Source: Owenia fusiformis
Taxonomy: Eukaryota; Annelida; Polychaeta; Sabellida; Oweniidae
DNA length: 64,000 nt
NCBI GenBank assembly: GCA_903813345.2
Contig: CAIIXF020000004.1
Span: forward strand, 24,925,985 to 24,989,984
Direction of reading: 5' to 3'
This document shows positions 1-64,000 of this stretch, piece by piece; within the stretch, counting starts at the first letter, position 1; the number at the start of each line of letters is the position of its first letter. Under the pieces are notes generated by a model. It saw only the letters and a list, made by a program, of their open reading frames with translations, had not been told where the DNA came from and searched no databases. A program made the position numbers and the translations under genes.

Positions 1-3000
1 ATCCGTCTTAAAGTGTATGACAAACATAGATATGTGGTTTACAAGCTGCATGTTTGAGGTATTCTTTGGTTGTAATCCTCCGTCAAATTAACGAGGGTCA
101 ACATGTCCTAGGTACTAAGATTAGCATTTGCTTGTGGAAGCTTTGATGCATAAGTAGCATGACCTTGTGTTCTATATTGATGTTCCCATATTCTTAAGAT
201 TTCCGTGTTTTTCCAATAAGATTTTGTCTTATTTGGCTGCTTCTTAGTTGATCATACACCATATTACACGTCTGCTAATATAAAAGGCCACTGATTATTA
301 TATCAATACGATCACTCAACATTTTCCGCAGTTTCTCTCTAAAATTTGAAAGAAGTGTATGACTTTTTGGCATTTTTGTACAATTTAGGGTGTTGACTTC
401 ACATTTGTTTATTTCATTCCTTGCTAATTCCTCATAATCATTTAATATTTTGCATTTTAAAACATGACGGTTTGGATATTTGTGCAATTTTCTTGCCAGG
501 GAGTATTGGCACACTATAGCAGGCAAATCTAATCCTCAAAGAGCTTAAGTGTGGAACTAACCTTGCAGAAAATTAGGATTGAAAATAAATGTCACAGAAG
601 GGGGGGGGGGGAGTCATGTTTAAAAATGTAAAATAGAGTGAAATGGGGTGGAATTAGCAAGGATTAAAGTAAGCAGGCATGTAGTAAGTGCACTAAAGTA
701 TGCAGAATTGCGAGAAAATAAGCACTGTGCATTCATAATTTAAAGACAAAAATAAGTTGATTGGTAAATGTTTACAGACAAAATTTAGGCAAGGATGTGT
801 GGTTTTCAAAATTAAATTTTTTCAGGTACAAAGAGCATTTTTATTCTAATTATCATCAAATGCATATTTTGAAATTAAAATCTCATTTGGAACTTATTCT
901 AATATCATATTGGGATTTAATTAAAGCATCCTTTTGAAAATAGCATTTTATTGAGAAACTTTTGAGGAGGACCCTTCAAGTATGAGGTCCCTTTGGGAAG
1001 ATACAGATATATCCCCTGGGATAAACTTTATATCATAAACCACCTGATACATAAGCCCTTTATATCCAACAAAAATCAAGGGATTTAAACAGAAGTTTAT
1101 ACTAAGAATACCTGGATGTTTTATCACAACAAATTGCGGGACCTTGCCAAAATTTCCCCTTATCATGTCTATTTCATGCTTTTTCTCTTTAGAATTTGAA
1201 AGAACTGCCTGATTTTCTTACATTTCTATACAATTTAGAGTGTTGACTACATGCCTGTTTACTTTATTCCTTGCTTATTCCACTCTTTTCTAGTCTATTT
1301 TGCATTTCAAAATATAACCGTCATGATATTTTCCTCATGGTAAGTCAAGATGCTCCATATACACGACCAGATAGTCGAAGAAGTACTAGATTTCAGTAAT
1401 AGTGAAGATAATATTATGACAGACTATACAGTAACACCTGTCTAATCTGAACCCTACGGGAACTTGTCAAAAATGGGTGTTCACATTTCAAGATCCCATC
1501 CCTCCCATCGCATCCCTCCGCACCAGACTTGATAAAATATCTGGTGAAAGTGTTATATTGATTAGTAAGGGTGCATGTTGGTACTCATTAGTGGTAGAGT
1601 GTTATCGGATCACTCTATTGTGATCACCCTTTAGAATAGGTTGATGTCACTTCTCTAGGCTTTGGGTAAACCCTTTTGTCTCCCATATGGAACCATATTG
1701 TATATCACAGGCCCCTAGTTAGGTTTTACCAAGGGGGAGCTTTTGCTAAGGGGGAGCTTTTTGACATTTTTGGCAAAAAATCATGTGAAAAGTGCTCAGA
1801 ATGGTGAAAAACTTCATAAAGAACAAGAAGTTGCTTCTTTTATATACAACATATGATAGAACATATGATTTTGTTTCATTTGTAAATGCCATATTGTATC
1901 ATATGTGTACAAGTTTTTCTAACAATTTAAATAATAATTTGCTTTACTTGTAATAATTATTCCTAAACTGCCAATACAAATTATGTACAGTGAAACCTGT
2001 CTTGGTGAACACCTGTGTCTAGTGAACACCTCTTCTCAGCACATACTCCTCTGACATCTGTATAAAATTGCCTCTTTACAGCGAACACCTACCTATAATG
2101 AACACATTTTTGTGGCTCCATAGGTGTTCTCAACAAACTATTTATTTAGTACACTGAAAACTTGTAAACAAACAAACAAACAAACAAACAAACAGATGAC
2201 ATGACATGGAGTCCTATTTACTTACGTCAAGTTAACATATTAACAATAAAATGATTGCTTATAAAAACAAATTATTACGTGACTACTAACAAAAGATAAA
2301 ATGCAGTTTAACAAATATAGATGCCAGACAGGGGTTTCACTAGAATTTCTCACAACTAAAATAAACTAAAAAACTAAATAAAGAAAACAACAGGCAAAAT
2401 TATGGAAATCATAAATTTAACATCTAAAAACAACAGGCAACTTTGTGTAAACAACCGGTGAAAATCACCTGTTGCCTGCTGCTAATGAAACCACTGCAAG
2501 AAAACAAATAGTAGGGGGTAACTAAAGCTTCGTGCTTTTGATAGAATTTGGATGTGAGCGCGTAGAATTATTGTCCTCTAGGGATCAGTTCTTCCTTTCG
2601 TAGTATTTACTTGAGTAATCGAGTATTGAGGTATATGGAAATACTTGTAATTATGTCCCCGAAAAAAAGTAATTGAGAGTGGAACAGTAATCCTTAGGGA
2701 TGATGATATTAAACATTCACATATATGAGGGTGATATGTCATCTTCAAAACGTGTAGCGTAACCTCCCTATTAACTCACAGGAGCATGGCGTCCAACAAT
2801 ACACAAAAAACATTAATTTAAATTTTAGACCTATCAGATATTTGAAAATCAAAGATTGTGAGTCTCATACTGCAACTCAATACTACATAAAGCAAAACAA
2901 AAATGCCTTTCTGTTGGTATATTATACTGGTATACAGAGTCCCTCCTTTTAGCGGCGTTTTTGTCCCCAGTTGTCAGAATTGAATGACAGGATAAATTCT

Positions 3001-4490
3001 GAAACTCCACTAAATGTTTATATAATTTTAATAATCTGATGATAGTAAATATTAAAATGCAACTTGTAGATTAATTTGTCATCATTTATAGACAATCAAA
3101 ATAAACAGAAATTCTGTATATTTAACCTACTTAGAATATATCTTTGTGTACTGGACCTCAAAATGCATGGACAGTTTACTGTGCTGAGCTCCTAGATCTC
3201 CACCCCGAAAATAAATGATACATTATGGTGTTTTGAAATGTGAAATGTACTTAAAAAGACTGTAATTAGCAAGAAATAAAATAAACAGGCATGTAGTCAA
3301 CCCTCCAAATTGTATAGAAATGCAAGCAAATCAGACACTTTAATCAAATTTTAGATAGAAAAAGCAAGAAATATGCACCAGCAGACGGCTTGCACAGTCA
3401 AGGTGACAATCAATAGTAATCTAAGAGAAAGACAAGAATAAGCTGAAGATCCAATATTCTACAAAACCTCTAAGACCTTCATAAGTCTCCCTTGTGAAAA
3501 ATTTGCGATGAAGAATTATTGGTTTTTATTGGATTGTGTGTGGACCTACCATAGGTCAATGAACCCAATTATTTTTATCCATTATGTAGATGCGATCTTT
3601 GTGATAGTTTTTCACTTATTTCCCTATGAAATTACTACTTTATTCCTAGGTGATTACATTGTTTTTCGCTCTTTTTTCACTCTATTTTCTGTTTTGATAA
3701 ATCACTGTTTTGTGTAGCAAACAATTTATGTCACACTAGTGCATATGAATTGTACCATTTGTACCACAGGAATTGTACCATTTGTATATTTATGTACCAT
3801 AGGATCGGAAGTGTACCATTTGTGTATGATTGTGCCATACCATAAGAATTGTACAATTTGGATAGGTTAGATCCTCCATATTTTACAAGCCCCTCTTCAC
3901 AACCCCCCCCCCCCCCTCTTTCCATTTTTGTCAATTTGAATGAATCGCAATACATAAAATGTTATTAACTAACTCAAAATGATGACGAGAAAATCACTGT
4001 ATATTTAAGGATGATTGTGCCATTTCATTTAGAAAATTAATGTTTATTCAAGGATAAGTGTGTCATTTAGAAATATTGTTAATTGGTAGATTGGCAGATA
4101 GAACAGGTTAAAGGAGGATGTACATTTGGTGAAGTGGCTTCTATTGAATGAATAAGTGCAATTAAGAGGCACATAAGTGTGATTTAAGTGCAATTAATGG
4201 ATATGTAAGTGTGATTTAAGTGTAATAACCACTCAAATACAAAAGTACACAAGTGAAAATGTCTGTCATCAGTATATTATAACATAAGTAGAAAATTGAA
4301 CTAAGGTATCAATTTATCATATTCCTAAAAGGGGTCCAAAATTCATCTGCTCTTCGCTTCTCCATTGTCTGCAATCAACTGGTCCATACGAGTATATAAA
4401 GACCGGAAAGGTCATTTTTTTATTTGTATTATAGAGATTTCACATTTTTTGTTATAAACCAATCTAAAATATACAAAAGTTAGGTCATAG
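1..4490. other. non-coding stretch with dispersed repeats
   Basis: I see no convincing exon. One repeat family occurs at about 335-500 and 1165-1330 in one orientation and at about 605-730 and 3225-3370 inverted; its members share a core reading 'tacaatttagagtgttgac'. A truncated copy of the CAGGCCCGTAGCC MITE family lies at 1707-1805, an AAAC microsatellite at 2166-2194, and a partial copy of the 38.5 kb foldback element at about 2825-2995. Homopolymer runs occur at 601-611 (G) and 3902-3917 (C). Open frames here are short and without recognisable motifs. Confidence 0.6.
2825..2995 (+). repeat. partial copy of the foldback element seen whole at 38474-38883
   Basis: The stretch from 'gacctatcagatatttgaaaatcaa' to 'tccccagttgtcagaa' follows the left arm of the 38.5 kb element (GACCTACC..., GTGAGTCTCATACTGCA, AGAGTCCCTC, GTCCCCAGCTGT) with scattered substitutions. 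Only one arm is present. Confidence 0.6.
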
Positions 4491-4492
4491 GT

Positions 4493-4651
4493 ACTATGAG
4501 GTTATATAATGGTTCTTTCTGTATATCGTGTTTATACTCGAGTGAGTATATGATATATTCACAAGTGAGCGTAGCGAACGAGTGAATATATCATATTCTC
4601 ACGAGAGTATAAAATGCACGATATACAGAATGAACCATTATATAATCTTAT
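4493..4651. repeat. palindrome, arms about 70 bp
   Basis: The left arm reads GGTTATATAATGGTTC followed by a copy of GTATATCGTG; the right arm returns CACGATATAC and GAACCATTATATAA. The centre holds the GAGCGTAGCGAACGAG motif. No target-site duplication is obvious. It directly abuts the TIR element at 4651-4995. Confidence 0.6.
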
Positions 4652-4995
4652 TATGCCACTCTAAGTTCAATTACAGTTGATTCGAACACAATCATAACAA
4701 TTAAAAAAACATAAAAATATCCCATAGCCAACTCAATAATGCTGATGTTGATCTCGAACCATTTATGACATGACTTGATTCTAGCAAATCATGCCGGAAC
4801 CATTTATGACGTCACTTGATTCTAGGAAATCATGAAAATTTTCATGATTTTTTTATTCATTAGTTCCCAGAATGCACTTCTACAGTGGTATACGCTCGGA
4901 GGAGTTGTATACGATGACGATATACCACTCTCCACTATATATCGTTGTTATAGACCCATGTTATACAACTATAATTGGACTTAGAGTGGTATAAA
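4651..4995. mobile_element. small non-autonomous TIR element
   Basis: The left end reads TTATGCCACTCTAAGTTCAATTA and the right end returns its complement (AATTGGACTTAGAGTGGTATAA). It has no coding capacity. It lies just downstream of the glycosyltransferase gene on that gene's strand, in or near its 3' flank. Confidence 0.5.
4852..4857 (-). promoter_or_regulatory. candidate poly(A) signal of the glycosyltransferase gene
   Basis: AATAAA on the minus strand, about 260 bp after the stop codon at 5116. It lies inside the TIR element above. This is only a hexamer match in AT-rich DNA. Confidence 0.25.
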
Positions 4996-5115
4996 TATGT
5001 TTCTATTTTTCATATACTGTTGCATTGTGGTCCTTTGATCGCTTAATTTTTTGATTCAAAGTTCTCAATGGAATTATGAATCGGACTGAATATCCAACTA
5101 TATTTGAATTTTTGC

Positions 5116-5912
5116 TCAGTGCTTCAGAGTAATGGGTTTCAGAGTATTTGGTTTTGGAGTATTGGGATTTGGAGAAATAGGTGAACCCCTGTTTAAGTAA
5201 TCTTTCCACAAAAGCTTTTGTACATTAGTAGGATGTGATACATTGCAGTAATGAACAAGTGTTGTACCTCCAGGTATAACCATTGCTGCATTTCTAGGAT
5301 CTTGTCCCAAACGGGCCTCGTGTGTGTCGGAGAATCGTAAAACGTACTTATTACATCCAGTAGCTGACACTCCAAGTACTTCCATCAAAGCGCCAAAGTA
5401 TGTATCATCGGGGAAACATAGTGGTAGTTTACACAATAAGAAATTCATATCCTGTATCACTGATTGGCTGAAGAGTATGCCACAACCTGCGATGTACGTT
5501 GGATAATGGATTTTCCATCCCTTCACAGGACATAATAGTTTTGATTTACCATCATGACGGATCTTGGAATGGAACACTGTTCCACCATGATAAAGTCTTG
5601 TGACGTTACGTTTTAGCATGTTATGAAGAGAGTTTATCACCTTAGTGAGGTTCAGAAACACATCATGTGTTATTCGAAAAACATACTTTGCTCTCGGACA
5701 GTATAATTGAATCCATTTAAAACCAAATGCATCCTTTTCTGTCATTTGTTTATAACCATCGGGAAAATTTCCGACTAAAATGTCTTCATCTATTTCATTG
5801 GGAAGGACTGAATTGTTTGCATCGCCATATAGAAATACGGTTCGAATCTGCCAGCTTGAGAACCTCTTTACTGAACCAAATGTATTCCTAATTTCATCTC
5901 GCATAGGTTTAG
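5116..5912 (-). CDS. GT31-like gene, exon 2 (catalytic domain)
   Basis: It starts after the TTTTTTTAATTTCAG acceptor at 5927-5913 and ends with TGA at 5118-5116; 797 bp. It carries residues 149-413, nearly the whole GT31 domain. An ATG-initiated open frame runs upstream to 5997, but that part is intron. The last 20 or so codons derive from a short direct repeat (aatactc/aaaacc-like units), so the original stop may have been displaced. Confidence 0.8.
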
Positions 5913-7126
5913 CTGAAATTAAAAAAAGTTGACAATGCAAACATGTTTTAAAATACAAAATAGAATGTTCATGGATCATCAAGAAATAAGGAAGCAAAAT
6001 ATCCTAAAGTCAGATAGTGTGTTTATTTAAACAAACAGATAGTGGTTATACTGTGAAGCAAAACTATTGTATCACTTGATCTCAACATCCTCCGAGTGGA
6101 GAGCTCCAAACACCATCAACTCTTTTCCTTCAACCAGGAACAGAGTTGACAATGTCTGGTGTCCTGAGTTTATAGGATGATATATGGAATTTTAGATTTG
6201 GACAAACAGGATTCGGAGTTTGGAATTCCGACCAATGAGGCGACCGAAATGATATCACTAGTAAGCTCACTTTTTCTGATGGAGTTTTCTTTCAATTTCA
6301 TAATCCACCATTTGTATTACAGGAATGTCACTTTTTGTGTTATAAATCCAAAAGAAGATCATCTTAAATAGGTTCAATATTTTGAAAAAATTTTTGACAT
6401 ATTATATCATATTTTTTCGTATTGTTTGAGATATATTTATTATGGGGACTTCACTTGAAAGAAAATATATTGTTTTGATAAAACTACTGTATTTATGCCC
6501 AGAAAGTACTCATGGTGAAAGATATGACAGTCTCAAATCACTTGCAATACTGCACATTGCCCTTTCTTAGACAAGATCACCATTCTCTCTTCATATTTGA
6601 CATTTTGACCGAGAGATATCAACATCTCTGCTTGACCCCATAAGATTTTCCCACTTTTATGGTGTGTTCTTTTAGACATACCAGTTTTGTGACTAATGAC
6701 AAACAGCAAAAGAAGGTTCTCCTCATCTCGCACTTCACAAATATCCCATTTCGGCCATTTTATAACCTTATAGTCATCAAGAAAACTATTAGTCCAGTTT
6801 AGATGATAAAGCTCACGTGGAACATTCGAGTTTGCATTTTGTGGTTTCAATTTTGGTTGCGTTTGGGTTTTGTCAATAGAGGCACATTGTAAGGAATCCC
6901 AAATTTTGTGTCTTGAGAATTCTGCATCTGCTTGGTTTGGCGATGCTCTGAAATTTGAGTTTATGAGACTTTTTTCATCTGTTTCTGCTTGCTCGGGAAA
7001 TGAACTGAAATGTACCTTTGATATTTTTTCAACAAAACTTTGTGTGAAAAATACTTCCAAGATTATCATTATTAATCCTGTAACGAAGATACATTGCATG
7101 CTTATTTTTAATTCAGCCAAAGTCAT
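5116..7126 (-). CDS. GT31-family beta-1,3-galactosyltransferase-like protein, two exons, 413 aa
   Basis: Predicted Golgi type II membrane glycosyltransferase transferring a hexose from a UDP-sugar in beta-1,3 linkage; acceptor unknown. Exon 1 is 7126-6682 and exon 2 is 5912-5116. The donor (G|GTATGT) and acceptor (TTTCAG|C) join in phase, giving VISHKT-AKPMRDEIRNTFG, the family's start-of-domain pattern (LLxVxSxxxxxxxRxxIRxTFG). A signal anchor lies at residues 11-27 and a luminal stem follows. Family blocks seen are DILVGNFPDGY (192-202), TEKDAFGFKW (206-215), YPTYIAGCG (286-294) and PDDTYFG (316-322, usual EDVYxG). The usual DDD metal site is replaced: THD at 230-232 in RITHDVFLNL. That raises doubt about activity. 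The C-terminal tail is a Pro/Asn/Thr repeat (NPNTPKPNTLKP). The gene is probably nested antisense in an intron of PCCB. Confidence 0.85.
6682..7126 (-). CDS. GT31-like gene, exon 1 (signal anchor and stem)
   Basis: The ATG at 7126-7124 opens MTLAELKISM, followed by a hydrophobic segment (CIFVTGLIMIILEVFF). The coding part is 445 bp and ends one base into codon 149 at the GTATGT donor (6681-6676). The same frame stays open past the donor, but the sequence beyond it loses family similarity, and the exon 2 acceptor restores the conserved block. Confidence 0.8.
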
Positions 7127-10100
7127 TTTTTTTGTATTAATATAAGCAAACTTGTTGATTTAAAAAAGATTTACTGCCCATGTTAGGTTAGCAGCTGGTC
7201 TGTATACGCAAAAGGAACAGAATTGATGATGTCTAGCAAACCTTTATTTGGAGGATTCATCCCAACTAATGTTTATATAATCTGACATGATTGCATTACA
7301 TACCAAAATTAGTTAATTACATGTTTGATAGCTGTTTACGAATAAATCGATGGAATTGTTTCATTTTTTTGTGTCGCATCACATTAACTCATGTATTCGA
7401 AATTGAAAACAACAAAACATCATTTGTTATGACAGTAAATCTAGCTTAAATTTTATTGAAAGCCTTATTTCCAGTATTTTCACCCTTGCCTCAAGCCCAA
7501 TCTTTCATTTCTCAAAATTTGGATTTTCATTGCTCCTAGACTTCGACTCACGTGGTCGTCAGTGCCAACCTCACTAACCACGTTCCTTCCACCAAAACCA
7601 TGTTCTCACAACAGGAATTTTGGTTCTTTTGTCACTGTGTGAGCAGTTGGCCTTTAAACCAGTTGGTCTTTAGACTCTGAAAAGTGTTCTACATGGGATT
7701 GGTTCCACTTATAGAGCTTTGATATTAAGTCAGTAAGTCTTGAGACTGAAAAGTGTTCCACTAACTAACAGAGGGGTTATACAGTACATATAAAGGTTAA
7801 TTTAAGTCAGTTAGTATTTGGTCTCTGAAATGTGTTCTAATAACAAAGGTGTTACACTTATAAAGGTTAATTTAAGTCAGTTGGTATTTGGTCTTTGAAA
7901 AGTGTTCTACTAACAGAGGTGTTCTACTTATAGAGGTTCATTTAAGTCAGTTGGTATTTGGTCTTTGAAAAGTGTTCTACTAACAGAGGTGTTCCACTTA
8001 TATAGAGGTTCATTTAAGTCAGTTGGTCTTTGAAAGTGTTCTACTAATAGAGGTGTTCCACTTATAGAGGTTCATTTAAGTTAGTTGGTCTTTGAAAGTG
8101 TTCTACTAACAGAGGTGTTCCACTTATAGAGGTTCATTTAAGTCAGTTGGTCTTTGAAAGTGTTCTACTAACAGAGGTGTTCCACTTATAGAGGTTCATT
8201 TAAGTCAGTTGGTCTTTAAAAGTGTTCTACTAACAGAGGTGTTCCACTTCTAGAGGTCCATTTAAGTCAGTTGGTCTTTAAAAGTGTTCTTCTAACAGAG
8301 GTGTTCCACTTCTAGAGGTGTGCCACCTGACAGGTTTTACTGTAATCTGCAGATGTCATTCTGATACTCATAGCATCTTTCTGTTTCACCTGAAACATGC
8401 TCTGATATTATGAGGCATATTCTGTGATCTGAGCACATCAGATGGGAAGAGTTATAACTATCAATAAGTATGATAGTTATCATGTAATCATTTACCTAAT
8501 GTCAATACATTACATAATAGGCATTGTATTTAACAGCAGATATTAGCACAGGTACGTGTACACAAGTTTAATGACCCCAATTAAATGAAATATGAGCTGG
8601 GATGAAAGATCTCAAAAATCCTCAATTTTGGGCTCTCCTGGATCGCCAAATCAACCTCATTATATCATGGCATCTCAGGGCTGAGAAGAAATGAGATGTC
8701 ATGGATTATCATGATGTGCAGATGTGAATAAATGAACATGTGACCAAACTGACACTTATTTATTCACAATTGATGATGTCAGAAGCCTGCACTTGGAGGA
8801 TGCATATTAACCAATGTATAACTTGACACGATTGTATCACAAACCAACAATTAGTTGATTGCTTCAATTGAACTAGTTGCTTTTTGCAGTTAATCAGCAA
8901 ATCAGTTGAATTGATTTATTTTCTCGTGTCACACCACATTGACGCAGAATTATACAGATTCCAAATTGAAAACAGGAAAACATCATTTACTGTTAATTTG
9001 GCTGTATTGGTCTTTTCAGGGAAACCTCACTTGGGTTGGGATACATCTCATATTTCACTGTTGCGTGTCACCTTGTAATCAGAACAGTGGCGCCATTATA
9101 TTTTTTAACTTTGTTAAAATCTGCGTCAGTGCATTTTTGGAACTACACTGTATTCAATAAAATCTGATCATCGTATTTTGTTACCACCACAAGTGGTGAC
9201 ATATTGTTAAAGTCTCCATGGGCTTTCATTACTTATGTTGTTTTATTTCTATCAGTATATAGTGTTGTTTTATTTATACTCTGTATTTACAAGCCTGTTT
9301 GCTTTATTCCTTGCTGATTTCACTGTTTTTTACTCTAAAGTATGGCAATTTAAAGTTAACATGATGACCTTTTTATTGGAGGCTACCTCCAGATTTTGTC
9401 GAGGCACTTGCCATTTTTGCGTCCTTCCTCATGTACATGGAAGCTTACCATTATCCCGGTTAATCTATTCTTTTTCTATTTGGCATTTTAGAGTTAGCAT
9501 GATGTCATTTTTATGAGGGGCTTTCATTGTAGGTTCAGTAATACTGTTTTATTGTTATAGCACAGATTACTCGGATTGAGTCATCAGATTAATTATTTAT
9601 GTATGTATAAATCTCGTACTATAGTATACTCTAGCAAAAATTTTATTGAAGGCTTTATTTCCAGTATTATTATTACACCACCAGAAATGTTGACATATTG
9701 TTATAATGGATGAATATAGTGTCAAGTTTATTATTACGTCATTTTGTTCTAGCCTCCAATTTTTTTGGTGGACATTGTTCAGCAGTTGGTGTTTGTTTGT
9801 TGGTGGTTGGTGACTGTAAAAAATGGCAGGTGGTGACATTTTGCATATTAATGCTTTGTTAATGTATTGTTTTGAAAATATAAGTATTTCATGAAGGTTA
9901 CTGCAATTTAGTAATTGTAGTAATGTTGTTACTTTTTTCCAATAAGGATTTGTAATTTCCCTAGGGTATGGTTGATAATATTTCCAATCAAAATATTTTT
10001 TCTGATTGCAAAAATGGAATTTTCTATATCTATACACTACAGGGTGTCAAAAAACAACGGCACCCCCCCCCCCCCTCTATTAAGGTGGTCCTAGTGTCCC

Positions 10101-10446
10101 AAAATCCTTGAGACTTTACATTGTTAAATCATTCTAATTTATGTATATCATATATAAACCATTATCCGTTTCTTCTTTATCAGTATCATTAAACCTTAAT
10201 GGACAACTGAAATAGGTTTCCTTGCAGGTACAAAAATGTGGTTTCTGCATTGTAAGCCCTCTGTAGAGTTCTCACGATAACCATTATTCAATTGATTTAA
10301 TTGGTTTAATTACTATTTCAGCTGTGCTTTGGGTAGATCTAAATTGACCTAAATAGACCTTTAGACCTGGAATGTTCTAGATAATTAGCTGGATTCGTCC
10401 TCTTACCCTACCTTCCTTAACAAATTTTACCTTTTTGTATTTCCAG
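7127..10446. other. probable PCCB intron with repeats, no exon seen
   Basis: There are two direct copies of a ~230 bp segment at 7218-7445 and 8768-8995, which share TTGGAGGAT and AAAACATCATTT blocks and flank the tandem array at 7620-8340. At 9180-9850 are fragments related to the TCTCCAA...TTGGAGA foldback family. At 10037-10075 there is an abrupt CAGGGTGTCAAAAAAC end followed by poly-C, like one end of a TA-flanked element. Nothing resembling the preceding PCCB exon (the GPCAGGAVYSPALTD region) was found. Confidence 0.5.
7620..8340 (+). repeat. tandem array, unit about 62-70 bp, roughly nine copies
   Basis: The unit contains AGTCAGTTGGTCTTTGAAAG, TGTTCTACTAACAGAGGTG and TTCCACTTATAGAGGTTC. 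Left-hand copies are longer and more diverged; right-hand copies from about 8030 are nearly identical. The array ends in GACAGGTTTTACTGTA, the end of a MITE family whose TIR reads CAGTAAAACC, so it probably arose by expansion inside such an element. Confidence 0.8.
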
Positions 10447-20869
<10,423 letters not shown>

Positions 20870-21450
20870 ACTATTTGATATGGTGTCTATGAAATGTGAA
20901 GATTTAGTGGATACAATGTGGTCAATATTTTGAGGAACTTGCTAGCTATAGCTTTACCAAATATGGACATTGCCGCACGTTTTAAACTGACTCAATTTGA
21001 AGAATCTTGCTAGCTTGTCTCTCCAGAATATGGACATTTTATCGATGTATAGTATTTGAACATGTGAACATGCTTTTAAAGAGACGTGCTACATGTTGTA
21101 ATTAATTATGATATATATATATTTATGTATCTGTTTAGACACTTGGATAAAACAGGCCAGCTACCACTTTGTGATGACTTGGTTTCCTTGGCAACAGGTG
21201 TTCGCTGTTTGGCATTCAGTTTTGGTGTTTGGTATCTGTAACCAATTGTTCTTACAGTTGTGACCAAGTGTGACATTTTGTCAAGTGTGACATTTTGTCA
21301 TGTTCATGCATTGTATTTTCAAAATGTATTTAGATAAACAAACACCAAGCAAAGCATTAACATGCAAAATGGCACAACCTGTCATTTGTTACAGACACCG
21401 AACGCTGAACACCAGCCGCCACAATAAAGTTGGAGACTATAACAAAGACA
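20870..21450 (+). other. PCCB: PCCB 3' untranslated region (extent inferred)
   Basis: No gene follows. From about 21180 to 21440 the sequence contains a diverged foldback of the TCTCCAA...TTGGAGACTAT family (GTTACAGACACCGAACGCTG...AATAAAGTTGGAGACTAT), so the predicted poly(A) signal lies inside transposon-derived sequence. Confidence 0.5.
21423..21428 (+). promoter_or_regulatory. PCCB: candidate PCCB poly(A) signal
   Basis: AATAAA, 554 bp after the stop codon. A second AATAAA lies at 21800-21805. The cleavage site cannot be chosen from sequence alone. Confidence 0.45.
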
Positions 21451-21973
21451 GGTTAAGTGAAGTGCACTGAATGTTTATAAATGAATAAGATAACTACATT
21501 TACACAAATGGAAATAATGGAGTTATCGCAAGAAACATGATATTTAAAATATCTTATAACTGCATTCGCAAGTCTCAGATATTATACAAATAATTAGAAA
21601 ATATTCAATTCTTTGGAGGGCAACTGTTCATCTTTCAATGATTTTTGCAGTATTTATTGCCTGCAGCCCAAAGGGCGAGGGAAATACATGCTGCTAAATT
21701 CATTGAAAGTGCAACAGGCATTGCCGGAACATAGAATGAAATATTTGTTTTATTATATCATTGCTAGACATTCTCTACAATCGCTTTGCATTTCAAAAAA
21801 ATAAAGAATATTTGTTTTAACCTATGGGCATTGATTTTAATCAATATTTACGTACAAGTATCATTGTAAAGTAAACTTTTATTTCTGTTCAGTGTAGATG
21901 TCCGAATTCCGAGGCGGGAATACACCTGGCAATATCATTTATACGCTTTGGTATTTTTGGTTACGTGGTACAA

Positions 21974-22143
21974 CTTGCCCGTAGCCAGCTTTTATCAGGA
22001 GGGGAAGCTTTTTTCCAGGGGGAGGTGCTTTTTCACAATTTTGGCTAAAAATCATGTGAAAAATTCTCAGAATGGTTAAAAACTGCATGTTTTTGAAAGA
22101 ATTTCTGGCCAGGGGGGGAGCTCCCCCTCTGGCTACGGGCATG
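21974..22143. mobile_element. MITE, CAGGCCCGTAGCC family, copy D, 5 bp TSD
   Basis: Ends are CTTGCCCGTAGCCAG and CTGGCTACGGGCATG, flanked by TACAA (21969-21973 and 22144-22148). It belongs to a subfamily with GGGGGAGCTCCCCC-type inner ends. Confidence 0.8.
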
Positions 22144-22387
22144 TACAATATCACCCAATCAAAACACACAATTTCTAGCAATGATATAAATCATATATTA
22201 AATAATTTATTCTATGATGTATTTGGTTCAGATTACACTGGGCTAACTCTCAAAAGCCGTAGAATATGGCTTTTTATTTCCTGGTTACATGAGGATATAG
22301 GCCAATCAGAGAGTGAAGAATATGACAGTGAATAATAATGAATATTATTACAAATTTAAATGATTAATTTATTTGTAAATGGGGTTG

Positions 22388-22570
22388 CATATATACTCAT
22401 ACAGTGTTGTATATGTTGTAAATAGTCTTGCCTCGGGACTGTGCCCCCCCCCCCTTTTTTGTTCTTCACTTTCCCAACGCAACACATGTTTGGAAGGTGA
22501 AGTACACAGGGGGAACACAGTCCTGGGGCAAGACTATTAACAACACATACAACAATGTACGAGTATATAT
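22388..22570. repeat. palindromic foldback, ~180 bp
   Basis: It runs ATATACTCATACAGTGTTGT ... ATAGTCTTGCC ... GGCAAGACTAT ... ACAATGTACGAGTATAT, with a centre near 22478 and a poly-C run at 22443-22454. No TSD resolved. Confidence 0.6.
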
Positions 22571-23138
22571 GCCATATACAGTGTATGTATTACTGGTTTC
22601 CAAAGGAGTACATCATGTAATACATGTACATCAGCTAGAATACTCGAATCTGATTGGTCAATGAAGGGTCAACAGTAATGACTTTATTGAGATCATAAAA
22701 AGTAAAATAAGAGTAAAAGTAAAGTATATCAGAGTAATTAAAATACATATATATGTTATTTGTGTATGATGTTTATGTGCATATTAATATCACTTTGTCT
22801 TTATGCTTTGAGAGACAATTGTTAGGTTTTAGCACATTTGTATCGCCAAATATGTTAGCAGTTATTCATCTATTTTAGGGAGTTAGTCGATGTCACAGGG
22901 TACGTATTTAAAATTCAACATCTGCACTGTAAACGGTTCCATTTTTATACTATAGTTTGGAATTAGTTTGATCTATCTGGCATCTCATGAACCTTTCCTT
23001 TGCAAACCTCAGATTTTCGAAAACATGTGATGCTGACACTTGTCTGTGGCAAAAATGTCTTGAATATTCTGTCTACAACTCATGAAATCATTAAAAAGTA
23101 AAAACCATTCCACCAATGCTGCTCCATATTGTCCTGTA
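22571..23138. other. AT-rich intergenic stretch
   Basis: I see no gene, splice pattern or strong repeat here. A few (T/A)ACATGTA words recur. Confidence 0.5.
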
Positions 23139-23369
23139 CAGGGTGACACAAACAATGCCACCCACATAATGTTAGATAACTTTTTTGTCTGTTTTAATTC
23201 TGACTTGTTCATTAGCACATTAAACTGAGACTCCATGGAGCAACTCCACGAGAAGTCCCAGATGACAAGCTTAATTACTTGCACTTATGAGCGTTACAAG
23301 ATGTGCTCTAACTTCATGCAGACAAAAAGTTATGCAAAATTATGTAGGTGGCATTTTTTTGTCACCCTG
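23139..23369. mobile_element. 231 bp MITE with TA target duplication
   Basis: The inverted ends CAGGGTGACACAAACAATGC and GCATTTTTTTGTCACCCTG are flanked by TA (23137-23138, 23370-23371). CAGACAAAAAGTTAT mirrors ATAACTTTTTTGTCTG inside. It is Tc1/mariner-type by its ends; non-coding. Confidence 0.75.
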
Positions 23370-23574
23370 TATATTTAAATAAAAATTACCACCCACATAT
23401 ATCGCCATGTATAGTTGTAATTTTTAAATATCATGTGTATTTTAAATAAAATTTATTGTAAATCATAAATTAGTTTTGCATTTAAAGTCGCAACTACTCA
23501 AGATAATGAGTGGACTTGATGTTAGAGTAATATGAATTACCATATTGACTATAAATTATCATTGAATTCCAAAA

Positions 23575-23815
23575 TACATGTAGTCATAAGCTGTACAATT
23601 CAAATAAGCTGTACAATTAGAATAAGCTGTACATGTATGTCAATGTAACAAAGATACATGTAGTCATACAATTCAAATAAGCTGTACAATTAGAATAAGC
23701 TGTACATGTATGTCAATGTAACAAAGATACATGTAGTCATACAATTCAAATAAGCTGTACAATTAGAATAAGCTGTACATGTATGTCAGTGTAACAAAGA
23801 TACATGTAGCTGAGC
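23575..23815 (+). repeat. 73 bp tandem repeat, three copies
   Basis: The unit contains TACATGTAGTCATA, AATTCAAATAAGCTGTACA and GTATGTCAATGTAACAAAGA. Copies are nearly identical. Confidence 0.9.
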
Positions 23816-24141
23816 TTGCTGCAGGAACGTATTTACCTACTGACATTGCTAATTATTGTTGCAGAAATATAATTTATATCTGATAATATGAAAATAAAAA
23901 ATAAAGATGTTGGCCTTTGGTTCAATTTTCGTTAAGGTGTGGAAAATCAGTGGAAAGTCACTTTTATCAATTAGTTATCGACTCCTAAATTGATATCGAG
24001 ATTTATCAGGAAAATATTATAAAAAATATTTTGGGTTAGAATTGGGAGTTTTTTGGACAAAAATCAACTTTACAAAAATAAATCTTATTTTGATAAAGGC
24101 AAATTCAACATTTTTATGTCACCACGCACCACTAATGGAGA

Positions 24142-24262
24142 CATGTTGCTATAGTCTCCAATTTTTTTGCGTGACTGCGGTTGGTGTCCTGGCATTTGTT
24201 ACAGATGCCAAACGATGGGTGCCGACTGCCGTCACAAAAGAAGTTGGAGACTATCATATAAC
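24142..24262. mobile_element. short palindromic MITE (ATAGTCTCCAA family)
   Basis: The left end ATAGTCTCCAATTTTTTTGC pairs with AAAGAAGTTGGAGACTAT, and GTTGGTGTCC...GGGTGCCGAC mirror each other. Related decayed copies occur in the PCCB 3' UTR region and near 9737 and 25920-26060. Confidence 0.6.
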
Positions 24263-24761
24263 AATGCTTACTATGTAGTGAGAGACAAATATGAGAAAGT
24301 TGACTTTAAAGTGTGCGCCAAAGTTTAAAACTGCGCAGGCGCACCGCTCTCGCTAAACTATATAAAGAGATTACCAGGTACACGATTCAGAGGTAAACCA
24401 GGAAGGCGAACGATCTTCGTCTCGTGATGATTTCCCATATAATCGTAACCAGGGAAGTTTCACCATTGAAATTTAAAATTACTATTAGATATACTTTGTA
24501 GATGTTATTTATGAAGCTATTTAGTGTTTGCATTAATCAAATGGCTCATTTTGAACATATAAAAAGTATTTGTGTTTTGTTTCCCAGGGAATTGTATTGT
24601 CATAAATAGTGTACATTATACAGTACTTGAATAGCCTGGTTTACATAATATTGAAGGGCATGCTGATTACATGCACACAACTACATGAATGAAGGCCTTA
24701 TATTGATATACGTAGCTTGCATACCTAAATAAAAAATAAACTCTTCTAATCCCCTAATTAG
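24263..24761. other. intergenic, nothing recognised
   Basis: Contains one GC-richer patch, CTGCGCAGGCGCACCGCTC (24331-24349), the kind of sequence seen near promoters, but no exon was found on either strand around it. Confidence 0.4.
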
Positions 24762-25275
24762 TACACGGAATTCATTACAAAAAATGGCCCTTATGATTTT
24801 GGATGGAACAATTCGTGAATTTTATTTTAGTGGATCTGTGAACCATTTAAAACAATTTTATCCGCATGTACAAAGTTCTAGAGCTGTTTTTGGGGAGAAA
24901 ATTGATTTTGTACCCCCTACCCATAATTTTAAGAGGGGTAAAATTTCAAAAAATTATAATAAAATAATCCTCCTTAATTTTGGGGAATCTTATGTTGCCA
25001 CAACCTAAATATGTTATATTTTAGGCTTATAAGTTATTTTAATGATGTCTGCCTAAAGAAAAGTATGGTTTTAACCCTTTGATGTCCAAATATAGACACA
25101 CTTTAAGTTCTATGTTAATTACATTTTATTGTATATCTTCTCTTCCAAGATGGTTCTAGAACTGAAATAAAATCTAGGACAAATTTGATTTATGCTTCAA
25201 TACATGTAAACATTTTTGAGTTCATACAGGATTTACTAGATAAGGAAAAAAATAACAAAATATCTGGCCTGTAGT

Positions 25276-25297
25276 TATGGAGGGGGGGGGGGGGGGT
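25276..25297. repeat. poly-G tract
   Basis: A run of about 17 G after GTTATGGA. Similar runs occur at 3902, 10061, 27975, 30180, 37310, 49490 and 63220. Confidence 0.9.
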
Positions 25298-27386
25298 AAG
25301 TAGACATCAATGTCAAATTAAGGCATACTGTCATACTAGTTATATTTTGTGCATTAGTTGTATCAGCATTGATGAAATTACTATGTTGCATTGTATTTTA
25401 TTGCCTGCAGATGACAGTTCAGGCTCAAAAGTGCTGATTCAGCATATTTTATTATATCAGTGTCAAAGTTCGAAATCTTGTTAGAAACTGTTCAATAGCA
25501 CAATTGTAGATTGAGCAAATATTTTGATTTTTACATTTTATGTTGCTGGAAAAGATGTAACAGATCTTTAACTTACAATGAAATATCTTTATCTATATAC
25601 AAGAAAATGCAATTGATAGAAAAAGTTCACATTTTGCTTCATTTCTTTTATTAAAATGCTTATCTTATTTGATTTGATTTGAAAACTATATTTATTCTGA
25701 GTAGCTCTATCAGTACAAAACTGGTCTTCCTAGAGGCCCAGTAATAATTTATAATTATTGTGGTAGCTATGTACAAACAAGTAATGTATATCCATTAAGC
25801 ACATTTGATAACAAAGCACATCTATAAACACTTTGTGACATTGAAAGTATTAGAAATAATTCTAAAAAACTTTGTTAAGTATTTTTGAATAATTGATAAG
25901 AGCCCTACTGGGATCCAATTAGTAGAAGATTGGTGACCACTGACCAACAACTGCCAAACAGCAACCACTGAACACTACCCACAAAAATATTTAAGACTTA
26001 AACAATATGTCATCACAAGTGGTAGTGACATTTTACATGGCAATATAGTTAATTGTTTGAAGAGCACCTACAAACTACACATGGTATTATAATATGTAGA
26101 TTTTATTATTACACACTATTAACCCTTAAATGGTTTTTGGGGTCCCTAGAGTTCATTCTTTGCAATAATTATATCAACAATAATCATTCTATCAACAGGA
26201 AATTCCATCTAATCCTCAATTAATCCAATTCCTTTCAGATAAAACAAACCAGATGAAAATCGCATGATGACACATCACTATCACCAAAAGATATTCAATT
26301 CATACAGGGTTATATACTAAATGCTACGAAATGATTCAAAATGCTAAAACACCTGAACCCTTATGATAAGGTTTTCACATATTTTCTTGCATTCATGATA
26401 AATAATGTATACATATTCTAAAAGGTAATTGATTAATCTATGTAGAACTGAAGTCAGAATGAAAAAAGCTTCTCTGGTTGCAAAGTTATTGCAAAATACC
26501 CCAAAAACCTTGAGAGGGTGTAAAAAACAAAAGACCAATTAAGGTTTAACTTGCTCTATATGAGATAAGTAAAGGTGACGGGGTTCAGATGAGCAAATAA
26601 CATCTTCTGCTGATATTTAAACAATCTAGTTGCTTATCCTTGAACATTTGAAATCAAAAATCATAACAGTAACAATAAGTGTTAAAGCTGATTGAGATGG
26701 AATTCCTGCCAAAAGCTGCTTCAAAAAGAGTCAGTGATAATAGGCAATGAAAAAGAATATGCTCTTCTAAATAGTCTGAACTGTAAATTTTTTATGGTAG
26801 GGATGAGGGGCATTAGACATTGTTTCCCATTCATGTTGGATTATGGTATTGGATAGTTGGGGTTTGTTTTCCTTTGACTGGTCTATACTTAGATTTCTTC
26901 TTTTTTCTGCTGGGTTCTGGAACAATTGGTCCTTTCTCTTTGACACTTTATAGGGTTATACAGAATGGAGAACTTGATTAGAAATATGAGACCAAAAAAT
27001 ATATCATATCCAATGCTTTTATTCTTATCCCTCAAAACCAAGAGTGGAGTTTGAGACAGGGAAGTTGCAAACACACCATCAACATATTTCGTCTGAGATT
27101 TGTCTGCTTTTCAGTCCTTTCCGCACCTGTTTTTAATGTTGTTTCATCAGTAATATTCAGTATGTTGCGTTTTGGGACCCAGTTATCCTCTTAAAAGAAA
27201 AAATGCATTTAATCAGGGGTTTTAAAGATGTCAATTGTGGGTGACCAAAATTAAGCTGAAAACGATGGATTGCATGAGTTTTCCCTATGGGATAAGGGAA
27301 AATACCATGGGAAATATGGTTTTCCACTTTATCCCAAAGGAATGCATTTTTCCTTTTAAGAGTTAACTGTCTCAAAACATAACATA

Positions 27387-28010
27387 CAGGGTGTCCCGAA
27401 AGTATCCCCCTAGGCAGACATATTCCATTGTCTTCATAGTATGTATCATATCATTTATCCAAAGTTACATTGATTTGGCAAGTATCATGTTTCAACTCTC
27501 AAATGTGAAAAAATTACAGGCATTTCAATTTTTAGTGTTTGGCCAAAATTAAATTCAATTTAACACCGAATCACTAGTGAATGTGTCCTCCAGGGCCATC
27601 TTAACAGCAGCAATTCTTTTCGGGTTGGATGGATATTGAGTTGGAAAAAGAGATGGTGAGGGTTGATACTCCAAGGAAACTCTTCAAAAGTGCCGTAAAA
27701 GGTTTTAAGAGGATTACAAAATTCCACACCCCGTAGAGCTTTTATGGTCCTATCTGAAAAGAATTGCTGCTGATAACATGACCAAGGGAGGACTCATTGA
27801 CTTGTAATGGGGTGTGAAATTGAACTTTATTTTGGCCAAACACTAAATTTTAAAATGATTGTCACTTTTTCCCATTTGAGAGTTGAATCATGATTCTTGG
27901 CAATTCAATGTAACTTTGGATGAGCTTTAAAATGATATATGACACATACTATGATGACACTGGTATATGTCTGCCTAGGGGGGGGGGGGCAAACTTTCGG
28001 GGACACCCTG
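27387..28010. mobile_element. 624 bp TIR element with TA duplication, nested
   Basis: Ends are CAGGGTGTCCCGAAAGTATC and CTTTCGGGGACACCCTG, flanked by TA (27385-27386, 28011-28012). Inner blocks GCAGCAATTCTTTTC and GAAAAGAATTGCTGC mirror each other, making the whole a loose palindrome. No open frame remains. The ends look Tc1/mariner-like. Confidence 0.75.
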
Positions 28011-29134
28011 TAAAATGATGCATCAAACATTGAAAAAACATGTTGGTGGGATGTTTGCACCTTCCCTGTCTCAAATTCAAATCTTTTTATAAACTCTATG
28101 AGTGCTTGTCCTGGAGTTAATGCATTGGTCTAAGAGCTCCTGTTAAAAACCTCAGAAATAGCCCAAATCCAACTTGTGAATGTCTGAAGCCTGTTGTGAT
28201 ACTTTCCGTGTGTTTTTCTAATTCATCTATGCTATTGCATATTCTTTTATATGGATGACAATATTTTAGTGAAACTTAAGTATTTAGTCAATAATTCTTC
28301 TAATGTCATATGATGTATAAGCTAGAACTATTGCTCTTTTGTCAAGTGAACCATTAGACAGTTCTCAACATAATGTCAAACTCAGACTCAGAAATGTTAA
28401 AATGTGCCGAATCAGCACTTTTGAAAGTGATTCATAAAATATCAACAATCAAATTTTGCATGTCTTGAGGTACCCTACATGGATCTGAAGTCAAGTGATA
28501 TGCTCAGATATATGACTTGCTAGATTTTATCAATCCTCAATGGTACCCCTTCAATCCTGGAAGAAGCACCAGTGTGCTAAAGAATTTTTTATTCTGTTCA
28601 TACTCAATATTTTTATCATGATTTTGCATGGGTATTAAGAATAGCCTCCACATCATCTGTGATTTTTTACAGTAAAAATTATCAAGGAATTAAAAAAATG
28701 TTGATCCTTTTAGAAAGTGTTTGTCTATTAGACATTTCAAAATATTGGTTGTCAAAGGGTTAAAAAGAGACTTATAAGATAAATTTAGCTCAAATAATTT
28801 TTTTGAGTGTGACATATTCTTTGCAATCATCAAATTTATCAGAAAATGGCCTGATATCTTAAAATTTGGATAGCTATGATTTTTTTCATTTTTGACCCCC
28901 TCCCCGAAAATGGCTGAGGTGTATAACATGACATTTTTCCAAAATGAGGCTTGTACATCTTCGTACAGGCGACTAAAATTGCTTGAAATACCATACAGAA
29001 CCACCCCACAAAGTTTCACGATTTGTTCCATCAAAAATTATAAGAAACGTGAATTCCGTGTACTAAATGTAAACACGGCGGTATACGTAGCCCTTACTCA
29101 CTTCGAGAGCCATGTTAGATTTTGAAACTTACGG

Positions 29135-29648
29135 CTCTCAAACGGAGTAGTGAACAGCTGATCAATAGTGACCTTTGAAATTGAATTAAGTCGATCCGCG
29201 GCTTACTTTTGGTCTCTAACTGTGTCTTACATCAGTATCATCAATCCGTGTAAGTATTGGAGCGCTGGAGTACTTCTTTTTCGATCAAGACTTGTAAATT
29301 GTTCATCGAGTTAAAGTTTTACAGACCTATTTCCAATATGGCGGTTTGCTAGGTGCGAGATACGCAACGAACGAAATGAATTTTGAAAATTAGTTAGGTT
29401 CGGACAACCTCCGGAGATTTACGAAAATGTCCGAGCAGAAACCGCCATATTGGAATTTGGCAGTAAAACGATTCACTCGACTAACAATTACAAGTCTTGA
29501 TCGAAAAAGAAGTACTCCAGCGCTCCAATACTTACACGGATTGATGATACTGATGTAAGACACAGTTAGAGACCAAAAGTAAGCCGCGGATCGACTTAAT
29601 TCGATTTCAAAGGTCACGATCATTGAGCTGTCCAAATGCTCCGTGGGA
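29135..29648. mobile_element. foldback element, arms about 200 bp
   Basis: The left arm includes ATTAAGTCGATCCGCGGCTT and GTATTGGAGCGCTGGAGTAC; the right arm (29428-29640) is their inverse (GTACTCCAGCGCTCCAATAC, AAGCCGCGGATCGACTTAAT). The inner CCAATATGGCGGTTT and AAACCGCCATATTGG also pair. No coding sequence; TSD not resolved. Confidence 0.75.
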
Positions 29649-29997
29649 AAGCTATTATATCAAAATCCAAATAGCTTTCGCAGGAAGTAACGTAGCCCGA
29701 TTTATCGGGGACTTTAAATGGACTTATTCACTATAAAGGAAAACATAACTGGTAGGCCGATTTACAATTAACCCAATAATTTAGATGTGAGTAGGTAGTT
29801 CATCAGTTTCACCACCAGGTGGCATGACAGGGTATAGAACGTTTCCCTTAACTTGAATATTCATCAGTTTTAGTGGTTCTACTTTCATAATACTCTTATT
29901 TATCCTATGCCAAGTAGAGTTTTAGGGAGATAAGTTGGTAAGATATATCCCGTATCCTGATTTTGAGGTTTCCATATCCAGAACCTCCATATCACAG

Positions 29998-32380
29998 GGC
30001 CGTCAGATGGGGGGGGTGCGGTGGGTGCGACCGCACCCCCCTTTGACACCCCCCAAAAAAAATTTGAAAAAAAAGATTTTGAAAAAATTTTTTTTTTACA
30101 TTTTTTTTTCATTGACTCATACAATTTGAAAATGCCCAGAAACCACCAAATAGCATCTCAAAAATTGCAAAAATTTCTGAGGGGGGGGGGCGGTGGGACA
30201 CCCCTAGGCCTTCACACCCCCCACAAAACAATGGAAAAGTTCTGAATTTATTTTATGTATAGTCTCAGACACTTTTAAATTGACCTGACATCATTAATAC
30301 TAGTAGCTCCTTGATATAGTCAGTGATTTTTGGAGACAAACACTTACTCGCCCTCTGGCATCCCCACCCCACCCCCCGCTCTCTGACACCCCCACCCCCT
30401 TTAAACCCCCCACATTGAAAAAAATGTGATTTTTTCATATTTACTTTTTGAGTCATATACTTTGAAAGTGCCTAGAAAGCACCAAATAGCATATTAAAAT
30501 TGTAAAATTTTCTTGGAGAGTTGGCTACCCCTCACATCCCCCACAAAACAATTGAAACAATTCTGAATTTTGTGTATAGTTTCAGACACTTTTAAAGTCC
30601 CCTGACATCATCAAATAGCTCCTTGATATAGTCAATGATTTTTGGAGACAAACACTTACTCGCCCTCTGGCATCCCCACCCCACCTCGCTCTCTGGCATC
30701 CCCACCCCACCTCGCTCTCTGGCACCCCCACCCCCTTTAAACCCCGCAAATTGAAAAAAAGTTGTGATTTTTTCATATTTTTTTGTTGAGTCATATATTA
30801 GTACTTTGAAAGTGCCTAGAAAGCACCAAATAGCATATTAAAAATGTACAATTTTCTAGGAGAGTTGGTCACCCCTCACATCCCCCCCAAAACAATTGAA
30901 ATAATTCTGAATTTTGTGTATTGTCTCAGATACTTTTAAAGTTCCCAGACATCATCAAGTAGCTCCTTGATATAGTCAATGTTTCTGGGGGACTAATACT
31001 TGCTCCCCCTCTGGCATCCCCACCCCACCTCCCCCTCTGGCACCCCCTCCCCTTTGACACCCCTTTAAAAAATGGAAAAAATTGTTATTTTCTCAAATGT
31101 TTTAATTGACTCATACACTTTGAAAGTGTCCAGAGAGCACCAAATAGTGTCTTAAAATTTTTAAATTTTCTAGGGGGAGTGGGCCACTCCTCATACACAA
31201 AACAAAACAATTGAAAGTTCCGAATTTATTTTATACATTTTCAAGGATATCAAATAGCTCCTTGATATAGTCAATGATTCTTGGAGACTAACACTTACTC
31301 GCCCTCAGGCATCCCCACCACACCTCGCTCTCTGGCACCCCCACCACACCTCGCTCTCTGCCCCCCCCCTTTAAACCCCCCAAATTGAAAAATTTTGATT
31401 TTTCATATCTTTTTGTTGAGTCATATACTTTGAAAGTGCCTAGAAAGCACCAAATAGCATATTAAAATTGTAAAATTTTCTAGGAGAGTTGGCCACCCCT
31501 CACATCCCCCACAAAACAATTGATATAATTCTGAATTTTTTGTATTGTCTCAGACACTTTTAAGTTCCCAGACATCATCAAATAGCTCCTTGATATAGGC
31601 AATGCTTTTTACTCGCCCTCTGGCATCCCCACCCAACCTCCCCCTCTGGCATACTCCCCCCCTTGACAACCCTCAAAAATTGAGAAAAACGATTATTTTT
31701 CAATTTCTTTATTGACTCATACACTTTAAAAGTACTCAGATGCACCAAATATCATCTTAAAATTGTAAATTTTTTGGAGAGTTGCCATCCCTCAAAATCC
31801 CCACAAAACAATTGAAAAAATTCTGAATCTCACTTATTGTCTCAGACATTTTTAAAGTGCCCAGACATCATCAAATAGCACCTTGATATGGTCAAAGTTT
31901 TTGGGGGACAACCATTTGGTCCCCCTCTTGCACCCCACACTCCACCCTCTCATCCTCTTTGACACCCCCAAAAGAATTCCCTTTTTTCATTGATTCATAC
32001 ACTTTGAAAGTGCCCAGAAAGCACCAAATAGCGTCTTAAAAGTGTAAAATTTTCTACGGGGAGTGGCCACTCATCACACCCCTTACAAAACAATTGGACA
32101 ATTTGAACACTTAAACAGTCACCAAGTGACATAATGAAATCATAAAAATTTCTGGCACCCTACCCCAAAAACTAAAGCATTCATTTACTCAAACACATTA
32201 AAAGTGCTCAGAATTAATCAGACAGCATCTTGAATTGTGCTGCCCCCTCGCTCCCCTAAGGAGAAAATGATTGAAAATCTAAATTTCTTTAAATTGATTA
32301 TATTGATTAAAAACGTGTCCAGAAATGACTGAATGTGATCTTGAACTGGTAAAAAGTTTCGGGTAAACATTTATGCCCTT
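29998..32380 (+). repeat. ~300 bp satellite, about seven diverged copies
   Basis: The marker TAGCTCCTTGATATAGTCAAT recurs near 30305, 30620, 30960, 31257, 31583 and 31880, a spacing of roughly 290-340. Each unit has a CCCCACCCC-rich segment, an A/T segment with TTGAGTCATA-ACTTTGAAAGTG, then AGCACCAAATAG and ACAAAACAATTGAA. The strand bias is strong: pyrimidine C-runs on plus. The first copy begins at a GGTGCGGTGGGTGCGACCGCACC palindrome (30014-30036). Confidence 0.85.
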
Positions 32381-33834
32381 CTAGCACACCTTCCCCCTAT
32401 TCCAGTGTTTCTCCAAATTGCTCATTCAATATTTAGTCTAAAAACAATAAAATACTACAAAATAGGCTGACTGGCCCCAATATAGGGAGTAACCGACCCC
32501 CCTCTGACTTACGCGATTTGATTTACACGGCAAAAATTGACAATTTCATATTCTCTTTAGTAAAAACCGCACCCCCCTTCGAGAAAAGTGTCTTACGGGC
32601 CTGATATCTCCCGCTTCGGTGCATATCTTCTCGCTTCAGTGCATATCTTCCCGCTTCCGGTAAGTAGTGGAAATGCAATAAAATGACTTTGCATATGAAT
32701 GATTTGTTTATTTTTACACCTTGTACTATTGAAATGGCCATATGCCCCTGAAAACTCTACTTGGTATAGGATAAAGCAGTTATGTACGGTCGGTTTGGAT
32801 ATTGGGTTCATCCCTTCGGTCCCTACGCTCCCTCAGGTAGATATGCATACATGTATCTCCCTCTGGATAACCCCATACAACTGTATCCAAAACCTCCCAG
32901 TACATAACCCTTATGTATCTGATAGATATACAAATTAAGATACATGTAAGTCCAGTAAAAGAAAATCGTATCTGTCATTCTGTCCAATCCAAAAAAGATA
33001 TTTTACTTTGGTGATTTTATAACCCCCGGTGTCCACGTAGATGTAGACCGTACTACATGGTCCGTTAGACTATAAGTCCTGGAAAATATCTATAGTCCGT
33101 CAGTATATATATATAGTCCGGGGTTATATTGTATACCCATGTAGAAAATATAGTCCAGTTGAGACAACACATCCTGGGATTTATGGTCCTCTTTACCATA
33201 CATTCAGAGAGACTTTATTTACTCTGACACCGGTTTATAACATGGGGTCTGCGGGGAATCTCCCCAGCCTGAAAGTCACACATTTTCAATAAAAATTAAA
33301 TTTTGATAAACATACATTTATTTTTCTAGATGGACTTTTACATGTAGATTTCAAATATGCTATCACTTTGACTGAATTTTAAATTTTTAAATACGTAAAT
33401 CAAGAATATTTTTTTCTACTTGCATCTAGGCTATTAGTGTCTGTTCTTATTCAGAAATCCATGAGGATTTGTCTTTCTTATTTCAGATACAATTAATATT
33501 TAGTATTTACACACATGGTGATTAACGAGGATTGCATTTATATCAAATTAATTGAAAAATGAGGTCCATTATTTTATTTTGATGTCACTAATGAGTGTCT
33601 TTTCAAACCTTGTTGACCTTTATAAATGTCAAAAATCGGTGTTTTTTGCTTTGTGTCTCTGAAAACAAGACATGCTTTTTAAGAATGGATTTTCTACTTA
33701 TGGAGAATGAACCACATATTCTATGTTCCTTGTTCATGTTGCAGTAATGTTGAAGAAATGGATGTGCTTATAAGTATTATCCACCACTCTGCACACTTGT
33801 TCTAAAGACAACATATATCCATTATATAGCTATT
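32381..33834. other. intergenic, no gene seen
   Basis: Short direct repeats occur at 32595-32655 (TCCCGCTTC(G/A)GTGCATATCT, three times) and TAGTCC/TAGTCCG repeats at 33040-33160. Nothing coding was recognised. Confidence 0.5.
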
Positions 33835-34039
33835 CAGGCCCGTACCCAGGATTTGCCAAGGGGGATTAAGTTTTCAAAAATTTCAAGGAGGGGTTCACAT
33901 TTGACTATTTTGGCCAAATATGGCTAAAATTACTTGAGAAGTGCTCAAAATGGTGAAGAACTGCATGATTTTGCAAGAATTTTTGGCCAGGGGGGAGGGG
34001 TTCGCCCGAACCCTGCGAACCTCCCTGGCTACGGGCCTG
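33835..34039. mobile_element. MITE, CAGGCCCGTAGCC family, copy C, 5 bp TSD
   Basis: Ends are CAGGCCCGTACCCAGG and CCTGGCTACGGGCCTG, flanked by CTATT (33830-33834 and 34040-34044). It lies ~100 bp past the stop codon of the PBZ-GIMAP gene, probably in its 3' UTR or flank. Confidence 0.85.
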
Positions 34040-34136
34040 CTATTTATGCTCTTAAAGGCTGTTGTTCCTGTCCTTTCATGGGATGGATATTGTTAAGTAC
34101 ATGTACCATATTGAGATATTAAAAGTCAATACTATT

Positions 34137-34993
34137 CTACATGATATTACATTTGTCTGCCTTTACTGCGCCGACTATGCCCTCAGCAACGGCAACAACG
34201 GGAGGAGGAAGGACGGTTTTCATAACGGTCAAAATAGTGCCTGGCAGGTCGAACCCCGAACTTTCTTGCGCAGACTCCTTCGCCAGATCTTCATCGGTTC
34301 CTACACGGCCCTTCTTACGCTGTTTTTTAGCCACGGCTGTTTGAAGTTTCTTTGCAAGTCCATGCGGGTCTTTGCAGAAGTCGCTTCCTAGTCCTTTCCT
34401 CAATGCGTATTTAACTAGCCTCTCGCCCTCCGCTTTCCTATTATCGGCACGATTGTTGATAACGAAGTAGCGATTGCCGCAGTTTTTGACCAGGCTTTGC
34501 ACACCAGGTGGGGCATCTTCTAGGAGTGCCTTGAAGTCTTCACCGCTACGTTCAATCTCATCTCCCCTCGTGAAGACTACAATGGCAAACTTCAACATGT
34601 TGTCGCCGAAGAATCGCTTCACCGTTTCGATAACTTCTTCGTCTTCTTCGGTGAAACGATCAATCTTAACAAGAATACAAAAGACATGAGGCCCGGGACT
34701 TGCGAGGATCATTCCACGTGCTATTTGCTTATAAATTGCTGTATCATCTTTACTTGTGTCGCATATCCCCGGGGTGTCAATGACGGTCACTTTTCGTCCA
34801 GCCAATGATGTTTCACCGTAAGAACTTGTGGTTGTCTCCGATTTAAATCCAACGCCTTCTTTGAATTCGTCACAATCAAGGATTGTGTTTGCCGTTGAGC
34901 TTTTCCCATTGCCGGTTTTCCCTAGGAGAACAAGACGCAAAGGAAGGCCGTCTTTCACGTTCTTTACTACTTCGTCAATATGGCGGTCTTCGT
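34137..34993 (-). CDS. AIG1/GIMAP GTPase exon
   Basis: 857 bp from the TTACTTTTCTTTCAG acceptor to a stop at 34139-34137. The GTPase signature set (G1 GKTGNGKSST, G3 DTPGICD, GIMAP box SPGPHVFCILVKIDRF, then FFGDNM and FTRGDE) makes the family call firm. GC content is visibly higher than in the surrounding DNA. Members of this family control survival of immune cells in vertebrates and are expanded in several invertebrates; the role here is unknown. Without splicing, translation could begin at 35045 (MILPTVPFIKVW), giving 302 aa. Confidence 0.93.
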
Positions 34994-37900
34994 CTGAAAG
35001 AAAAGTAACCCATACTTTTATAAAAGGCACAGTGGGCAATATCATGGAAAGACAAACAAACGTTCAAAAATTGATTCACAATATTACTTGAATAACTATT
35101 GAAAGCGGTTCTTAATTATACAGAAAAACATTTAAAAAGATCATATTTAAGACAACTTTTATCATCAGAATGTGCAAAATGAAGTTCTTAACAAACATGT
35201 TTGTGACAATAATTACCAAAAATTGAAATTAGTCATACACACTCTACTATACCTTGCATTGGGTGTTCATTAGCAGCCCTTTTGGCTTATTAGTAATGAT
35301 TATGTTATTTGTTTTTTTGTCTGTTCCTTATTAATGGTTTAACGGATGCCGTTAAATGTTAATAAGGTACTTTCAAAAATATACCACACAATACAATTGG
35401 ACAAACAGATTATCTTATGCATTTCTAGGGGTTAGGTAAAGTAGAGTGATACACTACAACCGGTACTGGAGAATGACACCTTAATTAATTTATACTGATA
35501 TGTGAACGATTTTGATAAAATTAACCAATAATATCAGTAGGCTAATACAGTAATAATTGTTTCCCATTTCTGAACTCGTAGAAAATATATAAATGAAAAG
35601 GTAACTGGTCAACTCAACCCCAAGTCAACTCAACCCAAGTCAACTCAACCCTTAGTCAAGTCGACCCCAAGTCAAGTCGACCCTTAGTCAAGTCGACCCC
35701 AAGTCATCTCGACCCTTAGTCAACTCGACCCAAAGTCATCTCAACCCTTGGTCATCTCAACCCTTAGTCAACTCGACCCAACCATAAAAAACAAATAGAT
35801 ATACTATTTTCATGGTATGATATTGATGAATTTAGAAAGAATGAGGGATTAAAATGCTAATTTTCCAAAATAAAATTATTAACTATTGAAGTTTGTGCTT
35901 AACGCATTTATAATTTTTTATAAATATGACATTTATTTACCAAAATAATATTTGATTAATCTTAATGGGGCTATTCACGATGCTATACATATATTTCACC
36001 CCTTCATATTTGAGCTTGTTTTATCTCTCTGAAATAAAAAAATTATCTATACACTTTTCTGTTATACCGAAATTGTTGCAACAGTATTTTTGACAACAGG
36101 TAACTTATGCAACATGTGCATTGTGCCAACATCCATCCATTACTTTGTATTGAATGATTTTATAATTTGATAATAATAATAAACAATATGATATAGTTCA
36201 AATCTTCCTTCTGAGCTATAGGCGATAGAAATGTTTATTTTTTGAATCTAGATTTTAAAACAAGACTGAACAAACAATGGGATTTATGTTTTTCTATTTT
36301 CCATTATCTTACTCATATGTCAGGTGTCATAAACAATCAGATTGGGATTTTATCATCCATTTCAAATCTTCGTTTTGATCTATAGGTGGCAGAAATGTTT
36401 TTTTCTTTGAAGTTTGATTTCAAATCAAACTGCACAAACAATGGGATTATATTGTATTTTAATCTACTTAAAACAAGTAAAATCATTTGGGTCGACTTGA
36501 CTAAGGGTTGAGTTGACCAAGGGTTGAGATGACTTGGGGTCGAGTTGACTAAGGGTCGAGATGACTTGGGGTCGACTTGACTAAGGGTCGACTTGACTTG
36601 GGGTCGACTTGACTAAGGGTTGAGTTGACTTGGGTTGAGTTGACTTGGGGTTGAGTTGACCAGGAAGCAATGAAAAATACATGCTTAATTAAATATATCG
36701 CTTGATTTCTATCCATTGGTATATGATGAAAACCAATTTGACATTTCGACAAGTAGGGTCGTGTTATCATTTATACCCCACTGAGCACTGCTAGTGGGGG
36801 TTGAAATAATCACAAGCCAGAGATATCCATTCAAGATCGGACTCTGCTGCTCTAGCAACCATAGGCCCCGCGAACATGTATAAAATAGCGAGTTGACATC
36901 TGTATTACTACTTCTTTTAGAAAGAAGAAGTAGTAATACAGATGTCGACTCGCTATTTTATACATGTTCCCGGGGCCTATGCTAGCAACTTTAGCATACT
37001 ATAGCCCAAACGAAGGGTATAGAAAGAATTGAAATAACCGTTGGAGCAAGGATGGAAATAATAAGATGGATTTTCCAATTGTCAGCTTTCCCTTGGAGTA
37101 GTACTTAGTCAATTTATTATTTGATTCATCGTTGGAAGTCCCATCCGTATTTATAGAAATTCCGATATAAGCTATGTTTTGGGTAGGATTAAGATAAAAT
37201 TAGATTATTTTTTGGTTCCGGGAAGTCAACACATATTTAGTTTGTACTGCATGTATACGGTACCTAAGGTAGACAGACAATCACTGGTGGATCCAGAAGC
37301 TAGCAAGCGGGGGGGGGGCACATTTCAAGTAAGGAAAAAATGTTCGCGCTTGCGTGGAAAAACTTTTTTGCCCCTAAAACCGAAAGATTAAGGCCCATCT
37401 TTTGAAAGTTTGGCCTAAAAATCCCCAAAAAGGACAAGTTATGCCCAAAAGACCCATTTTTGAGGCCCTACAAAATTTTGGGGGCCCTAAATAAATTCTC
37501 CACCAGTAGAGTCCTCCAATAGTTACCAATGATTCACAAGTAAGGTGTTACATAATATCGTTTGTAATTCTTACGTCACCCCACGTTCTCCTTGAAAATT
37601 AGGTGCATTCATGCACCCTCTGGGTCTCTGAGGATCGTGTTGGCCCCATACGACAATCCAACGCATTAGAGGTGCCAGTTGTAAAACTCGATAAGCCTGA
37701 TATGGATTACCCTGGGCCCACTGGCGGATTAGGGGAAGGGGAGGAGCTAGCCGCCCCCACCCCCTAAGGTATACTCAAAAATGGGCCCAAACATTTGTAG
37801 AGCCCCAATTAGTGGGCCTTTTTGGGCATTATAATTACTTTGCTTTTTGGGTCCTAGTTTTATTTTTTATTTTTAGGCCAATTTATCAAGAAAACGGGCT

Positions 37901-39430
37901 TTAAATTAGTATAAATCTTTTCAGACTTTAAATTTGCACCCCCGCTCCTTCTTAGTTTTAAAATCCGCCCCTAGTTGATGAGGATCTCTTCAATGAGGAT
38001 AAAATCAAACTAATGCAAAGGCTACACAATGCACGTTTAATATCTACACCTTTTTGATAAAATATTGTAAACAGTACTTTAAGATGTGTCAAATTGACCC
38101 TGTTCATAACGGACTTACCACTCCTACGTACTTAAAACCTGAGACCATCATAACATTTTATGCTAGTTAAAACTTCACCAAAACTAAAATGTATGTTATT
38201 ATGTATCTATAACACTTCATAACCTCTAATTGTTGTTTTTGAATTATGGTGTATAAAAGAAACCATATCCCCCCCACACACACTTCAACCCTTTCGTGTC
38301 ACTTCTATATATGGTCGTCTTTCCAAGATTCATAAATATAGATAGGGTATGTCATTTCTCAAAGCTCAAAGGTCCCTAAAATATTATTTCCCGGTCTTCG
38401 TGCTTCTGTAACTATGGCAACAGAAAATAACTGGTTTTCATACCGTGACGATAGATTCTTTCGAGCTATATAATCACGCGGTACAAACTTCGACCGTTAA
38501 TTTGAATTTTTGACCTACCAGATGCTTGAAAATCAAGGATTGTGAGTCTCATACTGCACCGTTTTTCTTCAAACTTATACCATTAAAAGCAAAACGAAAT
38601 TGCCTTTCTGTCGGTGCATTACTTTATTGTAAAGAGTCCCTCGTTCAAGCAGCGTTTTGGTCCCCAGCTGTTAGAAGGCCTTCTTACAGCTGGGGACCAA
38701 AATGCCGCTGGAAGTAGGGACTCTGTTTAAGAGAATAATGTACCATTAGAAAGGGATTTTTGTGATGCTTTGAATGGAACAAGTTTGAAGAAAAACGGTG
38801 CAGTATGAGACTCGTAATCCTTGATTTTCAAACATCCGGTAGGTCAAAAATTCAAATTAACGGTCGAAGTTTGTACCGCGTGATAATGTTATGCATTGCT
38901 AATGCACTGCATTGTCGATAGAGAATGGGATAAGCAGTACGATTTAGATTTCCTATATTGATTTTATGAAGTTGTTTCCGCCGGACGCCAATCCTTTAGG
39001 TAAATGTGAATGAGGGGTTAACTCCCAGACACCCACTCCCCCTGTTAACTAAATATGACAAATGTTGATCCTCGCTGCATTTCAAGTTCAAAAGTTAATG
39101 CAAGTGGGTTCATCATTATCGACCTGTTCAAGTAAATTGAATGGGAGTACCAATTGTGATTTGGGACACGCACTCTAGTTCTTAAAACTGACCAGGCCCA
39201 ATCCTCCCCGAGGAGAGCAAAAATGAAATGCAGTCAGATCCAATGGTCCCATCTGATCACCCTAACAAACAAAGCTTACCATAGCTTCTACCTGTATGTC
39301 GACTACTACCCCCACGTCGCTGGCCTGACGGCGAGTCACCCGGATGCAGCCACTTATCAAAATGATCTGGATTTGTCCTGTAGCATTTGTCCCAGTATTT
39401 GCACCGCTCTTTTGATCTTCCCGTTGCCAT
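34137..39430 (-). CDS. PBZ zinc finger - AIG1/GIMAP GTPase fusion with C-terminal CaaX-like motif, two exons, 335 aa
   Basis: Exon 1 is 39430-39280 and exon 2 is 34993-34137. Exon 1 starts in a strong Kozak context (GCCATGG) with an in-frame stop upstream, and ends after 50 codons plus one base at a GTAAGC donor; exon 2 follows TTCTTTCAG and begins with the two bases completing GAC. Residues 10-32 form a canonical PBZ finger: Cys10-x5-Cys16-x6-His23-x5-His29 with CYRTN and HPGD. Such fingers bind poly(ADP-ribose) in DNA-damage factors. Residues ~69-270 are an AIG1 GTPase: P-loop GKTGNGKS (75-82), DTPG (123-126), the conserved box LASPGPHVF and TRGDE (G4-like). A basic KKQRKKGR stretch follows. 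The protein ends CNIM, a plausible prenylation box. The join is inferred from strand, phase and splice sites only; exon 2 also stays open to an ATG at 35045. Confidence 0.6.
35605..36663. mobile_element. 1.06 kb foldback element whose arms are tandem 15-16 bp repeats
   Basis: The left arm (35605-35785) consists of units like GTCAACTCAACCCCA / GTCAAGTCGACCCTTA / GTCATCTCGACCC; the right arm (36488-36663) is the inverse of the same (GGGTCGACTTGACTAAG...GGTTGAGTTGACCAG). The interior of ~700 bp is AT-rich and non-coding. The ends are CTGGTCAACTCAACCCC / GGGGTTGAGTTGACCAG. No clear TSD. Confidence 0.75.
36859..36982. repeat. near-perfect 120 bp hairpin
   Basis: ATAGGCCCCGCGAACATGTA ... ACTACTTCTTT pairs with AAGAAGTAGT ... 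TACATGTTCCCGGGGCCTAT; the arms are ~58 bp with almost no loop. It could be a tiny foldback MITE; an RNA hairpin from the minus-strand intron is possible but unsupported. Confidence 0.75.
38474..38883. mobile_element. 410 bp foldback element, probable 3 bp TSD
   Basis: Ends are TCACGCGGTACAAACTTCGA and TCGAAGTTTGTACCGCGTGA, flanked by TAA (38471-38473, 38884-38886). The arms are ~200 bp and pair almost fully, with a centre at AGAAGGCCTTCT (38672). Single-arm relatives lie at 2825-2995 and 55345-55495. Confidence 0.8.
39280..39430 (-). CDS. PBZ zinc-finger exon with start codon
   Basis: 151 bp coding MATGRSKERC then KYWDKCYRTNPDHF and DKWLHPGD, followed by a Ser/Gly/Arg linker (SPSGQRRGGSSRHTGRSY). 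The Gly that usually follows the aromatic residue after the first Cys is Trp here (KYWDKC). All four zinc ligands and CYR are intact. The frame upstream of the ATG meets TGA about 60 bp earlier with no other ATG between. It is too short for standard ORF listing. A second possible donor, CAG|GTAGAA, lies 13 bp earlier. Confidence 0.75.
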
Positions 39431-39605
39431 GGCTTCTGCTCGTATAACGAACCAAGTGAAGGAATGTCGGCTATGATATAACGAAGATATGTTGAGTCAT
39501 AGGAAAAATCAAAAAGAAACTGAAACTAAATTGATTTATTAGTGTCTGTGTGTTTGTTACTGTTAAAGTCTTGTGCTATTCCACTTGTAAATAAATGAAC
39601 AGATG

Positions 39606-39752
39606 CAGTAAAACCCGTATGCCGAATATCTATCTCATTCGAATAACTCTGAATATGATCAGATTTTTTTAATCTGCCAAAGACTTCTATGTCCAAAAAC
39701 CTCGAACTGTGAATATCTAGCCGATCCCAGTAGATTCGACAGGTTTTACTCC
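39606..39752. mobile_element. MITE with CAGTAAAACC ends
   Basis: CAGTAAAACCCGTATGCCGA pairs loosely with TCGACAGGTTTTACT. It lies about 180 bp upstream of the PBZ exon start, in the likely promoter region of that gene. Confidence 0.55.
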
Positions 39753-39990
39753 ACGTTTTTTTTATCTCAAAAGAAGATGCACCTCGAACAATACATAGAG
39801 GTTAAGTATGAATTGAATGTTATTGAACCCTCGTGTAATAATTACAATCATGATAATTACAATCGAAACATGAATATTTTATCTCAATTTAAAGTTCTCA
39901 TCATTTTTTTTTTTTTAATTCAACAGTTTTTATCATTTATGAAATTAATATCAATTCAATCGGGCAATGGTTATATACGTAGGGGAGAGC

Positions 39991-41100
39991 GGGGTAAGAC
40001 GGAACGAGGGGTAAGACGGAACGATGGCTCTTAAACAGAAACTGTTTAAAAATGGTCGCTGAAGTTAACTTTTTTTGAAAATATATCACGTAATCTTTCT
40101 ATTCAACTGCCAATTCCTCGTCGGCTGCAAGAAACATTTTTAATAAGGGTAGATATATCATTTTTTATCCATTCTTATAACATTTCATATGGTTTTGATC
40201 GCCCGTAGAATCAAAAACATACGTGTAATACATAGAAAATTATGTATTTCTAAATAGACAATTTAAAAACCTATAATTTAAGAAAAATTATAGCTTTTAG
40301 CTGTCTCATTTTTATAGCAGACGACATTTTGTAGATTCACGTGGTGGTGGGGTAAGACGGAACGATCGTTCCGTCTTACCCCATTTTCATTTTCAAGGTC
40401 AAGGTCATTCCAAGGCCAAAGGTCATTATCTAGGTATTTGGTGATTTAAGGTCATTGGGGCTGTTGTGAACTTCTGTGACCCATGATTAAGTGAACTAAG
40501 GTCAAGGTCATTCCAAGGTCAAAAGTCAGTATCTAGGTATATCACTTTTTAATACCTAGGGGGCTGCTGTGACCCCTGGCAACTCATGATAACGTGACCT
40601 GAAGTCAAGGTCAAGGTTTATAAGTCAAGGTCATCTCAAGGTCAAAGGTCAATATTTAGGTCTTTTGGCGTTTCAAGGACCTTGGAGGGTGCTGTGGCCC
40701 TTGGCGACCCATGAATAGGTGACATGAGGTCAATGTCATTCCACTAATTTGGAAACTTTTCATGTGTTAATGCAAAGAGAAAACGTTTCCTACCTAGTGT
40801 TGATCTGTGTATGAGCATAGTCGACAGGTAAATCTTTGTGTTAACTTTTCTTAAACTTAAAATATAATAAACATTGTACCATCTTTACATGGGTAGCAAG
40901 TGCTTTTTGGAAAATCGTTCCATATTGGTTATTTTACAAAAATACCGTCACGTGTGCTATTGAACTTAAAATAAAAGTACTAATATAGTACTAGTATAGT
41001 ACCAGTATATGAAAAAACATCAAATCGGAGCATTTTATTCAGATTTCCTTCAGATAATATCGACCGTTCCGTCTTACCTCACCTATTCCGTCTTACCCCA
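39991..41100. mobile_element. one or two GGGGTAAGACGGAAC-ended foldback elements
   Basis: The left end has two direct copies of GGGGTAAGACGGAACGA; the right end has two inverted copies (CCGTCTTACC...). A perfect 34 bp palindrome at 40349-40382 (GGGGTAAGACGGAACG meeting its complement) sits inside, as if two elements abut and share ends. The interior from 40385 contains AGGTCA-rich repeats. Confidence 0.7.
40385..40740 (+). repeat. AGGTCA-rich tandem repeat, ~115 bp unit, about three copies
   Basis: Blocks like TCAAGGTCAAGGTCATTCCA and AGGTCAAAGGTCA recur with CTGTGACCC-type spacers. The hexamer AGGTCA is the nuclear-receptor half site; it appears here many times in direct orientation. Function is not implied by the sequence alone. 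Confidence 0.8.
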
Positions 41101-41231
41101 CGCCTGGTAAAGTTGACCCTGTTGACACGGGAGACGGTTTTGATATGAAATGGTCTGTATAGATAAATTAAATTAATGTTAAAATCATTTTCAGATAAAT
41201 TGGATATACATGTATTACGATGGCTGATCAA

Positions 41232-41515
41232 AGATTTTAAATAAATGCTTCTGGCGGAGGCTAAGGGCGATAGAAATCATTTTTAAATAAAGATGGCATG
41301 GTAATCGATCTGTGTCTATCTATGTTTCTTTGTATCTATGAAAAAGATAATACTCGATTCTAAGATTTTAAATAAATGCTTCTGGCGGACAATGTAAACC
41401 ACATAGGCTAAGGGCGATAGAAATCATTTTTAAATAAAGATGGCATGGTAATCGATCTGTGTCTATCTATGTTTCTATGTATCTATGAAAAAGATAATAC
41501 CGGATTCTGTTGGTG
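41232..41515 (+). repeat. tandem duplication, ~130-150 bp unit
   Basis: Two copies of AGATTTTAAATAAATGCTTC ... GATGGCATGGTAATCGATCT ... GAAAAAGATAATAC; the second has a ~20 bp insertion (ACAATGTAAACCACATA). Confidence 0.9.
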
Positions 41516-42993
41516 CAGGGATGAGCGGGAAACTATAGCAAATACTGTTCGCCTCTTTCAAAGACTATCATTCTTCTGTTTCTGTCGCGATTGGCCTTTC
41601 GGAGCCTAAATGAATTGACAAAATTCTAATAATTTCCTCCTGTTAGAGCAGCACTAATATCACTAAACATAGTATTGCTTGTTGAGCATCACACAACATT
41701 ACCGTTTATCATTTATTTGGGATTACGCAGGGGTCATTTTTCAAAATTATTTTTTTTGTATTTAAAGATTTCTTTTGAATAAATAATAAATAAGTAAAAA
41801 TATCATAAACTGTTAAACATCAAGAATATTTTATACGATTTCAACTGACACTGGGGATTATCGTGATGCAACAACACATATACTCCATATATAATATATA
41901 AAAATACAATATTATTGCCTACGTTTCGTGGTGCAACAACACCGTGTTGTTGCATCAAGATAGCCAGCCTTCTGGTGATAGATTTTCGAAAGATATTTTG
42001 TTTTCCCAATTTAAACCCATTTCAAGGGTGAGTTCTCAATAATCACACATTTGTGGTTAGCGCACGATCTATATTTTAAAAAAGTTTCATTGGTATACAA
42101 GTAGCATCATCAATTGCAAGAAGCGATTAATTCACGGTTTTAGTTTCTCACTATTGATGCAACAACACCAAACCGAAGATGCAAAAACACTCAGCTCTCT
42201 TTTAAGAAGTGAAGTCAAACGAATGCAAAGGGCAGTTCTCGCGCCTCATTGCGCTAAAATGAAGGCCATATAAAATAATGGTCAACGCAGTGTTGTTGAT
42301 GGGTGATTGCTTGTTCATCTATGTCAAAAACGTGTAATTTAGACGTGTGATTTTATTTCGGAGGTTAAGTCACACGTTTTATCATATCTTTATTTTCCCA
42401 TTATTCATGGAGCATGTTTTAACGTAATTACATGTTAATAAAGTGTATAAAAATTTCAATCAAAGTTTTTTTACAAGAGAGGTAGTAATTTACATCATTT
42501 ATACATTTATGTTTATCAATAAGCTCTTATACCTCATATTATTATCACTTTACATGTTGTAATCTGGAAACACTGGAACCAATGAGATTCCGTTTACATA
42601 TAAATTAAAAGACTAATACCGATTTGTGTATTTGTGGCAAACTTTTACTTAATGCTGCTATTTTGTCGCTTGTGTCTTCATTAACATCGCGAGGGTCTCA
42701 TACTAAATCGTATGACGCAGTATCGCCGCCAGAACCGCGCGAACGATCGCGCGACTATTTTATTAGTCGCTCGTCAATTTTACAGTTCCGCGATCATAAT
42801 CAACCAATAGAAAGTGATAGTTTATTCGCAAATGTTCTCAAATGTTAATTTCGCCCGACTTAAATTAACCATTCAAAACCATGTTTTCAAAGGATTGCCA
42901 CCATTTTGATTAGAAGTCCGAAATATTCGATTCAATCACTATCTCTTCATATTCGTTGATCTAATAGCCGGTAGGGGTACCTCATTGGTGCAG
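41516..42993. other. intergenic with GTTGTTGCAT palindromes
   Basis: There is a perfect palindrome at 41932-41954 (GTGCAACAACACCGTGTTGTTGC), and scattered TGCAACAACAC words at 41866, 42158 and near 42290 suggest a decayed element of ~430 bp. At 42705-42790 the sequence is locally GC-rich (GCGCGAACGATCGCGCGAC). No gene was recognised. Confidence 0.45.
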
Positions 42994-43058
42994 TTCATAA
43001 CAAGAGTTCGACGAAAAGTTCAGGATGCAGCTAGAACCATGCAAAGGGCAGTTTTGAG
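42994..43058 (+). other. possible LINE (RTE-type) protein fragment
   Basis: The frame reads FITRVRRKVQDAARTMQRAV, similar in pattern to the VAQRAMERAMLG motif near the end of RTE-type reverse transcriptases. It is bounded by CAG and GTAAAT, so it also looks like a mini-exon. Too short to settle. A CAAAGGGCAGTT word recurs near 42205. Confidence 0.2.
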
Positions 43059-43566
43059 GTAAATAATGGTATTGACAAGTAGTCTGCCTATTCATAGTAC
43101 CCATCACAAAAGCTTAACGAATATCCATTGGTTGTATTCTCTTTGGTTACATCTTACTCCATTTGTTCAACTATTTATTCTGAAATATTACCAACATTTG
43201 AAAATACAATCAGGTTGAACAAATAGTCAGGTGAATTTAGTTTTGAAAATGTTTAACATTGTATCCATGCATATGCAGGGGTTTGGAATCAGGATACCAA
43301 TATCCAGGTCTATATCATTTTAGCAGAGTACTTGTTGACGCAGAAATGTTGTCGTGGAGAAACTCCGGGGGAACCCATGGGCAGTAGGCCTACAATCAAA
43401 GGAAAGGGTGTGCATACGTTATCAGCAGGTTATCAGCGGATTGGACGTTTCTTGGGTACTTGATATATGCCAAAATTAGGGATGGCTTTAACAACAATAA
43501 ACTCTCTACAGAACATTCTCATACTCTGATTCGTTTACCATGGGTGTTATAGCAAACATGAACAAC

Positions 43567-43830
43567 ATAGCTGTAGGGACCGGGGGTTCGATGGGTTCGG
43601 ACGAATCCCCGGTCTTGATTTCCCCCAAAAAATATTTGTGGAAAAATTCATTGCAATTACCAGAAACATACCAACAATTTATATGACCAGTAGATAAAAA
43701 ATAATAAAGTTACACTTCTCTCCAAAAAGTTTGGCAACCCTAGGCACGGGGTGGGATTGTTTAATTTTGGGAAGACCCCGGAGCATCATGACATTATGCA
43801 ACGAAGAAATATCAATTATTTCGCACAATT
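43567..43830 (-). repeat. dispersed repeat, copy 1 (inverse copy at 56793-57046)
   Basis: Shared blocks: TGTAGGGACCGGGGGTTCG / CCCCGGTCCCTACGGC, TTTGGCAACC / GGTTGCCAAA, GAAGACCCCGGA / CCGGGGTCTTC and the CATTATGCAACGAAGAAAT end. One end resembles those of gypsy-free MITEs; no TSD found. Confidence 0.7.
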
Positions 43831-44639
43831 TATTTTACAACTTAAAAGCTGCTCCGGTGAAATAAACCAACTGTCTTAATACTGATGAAAATACATTTCC
43901 TTTCAAATCTGTGCGCCTCCGTTTTGTTTTATTTCAAACAAAAATTCTTCCTAAGTCCCAGGGGCTGATAAGTCCCAAAGAGCAAATATTAGATAATAAA
44001 AACATTTTGAAATGAGTTATTATTTAAAGCATATCATTTTTAAACACGAGCATTTGATCGAATGGGTATTCATCCATCAATTTTTCAAGGAAAAATAAAT
44101 CCATTGCTTTTTCAAATGTACGTTCATCTCGGAGATTATTTTAAGTTTGAATTGTTATTGTTTCAGTGTATTTATCTTCACGAATATCAAACTTTAGTGG
44201 ATCATGCTAATGTCATTAATTATATATGTTTATATGTTTGCTAAAGCAAATAAATGGATTAAGGGAGGCAATTAGGTGAGTATGTTTCTGGTACTAAATA
44301 CAAGTGTAAGCTAAAAAAGGGGCACACATTACGTGCAGTGGAAAGTTCTGTCAAATAAAAAAGCCAGAAGCAGTCATCTTTTGCTGAGGAAAGCAAAGAC
44401 ATAGAATGATTATATCAAATAAGTCTAGATAATTTAGATAGTTTATTATTTCGAATAAGTATTTTATATTCACTGTTAAGGGAAAAAGTTCGTTATAAAA
44501 AATATTTTGAAAAATCACGTGATGTAGCAATATGCATTGCTTCCTGATAATCACTTTTTATTTTCTAAAAAACTGACCCACTGATAATCGCCAACGGATT
44601 ATCGAGATTTTTAAACTTCAAAGACCCAATTACAGATGG
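43831..44639. other. AT-rich intergenic, nothing recognised
   Basis: Only chance-length open frames, without motifs. Confidence 0.5.
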
Positions 44640-44935
44640 CCTGCGGTTGAATCTAATCTCCTAATTAAATATAGAGCCCATTGGTTTACATGCAAATGAC
44701 GATTTTCAAAAATTCATCAAATTTATCATCAATTTTCGACCTATAGAAATCAGGGGAAAAATTCGGAAATTTTGGAGGCATTGGAAATGAAGTCAAGTTA
44801 CATTTCCATCAATATTATAAGTATTTTCCTCGCAGGTTATGTAAATAAAAATTCAAAAATAAAGAGTCTTTAACACGTACTAGTATAGTTCAATGAGGGA
44901 GCTAAGGTTGCCAAACTTTTGGAGGGGAGTGTATT
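44640..44935 (+). repeat. single arm of the GGTTGCCAAACTT foldback family
   Basis: It matches the right arm of the element at 45935-46809: GACGATTTTCAAAAATTCATC, TTATCATCAATTTTCGACCTA, AGTCAAGTTACATTTCC and GGTTGCCAAACTTTTGGAGGGGAG, in the same orientation. Confidence 0.75.
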
Positions 44936-45189
44936 TGCCAGAAAGACGAGAGGATTAGCCTTGCACACGTTTCAAATTGTGTGTCCAAAAAAGGATTTGA
45001 CAGCATTCTTTAAGAAAATATTAAAATGTTCATTTCTCAAAAACAAATTAAAGTTTATAATTATTCACAAATTCATCTAAAATGTTTTCATTTCTCAAAA
45101 CGTTCATGATTCTCGTCATTAGTAATAAAAACAGCGGAACGGTGATAGAAAATCGAATGTTTTCAAAGTTATTAAGTACAGATTATTTT

Positions 45190-45445
45190 TTATTTTCAAT
45201 TCAAAGAAAGAACAAATAAGTGTTTTCAGCACTAGGTGTTTTTTGTTGCAAGGCATTGAAATTTAAAAGAAATTTTTAATTTGATAGCTTACGGAGCACA
45301 TGAGGTCGAGCACTCCTCTATTACAAAATGAAATAAAAATCTTTTGATTTGGAATCTTTTCAAAAAATTCATCTTATCTCAGTATTAAAGTGTGGGAATT
45401 GCATGTGTCAGAATTTGACATATCTTTGAATGAACTCTAAAGAAT
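45190..45445 (+). repeat. dispersed repeat (second copy near 57625-58025)
   Basis: TTTTCAATTCAAAGAAAGAAC, CACTCCTCTATTA and GTGGGAATTGCATGT occur in the same order at both sites; the 57.6 kb copy has a ~150 bp insertion. Confidence 0.7.
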
Positions 45446-45934
45446 GAATTAGGAATGAGGATTTCAAAATGAAATAAATTGTTAAAAAATATGTTCCTTA
45501 AAGATATGTTAGGATTTGCCCTTACAAAAGTTAGCTCAATGTATGCTAACTCTTGATTTGGATTTCATTAAACAAATGTTATATTAAAATGTATGATTTT
45601 GGCCCCAGATTTCAATATCTTTTAGTAAAACATAAAAATAGAACCACTGGTCACCAAATCCTGGCTACGCCATTGAACAATGAATCTAGAGCAATTTAAG
45701 TAGGAATGCTGAGATGATTATGGTGTCGAAGATAACTAAATCGAAGACAGATGGCGGAGAATCTACTGAAGATAATTTTTATCTCCCTTTATCCATTTAT
45801 AACCCAACTGAAATAATATGATAAGTTTTATTTTGCTCTTCTGCTCGGGGTACTAAACTTGAAAATGCTAATTCTATTAAAGTTTCTAATGATTGACCCC
45901 CGCTTAAGTCACCCCTTACAAAACCAAAACAACA

Positions 45935-46809
45935 TACACTCCCCTCCATAAGTTTGGCAACCTTTTCCCCCCATTGAACTACGTGTTAAAGCCTCTTTAC
46001 CTTTGAATTTCTATTTACTTAACCTGCGATGAACATACTTATACTATTGATGGAAACGTAATTTGACTTTAATTCCAATACCTCCAAATTTTTTAAAAAA
46101 ATTTCCTCGATTACAATAGGTCGAAAATTGATGATGAATTTAATGAATTTTTGAAAATCGACATTCCCATGTTAACCAATGGGAAATAGTAGGTTTGTCG
46201 CAAGTCATATGACAGAATATCGATCCATCCGAGTCCTTGCAAAAAATACGAGTTAGGCAGGCAATTGAATTTGCTAACTTTATTTAACAAAAAATTGATA
46301 TATTTCTTCAGGTTCAACAAAGTTATAGGGCTTTAAAGTCAAAATTGTTTTCCAAAAGACCCCTCCCATTGAAATAACACAGGAGGCGAAAAATTATTTT
46401 CAAAAATGACGAATGTTACGCTGCATAACGTTAATATTCATCAAATAAACTAAACACATAGTGTTAAAAAAAAGTAAGACAATTCAATTTTCTATATAAA
46501 AAAATATTTTTTGCTGAATCTTTTACTGAAAAGATATCCTGATTTCTGATTTGCCCCGAACCCTCCATTTCCCATTGGATTACAATTCATGGGAATGACG
46601 ATTTTCAAAAATTCATCAAATTTATCATCAATTTTCGACCTATTGTAATTGGGGGGAAAATTGAGAAAATGAGGTATTGGAAATAAAGTCAAGTTACGTT
46701 TCCGTTAATATTATAAGTTATTTCTAAGTAAATAAAAATCCAAACGTAAAGAGGCTTTAACGCGTAGTTCAATGGGGAAAAAAGGTTGCCAAACTTATGG
46801 AGGGGAGTA
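45935..46809. mobile_element. ~870 bp foldback element (ACTCCCCTCC ends)
   Basis: The left end ACTCCCCTCCATAAGTTTGG pairs with CCAAACTTATGGAGGGGAGT at the right, with TA outside on both sides. The arms extend ~245 bp (GGCTTTAACGCGTAGTTCAATGGGG on the right). The same right-arm sequence occurs alone at 44640-44935. Confidence 0.75.
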
Positions 46810-48024
46810 CATGTATACAGAATTATATGGAACATGAAAAGAACATTAAATAAAATTGAATAAAATCAACATGTGTCAATGTTTCTTTTGAATCACTTGA
46901 ACTTAAAAAGTTTGAAATGTTTTCCTTTACAGTAAGTAACGCATCATGAGTCGATTGAGAAAAGTAACAGGGTAGAACAAATTAAATGCTAGTACCAGAG
47001 TGTGCTTCACATGACCTGTTTTAAATTATTCTGGCGTATTTATAAACATCAAAGGACGATTCTCGGTTTGGAGAACAGTCTCCTGGGCTAATAATTTTTT
47101 TCATGAAAAATATAGAAATATTACCCAAATTAAATTATGAATATTCAAAAGAGGACATTGAAATCTACAAGATGTAAAAATAACAAATTGGTCTGAAGCA
47201 GGGATAACGCTCAATTAGACCGATTCAATAAAATACAAGTCTCGATTTGGGGAATAAAGTTCATCAGTGTACTGTGCTAATATTTTTTTGCGAAAAATCT
47301 AGAAATATTACCCAAATTAAATTATGACTATTCAAAAGAAGACATTCAAATCTATATTATGAAAAAAAATCAAATTTGTCCGAAGCAGGGATAATGCTCA
47401 TTCAGATTGATGAACTTCGTTCTCCAAACCGAGAATCGTCCTTTACACATGGATTTTTATTTCACAATAACACATCGCTAAAAAGCGAAAATTTAATGCA
47501 TGTGAAATATAAGTGTAGTATGGCAAGCAAAAATTAGTTTTAATAAAATTCATCTAGAATATATGATTAATTTCTCCACGATGAGAAACAAGTCCTATTA
47601 TTATTATCATCTGTTTTTTTGCATTGAATACTTAAACCAAATTGAGTAATAACACTTGCAACTACAGTATTTGTACATCAGATTCATGGTCGTAAAATAT
47701 CAGTACTGTCTTCTAGTTATATTGTTTATTTTTATTTTCATAACATCAAATATGTACATAGCTAGGTATAGTCTTTTATGCAATTTATTTTCATAATTTG
47801 TCTAAATGGCAAAATATGACAGTCATAAGAAAGATAACATATTGAGGTACATATAGGCTAATCTTCCAGATTTGTTGAATTTCGAAGTAATCGGATTAAA
47901 AACTATGCAATATTTGTAAAGATGTATTTGTAAAAAACTAAATAGGCCTATAATTTTAGATTCAACGCTGTACTCATGTATAAGCTACTAGACCGGGTGC
48001 TTTTCTGCAAAAGGTCTCTCTGTA
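46810..48024. other. intergenic; imperfect 210 bp duplication inside an inverted frame
   Basis: At 47066-47450, AAGGACGATTCTCGGTTTGG and CCAAACCGAGAATCGTCCTT bracket two direct copies of a ~210 bp unit (GAAATATTACCCAAATTAAA, GAAGCAGGGATAA). This is probably another decayed foldback element. The remainder shows nothing. Confidence 0.6.
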
Positions 48025-49815
48025 AAATGTGGTAGGCGTTTAGTGTTAAAAGTGTTCTGACAAGTGTTTCTTATGTAACTTTTTATGCTGAATCCAAAAA
48101 ACCATGTTGGCAAGCTGAATTATGATTATTTAACCCTTAAAATACCATGTTAGTCCCCCTACCCCCAAAATTCACCCCTATCAGGGGGAAAAAATTCGTC
48201 AACCTAAAATAACTTTGATTTTATGATTTTTGAAAGTGAAATACATGGACATTGTATAAAATAAACATTTGAAGTATGAATGATACGGATAACCCTTAAG
48301 AAATTTGAATAAAAGCAAAAAGTATGTACCCCAGGGGGCAAATTTATGACCCATTTTTACTTTTCGTGTCATAACTTTTTTATAAGACAATGATGGATGC
48401 TAAAAAAATCCATGTAAAAGGCATAATACCTGGTCTACTAATCCTGCAAGAATCAAAGTAATTCCTTTGATATTTGCCTTGAAAAAAATTAGTGAATTTA
48501 AGAAAAAATGACATTTTAGCTGGGACTGATTTTATGTGTGACTATAGCTGACCCCTATTGCTTTAACATTTATCCCTCTGTGTTCATATATATAGCATTT
48601 TAGAATAAATCTAAAATATAAAACTTATTTTAGCTAAGTTTTAGGAAGATTTAAGCTTTTTATCATGTTCAACTATTAAAAATTCATGAAATATGATGTC
48701 TAAAATTGATAAGTTATACGTATACCCTTGGAAGACCCTTATAATTTCTTATTTATGAACATATTTGTACCAATATTAGTTTTCTAGCTTAGAGAAATGA
48801 TGTATGATATATCCTGGCTTGGCTTTCTGGTGGTTTTAACAATCTTTTATCATTGAAAATTCATTCTTAAATCATAGGTCTGCAATCGATTAAATTCATG
48901 TATACCATTAGTATCATTCTACTGGTATGAGCATAATTGAACTAGCTATGATTTCATAGATTAGTTGTTTGATGTATGACATATTCCAAGCTGACTTTCT
49001 GGTGATTTTAACCATCTAAGAGGCTTAATCATTGAAAACCATTACAAATAAAGGCCTAAACGGACAGTATTAAGGTAGACTATTAGAATGCCCTTATTAA
49101 TTCCAGGCTTAGAGTATATTGGTACCTACTACTGTCTCATAGCTCGGAGGTTTGATATATGACATATTCTGACTAGTTTTTCTGCAGATTTGAACCACCT
49201 AACAGGTCTAATCATTGAATATACTTAATATACTAGGTCTAAAATTGAAGTATTCAATAGAACCCTCTATGATAAATTCAAAAAAGATTCAGAATGACAT
49301 TAACCTCAACACTGGATCTGAATCAGAATTACAATTCTTCATAGAGCTGAACTAGGAAGACAAGGCTAATTTCATTCTAAGCAGCCTGACAATTGCATGA
49401 CGTGAGAGCAAAAGTACCAATGATTCATACAAATCTTCATTTTATAGAGTTTTCTTCCCTGAACAATGTTAAGTCATATTAAAAAATCCCCCCCCCCCCA
49501 CTGTCCCCATTAACCTTTCTGTGTTACTCTTGGAGTTAAGGCAGAAATTCTTGAAATGGCATATACTCACTTTGACAACATTTTGAATTAGTGGGATGTT
49601 TCAGTTAATGAGAGTTTTTGCAGAGTAGCAATTTTTGAAATTTAAATCCAATAGGACCATATATGGGAAATTCAAAAAAGATTCAGAATGACATTAACCA
49701 CAACATTGGATCTGGAAATCGAATAAAGCAACTGATTGATGTGATCTCGGATGACTCTTGTAAATCAGAATTACAATCCTTCATAGAGCTGAACAAGGAA
49801 GACAAGGATTACTTT

Positions 49816-50368
49816 TCATTCTGGTAGTAATACATGGACATGGTCCAAATCTTGATACGCTTCACCATAGCCCAAAGAAAGGGAAATTGGGAGCTTCATC
49901 TCAATGTATTTCAATGCATGATCCCCTTTTTCATGAGATATGACCACCAAAAGTATGCAAGATGGGGCACAGTACACTTCACTGCTGAAGTTTTGCTTCC
50001 TTGAAGACTGTAGCCAAATCCTCAGATGTAGATGCAATTGATGCTAATTTGTAAGAAGGATCATATATGGAAATATTACGGTTGGCATTTCAATACCATT
50101 TGTTAAACAGTTAAGGAGTAGAGTACATTTGAGTTGGCTTGAATGTTTCATTCGTCAATGAGAGGGCTATTGGAAAAGACATCAGCTCATGTTTCATGAT
50201 TTCATTGATGCCCACAGGTCTGTGGTTAGCTTCATATGCAGTGATAAGATTCTGCAAAACATTCCTGTCTGCCTTAACAACTTTCTGCTCGTTTATATTG
50301 GGATTAGGCATATAGTTTAAAAAATGTTGGTGCTTGCTCAGTAGATCAAGAAATGTTGTGTCTTTCAT
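49816..50368 (-). pseudogene. remnant coding segment inside the 5.2 kb element
   Basis: Two minus-strand open segments, 50368-50111 and 50037-49816, lie in the core and inner left arm. The first contains NEIMKHELMSFPIALSLTNE, reminiscent of transposon proteins with a MxxPLxxxPxSLA block; I cannot name the superfamily. The frames are broken between and after them. Confidence 0.35.
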
Positions 50369-51787
50369 TTGACCCTGTTGGTATCAACCTCTAAGACACA
50401 GACATCCAGTTGTTGTTGGCCAAACTGTCCAGCCTGTTGATTGTTTCTGTGAGTACATCTTTTGTACATATACTTTGGAGATTAAGTAATGGATCTTCTG
50501 AAAACATGCCAAACTTCAGCAGCATGTCACATATTTTATCTTCTTCCAGAGACTGAATACTCTATCTTTTATGAGTACTAGTATCTACAACTATTTTTGA
50601 TGTTATGAGTATTGGCTATCAATTTTTTCAATTTTTCTTCAACATGTATTGTAATGACTTCAGTATGAATGAAATGTCCCTTGGTGTTCTGGTCCTGGAT
50701 TGTGATATTGGTTCTCGATTGGAGGGGGGAGGGGGGTGTTAGACATTGTTTCTTTTCAGGTTAGATTATGGTTTTGGGATATATAGGGTCTACTTTTCTT
50801 ATGACAGATTTGCACTTGCGGTTTGCTTTTCTTGTTGGGTTTCTTTAATGTTTTTAGTCACCCTTCCCTTTGGCATTTGTGCTTATATATCCATAGATTC
50901 TTGTTTTGATTTGCAAATTACCACCCCCCCATCTATGGAATCTCAAAACGCAAGTCCAAACATCATTCTTGTTTGAACTCCCCATGTGTGACCTAAGATT
51001 ATACCCCGGTCCCCATCTGTTCAATGCAGATATTGTCTTTGTGTTATGCCTACAATTCTGCCACCCTTCTAACCAATAGCATACTGGCATAGGGGTCAAT
51101 CAACTTGGTTGATTGAATTTGTAGAGCCTTTTACCACATAGTTCAATGCAAGAATCCTCACTCAACTGCAGCAGGTACTATATTCTAATAGTTAGTGCAT
51201 TTCCTCTAAGTTTACTGTGCCACACCTTCCATAATTTTGGTGGTCATGAAATAAGAGATCATGCATTGAAATGCATTGAGATGGAGCTCCTAATTTCCCT
51301 TTCTTTGGGCTTGGATGAAGTATAGCAAGACTTGGACCAGGTCCATGTATCAACACCAGGATGAAGTTAGCCTTGTCTTCCCTGTTCAGCTCTATGAAGG
51401 ATTTTAATCCTTATTCAGATCTAATGTTGAGGTTAATGTCATTTTGAATTTTTTTTTGAATTTTCAAAGAGGGTTCTATTGAATACTTCAATTTTAGACC
51501 TAGTATATGAAGTATAATCAATGATTAGACCTGTCATTGGTTCAAATCTGCAGAAAAACTAGTCAGAATATATCATATATTAAACCTCCGAGCTATGAAA
51601 CAGTAGTAGGTACCAATAAACTCTAAGCCTGGAAATAATAAGGGTATTCTAATAGTGTACCTTAATACTGTCTGTTTAGACCTTTATTTGTAATGATTTT
51701 CAATGATTAAGCCTCTTAGATGGTTTAAATAAACAGAGAGTCAGCTCGGAATATGTCATACATCAAACTAATCTATGAAATCATAGC

Positions 51788-52335
51788 TTGTTAAAGTTGA
51801 TTATTTTGGTCAATCTTGCATATTTTGCTTTAATATTTCAGAATTATTTACTTCATTTAATGTGAATTTTGTTGTGAACATTTAATGATAATCTGCTTAT
51901 AAAGTAAAAAACTACAGCATTTTACAACACATGCCCCATGTGGCCACCACTCCAGCCAACGAAGCTGTTGATGACTCTCCTACACATACCAACATGGATT
52001 GCAAAGCTTCTGATGAAGCTATCCACTTAAAATTGAAGAACATCTGAGAATTTGTCTGACACTAGTTTTACTTCTCAAGATAGATTTTAGTCACGCCATG
52101 GACAATTGAACAACTTCCTTCGCCAGATTTGATTGTGCATGTAGAGGAGAAGGGGCCACATTGGACATATGTTGTAAAGTGCTGTAGTTTTTGACTCCAC
52201 AGGCAGATTATCATGAAACTTTCAAAACAAAATTCATATTGAATGAACTGAATAATTCTGAAGTTTTGAGGCAGAATATGCAGGATTGACAAAGTTAATT
52301 AACTTTTCTTCGGTCCTGTTTTTTGGACACCCTGT
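51788..52335. mobile_element. foldback element nested in the right arm of the 5.2 kb element
   Basis: GTTAAAGTTGATTATTTTGG ... ACTACAGCATTTTACAACA pairs with TGTTGTAAAGTGCTGTAGTT ... AGTTAATTAAC, with a centre near 52060. Comparison with the intact left arm (48905-48965, CATAGCTAGTTCAATTATGC) shows this block was inserted between CATAGCT and CAGTAGAATG. Insertion therefore came after the arms formed. Confidence 0.75.
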
Positions 52336-53794
52336 ACCAGTAGAATGATACTAGGCTAATGGTATACTTGAATTTAATCGATTGCAGACCTATGATTTAA
52401 GAATGAATTTTCAATGATAACACCTAAGATTGTTCAAACCATCAGAAAGCCAAGCCAGGATATATCATACATTATTTGTCTAAGCTAGAAAACTAATATT
52501 GGTACAAATATGTTCATAAATAAGAAATTATAGGGGTCTTCCAAGGGTATACCTATATCTTATCAATTTTAGACATCATATTTCATGAATTTTTAATATT
52601 TGAACATGCTAGAAAGCTTAAATCTTCCTAAAACTTAGCTAAAATAAGTTTTATATTTTAGATTTATTCTAAAATGCCAAATATATGAACACAGAGGGAT
52701 AAATGTTAAAGCAATAGGGGTCAGTGATAGTCACACATAAAATCAGTCCCAGCTAAAATGTCATTTTTTCTTAAATTCACTAATTTTTTTCAAGGCAATT
52801 ATCAAAGGAATTACTTTGATTCTTGCAGGATTAGTAGACCAGGTATTAAGCCTTTTACATGGATTTTTTTAGCATCCATCATTGTCTAATAAAAAAGTTA
52901 TGACACGAAAAGTAAAAAATGGGTCATAAATTTGCCCCCTGGGGTACATACTTTTTGCTTTAATTCAAATTTCTTAAGTGTAATCCGTATCATTCATACT
53001 TTAAATGTTTATTTTATACAATGTCCATGTATTTCACTTACAAAAACCATAAAATCAAAGTTATTTTAGGTTGACGAATTTTTTCCCTCTGATAGGGGTG
53101 AATTTTGGGGGTAGGGGGACTAACATGGTATTTTAAGGGTTAAATAATCATATTTCAGCTTGTCAACATGGTTTTTTGGATTCAGCATAAAAAGTTACAT
53201 AAGAAACACTTGTCAGAACACTTTTAACACTAAACGCCTACCACATTTCCTCTAGATGAAAATGCACCTTGTCTATACACATCGCCATCGCCTCCTACCA
53301 CATTACACTACAGTTCTGATTTATCCAGTAAGCGAGCTCATACTTTAAAGTGTGATCAAAATTGAAAAATTATGGATAACTTCTGGGCTGAGGCACGACG
53401 GATATACTGTCATATATATAAAAAATCAGTCTTATTCTTATCCATTAAGCTTTGACGGTTAAAACATGATCAGATAAACAGAAATCTCTCGAATAAAAAT
53501 ATTTCGTCAATGTTTTTTGCGATGTGTTTAGCCTCCCGAATTAATATTAAAATGTGGATGTCTGTGTGACCTTTTTGCATGAGTTAACATGACCTCAGAT
53601 CGCTTTTAAAATCAGTCTTATAGTCATTTCTAGTAAAGTCAGTATAATATACGTATACAACACGCATTAACAACTCAGTACACTAGCGGATATTTTAAAC
53701 ATTTTTAACGTATCCCTGGACCTCAGTTTCTGGGCCTCGCCCTGTGTTTGACATTAGAATTTAGAATTCACTGCAGCAAGAACGTAAAAGAGTC

Positions 53795-53914
53795 ATGCGA
53801 GTATTAAAAAACCGTATTATTGTACTATGGTCGTTTGGATGTACAATTGCGTTAGGATATATTGCACTTGTATCAATGAAGAATATAAATTCGCAATATC
53901 AGTGCAGAAACGAG
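53795..53914 (+). CDS. possible first exon of a type II membrane protein
   Basis: ATG opens 40 codons: MRVLKNRIIVLWSFGCTIAL, then GYIALVSMKNINSQYQCRNE, ending exactly at GAG|GTAAGT, a consensus donor. The basic N-terminus followed by a ~19-residue hydrophobic stretch is the layout of a Golgi signal anchor. I could not find a phase-compatible next exon within the window, so it may be the start of a gene continuing to the right, or chance. The family is unknown. Confidence 0.4.
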
Positions 53915-54839
53915 GTAAGTGACTGAAACATTGACAGTATTTGTTATTTGAGCGTCAACTTCGAAATTGAAAAATTAACATTCGGCAATTTTTTACAAAC
54001 ATGAATGAAACAATAGAACATATACTTCTACTCTGTTCTCAGTGAGGAGGCTTCGACCATTCTGCACTTCCTGTAAAAAAAACAAGTTCATAATTGATTT
54101 TACATCAACAGACAACCCCAAAACTGATGCGATCTCCAATCAATCATATGTGATTTACCAAAATTCAAGATGGCTGCTGCAAGCATCTCAATATTACAGC
54201 GATAAACATATAGCCTCAACTTTTCCTTTGTAACTAGCAGAGCTATGACTTAATTATTTTGCACACATGATTAATAGGTCATTTATATTTATTTGTGTGA
54301 ATTTGACCAATATCTTTGCTATCATTACCGAGATAACTGCGTTTAATATTTTAGCATATGCGCGTTTCAATAAAACAGTATGTAGTGATTTAACAATGTA
54401 TAGCCTTACACATTTAAAGATACAATCTCTCCTTGCAGGTTTCTTAATGACATGTAAAGTAACCAAAAAACTAATTTACATGTATTTTGGGATTTCTCAA
54501 AGATAAACATGATAACAATTTAATTAAGGTGGCTTATAACGATGTTACTACTTCTCTGCACCCAAGAGGGTCCAACTACTCAGGACGTATCAAAACCGTT
54601 AAAGGATTGGTATCGATATGGTGAACTGAATTCAACAATATTTTCCTCTTAAACAAATTATTGAAAACATTCTGTAAAAAACACGGTCCTTTATGTAATG
54701 TTGACTGATTGACAACAATTTAATGCAAAAATTATTTATATATATTTCATATAACTGTTTTTGTTAACATTTTTTGTTTTTTAGTGTTTTTTCTTTTTTG
54801 TTCCATTCTCCCAATTCTTGAGAATGAAATAAAATATCG

Positions 54840-55040
54840 TTCCGAACCATGTTGGAACAAAATAGCATATACAAGATTTTATTAAACCTCTCAATATCAT
54901 AGTTATACAAAGGAAATTTTGGTTGATTTTACAAAAAGTATTCAAAAAAATTAAAACAAAAAAACAAAAATAGATAAAAATTAAGATAAACCTTTTATTT
55001 CAATATACTTTTTTTAAATCAACCAAACTTTCCTTTGTAC
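54840..55040. repeat. inverted repeat, ~80 bp arms
   Basis: ATACAAAGGAAATTTTGGTTGATTT on the left pairs with AAATCAACCAAACTTTCCTTTGTA on the right, around an A-rich centre (AAAACAAAAAAAC). Outer segments GAACCATGTTGGAACAAAAT / ATTTTGTCCCAATGAGGTTC also pair loosely. Confidence 0.6.
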
Positions 55041-55344
55041 AATATTGAGAGACCTAAACACGTTGTGTTTATGTCATTTTGTCCCAATGAGGTTCGGATG
55101 TAGATGTTTCATTTCATTCCGAACATATGATACCAAGAACAAAAGAAGTGTCTGATGTGTTTTCTAAAACAATATAGAGGAATATATATATATATTTTAA
55201 ATCATATTGTTACCATTCAAAAGATGACAATTAATTTGAAGATGTGTAAAATTTTCAGAATTTTTTGATGACTGGTTTAAGAGAAACGTGTGTTCAAAAA
55301 ATTCACCATATCGATACCAATCCTTTGAATTTTAAATATATGTG

Positions 55345-55495
55345 TTTGAAAATCAAGGCTTCTGAGTCTCACACTGCACCGTTTTTCTTCAACCTTGTTA
55401 CATACAAAGCAAAACAAAAATTTCTTTCTGTCGGTGCATCGCTTTATTGTACAGAGTCCCTCGATTTAGCGGCGTTTTGATCCCCAGCTGTGAGA
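55345..55495 (+). repeat. partial copy of the 38.5 kb foldback element
   Basis: GAAAATCAAGGCTTCTGAGTC, CTGCACCGTTTTTCTTCAACC, CAGAGTCCCTCGATTTAGCGG and TCCCCAGCTGTGAGA follow the left arm of that element up to its centre. Confidence 0.7.
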
Positions 55496-56792
55496 TAACG
55501 CAAATTTTCATAGATTTCAACTAAAAGTCTAGTTATCTCGCCAGTTCCTTACTTAATTTTGCCCATACCTTCCGAATGGACGAACATTGAACATTGAAAT
55601 CCATTGAAACAACGCTAAGAGTAAAAGCTATTGAAAACGGCGCCAGGGTATCATACTCCAAAATGTACTATTTCTTTTATTTCTTTTTAATGATACAATA
55701 TAGTGACACGATACTATTTTACTATGTTTTCAGCATTACTCTGAAGGTATCAATGATATCTTGATGTATTGGGTATTTTTAATATTTTTTATAAAAATAA
55801 TGTTTACATTTTTTGTCAGCTGTGACGGAGCAGTTTTGACTGTGAAGTACGTTAAGAATTTAAGATTCAAATTATATCTTTCAAAAGTACCCTTAGAAGA
55901 GAAAACGTCACAAATCACTTTCCTAAATTATGACAAGTAGCCTCTGGGAGATCTGGGGTAATGTAAATCTGAGATATAAAAACGACCACTCTTAGCATTT
56001 TCGGAGGTTTGTACTGAAATCAACATGAATCAACATGGTGTAAACTCAACATAATATTTCTAATATGTTTTCGCCAAGACTTTTGGAATGTCACGTGTAG
56101 TGTAAATAGGGCTAATATGAATTTATTCGAAATAGCGCACAGACATCCTGCATTCCGACAGATGTATAACCTTTTACCACATAATATTACTGTATATAAG
56201 ATGATCCCAATACAGATTTAATTTGTAAATTTACCTTATAAGCAGTCAGTGCATCATATTTGACGAGTGTTGAATTGTTTAAAGGGCAGATTTTACATTC
56301 TATTGATAATATGTATGAAAGCAATCCAGAAATGGCTCAAATAATGGCTAAGACAGAAATCTCAACTTCAGAAAATTGCATTTTCAATATTTTTAGACAA
56401 TATCACTAGACCATACCTGGAAGGAAAATGTGATCATTTTAAAACTTGGAATTTAAACAGTCTACATACGCAGATTAATTAAAAAATCATGTTTGAGTTT
56501 ATACTAAAATGAGAGGGTAATTTTTCTGGGTCAACCTGTATATGGAGGTGCACACGTGAATTGGGGAGCACGAGCGTTACAAATGTCCATTGAAATTCAG
56601 CAAAAGTAGAACTCTTTTGAGAAATCTTGGCTATGGCCTAAGTATATATAGCAGTCACATCACAAAAGAAATCGAAGTGATGGTTGCTTGAAAAAGATTT
56701 AAAGAGTAAATCGAAATATTGCAAAACTAAATCAATTTGTTAGTATTGAGACATTTGGTTTATTTCACCGGATATGAAGCCGCTTTTAAGTT

Positions 56793-57046
56793 GTGCGAAA
56801 TTATTGTTACTAGTATTTCTTTGCATAATGTCATGATGATCCGGGGTCTTCTCAAAATGAGACAATCCCAACCCTTGCCTAAGGTTGCCAAACTTTTGGA
56901 GAGAATTGTACAACTTTATTATTTTTTATTTACTGGTCATATAATTGAATTTAATGTTTCTGGTTTTCCACAAATATTTTTGGGGGAAACCCTGACCGGG
57001 GGTTCGTCCGAACCCACGGAACCCCCGGTCCCTACGGCTATGTACA
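56793..57046 (+). repeat. dispersed repeat, copy 2 (inverse of 43567-43830)
   Basis: See the copy at 43567. Similarity spans the whole 250 bp; GGTTGCCAAACTTTTGGAG here also resembles the end of the 45.9 kb foldback family. Confidence 0.7.
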
Positions 57047-57290
57047 CGTTAGAGGAGCGAGCGTGTCAAATCTCTTTCGTAAAGTATTCTGAAAAATGAA
57101 ACGTAATAAAAGTACACAATTCAAATTCTGAGATGAATATACCACCACTCTTTAAGCTTCTTTTCTCAGTTTGTACTGCAATCCAACGTATGCATGGTAA
57201 CTCATGAAAATGATAGTCAACTTCATTATACAAAATTTGATTTTAAGATTGTTCTTTATTTGAATAAGAGTTATGGCTATCTGATGCAAC

Positions 57291-57406
57291 TACAGTAAAA
57301 CATGTGTACAGTGAACACATACATGTATGGAGCCCATAAATGTGTTCCCAGTTTACTCAATAGAGGCACGAGAGAAAGATATTCATTGATACAGCAGGTT
57401 TTACAG
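57291..57406. mobile_element. MITE with CAGTAAAACC ends
   Basis: CAGTAAAACATGTGTACAG pairs with the terminal GCAGGTTTTACAGTG. It holds AGTGAACACAT, also seen in the related 1985-2150 copy. Confidence 0.55.
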
Positions 57407-57869
57407 TGCAGCACGTTTACCACGACTTTTTATAATTTTAGGATGTGCAAAACGATGAACTTCATGAATTTCAAATAATCCAATGATTTATGCATTTAAC
57501 TCTCTATCTACACAAAAAATCATGAAAAGTCCTTTAAAACGGAGATATAGTTATTCCCAAATTAAGGGGTGGACGTTTTTGGGGTCACCTGTACTTGGAC
57601 TTGAATTTGAATTTTGAATTTTATATTTTCAATTCAAAGAAAGAACAAATGGGTATTTTCAGCACTATAGTAGGTGTCTTTGGCATTGCAATTGCAAGAA
57701 GTTTAATTTTAGAGCCTACGGAGACCATAGATATCGTGTTATTTCAATTTGGTCAGTTTGGAATTTCAGCCTATGTTTCATTTTTTTACAAAACTAATTA
57801 TCAACTGCCGCTTCTATCAAGTAGCTCTAAAGACTTTTTTGTACTATTAATAATTCTTCAATTCAATAA

Positions 57870-58620
57870 CTAAATTTAAGGTCATTATGAATGAACACTC
57901 CTCTATTATAAAATTATATACCAATAAAATATTTTGATTTGGAGTTTTTTAGAAAAATCATAATCTCAGTATTAAATTGTGGGAATTGCATGTTTCGGAA
58001 TTTGACATCTTTGTGTGAACTTTGGATCGTCGGTTCCCACGCTCAATCACTACGCAGTCAAGCCACGAATCTCTTTCTTATTTGATCAATATAAAAGTTG
58101 AAAAAATGAAATTTTAGATTGAGATATAAATGCATATACCATTAGCCATGGGGTTTAAGAAGCGTTTCTCAAAATATTTTTATTACCCTTTAAACAATTA
58201 CTTGATTGTGCATCAAAACGTTAATATACTCTTAAATTGCTGGTGTCGATGATGGTGCATACATAGGCTTACATTGATTCATGTTTCAAAATTATTTTGA
58301 GTTTAAAGATAAACTTATGTATTAAGTTTGAATTATTTAGTCACATGAACAAAAATAAATTGCAATAGCTGTTGTTTATCTTAAACAAGAGAATTTTATT
58401 AAGATAATCATTGAAATACATTGTTTTGAGTTTCCCTAAAGATAATTAATTTCAAGATTTTGTTTTCTAAGCTAAATAATATGCCAAGTCAATTCGTCGA
58501 TCGACAAAATGAATGTACAAATTAGACACACATGTCTTCTTACATCAAAATACAACATTGTTACGAATAGGTCAATCACTCCTCCTTGTGATATTAAGTG
58601 TTATTTAACAGTGTCTGAGC
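57870..58620. other. AT-rich non-coding stretch
   Basis: Contains the end of the 45.2 kb-related repeat (to ~58025); beyond that I see nothing. Confidence 0.5.
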
Positions 58621-58621
58621 T

Positions 58622-60480
58622 GTCAAGTGTCCCGCGAATGGCGGGATTATCCCGCGAATTCGATCAAAATTAGGCTAATTCGCGTGTCCCGCAATGTCCC
58701 GCGAAGTCCCGCAAATGTGGCTTTCGACCTCCGCGAATTTCCGAAATTGTTGCAATCCCCTATATGGTGATTATCTTATCTTATAAAAGAAGCTAAGTTT
58801 TTGCACTTTTGAGGAGTAAAGTTTACCTAATTTTAAGTACCTAGCATGCTGTTGTTTGGTATCAAAATAAAGAGGAAGGGTTCAACTTTCATTTTAATTA
58901 CGACAATAGGGATGTAGGTCACAAATAGTTCCAACGTTGGCCTTTTTACTATCCTTGTGGCCTTCATCTCAGAACTGAGCAAATGTTAGCAAACGCGAGT
59001 TACAATAAATGGACGCTGATATCTAGAAAGGGTTTGTAGAAAAAACCGGGTACCGGGTAGTAAATCCTCCATGCTGGGTTCAAACTTGGTACCCGGTACC
59101 CGGTCAAAAGACGGGTACCCAACAAATGAAAAATACGAATATACGAGTATAACCAGGTATAACATAATTAGATTATCAGAAAACGTGTATGATTTGTTTT
59201 GAATTTACAAAAATGTATGTAACATCCTTCAAAATTGAGCTAGAAGCTTCAAATAAAAAGCATATTTTAAGGCTCTTTTCTTCCTCTATCGTCATGACCA
59301 TATTTTCATTGGTTATGTTCACGTACCAACATACGAACTCATTGAAAATAGAGTAAAATTGATTTGTCTTGTTATTCAAATCGTCTTACAATGTCATTGG
59401 CGTAGCCAGGAGAGGGTGTGATGGTGTGATCGCACCCCCTCCCCCTTCATTACCAATGGAAATATGACCATGATGATAGAGGAAGAAAAGAGGCTTAAAA
59501 TGCTTTTTATTTGAAGCTTCTAGCTCAATTTTGAAGGAAGTTACATTTTTTGTAAATTAAAAACAAATCTTACACGTTTTCTAATGATCTAATTATGTTG
59601 TATATTCGTATATTTCGTTTTTTGGGTACCCGGTTTTTCGACCGGGTACCAAGTTTGTCTACGTAAATTTTATTTATATTATTAATTGCATTACATTTAC
59701 ATGTACAAAAATAAGAATGAAGGAATAAAAAAAAAAAAAAAAAAGTTTGAACCCAGCATGGAGGATTTACTACCCGGTACCCGGTTTTTTCTACAAACCC
59801 TATCTAGAAAAGTAACCTCATTCCCTATAATTTGATGTAGATTAATCGAACCCCTATATCATGGGCTTTCAATTGAGTATGGTAGTAGTTGGTCACGACG
59901 CAAAGTATTGTTCCAAATTTTTGAATTTCGTGTTAGATTACGATACTCACACCTCAAGCATGGTTTTTGTTTTTGATAAATTACAATAAAGTTTAATAAT
60001 ATTTCTATGCGTATTTTGTGAAATTATGTTGACGTTTATTTAAGTTACAATGTAACGGTGCATTATATTTGATTAATCAGTATCTGAAAGTTTGATTCAA
60101 GTACTTTTACACTCTTTTACATTAGTCCAAATCACGCAAATCCCTTGAATGTCCCGGGACATCCTGCAAATTTAGGTGGATGTCGCGCGAAATCCCGCAA
60201 ATTTAGGGCACTTTTTCTAGAAAATCTGTCCCTCTATGAAGTTTTTGCTGGTAAACCTGTTAACTGTCCCGCAATTAGGGTGTTTGTCCCTCGAATGGTC
60301 CCGCGAAATCCCGCGAATTTGATAAAAAAAATTGGCCTATAAGCGCAATCACGCAAATCCCTTAAATGTCCCGCGAAATCCCGCGAATTTAGTAGATGTC
60401 CCGCAAAATCCCGCGAATTTTGGGCACTGGGTCTAAAAAATCTGTCCCGCGAGAAAATCTTTGGGGGTTGACAGTACTGT
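58622..60480. repeat. two TCCCGCGAA-rich repeat blocks split by a hAT-like insertion
   Basis: 58628-58740 and 60148-60460 are built from short words TGTCCCGCGAA, TCCCGCAAAT and GAATTTAG. The outer ends CTGTCAA (58620) and TTGACAG (60468) are complementary, so both blocks may be the arms of one older element. Confidence 0.5.
59029..59801. mobile_element. 773 bp hAT-like foldback element with 8 bp TSD
   Basis: Ends AGGGTTTGTAGAAAAAACCG and CGGTTTTTTCTACAAACCCT are exact complements, and ATCTAGAA stands on both sides (59021-59028, 59802-59809). The arms carry GGGTACC-rich segments and a ~250 bp diverged inner pair (TTGAAGCTTCTAGCTCAATT). The centre (59396-59450) contains GGCGTAGCCAGG...GCACCCCCTCCCC. 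No open frame. The 8 bp TSD is typical of the hAT superfamily. Confidence 0.85.
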
Positions 60481-60531
60481 CGCTGATGGTCGCTGAGGTT
60501 TTTAAACAATAACGTTTACATAATTTACACA

Positions 60532-61461
60532 TTTAAGGTCGTCTTTTATTGCAATTAAAGCATTTAAATATTTCTCCAATGAGTATCCCCTTTACACGAG
60601 AACATTTCCCGGAATCATGAAACCTGTCGTGGCATTTAGAGCACTTGATCCATTCGAACTGCGATTGTAAATACGAATAATAGTTGACACCATGCCTTGC
60701 AAATATTTACATTGTCTGTTCTTTTTATCGGGCCTCTCCTTTTCTTCGCGGAAACAATTGTGTCTGAAGACTTTGACCTTGTAGATGGGGTTACTAAAGG
60801 CCGACGCTTCAATGTGGTTGAAAGAGTGGAAACGTCGGAGGGCGTCGATGCTTTACTTGACGTACTGGGTGTCGGGTGTGCTCGTCGTGTGATCCGTTTT
60901 GGTTTTAAAGATGGTTGCTCGGTGACCACCTTAGCTGCCTGCTGGGTCTTCCTAACAGTAATAAGGTTGTTCCTTTGCCAACCACAGGGTGAGGATGATG
61001 TATCTGTTCTGCATGCATCACAATAGCACGATAATTCTCGCGTTTAAACAATATTATCGGAAACCCCTCTCATAGCATTGATTCGAAAGGTACCTGGTAC
61101 TGGTTTAAGTCCGGTCGCCTTATCTTCAATGTTTTAATAATGCGTTCTGGGATTTCTTGGATTTTCATTTGTGTCCTGGCAGTTTCACTTTTAGACTCTG
61201 AGCGTTCCCTTCAGTCTGGCGTGTTTTGATTGTTTCTCTATACACTTGGCGTATGCGTGCCCTGTATTCCCGGGATGCCTTGTTGTTCTTTTCTCTGATC
61301 TGTTGAAGAGCTTCAGCAGACAAGTTATTTCTCGGTGTATACGATGCTCGCTGTCGCAATCGTTTTGCTCTAAGTAGCCTTTGGTATCTTTCTTTTTCTT
61401 TCTCTCCCTGTACTGTAGTCTGTAGGGAACGACGGCACTTATCGGCGTTGGTGAGTGCCAT
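60532..61461 (-). pseudogene. broken coding unit: Lys/Arg-rich ORF followed by Ser/Thr-rich and PHD-like segments
   Basis: On the minus strand: (a) 61461-61165, an intact 98-codon frame from ATG, highly basic and probably helical (KCRRSLQTTVQGEKEKERYQ, RASYTPRNNLSAEAL, NNKASREYRARIRQVYRETI); (b) an open frame from ~61060 to 60636 with a Cys cluster (SCYCDACRTD), a Ser/Thr/Pro tract and KKRRGPIKRTDNVNIC; (c) in another frame, about 60690-60532, YYSYLQSQFEWIKCSKCHDR, FHDSGKC and FKCFNC, the C3-C4-H-C and final C-C half of a PHD-type finger. Frame changes between parts mean either introns or decay. Transposon proteins often combine such modules, but I cannot name the family. Confidence 0.4.
61165..61461 (-). 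CDS. 98-aa basic protein, unrecognised
   Basis: ATG at 61461, stop at 61167-61165. It is 30% or so Lys/Arg with Gln and Glu, no hydrophobic core, and a YTPRNNLSAEALQQI segment that looks like a helix cap before a second helix. It is probably the 5' part of the broken unit above rather than a free-standing gene. GC content is higher than the flanks. Confidence 0.4.
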   Translation of the reverse strand: MALTNADKCRRSLQTTVQGEKEKERYQRLLRAKRLRQRASYTPRNNLSAEALQQIREKNNKASREYRARIRQVYRETIKTRQTEGNAQSLKVKLPGHK

Positions 61462-63358
61462 ATTCAGAAAGGTCTGATAAGTAAGACAGATATACTAATG
61501 AGAGTGTGGGAAGTTATGCACATTAATAAAATGTCACAAAACTGATAATCCCAATGAAATATTAATTGTTTTACAATAATGGCAAGAAATACATTTCGTC
61601 TAGTAGTACACTGAACGAAACGTTTGTGAATTAAGAAATATCGGGGAATGTGCATCTATATTTGTCAGTGATTTTATAAAACTATGAACTGCTCAATCAT
61701 CCCAATTCTTGTGACATTACCTTAGCATTTCAAGACAAACAGAATATGCATCATAAGTAAATAACATGATCTGCTTAATAGATTCAATTTTACTTATCAC
61801 TATGCGTTGTAATACAATGAACAATATGCTCTAAATCCTTAGCTCGGTATCACTGTAAAATGGTACACATACAACAATATAGTCATTTAATGAATGTAGG
61901 TTCATTCAACAAATATATAGCGTTCGATTATACATGTGACCTACTTAATATGTGGATAGTTTTTTGGAGTCGTATGTGGTGGAGTCGTTGATGGTCGTAA
62001 ATATCTCAATCTTTACGTGGTCAAAGAATAACATCAATAAAGCGTATTTTTATATTATCAATATATATTGAGACAAACCGTCATCACCATTACTTAACAT
62101 TGAAACCTGATTTTGATTGAAAGCAGAGTGCAAAGACAACGTACTTGTAGAGTCGATGATGATTTTGAAAAATAGTACTTTGCGTCGAAAAATACGTAAC
62201 AAGCTAAATATGTCATATTCAAATGTATTGTGGAAATTTTTTACATCCGTTAATACGGCAATTTATATTTCAAAGAAGTAAATGGGGGATTATCATGAAT
62301 AGTGCAGAGGCTTCTCGACACCGTTGATTTCAAGCATGGTGTCGATGATGGTGCCTTCGAGGGCTACACATACTTAATGTCGATTTTCCAATAGTAAATT
62401 AGCAAATAAATTAATTCCAGCTAACGTACAATCGACACGATGCAGTCTTTGTGATGAAATAGTCAATTATTATAACAAAATACTTTTCAGAATATAAAAA
62501 AGTTACTGTCAATCAACATAAGGGTGATCGGTTACAAGGCAAAAAATGATAGTTTGGAATGTTCAGCTTTTATAACCCTGAGATAAAAACTAAATGATAT
62601 TTTGCAGGATTAAGAGACGTTTAATTTGATACCAAATACTCATTGTCACCCTGGATATAGTCTGTCACGTGACTTCATGGATGACGTGTGCGCGAGTGAT
62701 TCGCATTTTCTTTCGCTTGAGGTTTGTAATCACACTTTTTACATGTTTTAAGATTTTGTATCTCTGTGAAACTTGTCCCGTACCATCAATGTCTGAAGAC
62801 GATCTAATTCACCAAATATCTCATCCAAGCGTGTCCCGGTTAAAGAGAAATTCGCACTTTTGTGTCTCGCAAAATGACGTGTGCGCGAGTAAATCGAATT
62901 TTAGGAAGGATGGGTGCGCGAGTCTAACATATTTTTATTCACTTGAGACAATTCTGCAAGCTAAGGCAGAATACAACTCACGTGACATTTGTTTTTGACA
63001 TCTTAAAGTAGTAAGTTAAAGAATAGTTTGCTATTTTGTAGATGTTTCATGTATGGCACATACATGTCTACGTTTAATGACAATAAATGTTTTGAAATAG
63101 CTTGTAGGGCTGTCCGGCATTGCAGGTGAAATAATTAAAATTTGAACCAAAAATTGAATTAAATTTTTGGCGGTCTCATAAAACCGGCAGCATATTCATT
63201 TATTGACATCCCATACAAGGGGGGGGGGGGGGTCAGAGTTGTTATGTGGTTACTCGGCATCCGCCACGATCAGAACCATGTAAGGAATAGTAAGGGGAAG
63301 CCCATGATACCAAGTAATATCAAATAATTATAGGAGCTTCTAACTTCTTCTGCATCCC
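61462..63358. other. AT-rich stretch, nothing recognised
   Basis: TCACGTGAC sites near 62665 and 62979 frame a 330 bp segment with repeated GACGTGTGCGCGAGT (62680 and 62876), possibly a small decayed element. No exon or RNA gene was seen. A poly-G run lies at 63219-63232. Confidence 0.5.
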
Positions 63359-63597
63359 CACCCTTGGTATACGCAGCTGACAAAATGGATCGGTACGGGT
63401 CAAAAGCTGGACCGGTTCGGGTTAACGGTTTTATTTGAATTTAAAACAGCTATAACTTGCTCAATATTGACTTCTTCGTATCTAAGTTGAAATATATGAT
63501 CCCTCCGAATGATTTTAAGTACCCCCAAAGTTCACCCGTACAGGTCCAGCTTTTGACCCATACCGGTCCATTTCGTCAGCTGCGTATACCAAGGGTG
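63359..63597. mobile_element. 239 bp member of the CACCCTTGG foldback family, 5 bp TSD
   Basis: The ends CACCCTTGGTATACGCAGCT and AGCTGCGTATACCAAGGGTG are identical to those of the 890 bp element at 13339. ATCCC flanks both sides (63354-63358, 63598-63602). The first ~170 bp match the left arm of the long copy; most of the right arm is deleted. Confidence 0.9.
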
Positions 63598-63602
63598 ATC
63601 CC

Positions 63603-64000
63603 ACATACTTTGTTTTTACAGACTCAGAAATCAATGTTCGCTATAAATGTAGCAATATAATATGAGCTTTCGTGTACTCAGATCCTCCATTTGTAAAAAA
63701 CAATTGAAGAACAGCATAATAGAAAGTCAAATACAAAATTGATTTGCGCCCAAAATAGTTTGGGTAATGATTCCCGTCACTACCATGCATTTGTCCCCAA
63801 AGCAAGGTATTCTGATGGGTAAAATCTTGATACCTCCCCCTCCCCTACTAAAAATGATTTGAATTTGGTTTAAAAATATATACCCCAAGAACACTTTAAG
63901 GTATCATAAATTATTGAGGTAGTTATTAGTTAGAAAACACCGTGCCCTTATAGTATTTATTACAATTCTAGAACAATTTCATGAAACGACTCATAAGGAA
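63603..64000. other. window end, nothing recognised
   Basis: AT-rich, with no supported feature. Confidence 0.5.

Follow-up and report, generated by a model that had tools for sequence, protein, structure and literature searches.

Does the PBZ (zf-CCHH) finger exon that lies upstream of a GIMAP GTPase exon in this stretch of Owenia fusiformis DNA belong to the same gene as the GTPase, and what could such a finger do for a GIMAP? We addressed this question in the window, by which we mean the whole 64,000-nucleotide stretch analysed here (C4:24925985-24989984), together with the 498-Mb genome that contains it, which was searched with AIG1 and PBZ models.

The predicted gene in the window

The features of the predicted gene are collected in Table 1. 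A sequence-only reading of the window had described a 151-bp exon with a complete PBZ finger, a Kozak ATG and a GTAAGC donor, and the sequence matches that description, with GCCATGG around the ATG and the donor G/GTAAGC (slashes mark splice sites). The second coding exon starts at 34993 after the acceptor TTCTTTCAG/AC, so that the proposed 39279/34994 junction corresponds to the two intron ends and its coordinates are correct. The in-frame join from finger to GIMAP that had been claimed to end in CNIM also agreed with the sequence, as the predicted joined frame of 335 aa is open to the TAG at 34137-34139, with CNIM as its C-terminus; across the predicted splice, the protein would read MATGRSKERCKYWDKCYRTNPDHFDKWLHPGD...RSY/DEDRHIDEV...KCNIM.

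Table 1. Positions of the features of the predicted PBZ-GIMAP gene, in window coordinates
Feature	Position	Strand	Details
Coding exon 1	39280-39430	(-)	151 bp; PBZ finger, basic/Ser/Gly linker, phase-1 donor
PBZ (zf-CCHH) finger KERCKYWDKCYRTNPDHFDKWLHPGD	39335-39412	(-)	Genome profile match 43.6 bits, C4:24965319-24965396
Predicted phase-1 intron, 4286 bp	34994-39279	(-)	GTAAGC...TTCTTTCAG
Inverted-repeat element, intron	38470-38887	(.)	Arms 209 nt, 86%
Short hairpin element, intron	36855-36986	(.)	Arms 62 nt, 94%
Inverted-repeat element, intron	35605-36663	(.)	Arms 177 nt, 98%
Coding exon 2, GIMAP GTPase and tail	34137-34993	(-)	857 bp including stop; AIG1 5.2e-48
AIG1 G domain: GKTGNGKS, DTPG, conserved box SPGPHVFCILVKIDRFTEED	34428-34940	(-)	C4:24960412-24960924
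C-terminal CNIM, CaaX-type prenylation signal	34140-34151	(-)	Sequence inspection

When the joined 335-aa protein was searched against Pfam, as had been proposed, both domains exceeded their curated cut-offs, with zf-CCHH at 6e-10 (residues 7-32, 39.3 bits vs a cut-off of 22.7) and AIG1 at 8e-48 (residues 69-239, 163 bits vs 27). The AIG1 model also matched 12 of 14 prokaryote control genomes, being above the cut-off in seven, and its cut-off alone is therefore not GIMAP-specific, so that weak AIG1 matches need not be GIMAPs; the zf-CCHH model matched none of the same number of control genomes. Compared with solved structures, the G domain of the joined protein was closest to GIMAP7 (3zjc, 8.6e-36), and upon alignment to GIMAP7 the G1 motif GKTGNGKS, the G3 motif DTPG and the GIMAP box PGPHVFCILVKIDRFTEED were all present. 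The window had no matches to Rfam, and a retrocopy bridging both domains, sought in the genome as proof of splicing, was not found. Elsewhere in the window, a galactosyltransferase-type frame is seen at 5119-6003 (-) (Galactosyl_T 1.1e-19).

Pairing of PBZ fingers with GIMAP exons across the genome

The AIG1 model gave 35 matches genome-wide, with 24 of these being strong (at least 104.8 bits, the next at 46.3 bits), and the PBZ model gave 22, half of them (11) above the Pfam cut-off. Five of the 11 fingers lay on the same strand as a GIMAP exon and 0.5-4.4 kb upstream of it, namely in the window on C4 and at C3:27.42 Mb (L001), C3:8.02 Mb (L002), C11:28.87 Mb (L003) and C1:13.84 Mb (L004), and the five GIMAPs so paired were the top five AIG1 matches in the genome. 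If the 11 fingers and the 24 strong exons were scattered uniformly at random, 0.0013 pairs would be expected within 5 kb upstream; because the five loci share a history of duplication, the pairing shows linkage and not five independent events. As four related genes are arranged alike, the pairing cannot be put down to chance at a single locus. In fetched stretches near the 18 GIMAP exons without PBZ, covering about 2 kb upstream for most of them, no finger was found with a profile derived from the fingers of this genome; that profile scores the PBZ1-type fingers described below poorly. The genome-wide PBZ and tandem-finger searches likewise listed no finger beside these 18 exons.

We examined the splice phase at all strong GIMAP exons but the one on contig C511, 23 in total. 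The nearest acceptor passing our rule was in phase 1 for 21 of these 23, and the remaining two, both at L012, had a closer phase-1 AG that was seen by eye and skipped by the pyrimidine rule; under a stricter acceptor rule there were 17 exons with phase 1, one with phase 2 and five with none (n = 23). GIMAP exons in this genome thus call for an upstream exon ending one base into a codon, which is what the PBZ exon supplies. In all five PBZ-GIMAP pairs, the donor following the finger and the acceptor preceding the G domain are both in phase 1, and the fusion claimed for the window is well supported by four paralogues that, as judged from their sequences, keep both the pairing and the join. A start at 35045 in the open frame of the GIMAP exon was rejected as unlikely, because nearly all examined GIMAP exons have a phase-1 acceptor at that place.

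The PBZ and GIMAP exons of the window thus almost certainly form a single gene of two coding exons, encoding a predicted protein of PBZ finger, GIMAP GTPase and CaaX signal. Separate genes lying side by side, or a GIMAP with another 5' exon while the PBZ exon serves a different transcript, could be suspected from the length of the intron (4.3 kb vs about 0.5-1.4 kb in the four PBZ-GIMAP paralogues), but inverted-repeat elements make up part of the extra length, with three clear elements of about 1.6 kb in total and one weaker pair. Phase-1 acceptors being general among GIMAP exons, other phase-1 first exons could also fit, and the nearest relatives of the window finger in the genome adjoin non-GIMAP frames; these points are to be set against the repetition of the pairing at four other loci with their shorter introns, and against a window that contains no other PBZ finger above threshold and no other GIMAP match. 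We consequently regard separate genes or transcripts as very improbable. The profile made from this genome's own fingers detected no second PBZ in the window beyond the one finger, and because that profile is poor on PBZ1-type fingers, an exon of this type would be visible there to the tandem-finger query alone, which listed none in the window.

In a tree of the 23 GIMAP exons, the five PBZ-bearing ones did not group together: the window gene, L003 and the group of L001, L002 and L004 each had a deep branch of their own, and the basal nodes were weakly supported. The PBZ state required three changes on this tree compared to a mean of 4.7 after shuffling, with a value this low being reached in 16 of 500 shuffles. 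The fingers nearest in the genome to that of the window were those of L006 and L007 (52%), with the L003 finger at 33% and those of L001, L002 and L004 absent among the matches listed. A single origin of PBZ-GIMAP with later losses is still conceivable, and it is disfavoured by the window finger being closer to the L006 and L007 fingers than to that of L003.

The PBZ fingers and their other partners

The window finger has the form C-x5-C-x6-H-x5-H with CYR and HPGD, in the same spacing as APLF finger 1, to which it was identical at 15 of 30 residues by eye, including CxY, CYRxNP and HPGDS; among solved structures, APLF (2kqb) was also the best match of the finger exon (whole-sequence 4.9e-9, best single finger 2.3e-5). 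The PBZ consensus is described as C-x-[F/Y]-G in a passage of PMC4030884, and the window finger, reading CKYW, agrees with it at the Tyr and departs from it by having Trp in place of Gly. That replacement is found in all five GIMAP-adjoining fingers, each of which retains both Cys and both His residues; the consensus Gly is not a zinc ligand, and the family score still passes despite the Trp. The residues after the second Cys, where we take Tyr-Arg to be PAR contacts, are CYR in the window and L001, CHR in L002, CKR in L004 and CFK in L003, with x6, x9, x7, x7 and x6, respectively, as spacing from this Cys to the first His. At the Tyr-Arg and spacing positions, the window finger is the most APLF-like copy. 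PBZ fingers are described as binding poly(ADP-ribose), or PAR, in passages of PMC4030884 and PMC9881148, the tandem PBZ of APLF doing so more than 1000-fold better than single fingers according to the latter, and the sequence of the window finger fits with it probably binding PAR.

Comparing open frames between loci, we found a second, upstream finger exon (PBZ1) in L001, L002, L004 and in L008, a locus without GIMAP. It is PBZ-like, with C-x5-C-x6-H-x5-H, and has a phase-2 donor matching the phase-2 acceptor of the next finger exon (PBZ2). PBZ1 keeps its ligands, is without the aromatic residue at +2 and the basic residues after the second Cys, and is not reported by Pfam. PBZ2 is invariant at 23 of 32 columns across its four copies, of which three precede GIMAP and one precedes Mab-21. 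Among L001, L002, L004 and L008, PBZ2 had dN of 0.04-0.13 with dS of at least 1.48 in all six comparisons (three saturated), and PBZ1 dN of 0.17-0.28 with dS of at least 0.84 (one saturated), values that with about 15-19 synonymous sites show constraint and not its exact strength; two inserted codons of the L001 PBZ2 were dropped, and the window and L003 fingers were left out. It could be argued that the fusion is real with the finger serving as a passive zinc-bound spacer or oligomerization element that has no signalling ligand, as PBZ1 of the tandem genes keeps the ligands and not the PAR-contact residues, but the near invariance of PBZ2 at high or saturated dS speaks against this and makes it quite improbable. 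In L001, a stretch between PBZ2 and the GIMAP exon (rc, about 3326-3411) resembles a degenerated duplicate of the P-loop region of GIMAP.

The other six PBZ matches above cut-off are those of L005-L010. At L008 (C10:22.05 Mb; G000:C10:22054400-22062400, minus), the tandem PBZ exons are followed downstream on the same strand by a 383-aa frame with Pfam matches to Mab-21 (8.8e-15) and Mab-21_C (1.8e-13). The PBZ2 donor is in phase 1 (GAG CTA G/GTAAAC), as is the Mab-21 acceptor (CATTGTAG/AA). Compared with solved structures, this frame matched cGAS-like receptor 1 best (8gjy, 6.4e-23), closely followed by MID51 (5.1e-19), the latter being a mitochondrial protein of the Mab-21 family, and upon alignment to cGAS-like receptor 1 it keeps a DEFDL stretch. 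L008 may possibly encode a PBZ-cGLR protein, which as a single locus is a weaker case than that of the GIMAPs. Five Mab-21 family matches are also found within about 90 kb at G000:C4:24827974-24918214, ending 8 kb to the left of the window.

At L005, a PBZ exon lies directly upstream of a LIG3-type BRCT frame (4034-4683 (+), 1.1e-18), which suggests a putative PBZ-bearing DNA ligase 3. L006 and L007 (C1:51.73 and 52.81 Mb) have near-identical PBZ exons, that of L006 near an F-box frame and that of L007 near repeated BRCT-like frames, one of which was scanned. Three PBZ-like fingers in two exons were furthermore seen about 2.1-2.8 kb into L025 (G000:C10:3887800-3897700; 3.89 Mb, (+)), where Pfam sees one of the three, below cut-off. 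No GIMAP-like or Mab-21-like frame of at least 75 aa was seen by eye in about 17 kb downstream of these, and the genome-wide AIG1 and Mab-21 lists held no match near L025.

Lipid signals, possible function and relation to known proteins

The sequence-only reading had also placed the protein on membranes through prenylation. The upstream PBZ1 exons start with MGGAQSRP in L001, MGNSSSKP in L002 and MGQKPSKA in L004, and MGxxxS[KR] is a pattern of N-myristoylation, suggesting that the products of these three genes may be so modified. None of the three has a CaaX box, and the membrane part of the proposal is strengthened by their N-myristoylation-like starts; it does not extend to L003, which has neither signal. 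The window gene, in turn, has a single finger, no MGxxxS[KR] start and the CNIM end, so that a lipid signal is present in four of the five PBZ-GIMAP genes. Among the 18 GIMAP exons without PBZ that were examined, four likewise have CaaX-type ends (CNIM, CKIM or CNIL; L019, L020 and twice in L022), and the PBZ1 exon of L008 has no MGxxxS[KR] start.

We consider a membrane-anchored GIMAP that is recruited or clustered by PAR to be the best reading of these genes, and hold it with moderate confidence. The finger would bind PAR made by PARPs, while the lipid anchor, being a prenyl group on CNIM in the window protein or an N-myristoyl group in three paralogues, would keep the protein membrane-bound. 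Several molecules could then be gathered by PAR chains, leading GIMAP G domains to dimerize and a scaffold to form or dissolve, whereby a PAR signal arising from DNA damage, infection or PAR-driven cell death may be converted at the membrane into a response that serves survival or defence. GTP-bound GIMAP2 dimerizes, and membrane scaffolds have been proposed, as described in a passage of PMC8201404. Such a PAR-triggered membrane scaffold is, on the sequences at hand, a tentative proposal at slightly less than an even prospect. The PARP catalytic domain gave 14 matches in the genome, counted exon by exon.

In the main rival reading, the PBZ-like finger would be a sensor head of the GIMAP for something other than PAR, such as RNA of viral or cellular origin, a nucleic acid carrying ADP-ribose, or a protein. 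The Trp in place of the consensus Gly and the drift of PAR-contact positions and finger spacing among the paralogues would agree with this, as would the related tandem module preceding the Mab-21 frame at L008, cGAS-like members of the Mab-21 family being sensors of nucleic acids. The same applies to a passage of PMC4030884 in which PBZ fingers are described as structurally most like the C3H1 fingers that bind ssRNA. The likeness of the window finger to APLF finger 1 argues, however, for PAR, and another ligand seems unlikely to us. PAR-driven recruitment or clustering thus remains the preferred reading. A wider idea, namely that cytosolic immune effectors of this lineage have come to share PBZ fingers as an input module, among them the GIMAPs and, in one gene, a cGAS-like nucleotidyltransferase, is rather doubtful; on this idea, PAR itself would be the danger signal by which innate immunity is set off at membranes.

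In relation to known proteins, the window protein shares GxxxxGKS, DTPG and the box PGPHxxxxxxxxxRxTEED with GIMAP/IAN GTPases such as GIMAP7 (3zjc), and differs from these by the added N-terminal PBZ finger. With APLF (2kqb) it has in common the C2H2 PBZ finger with CxY, CYRxNP and HPGDS, and three of its paralogues likewise have two tandem fingers, whereas here a GTPase and a lipid signal replace the other parts of APLF, Trp replaces Gly, and the first tandem finger is degenerate in the PBZ-GIMAP paralogues. Compared with the Mab-21 family (cGAS-like receptor 8gjy, MID51), L008 pairs Mab-21 with the same type of tandem-PBZ module, whereas the effector of the window gene, GIMAP, is a different domain. 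Partners of invertebrate AIG1 domains described in passages of PMC7053062 and PMC12373286 are death/CARD, kinase, ARM-type fold, coiled-coil, transmembrane and Hint, and the word 'zinc' is absent from the main text of the former. That no PBZ-GIMAP protein is known to have been described was in line with our searches of openly licensed full-text literature, in which none was found for either PBZ with GIMAP or zf-CCHH with AIG1; protein annotations may hold the pairing unremarked. The same literature gave nothing for Mab-21 with PBZ, nor for cGAS-like receptor with ADP-ribose and zinc finger, and a link between GIMAPs and ADP-ribosylation was absent from the titles among the matches listed. The five genes thus carry an apparently undescribed domain pairing, the function of which we infer.

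In mammals, the survival of immune cells is controlled by GIMAPs. A candidate PAR reader built into such a GTPase, along with a lipid anchor, would provide a defined, testable input for this family, and would connect GIMAP scaffolds with PARP signalling. Together with the PBZ-Mab-21 locus, this suggests that ADP-ribose signals may feed invertebrate innate immunity.
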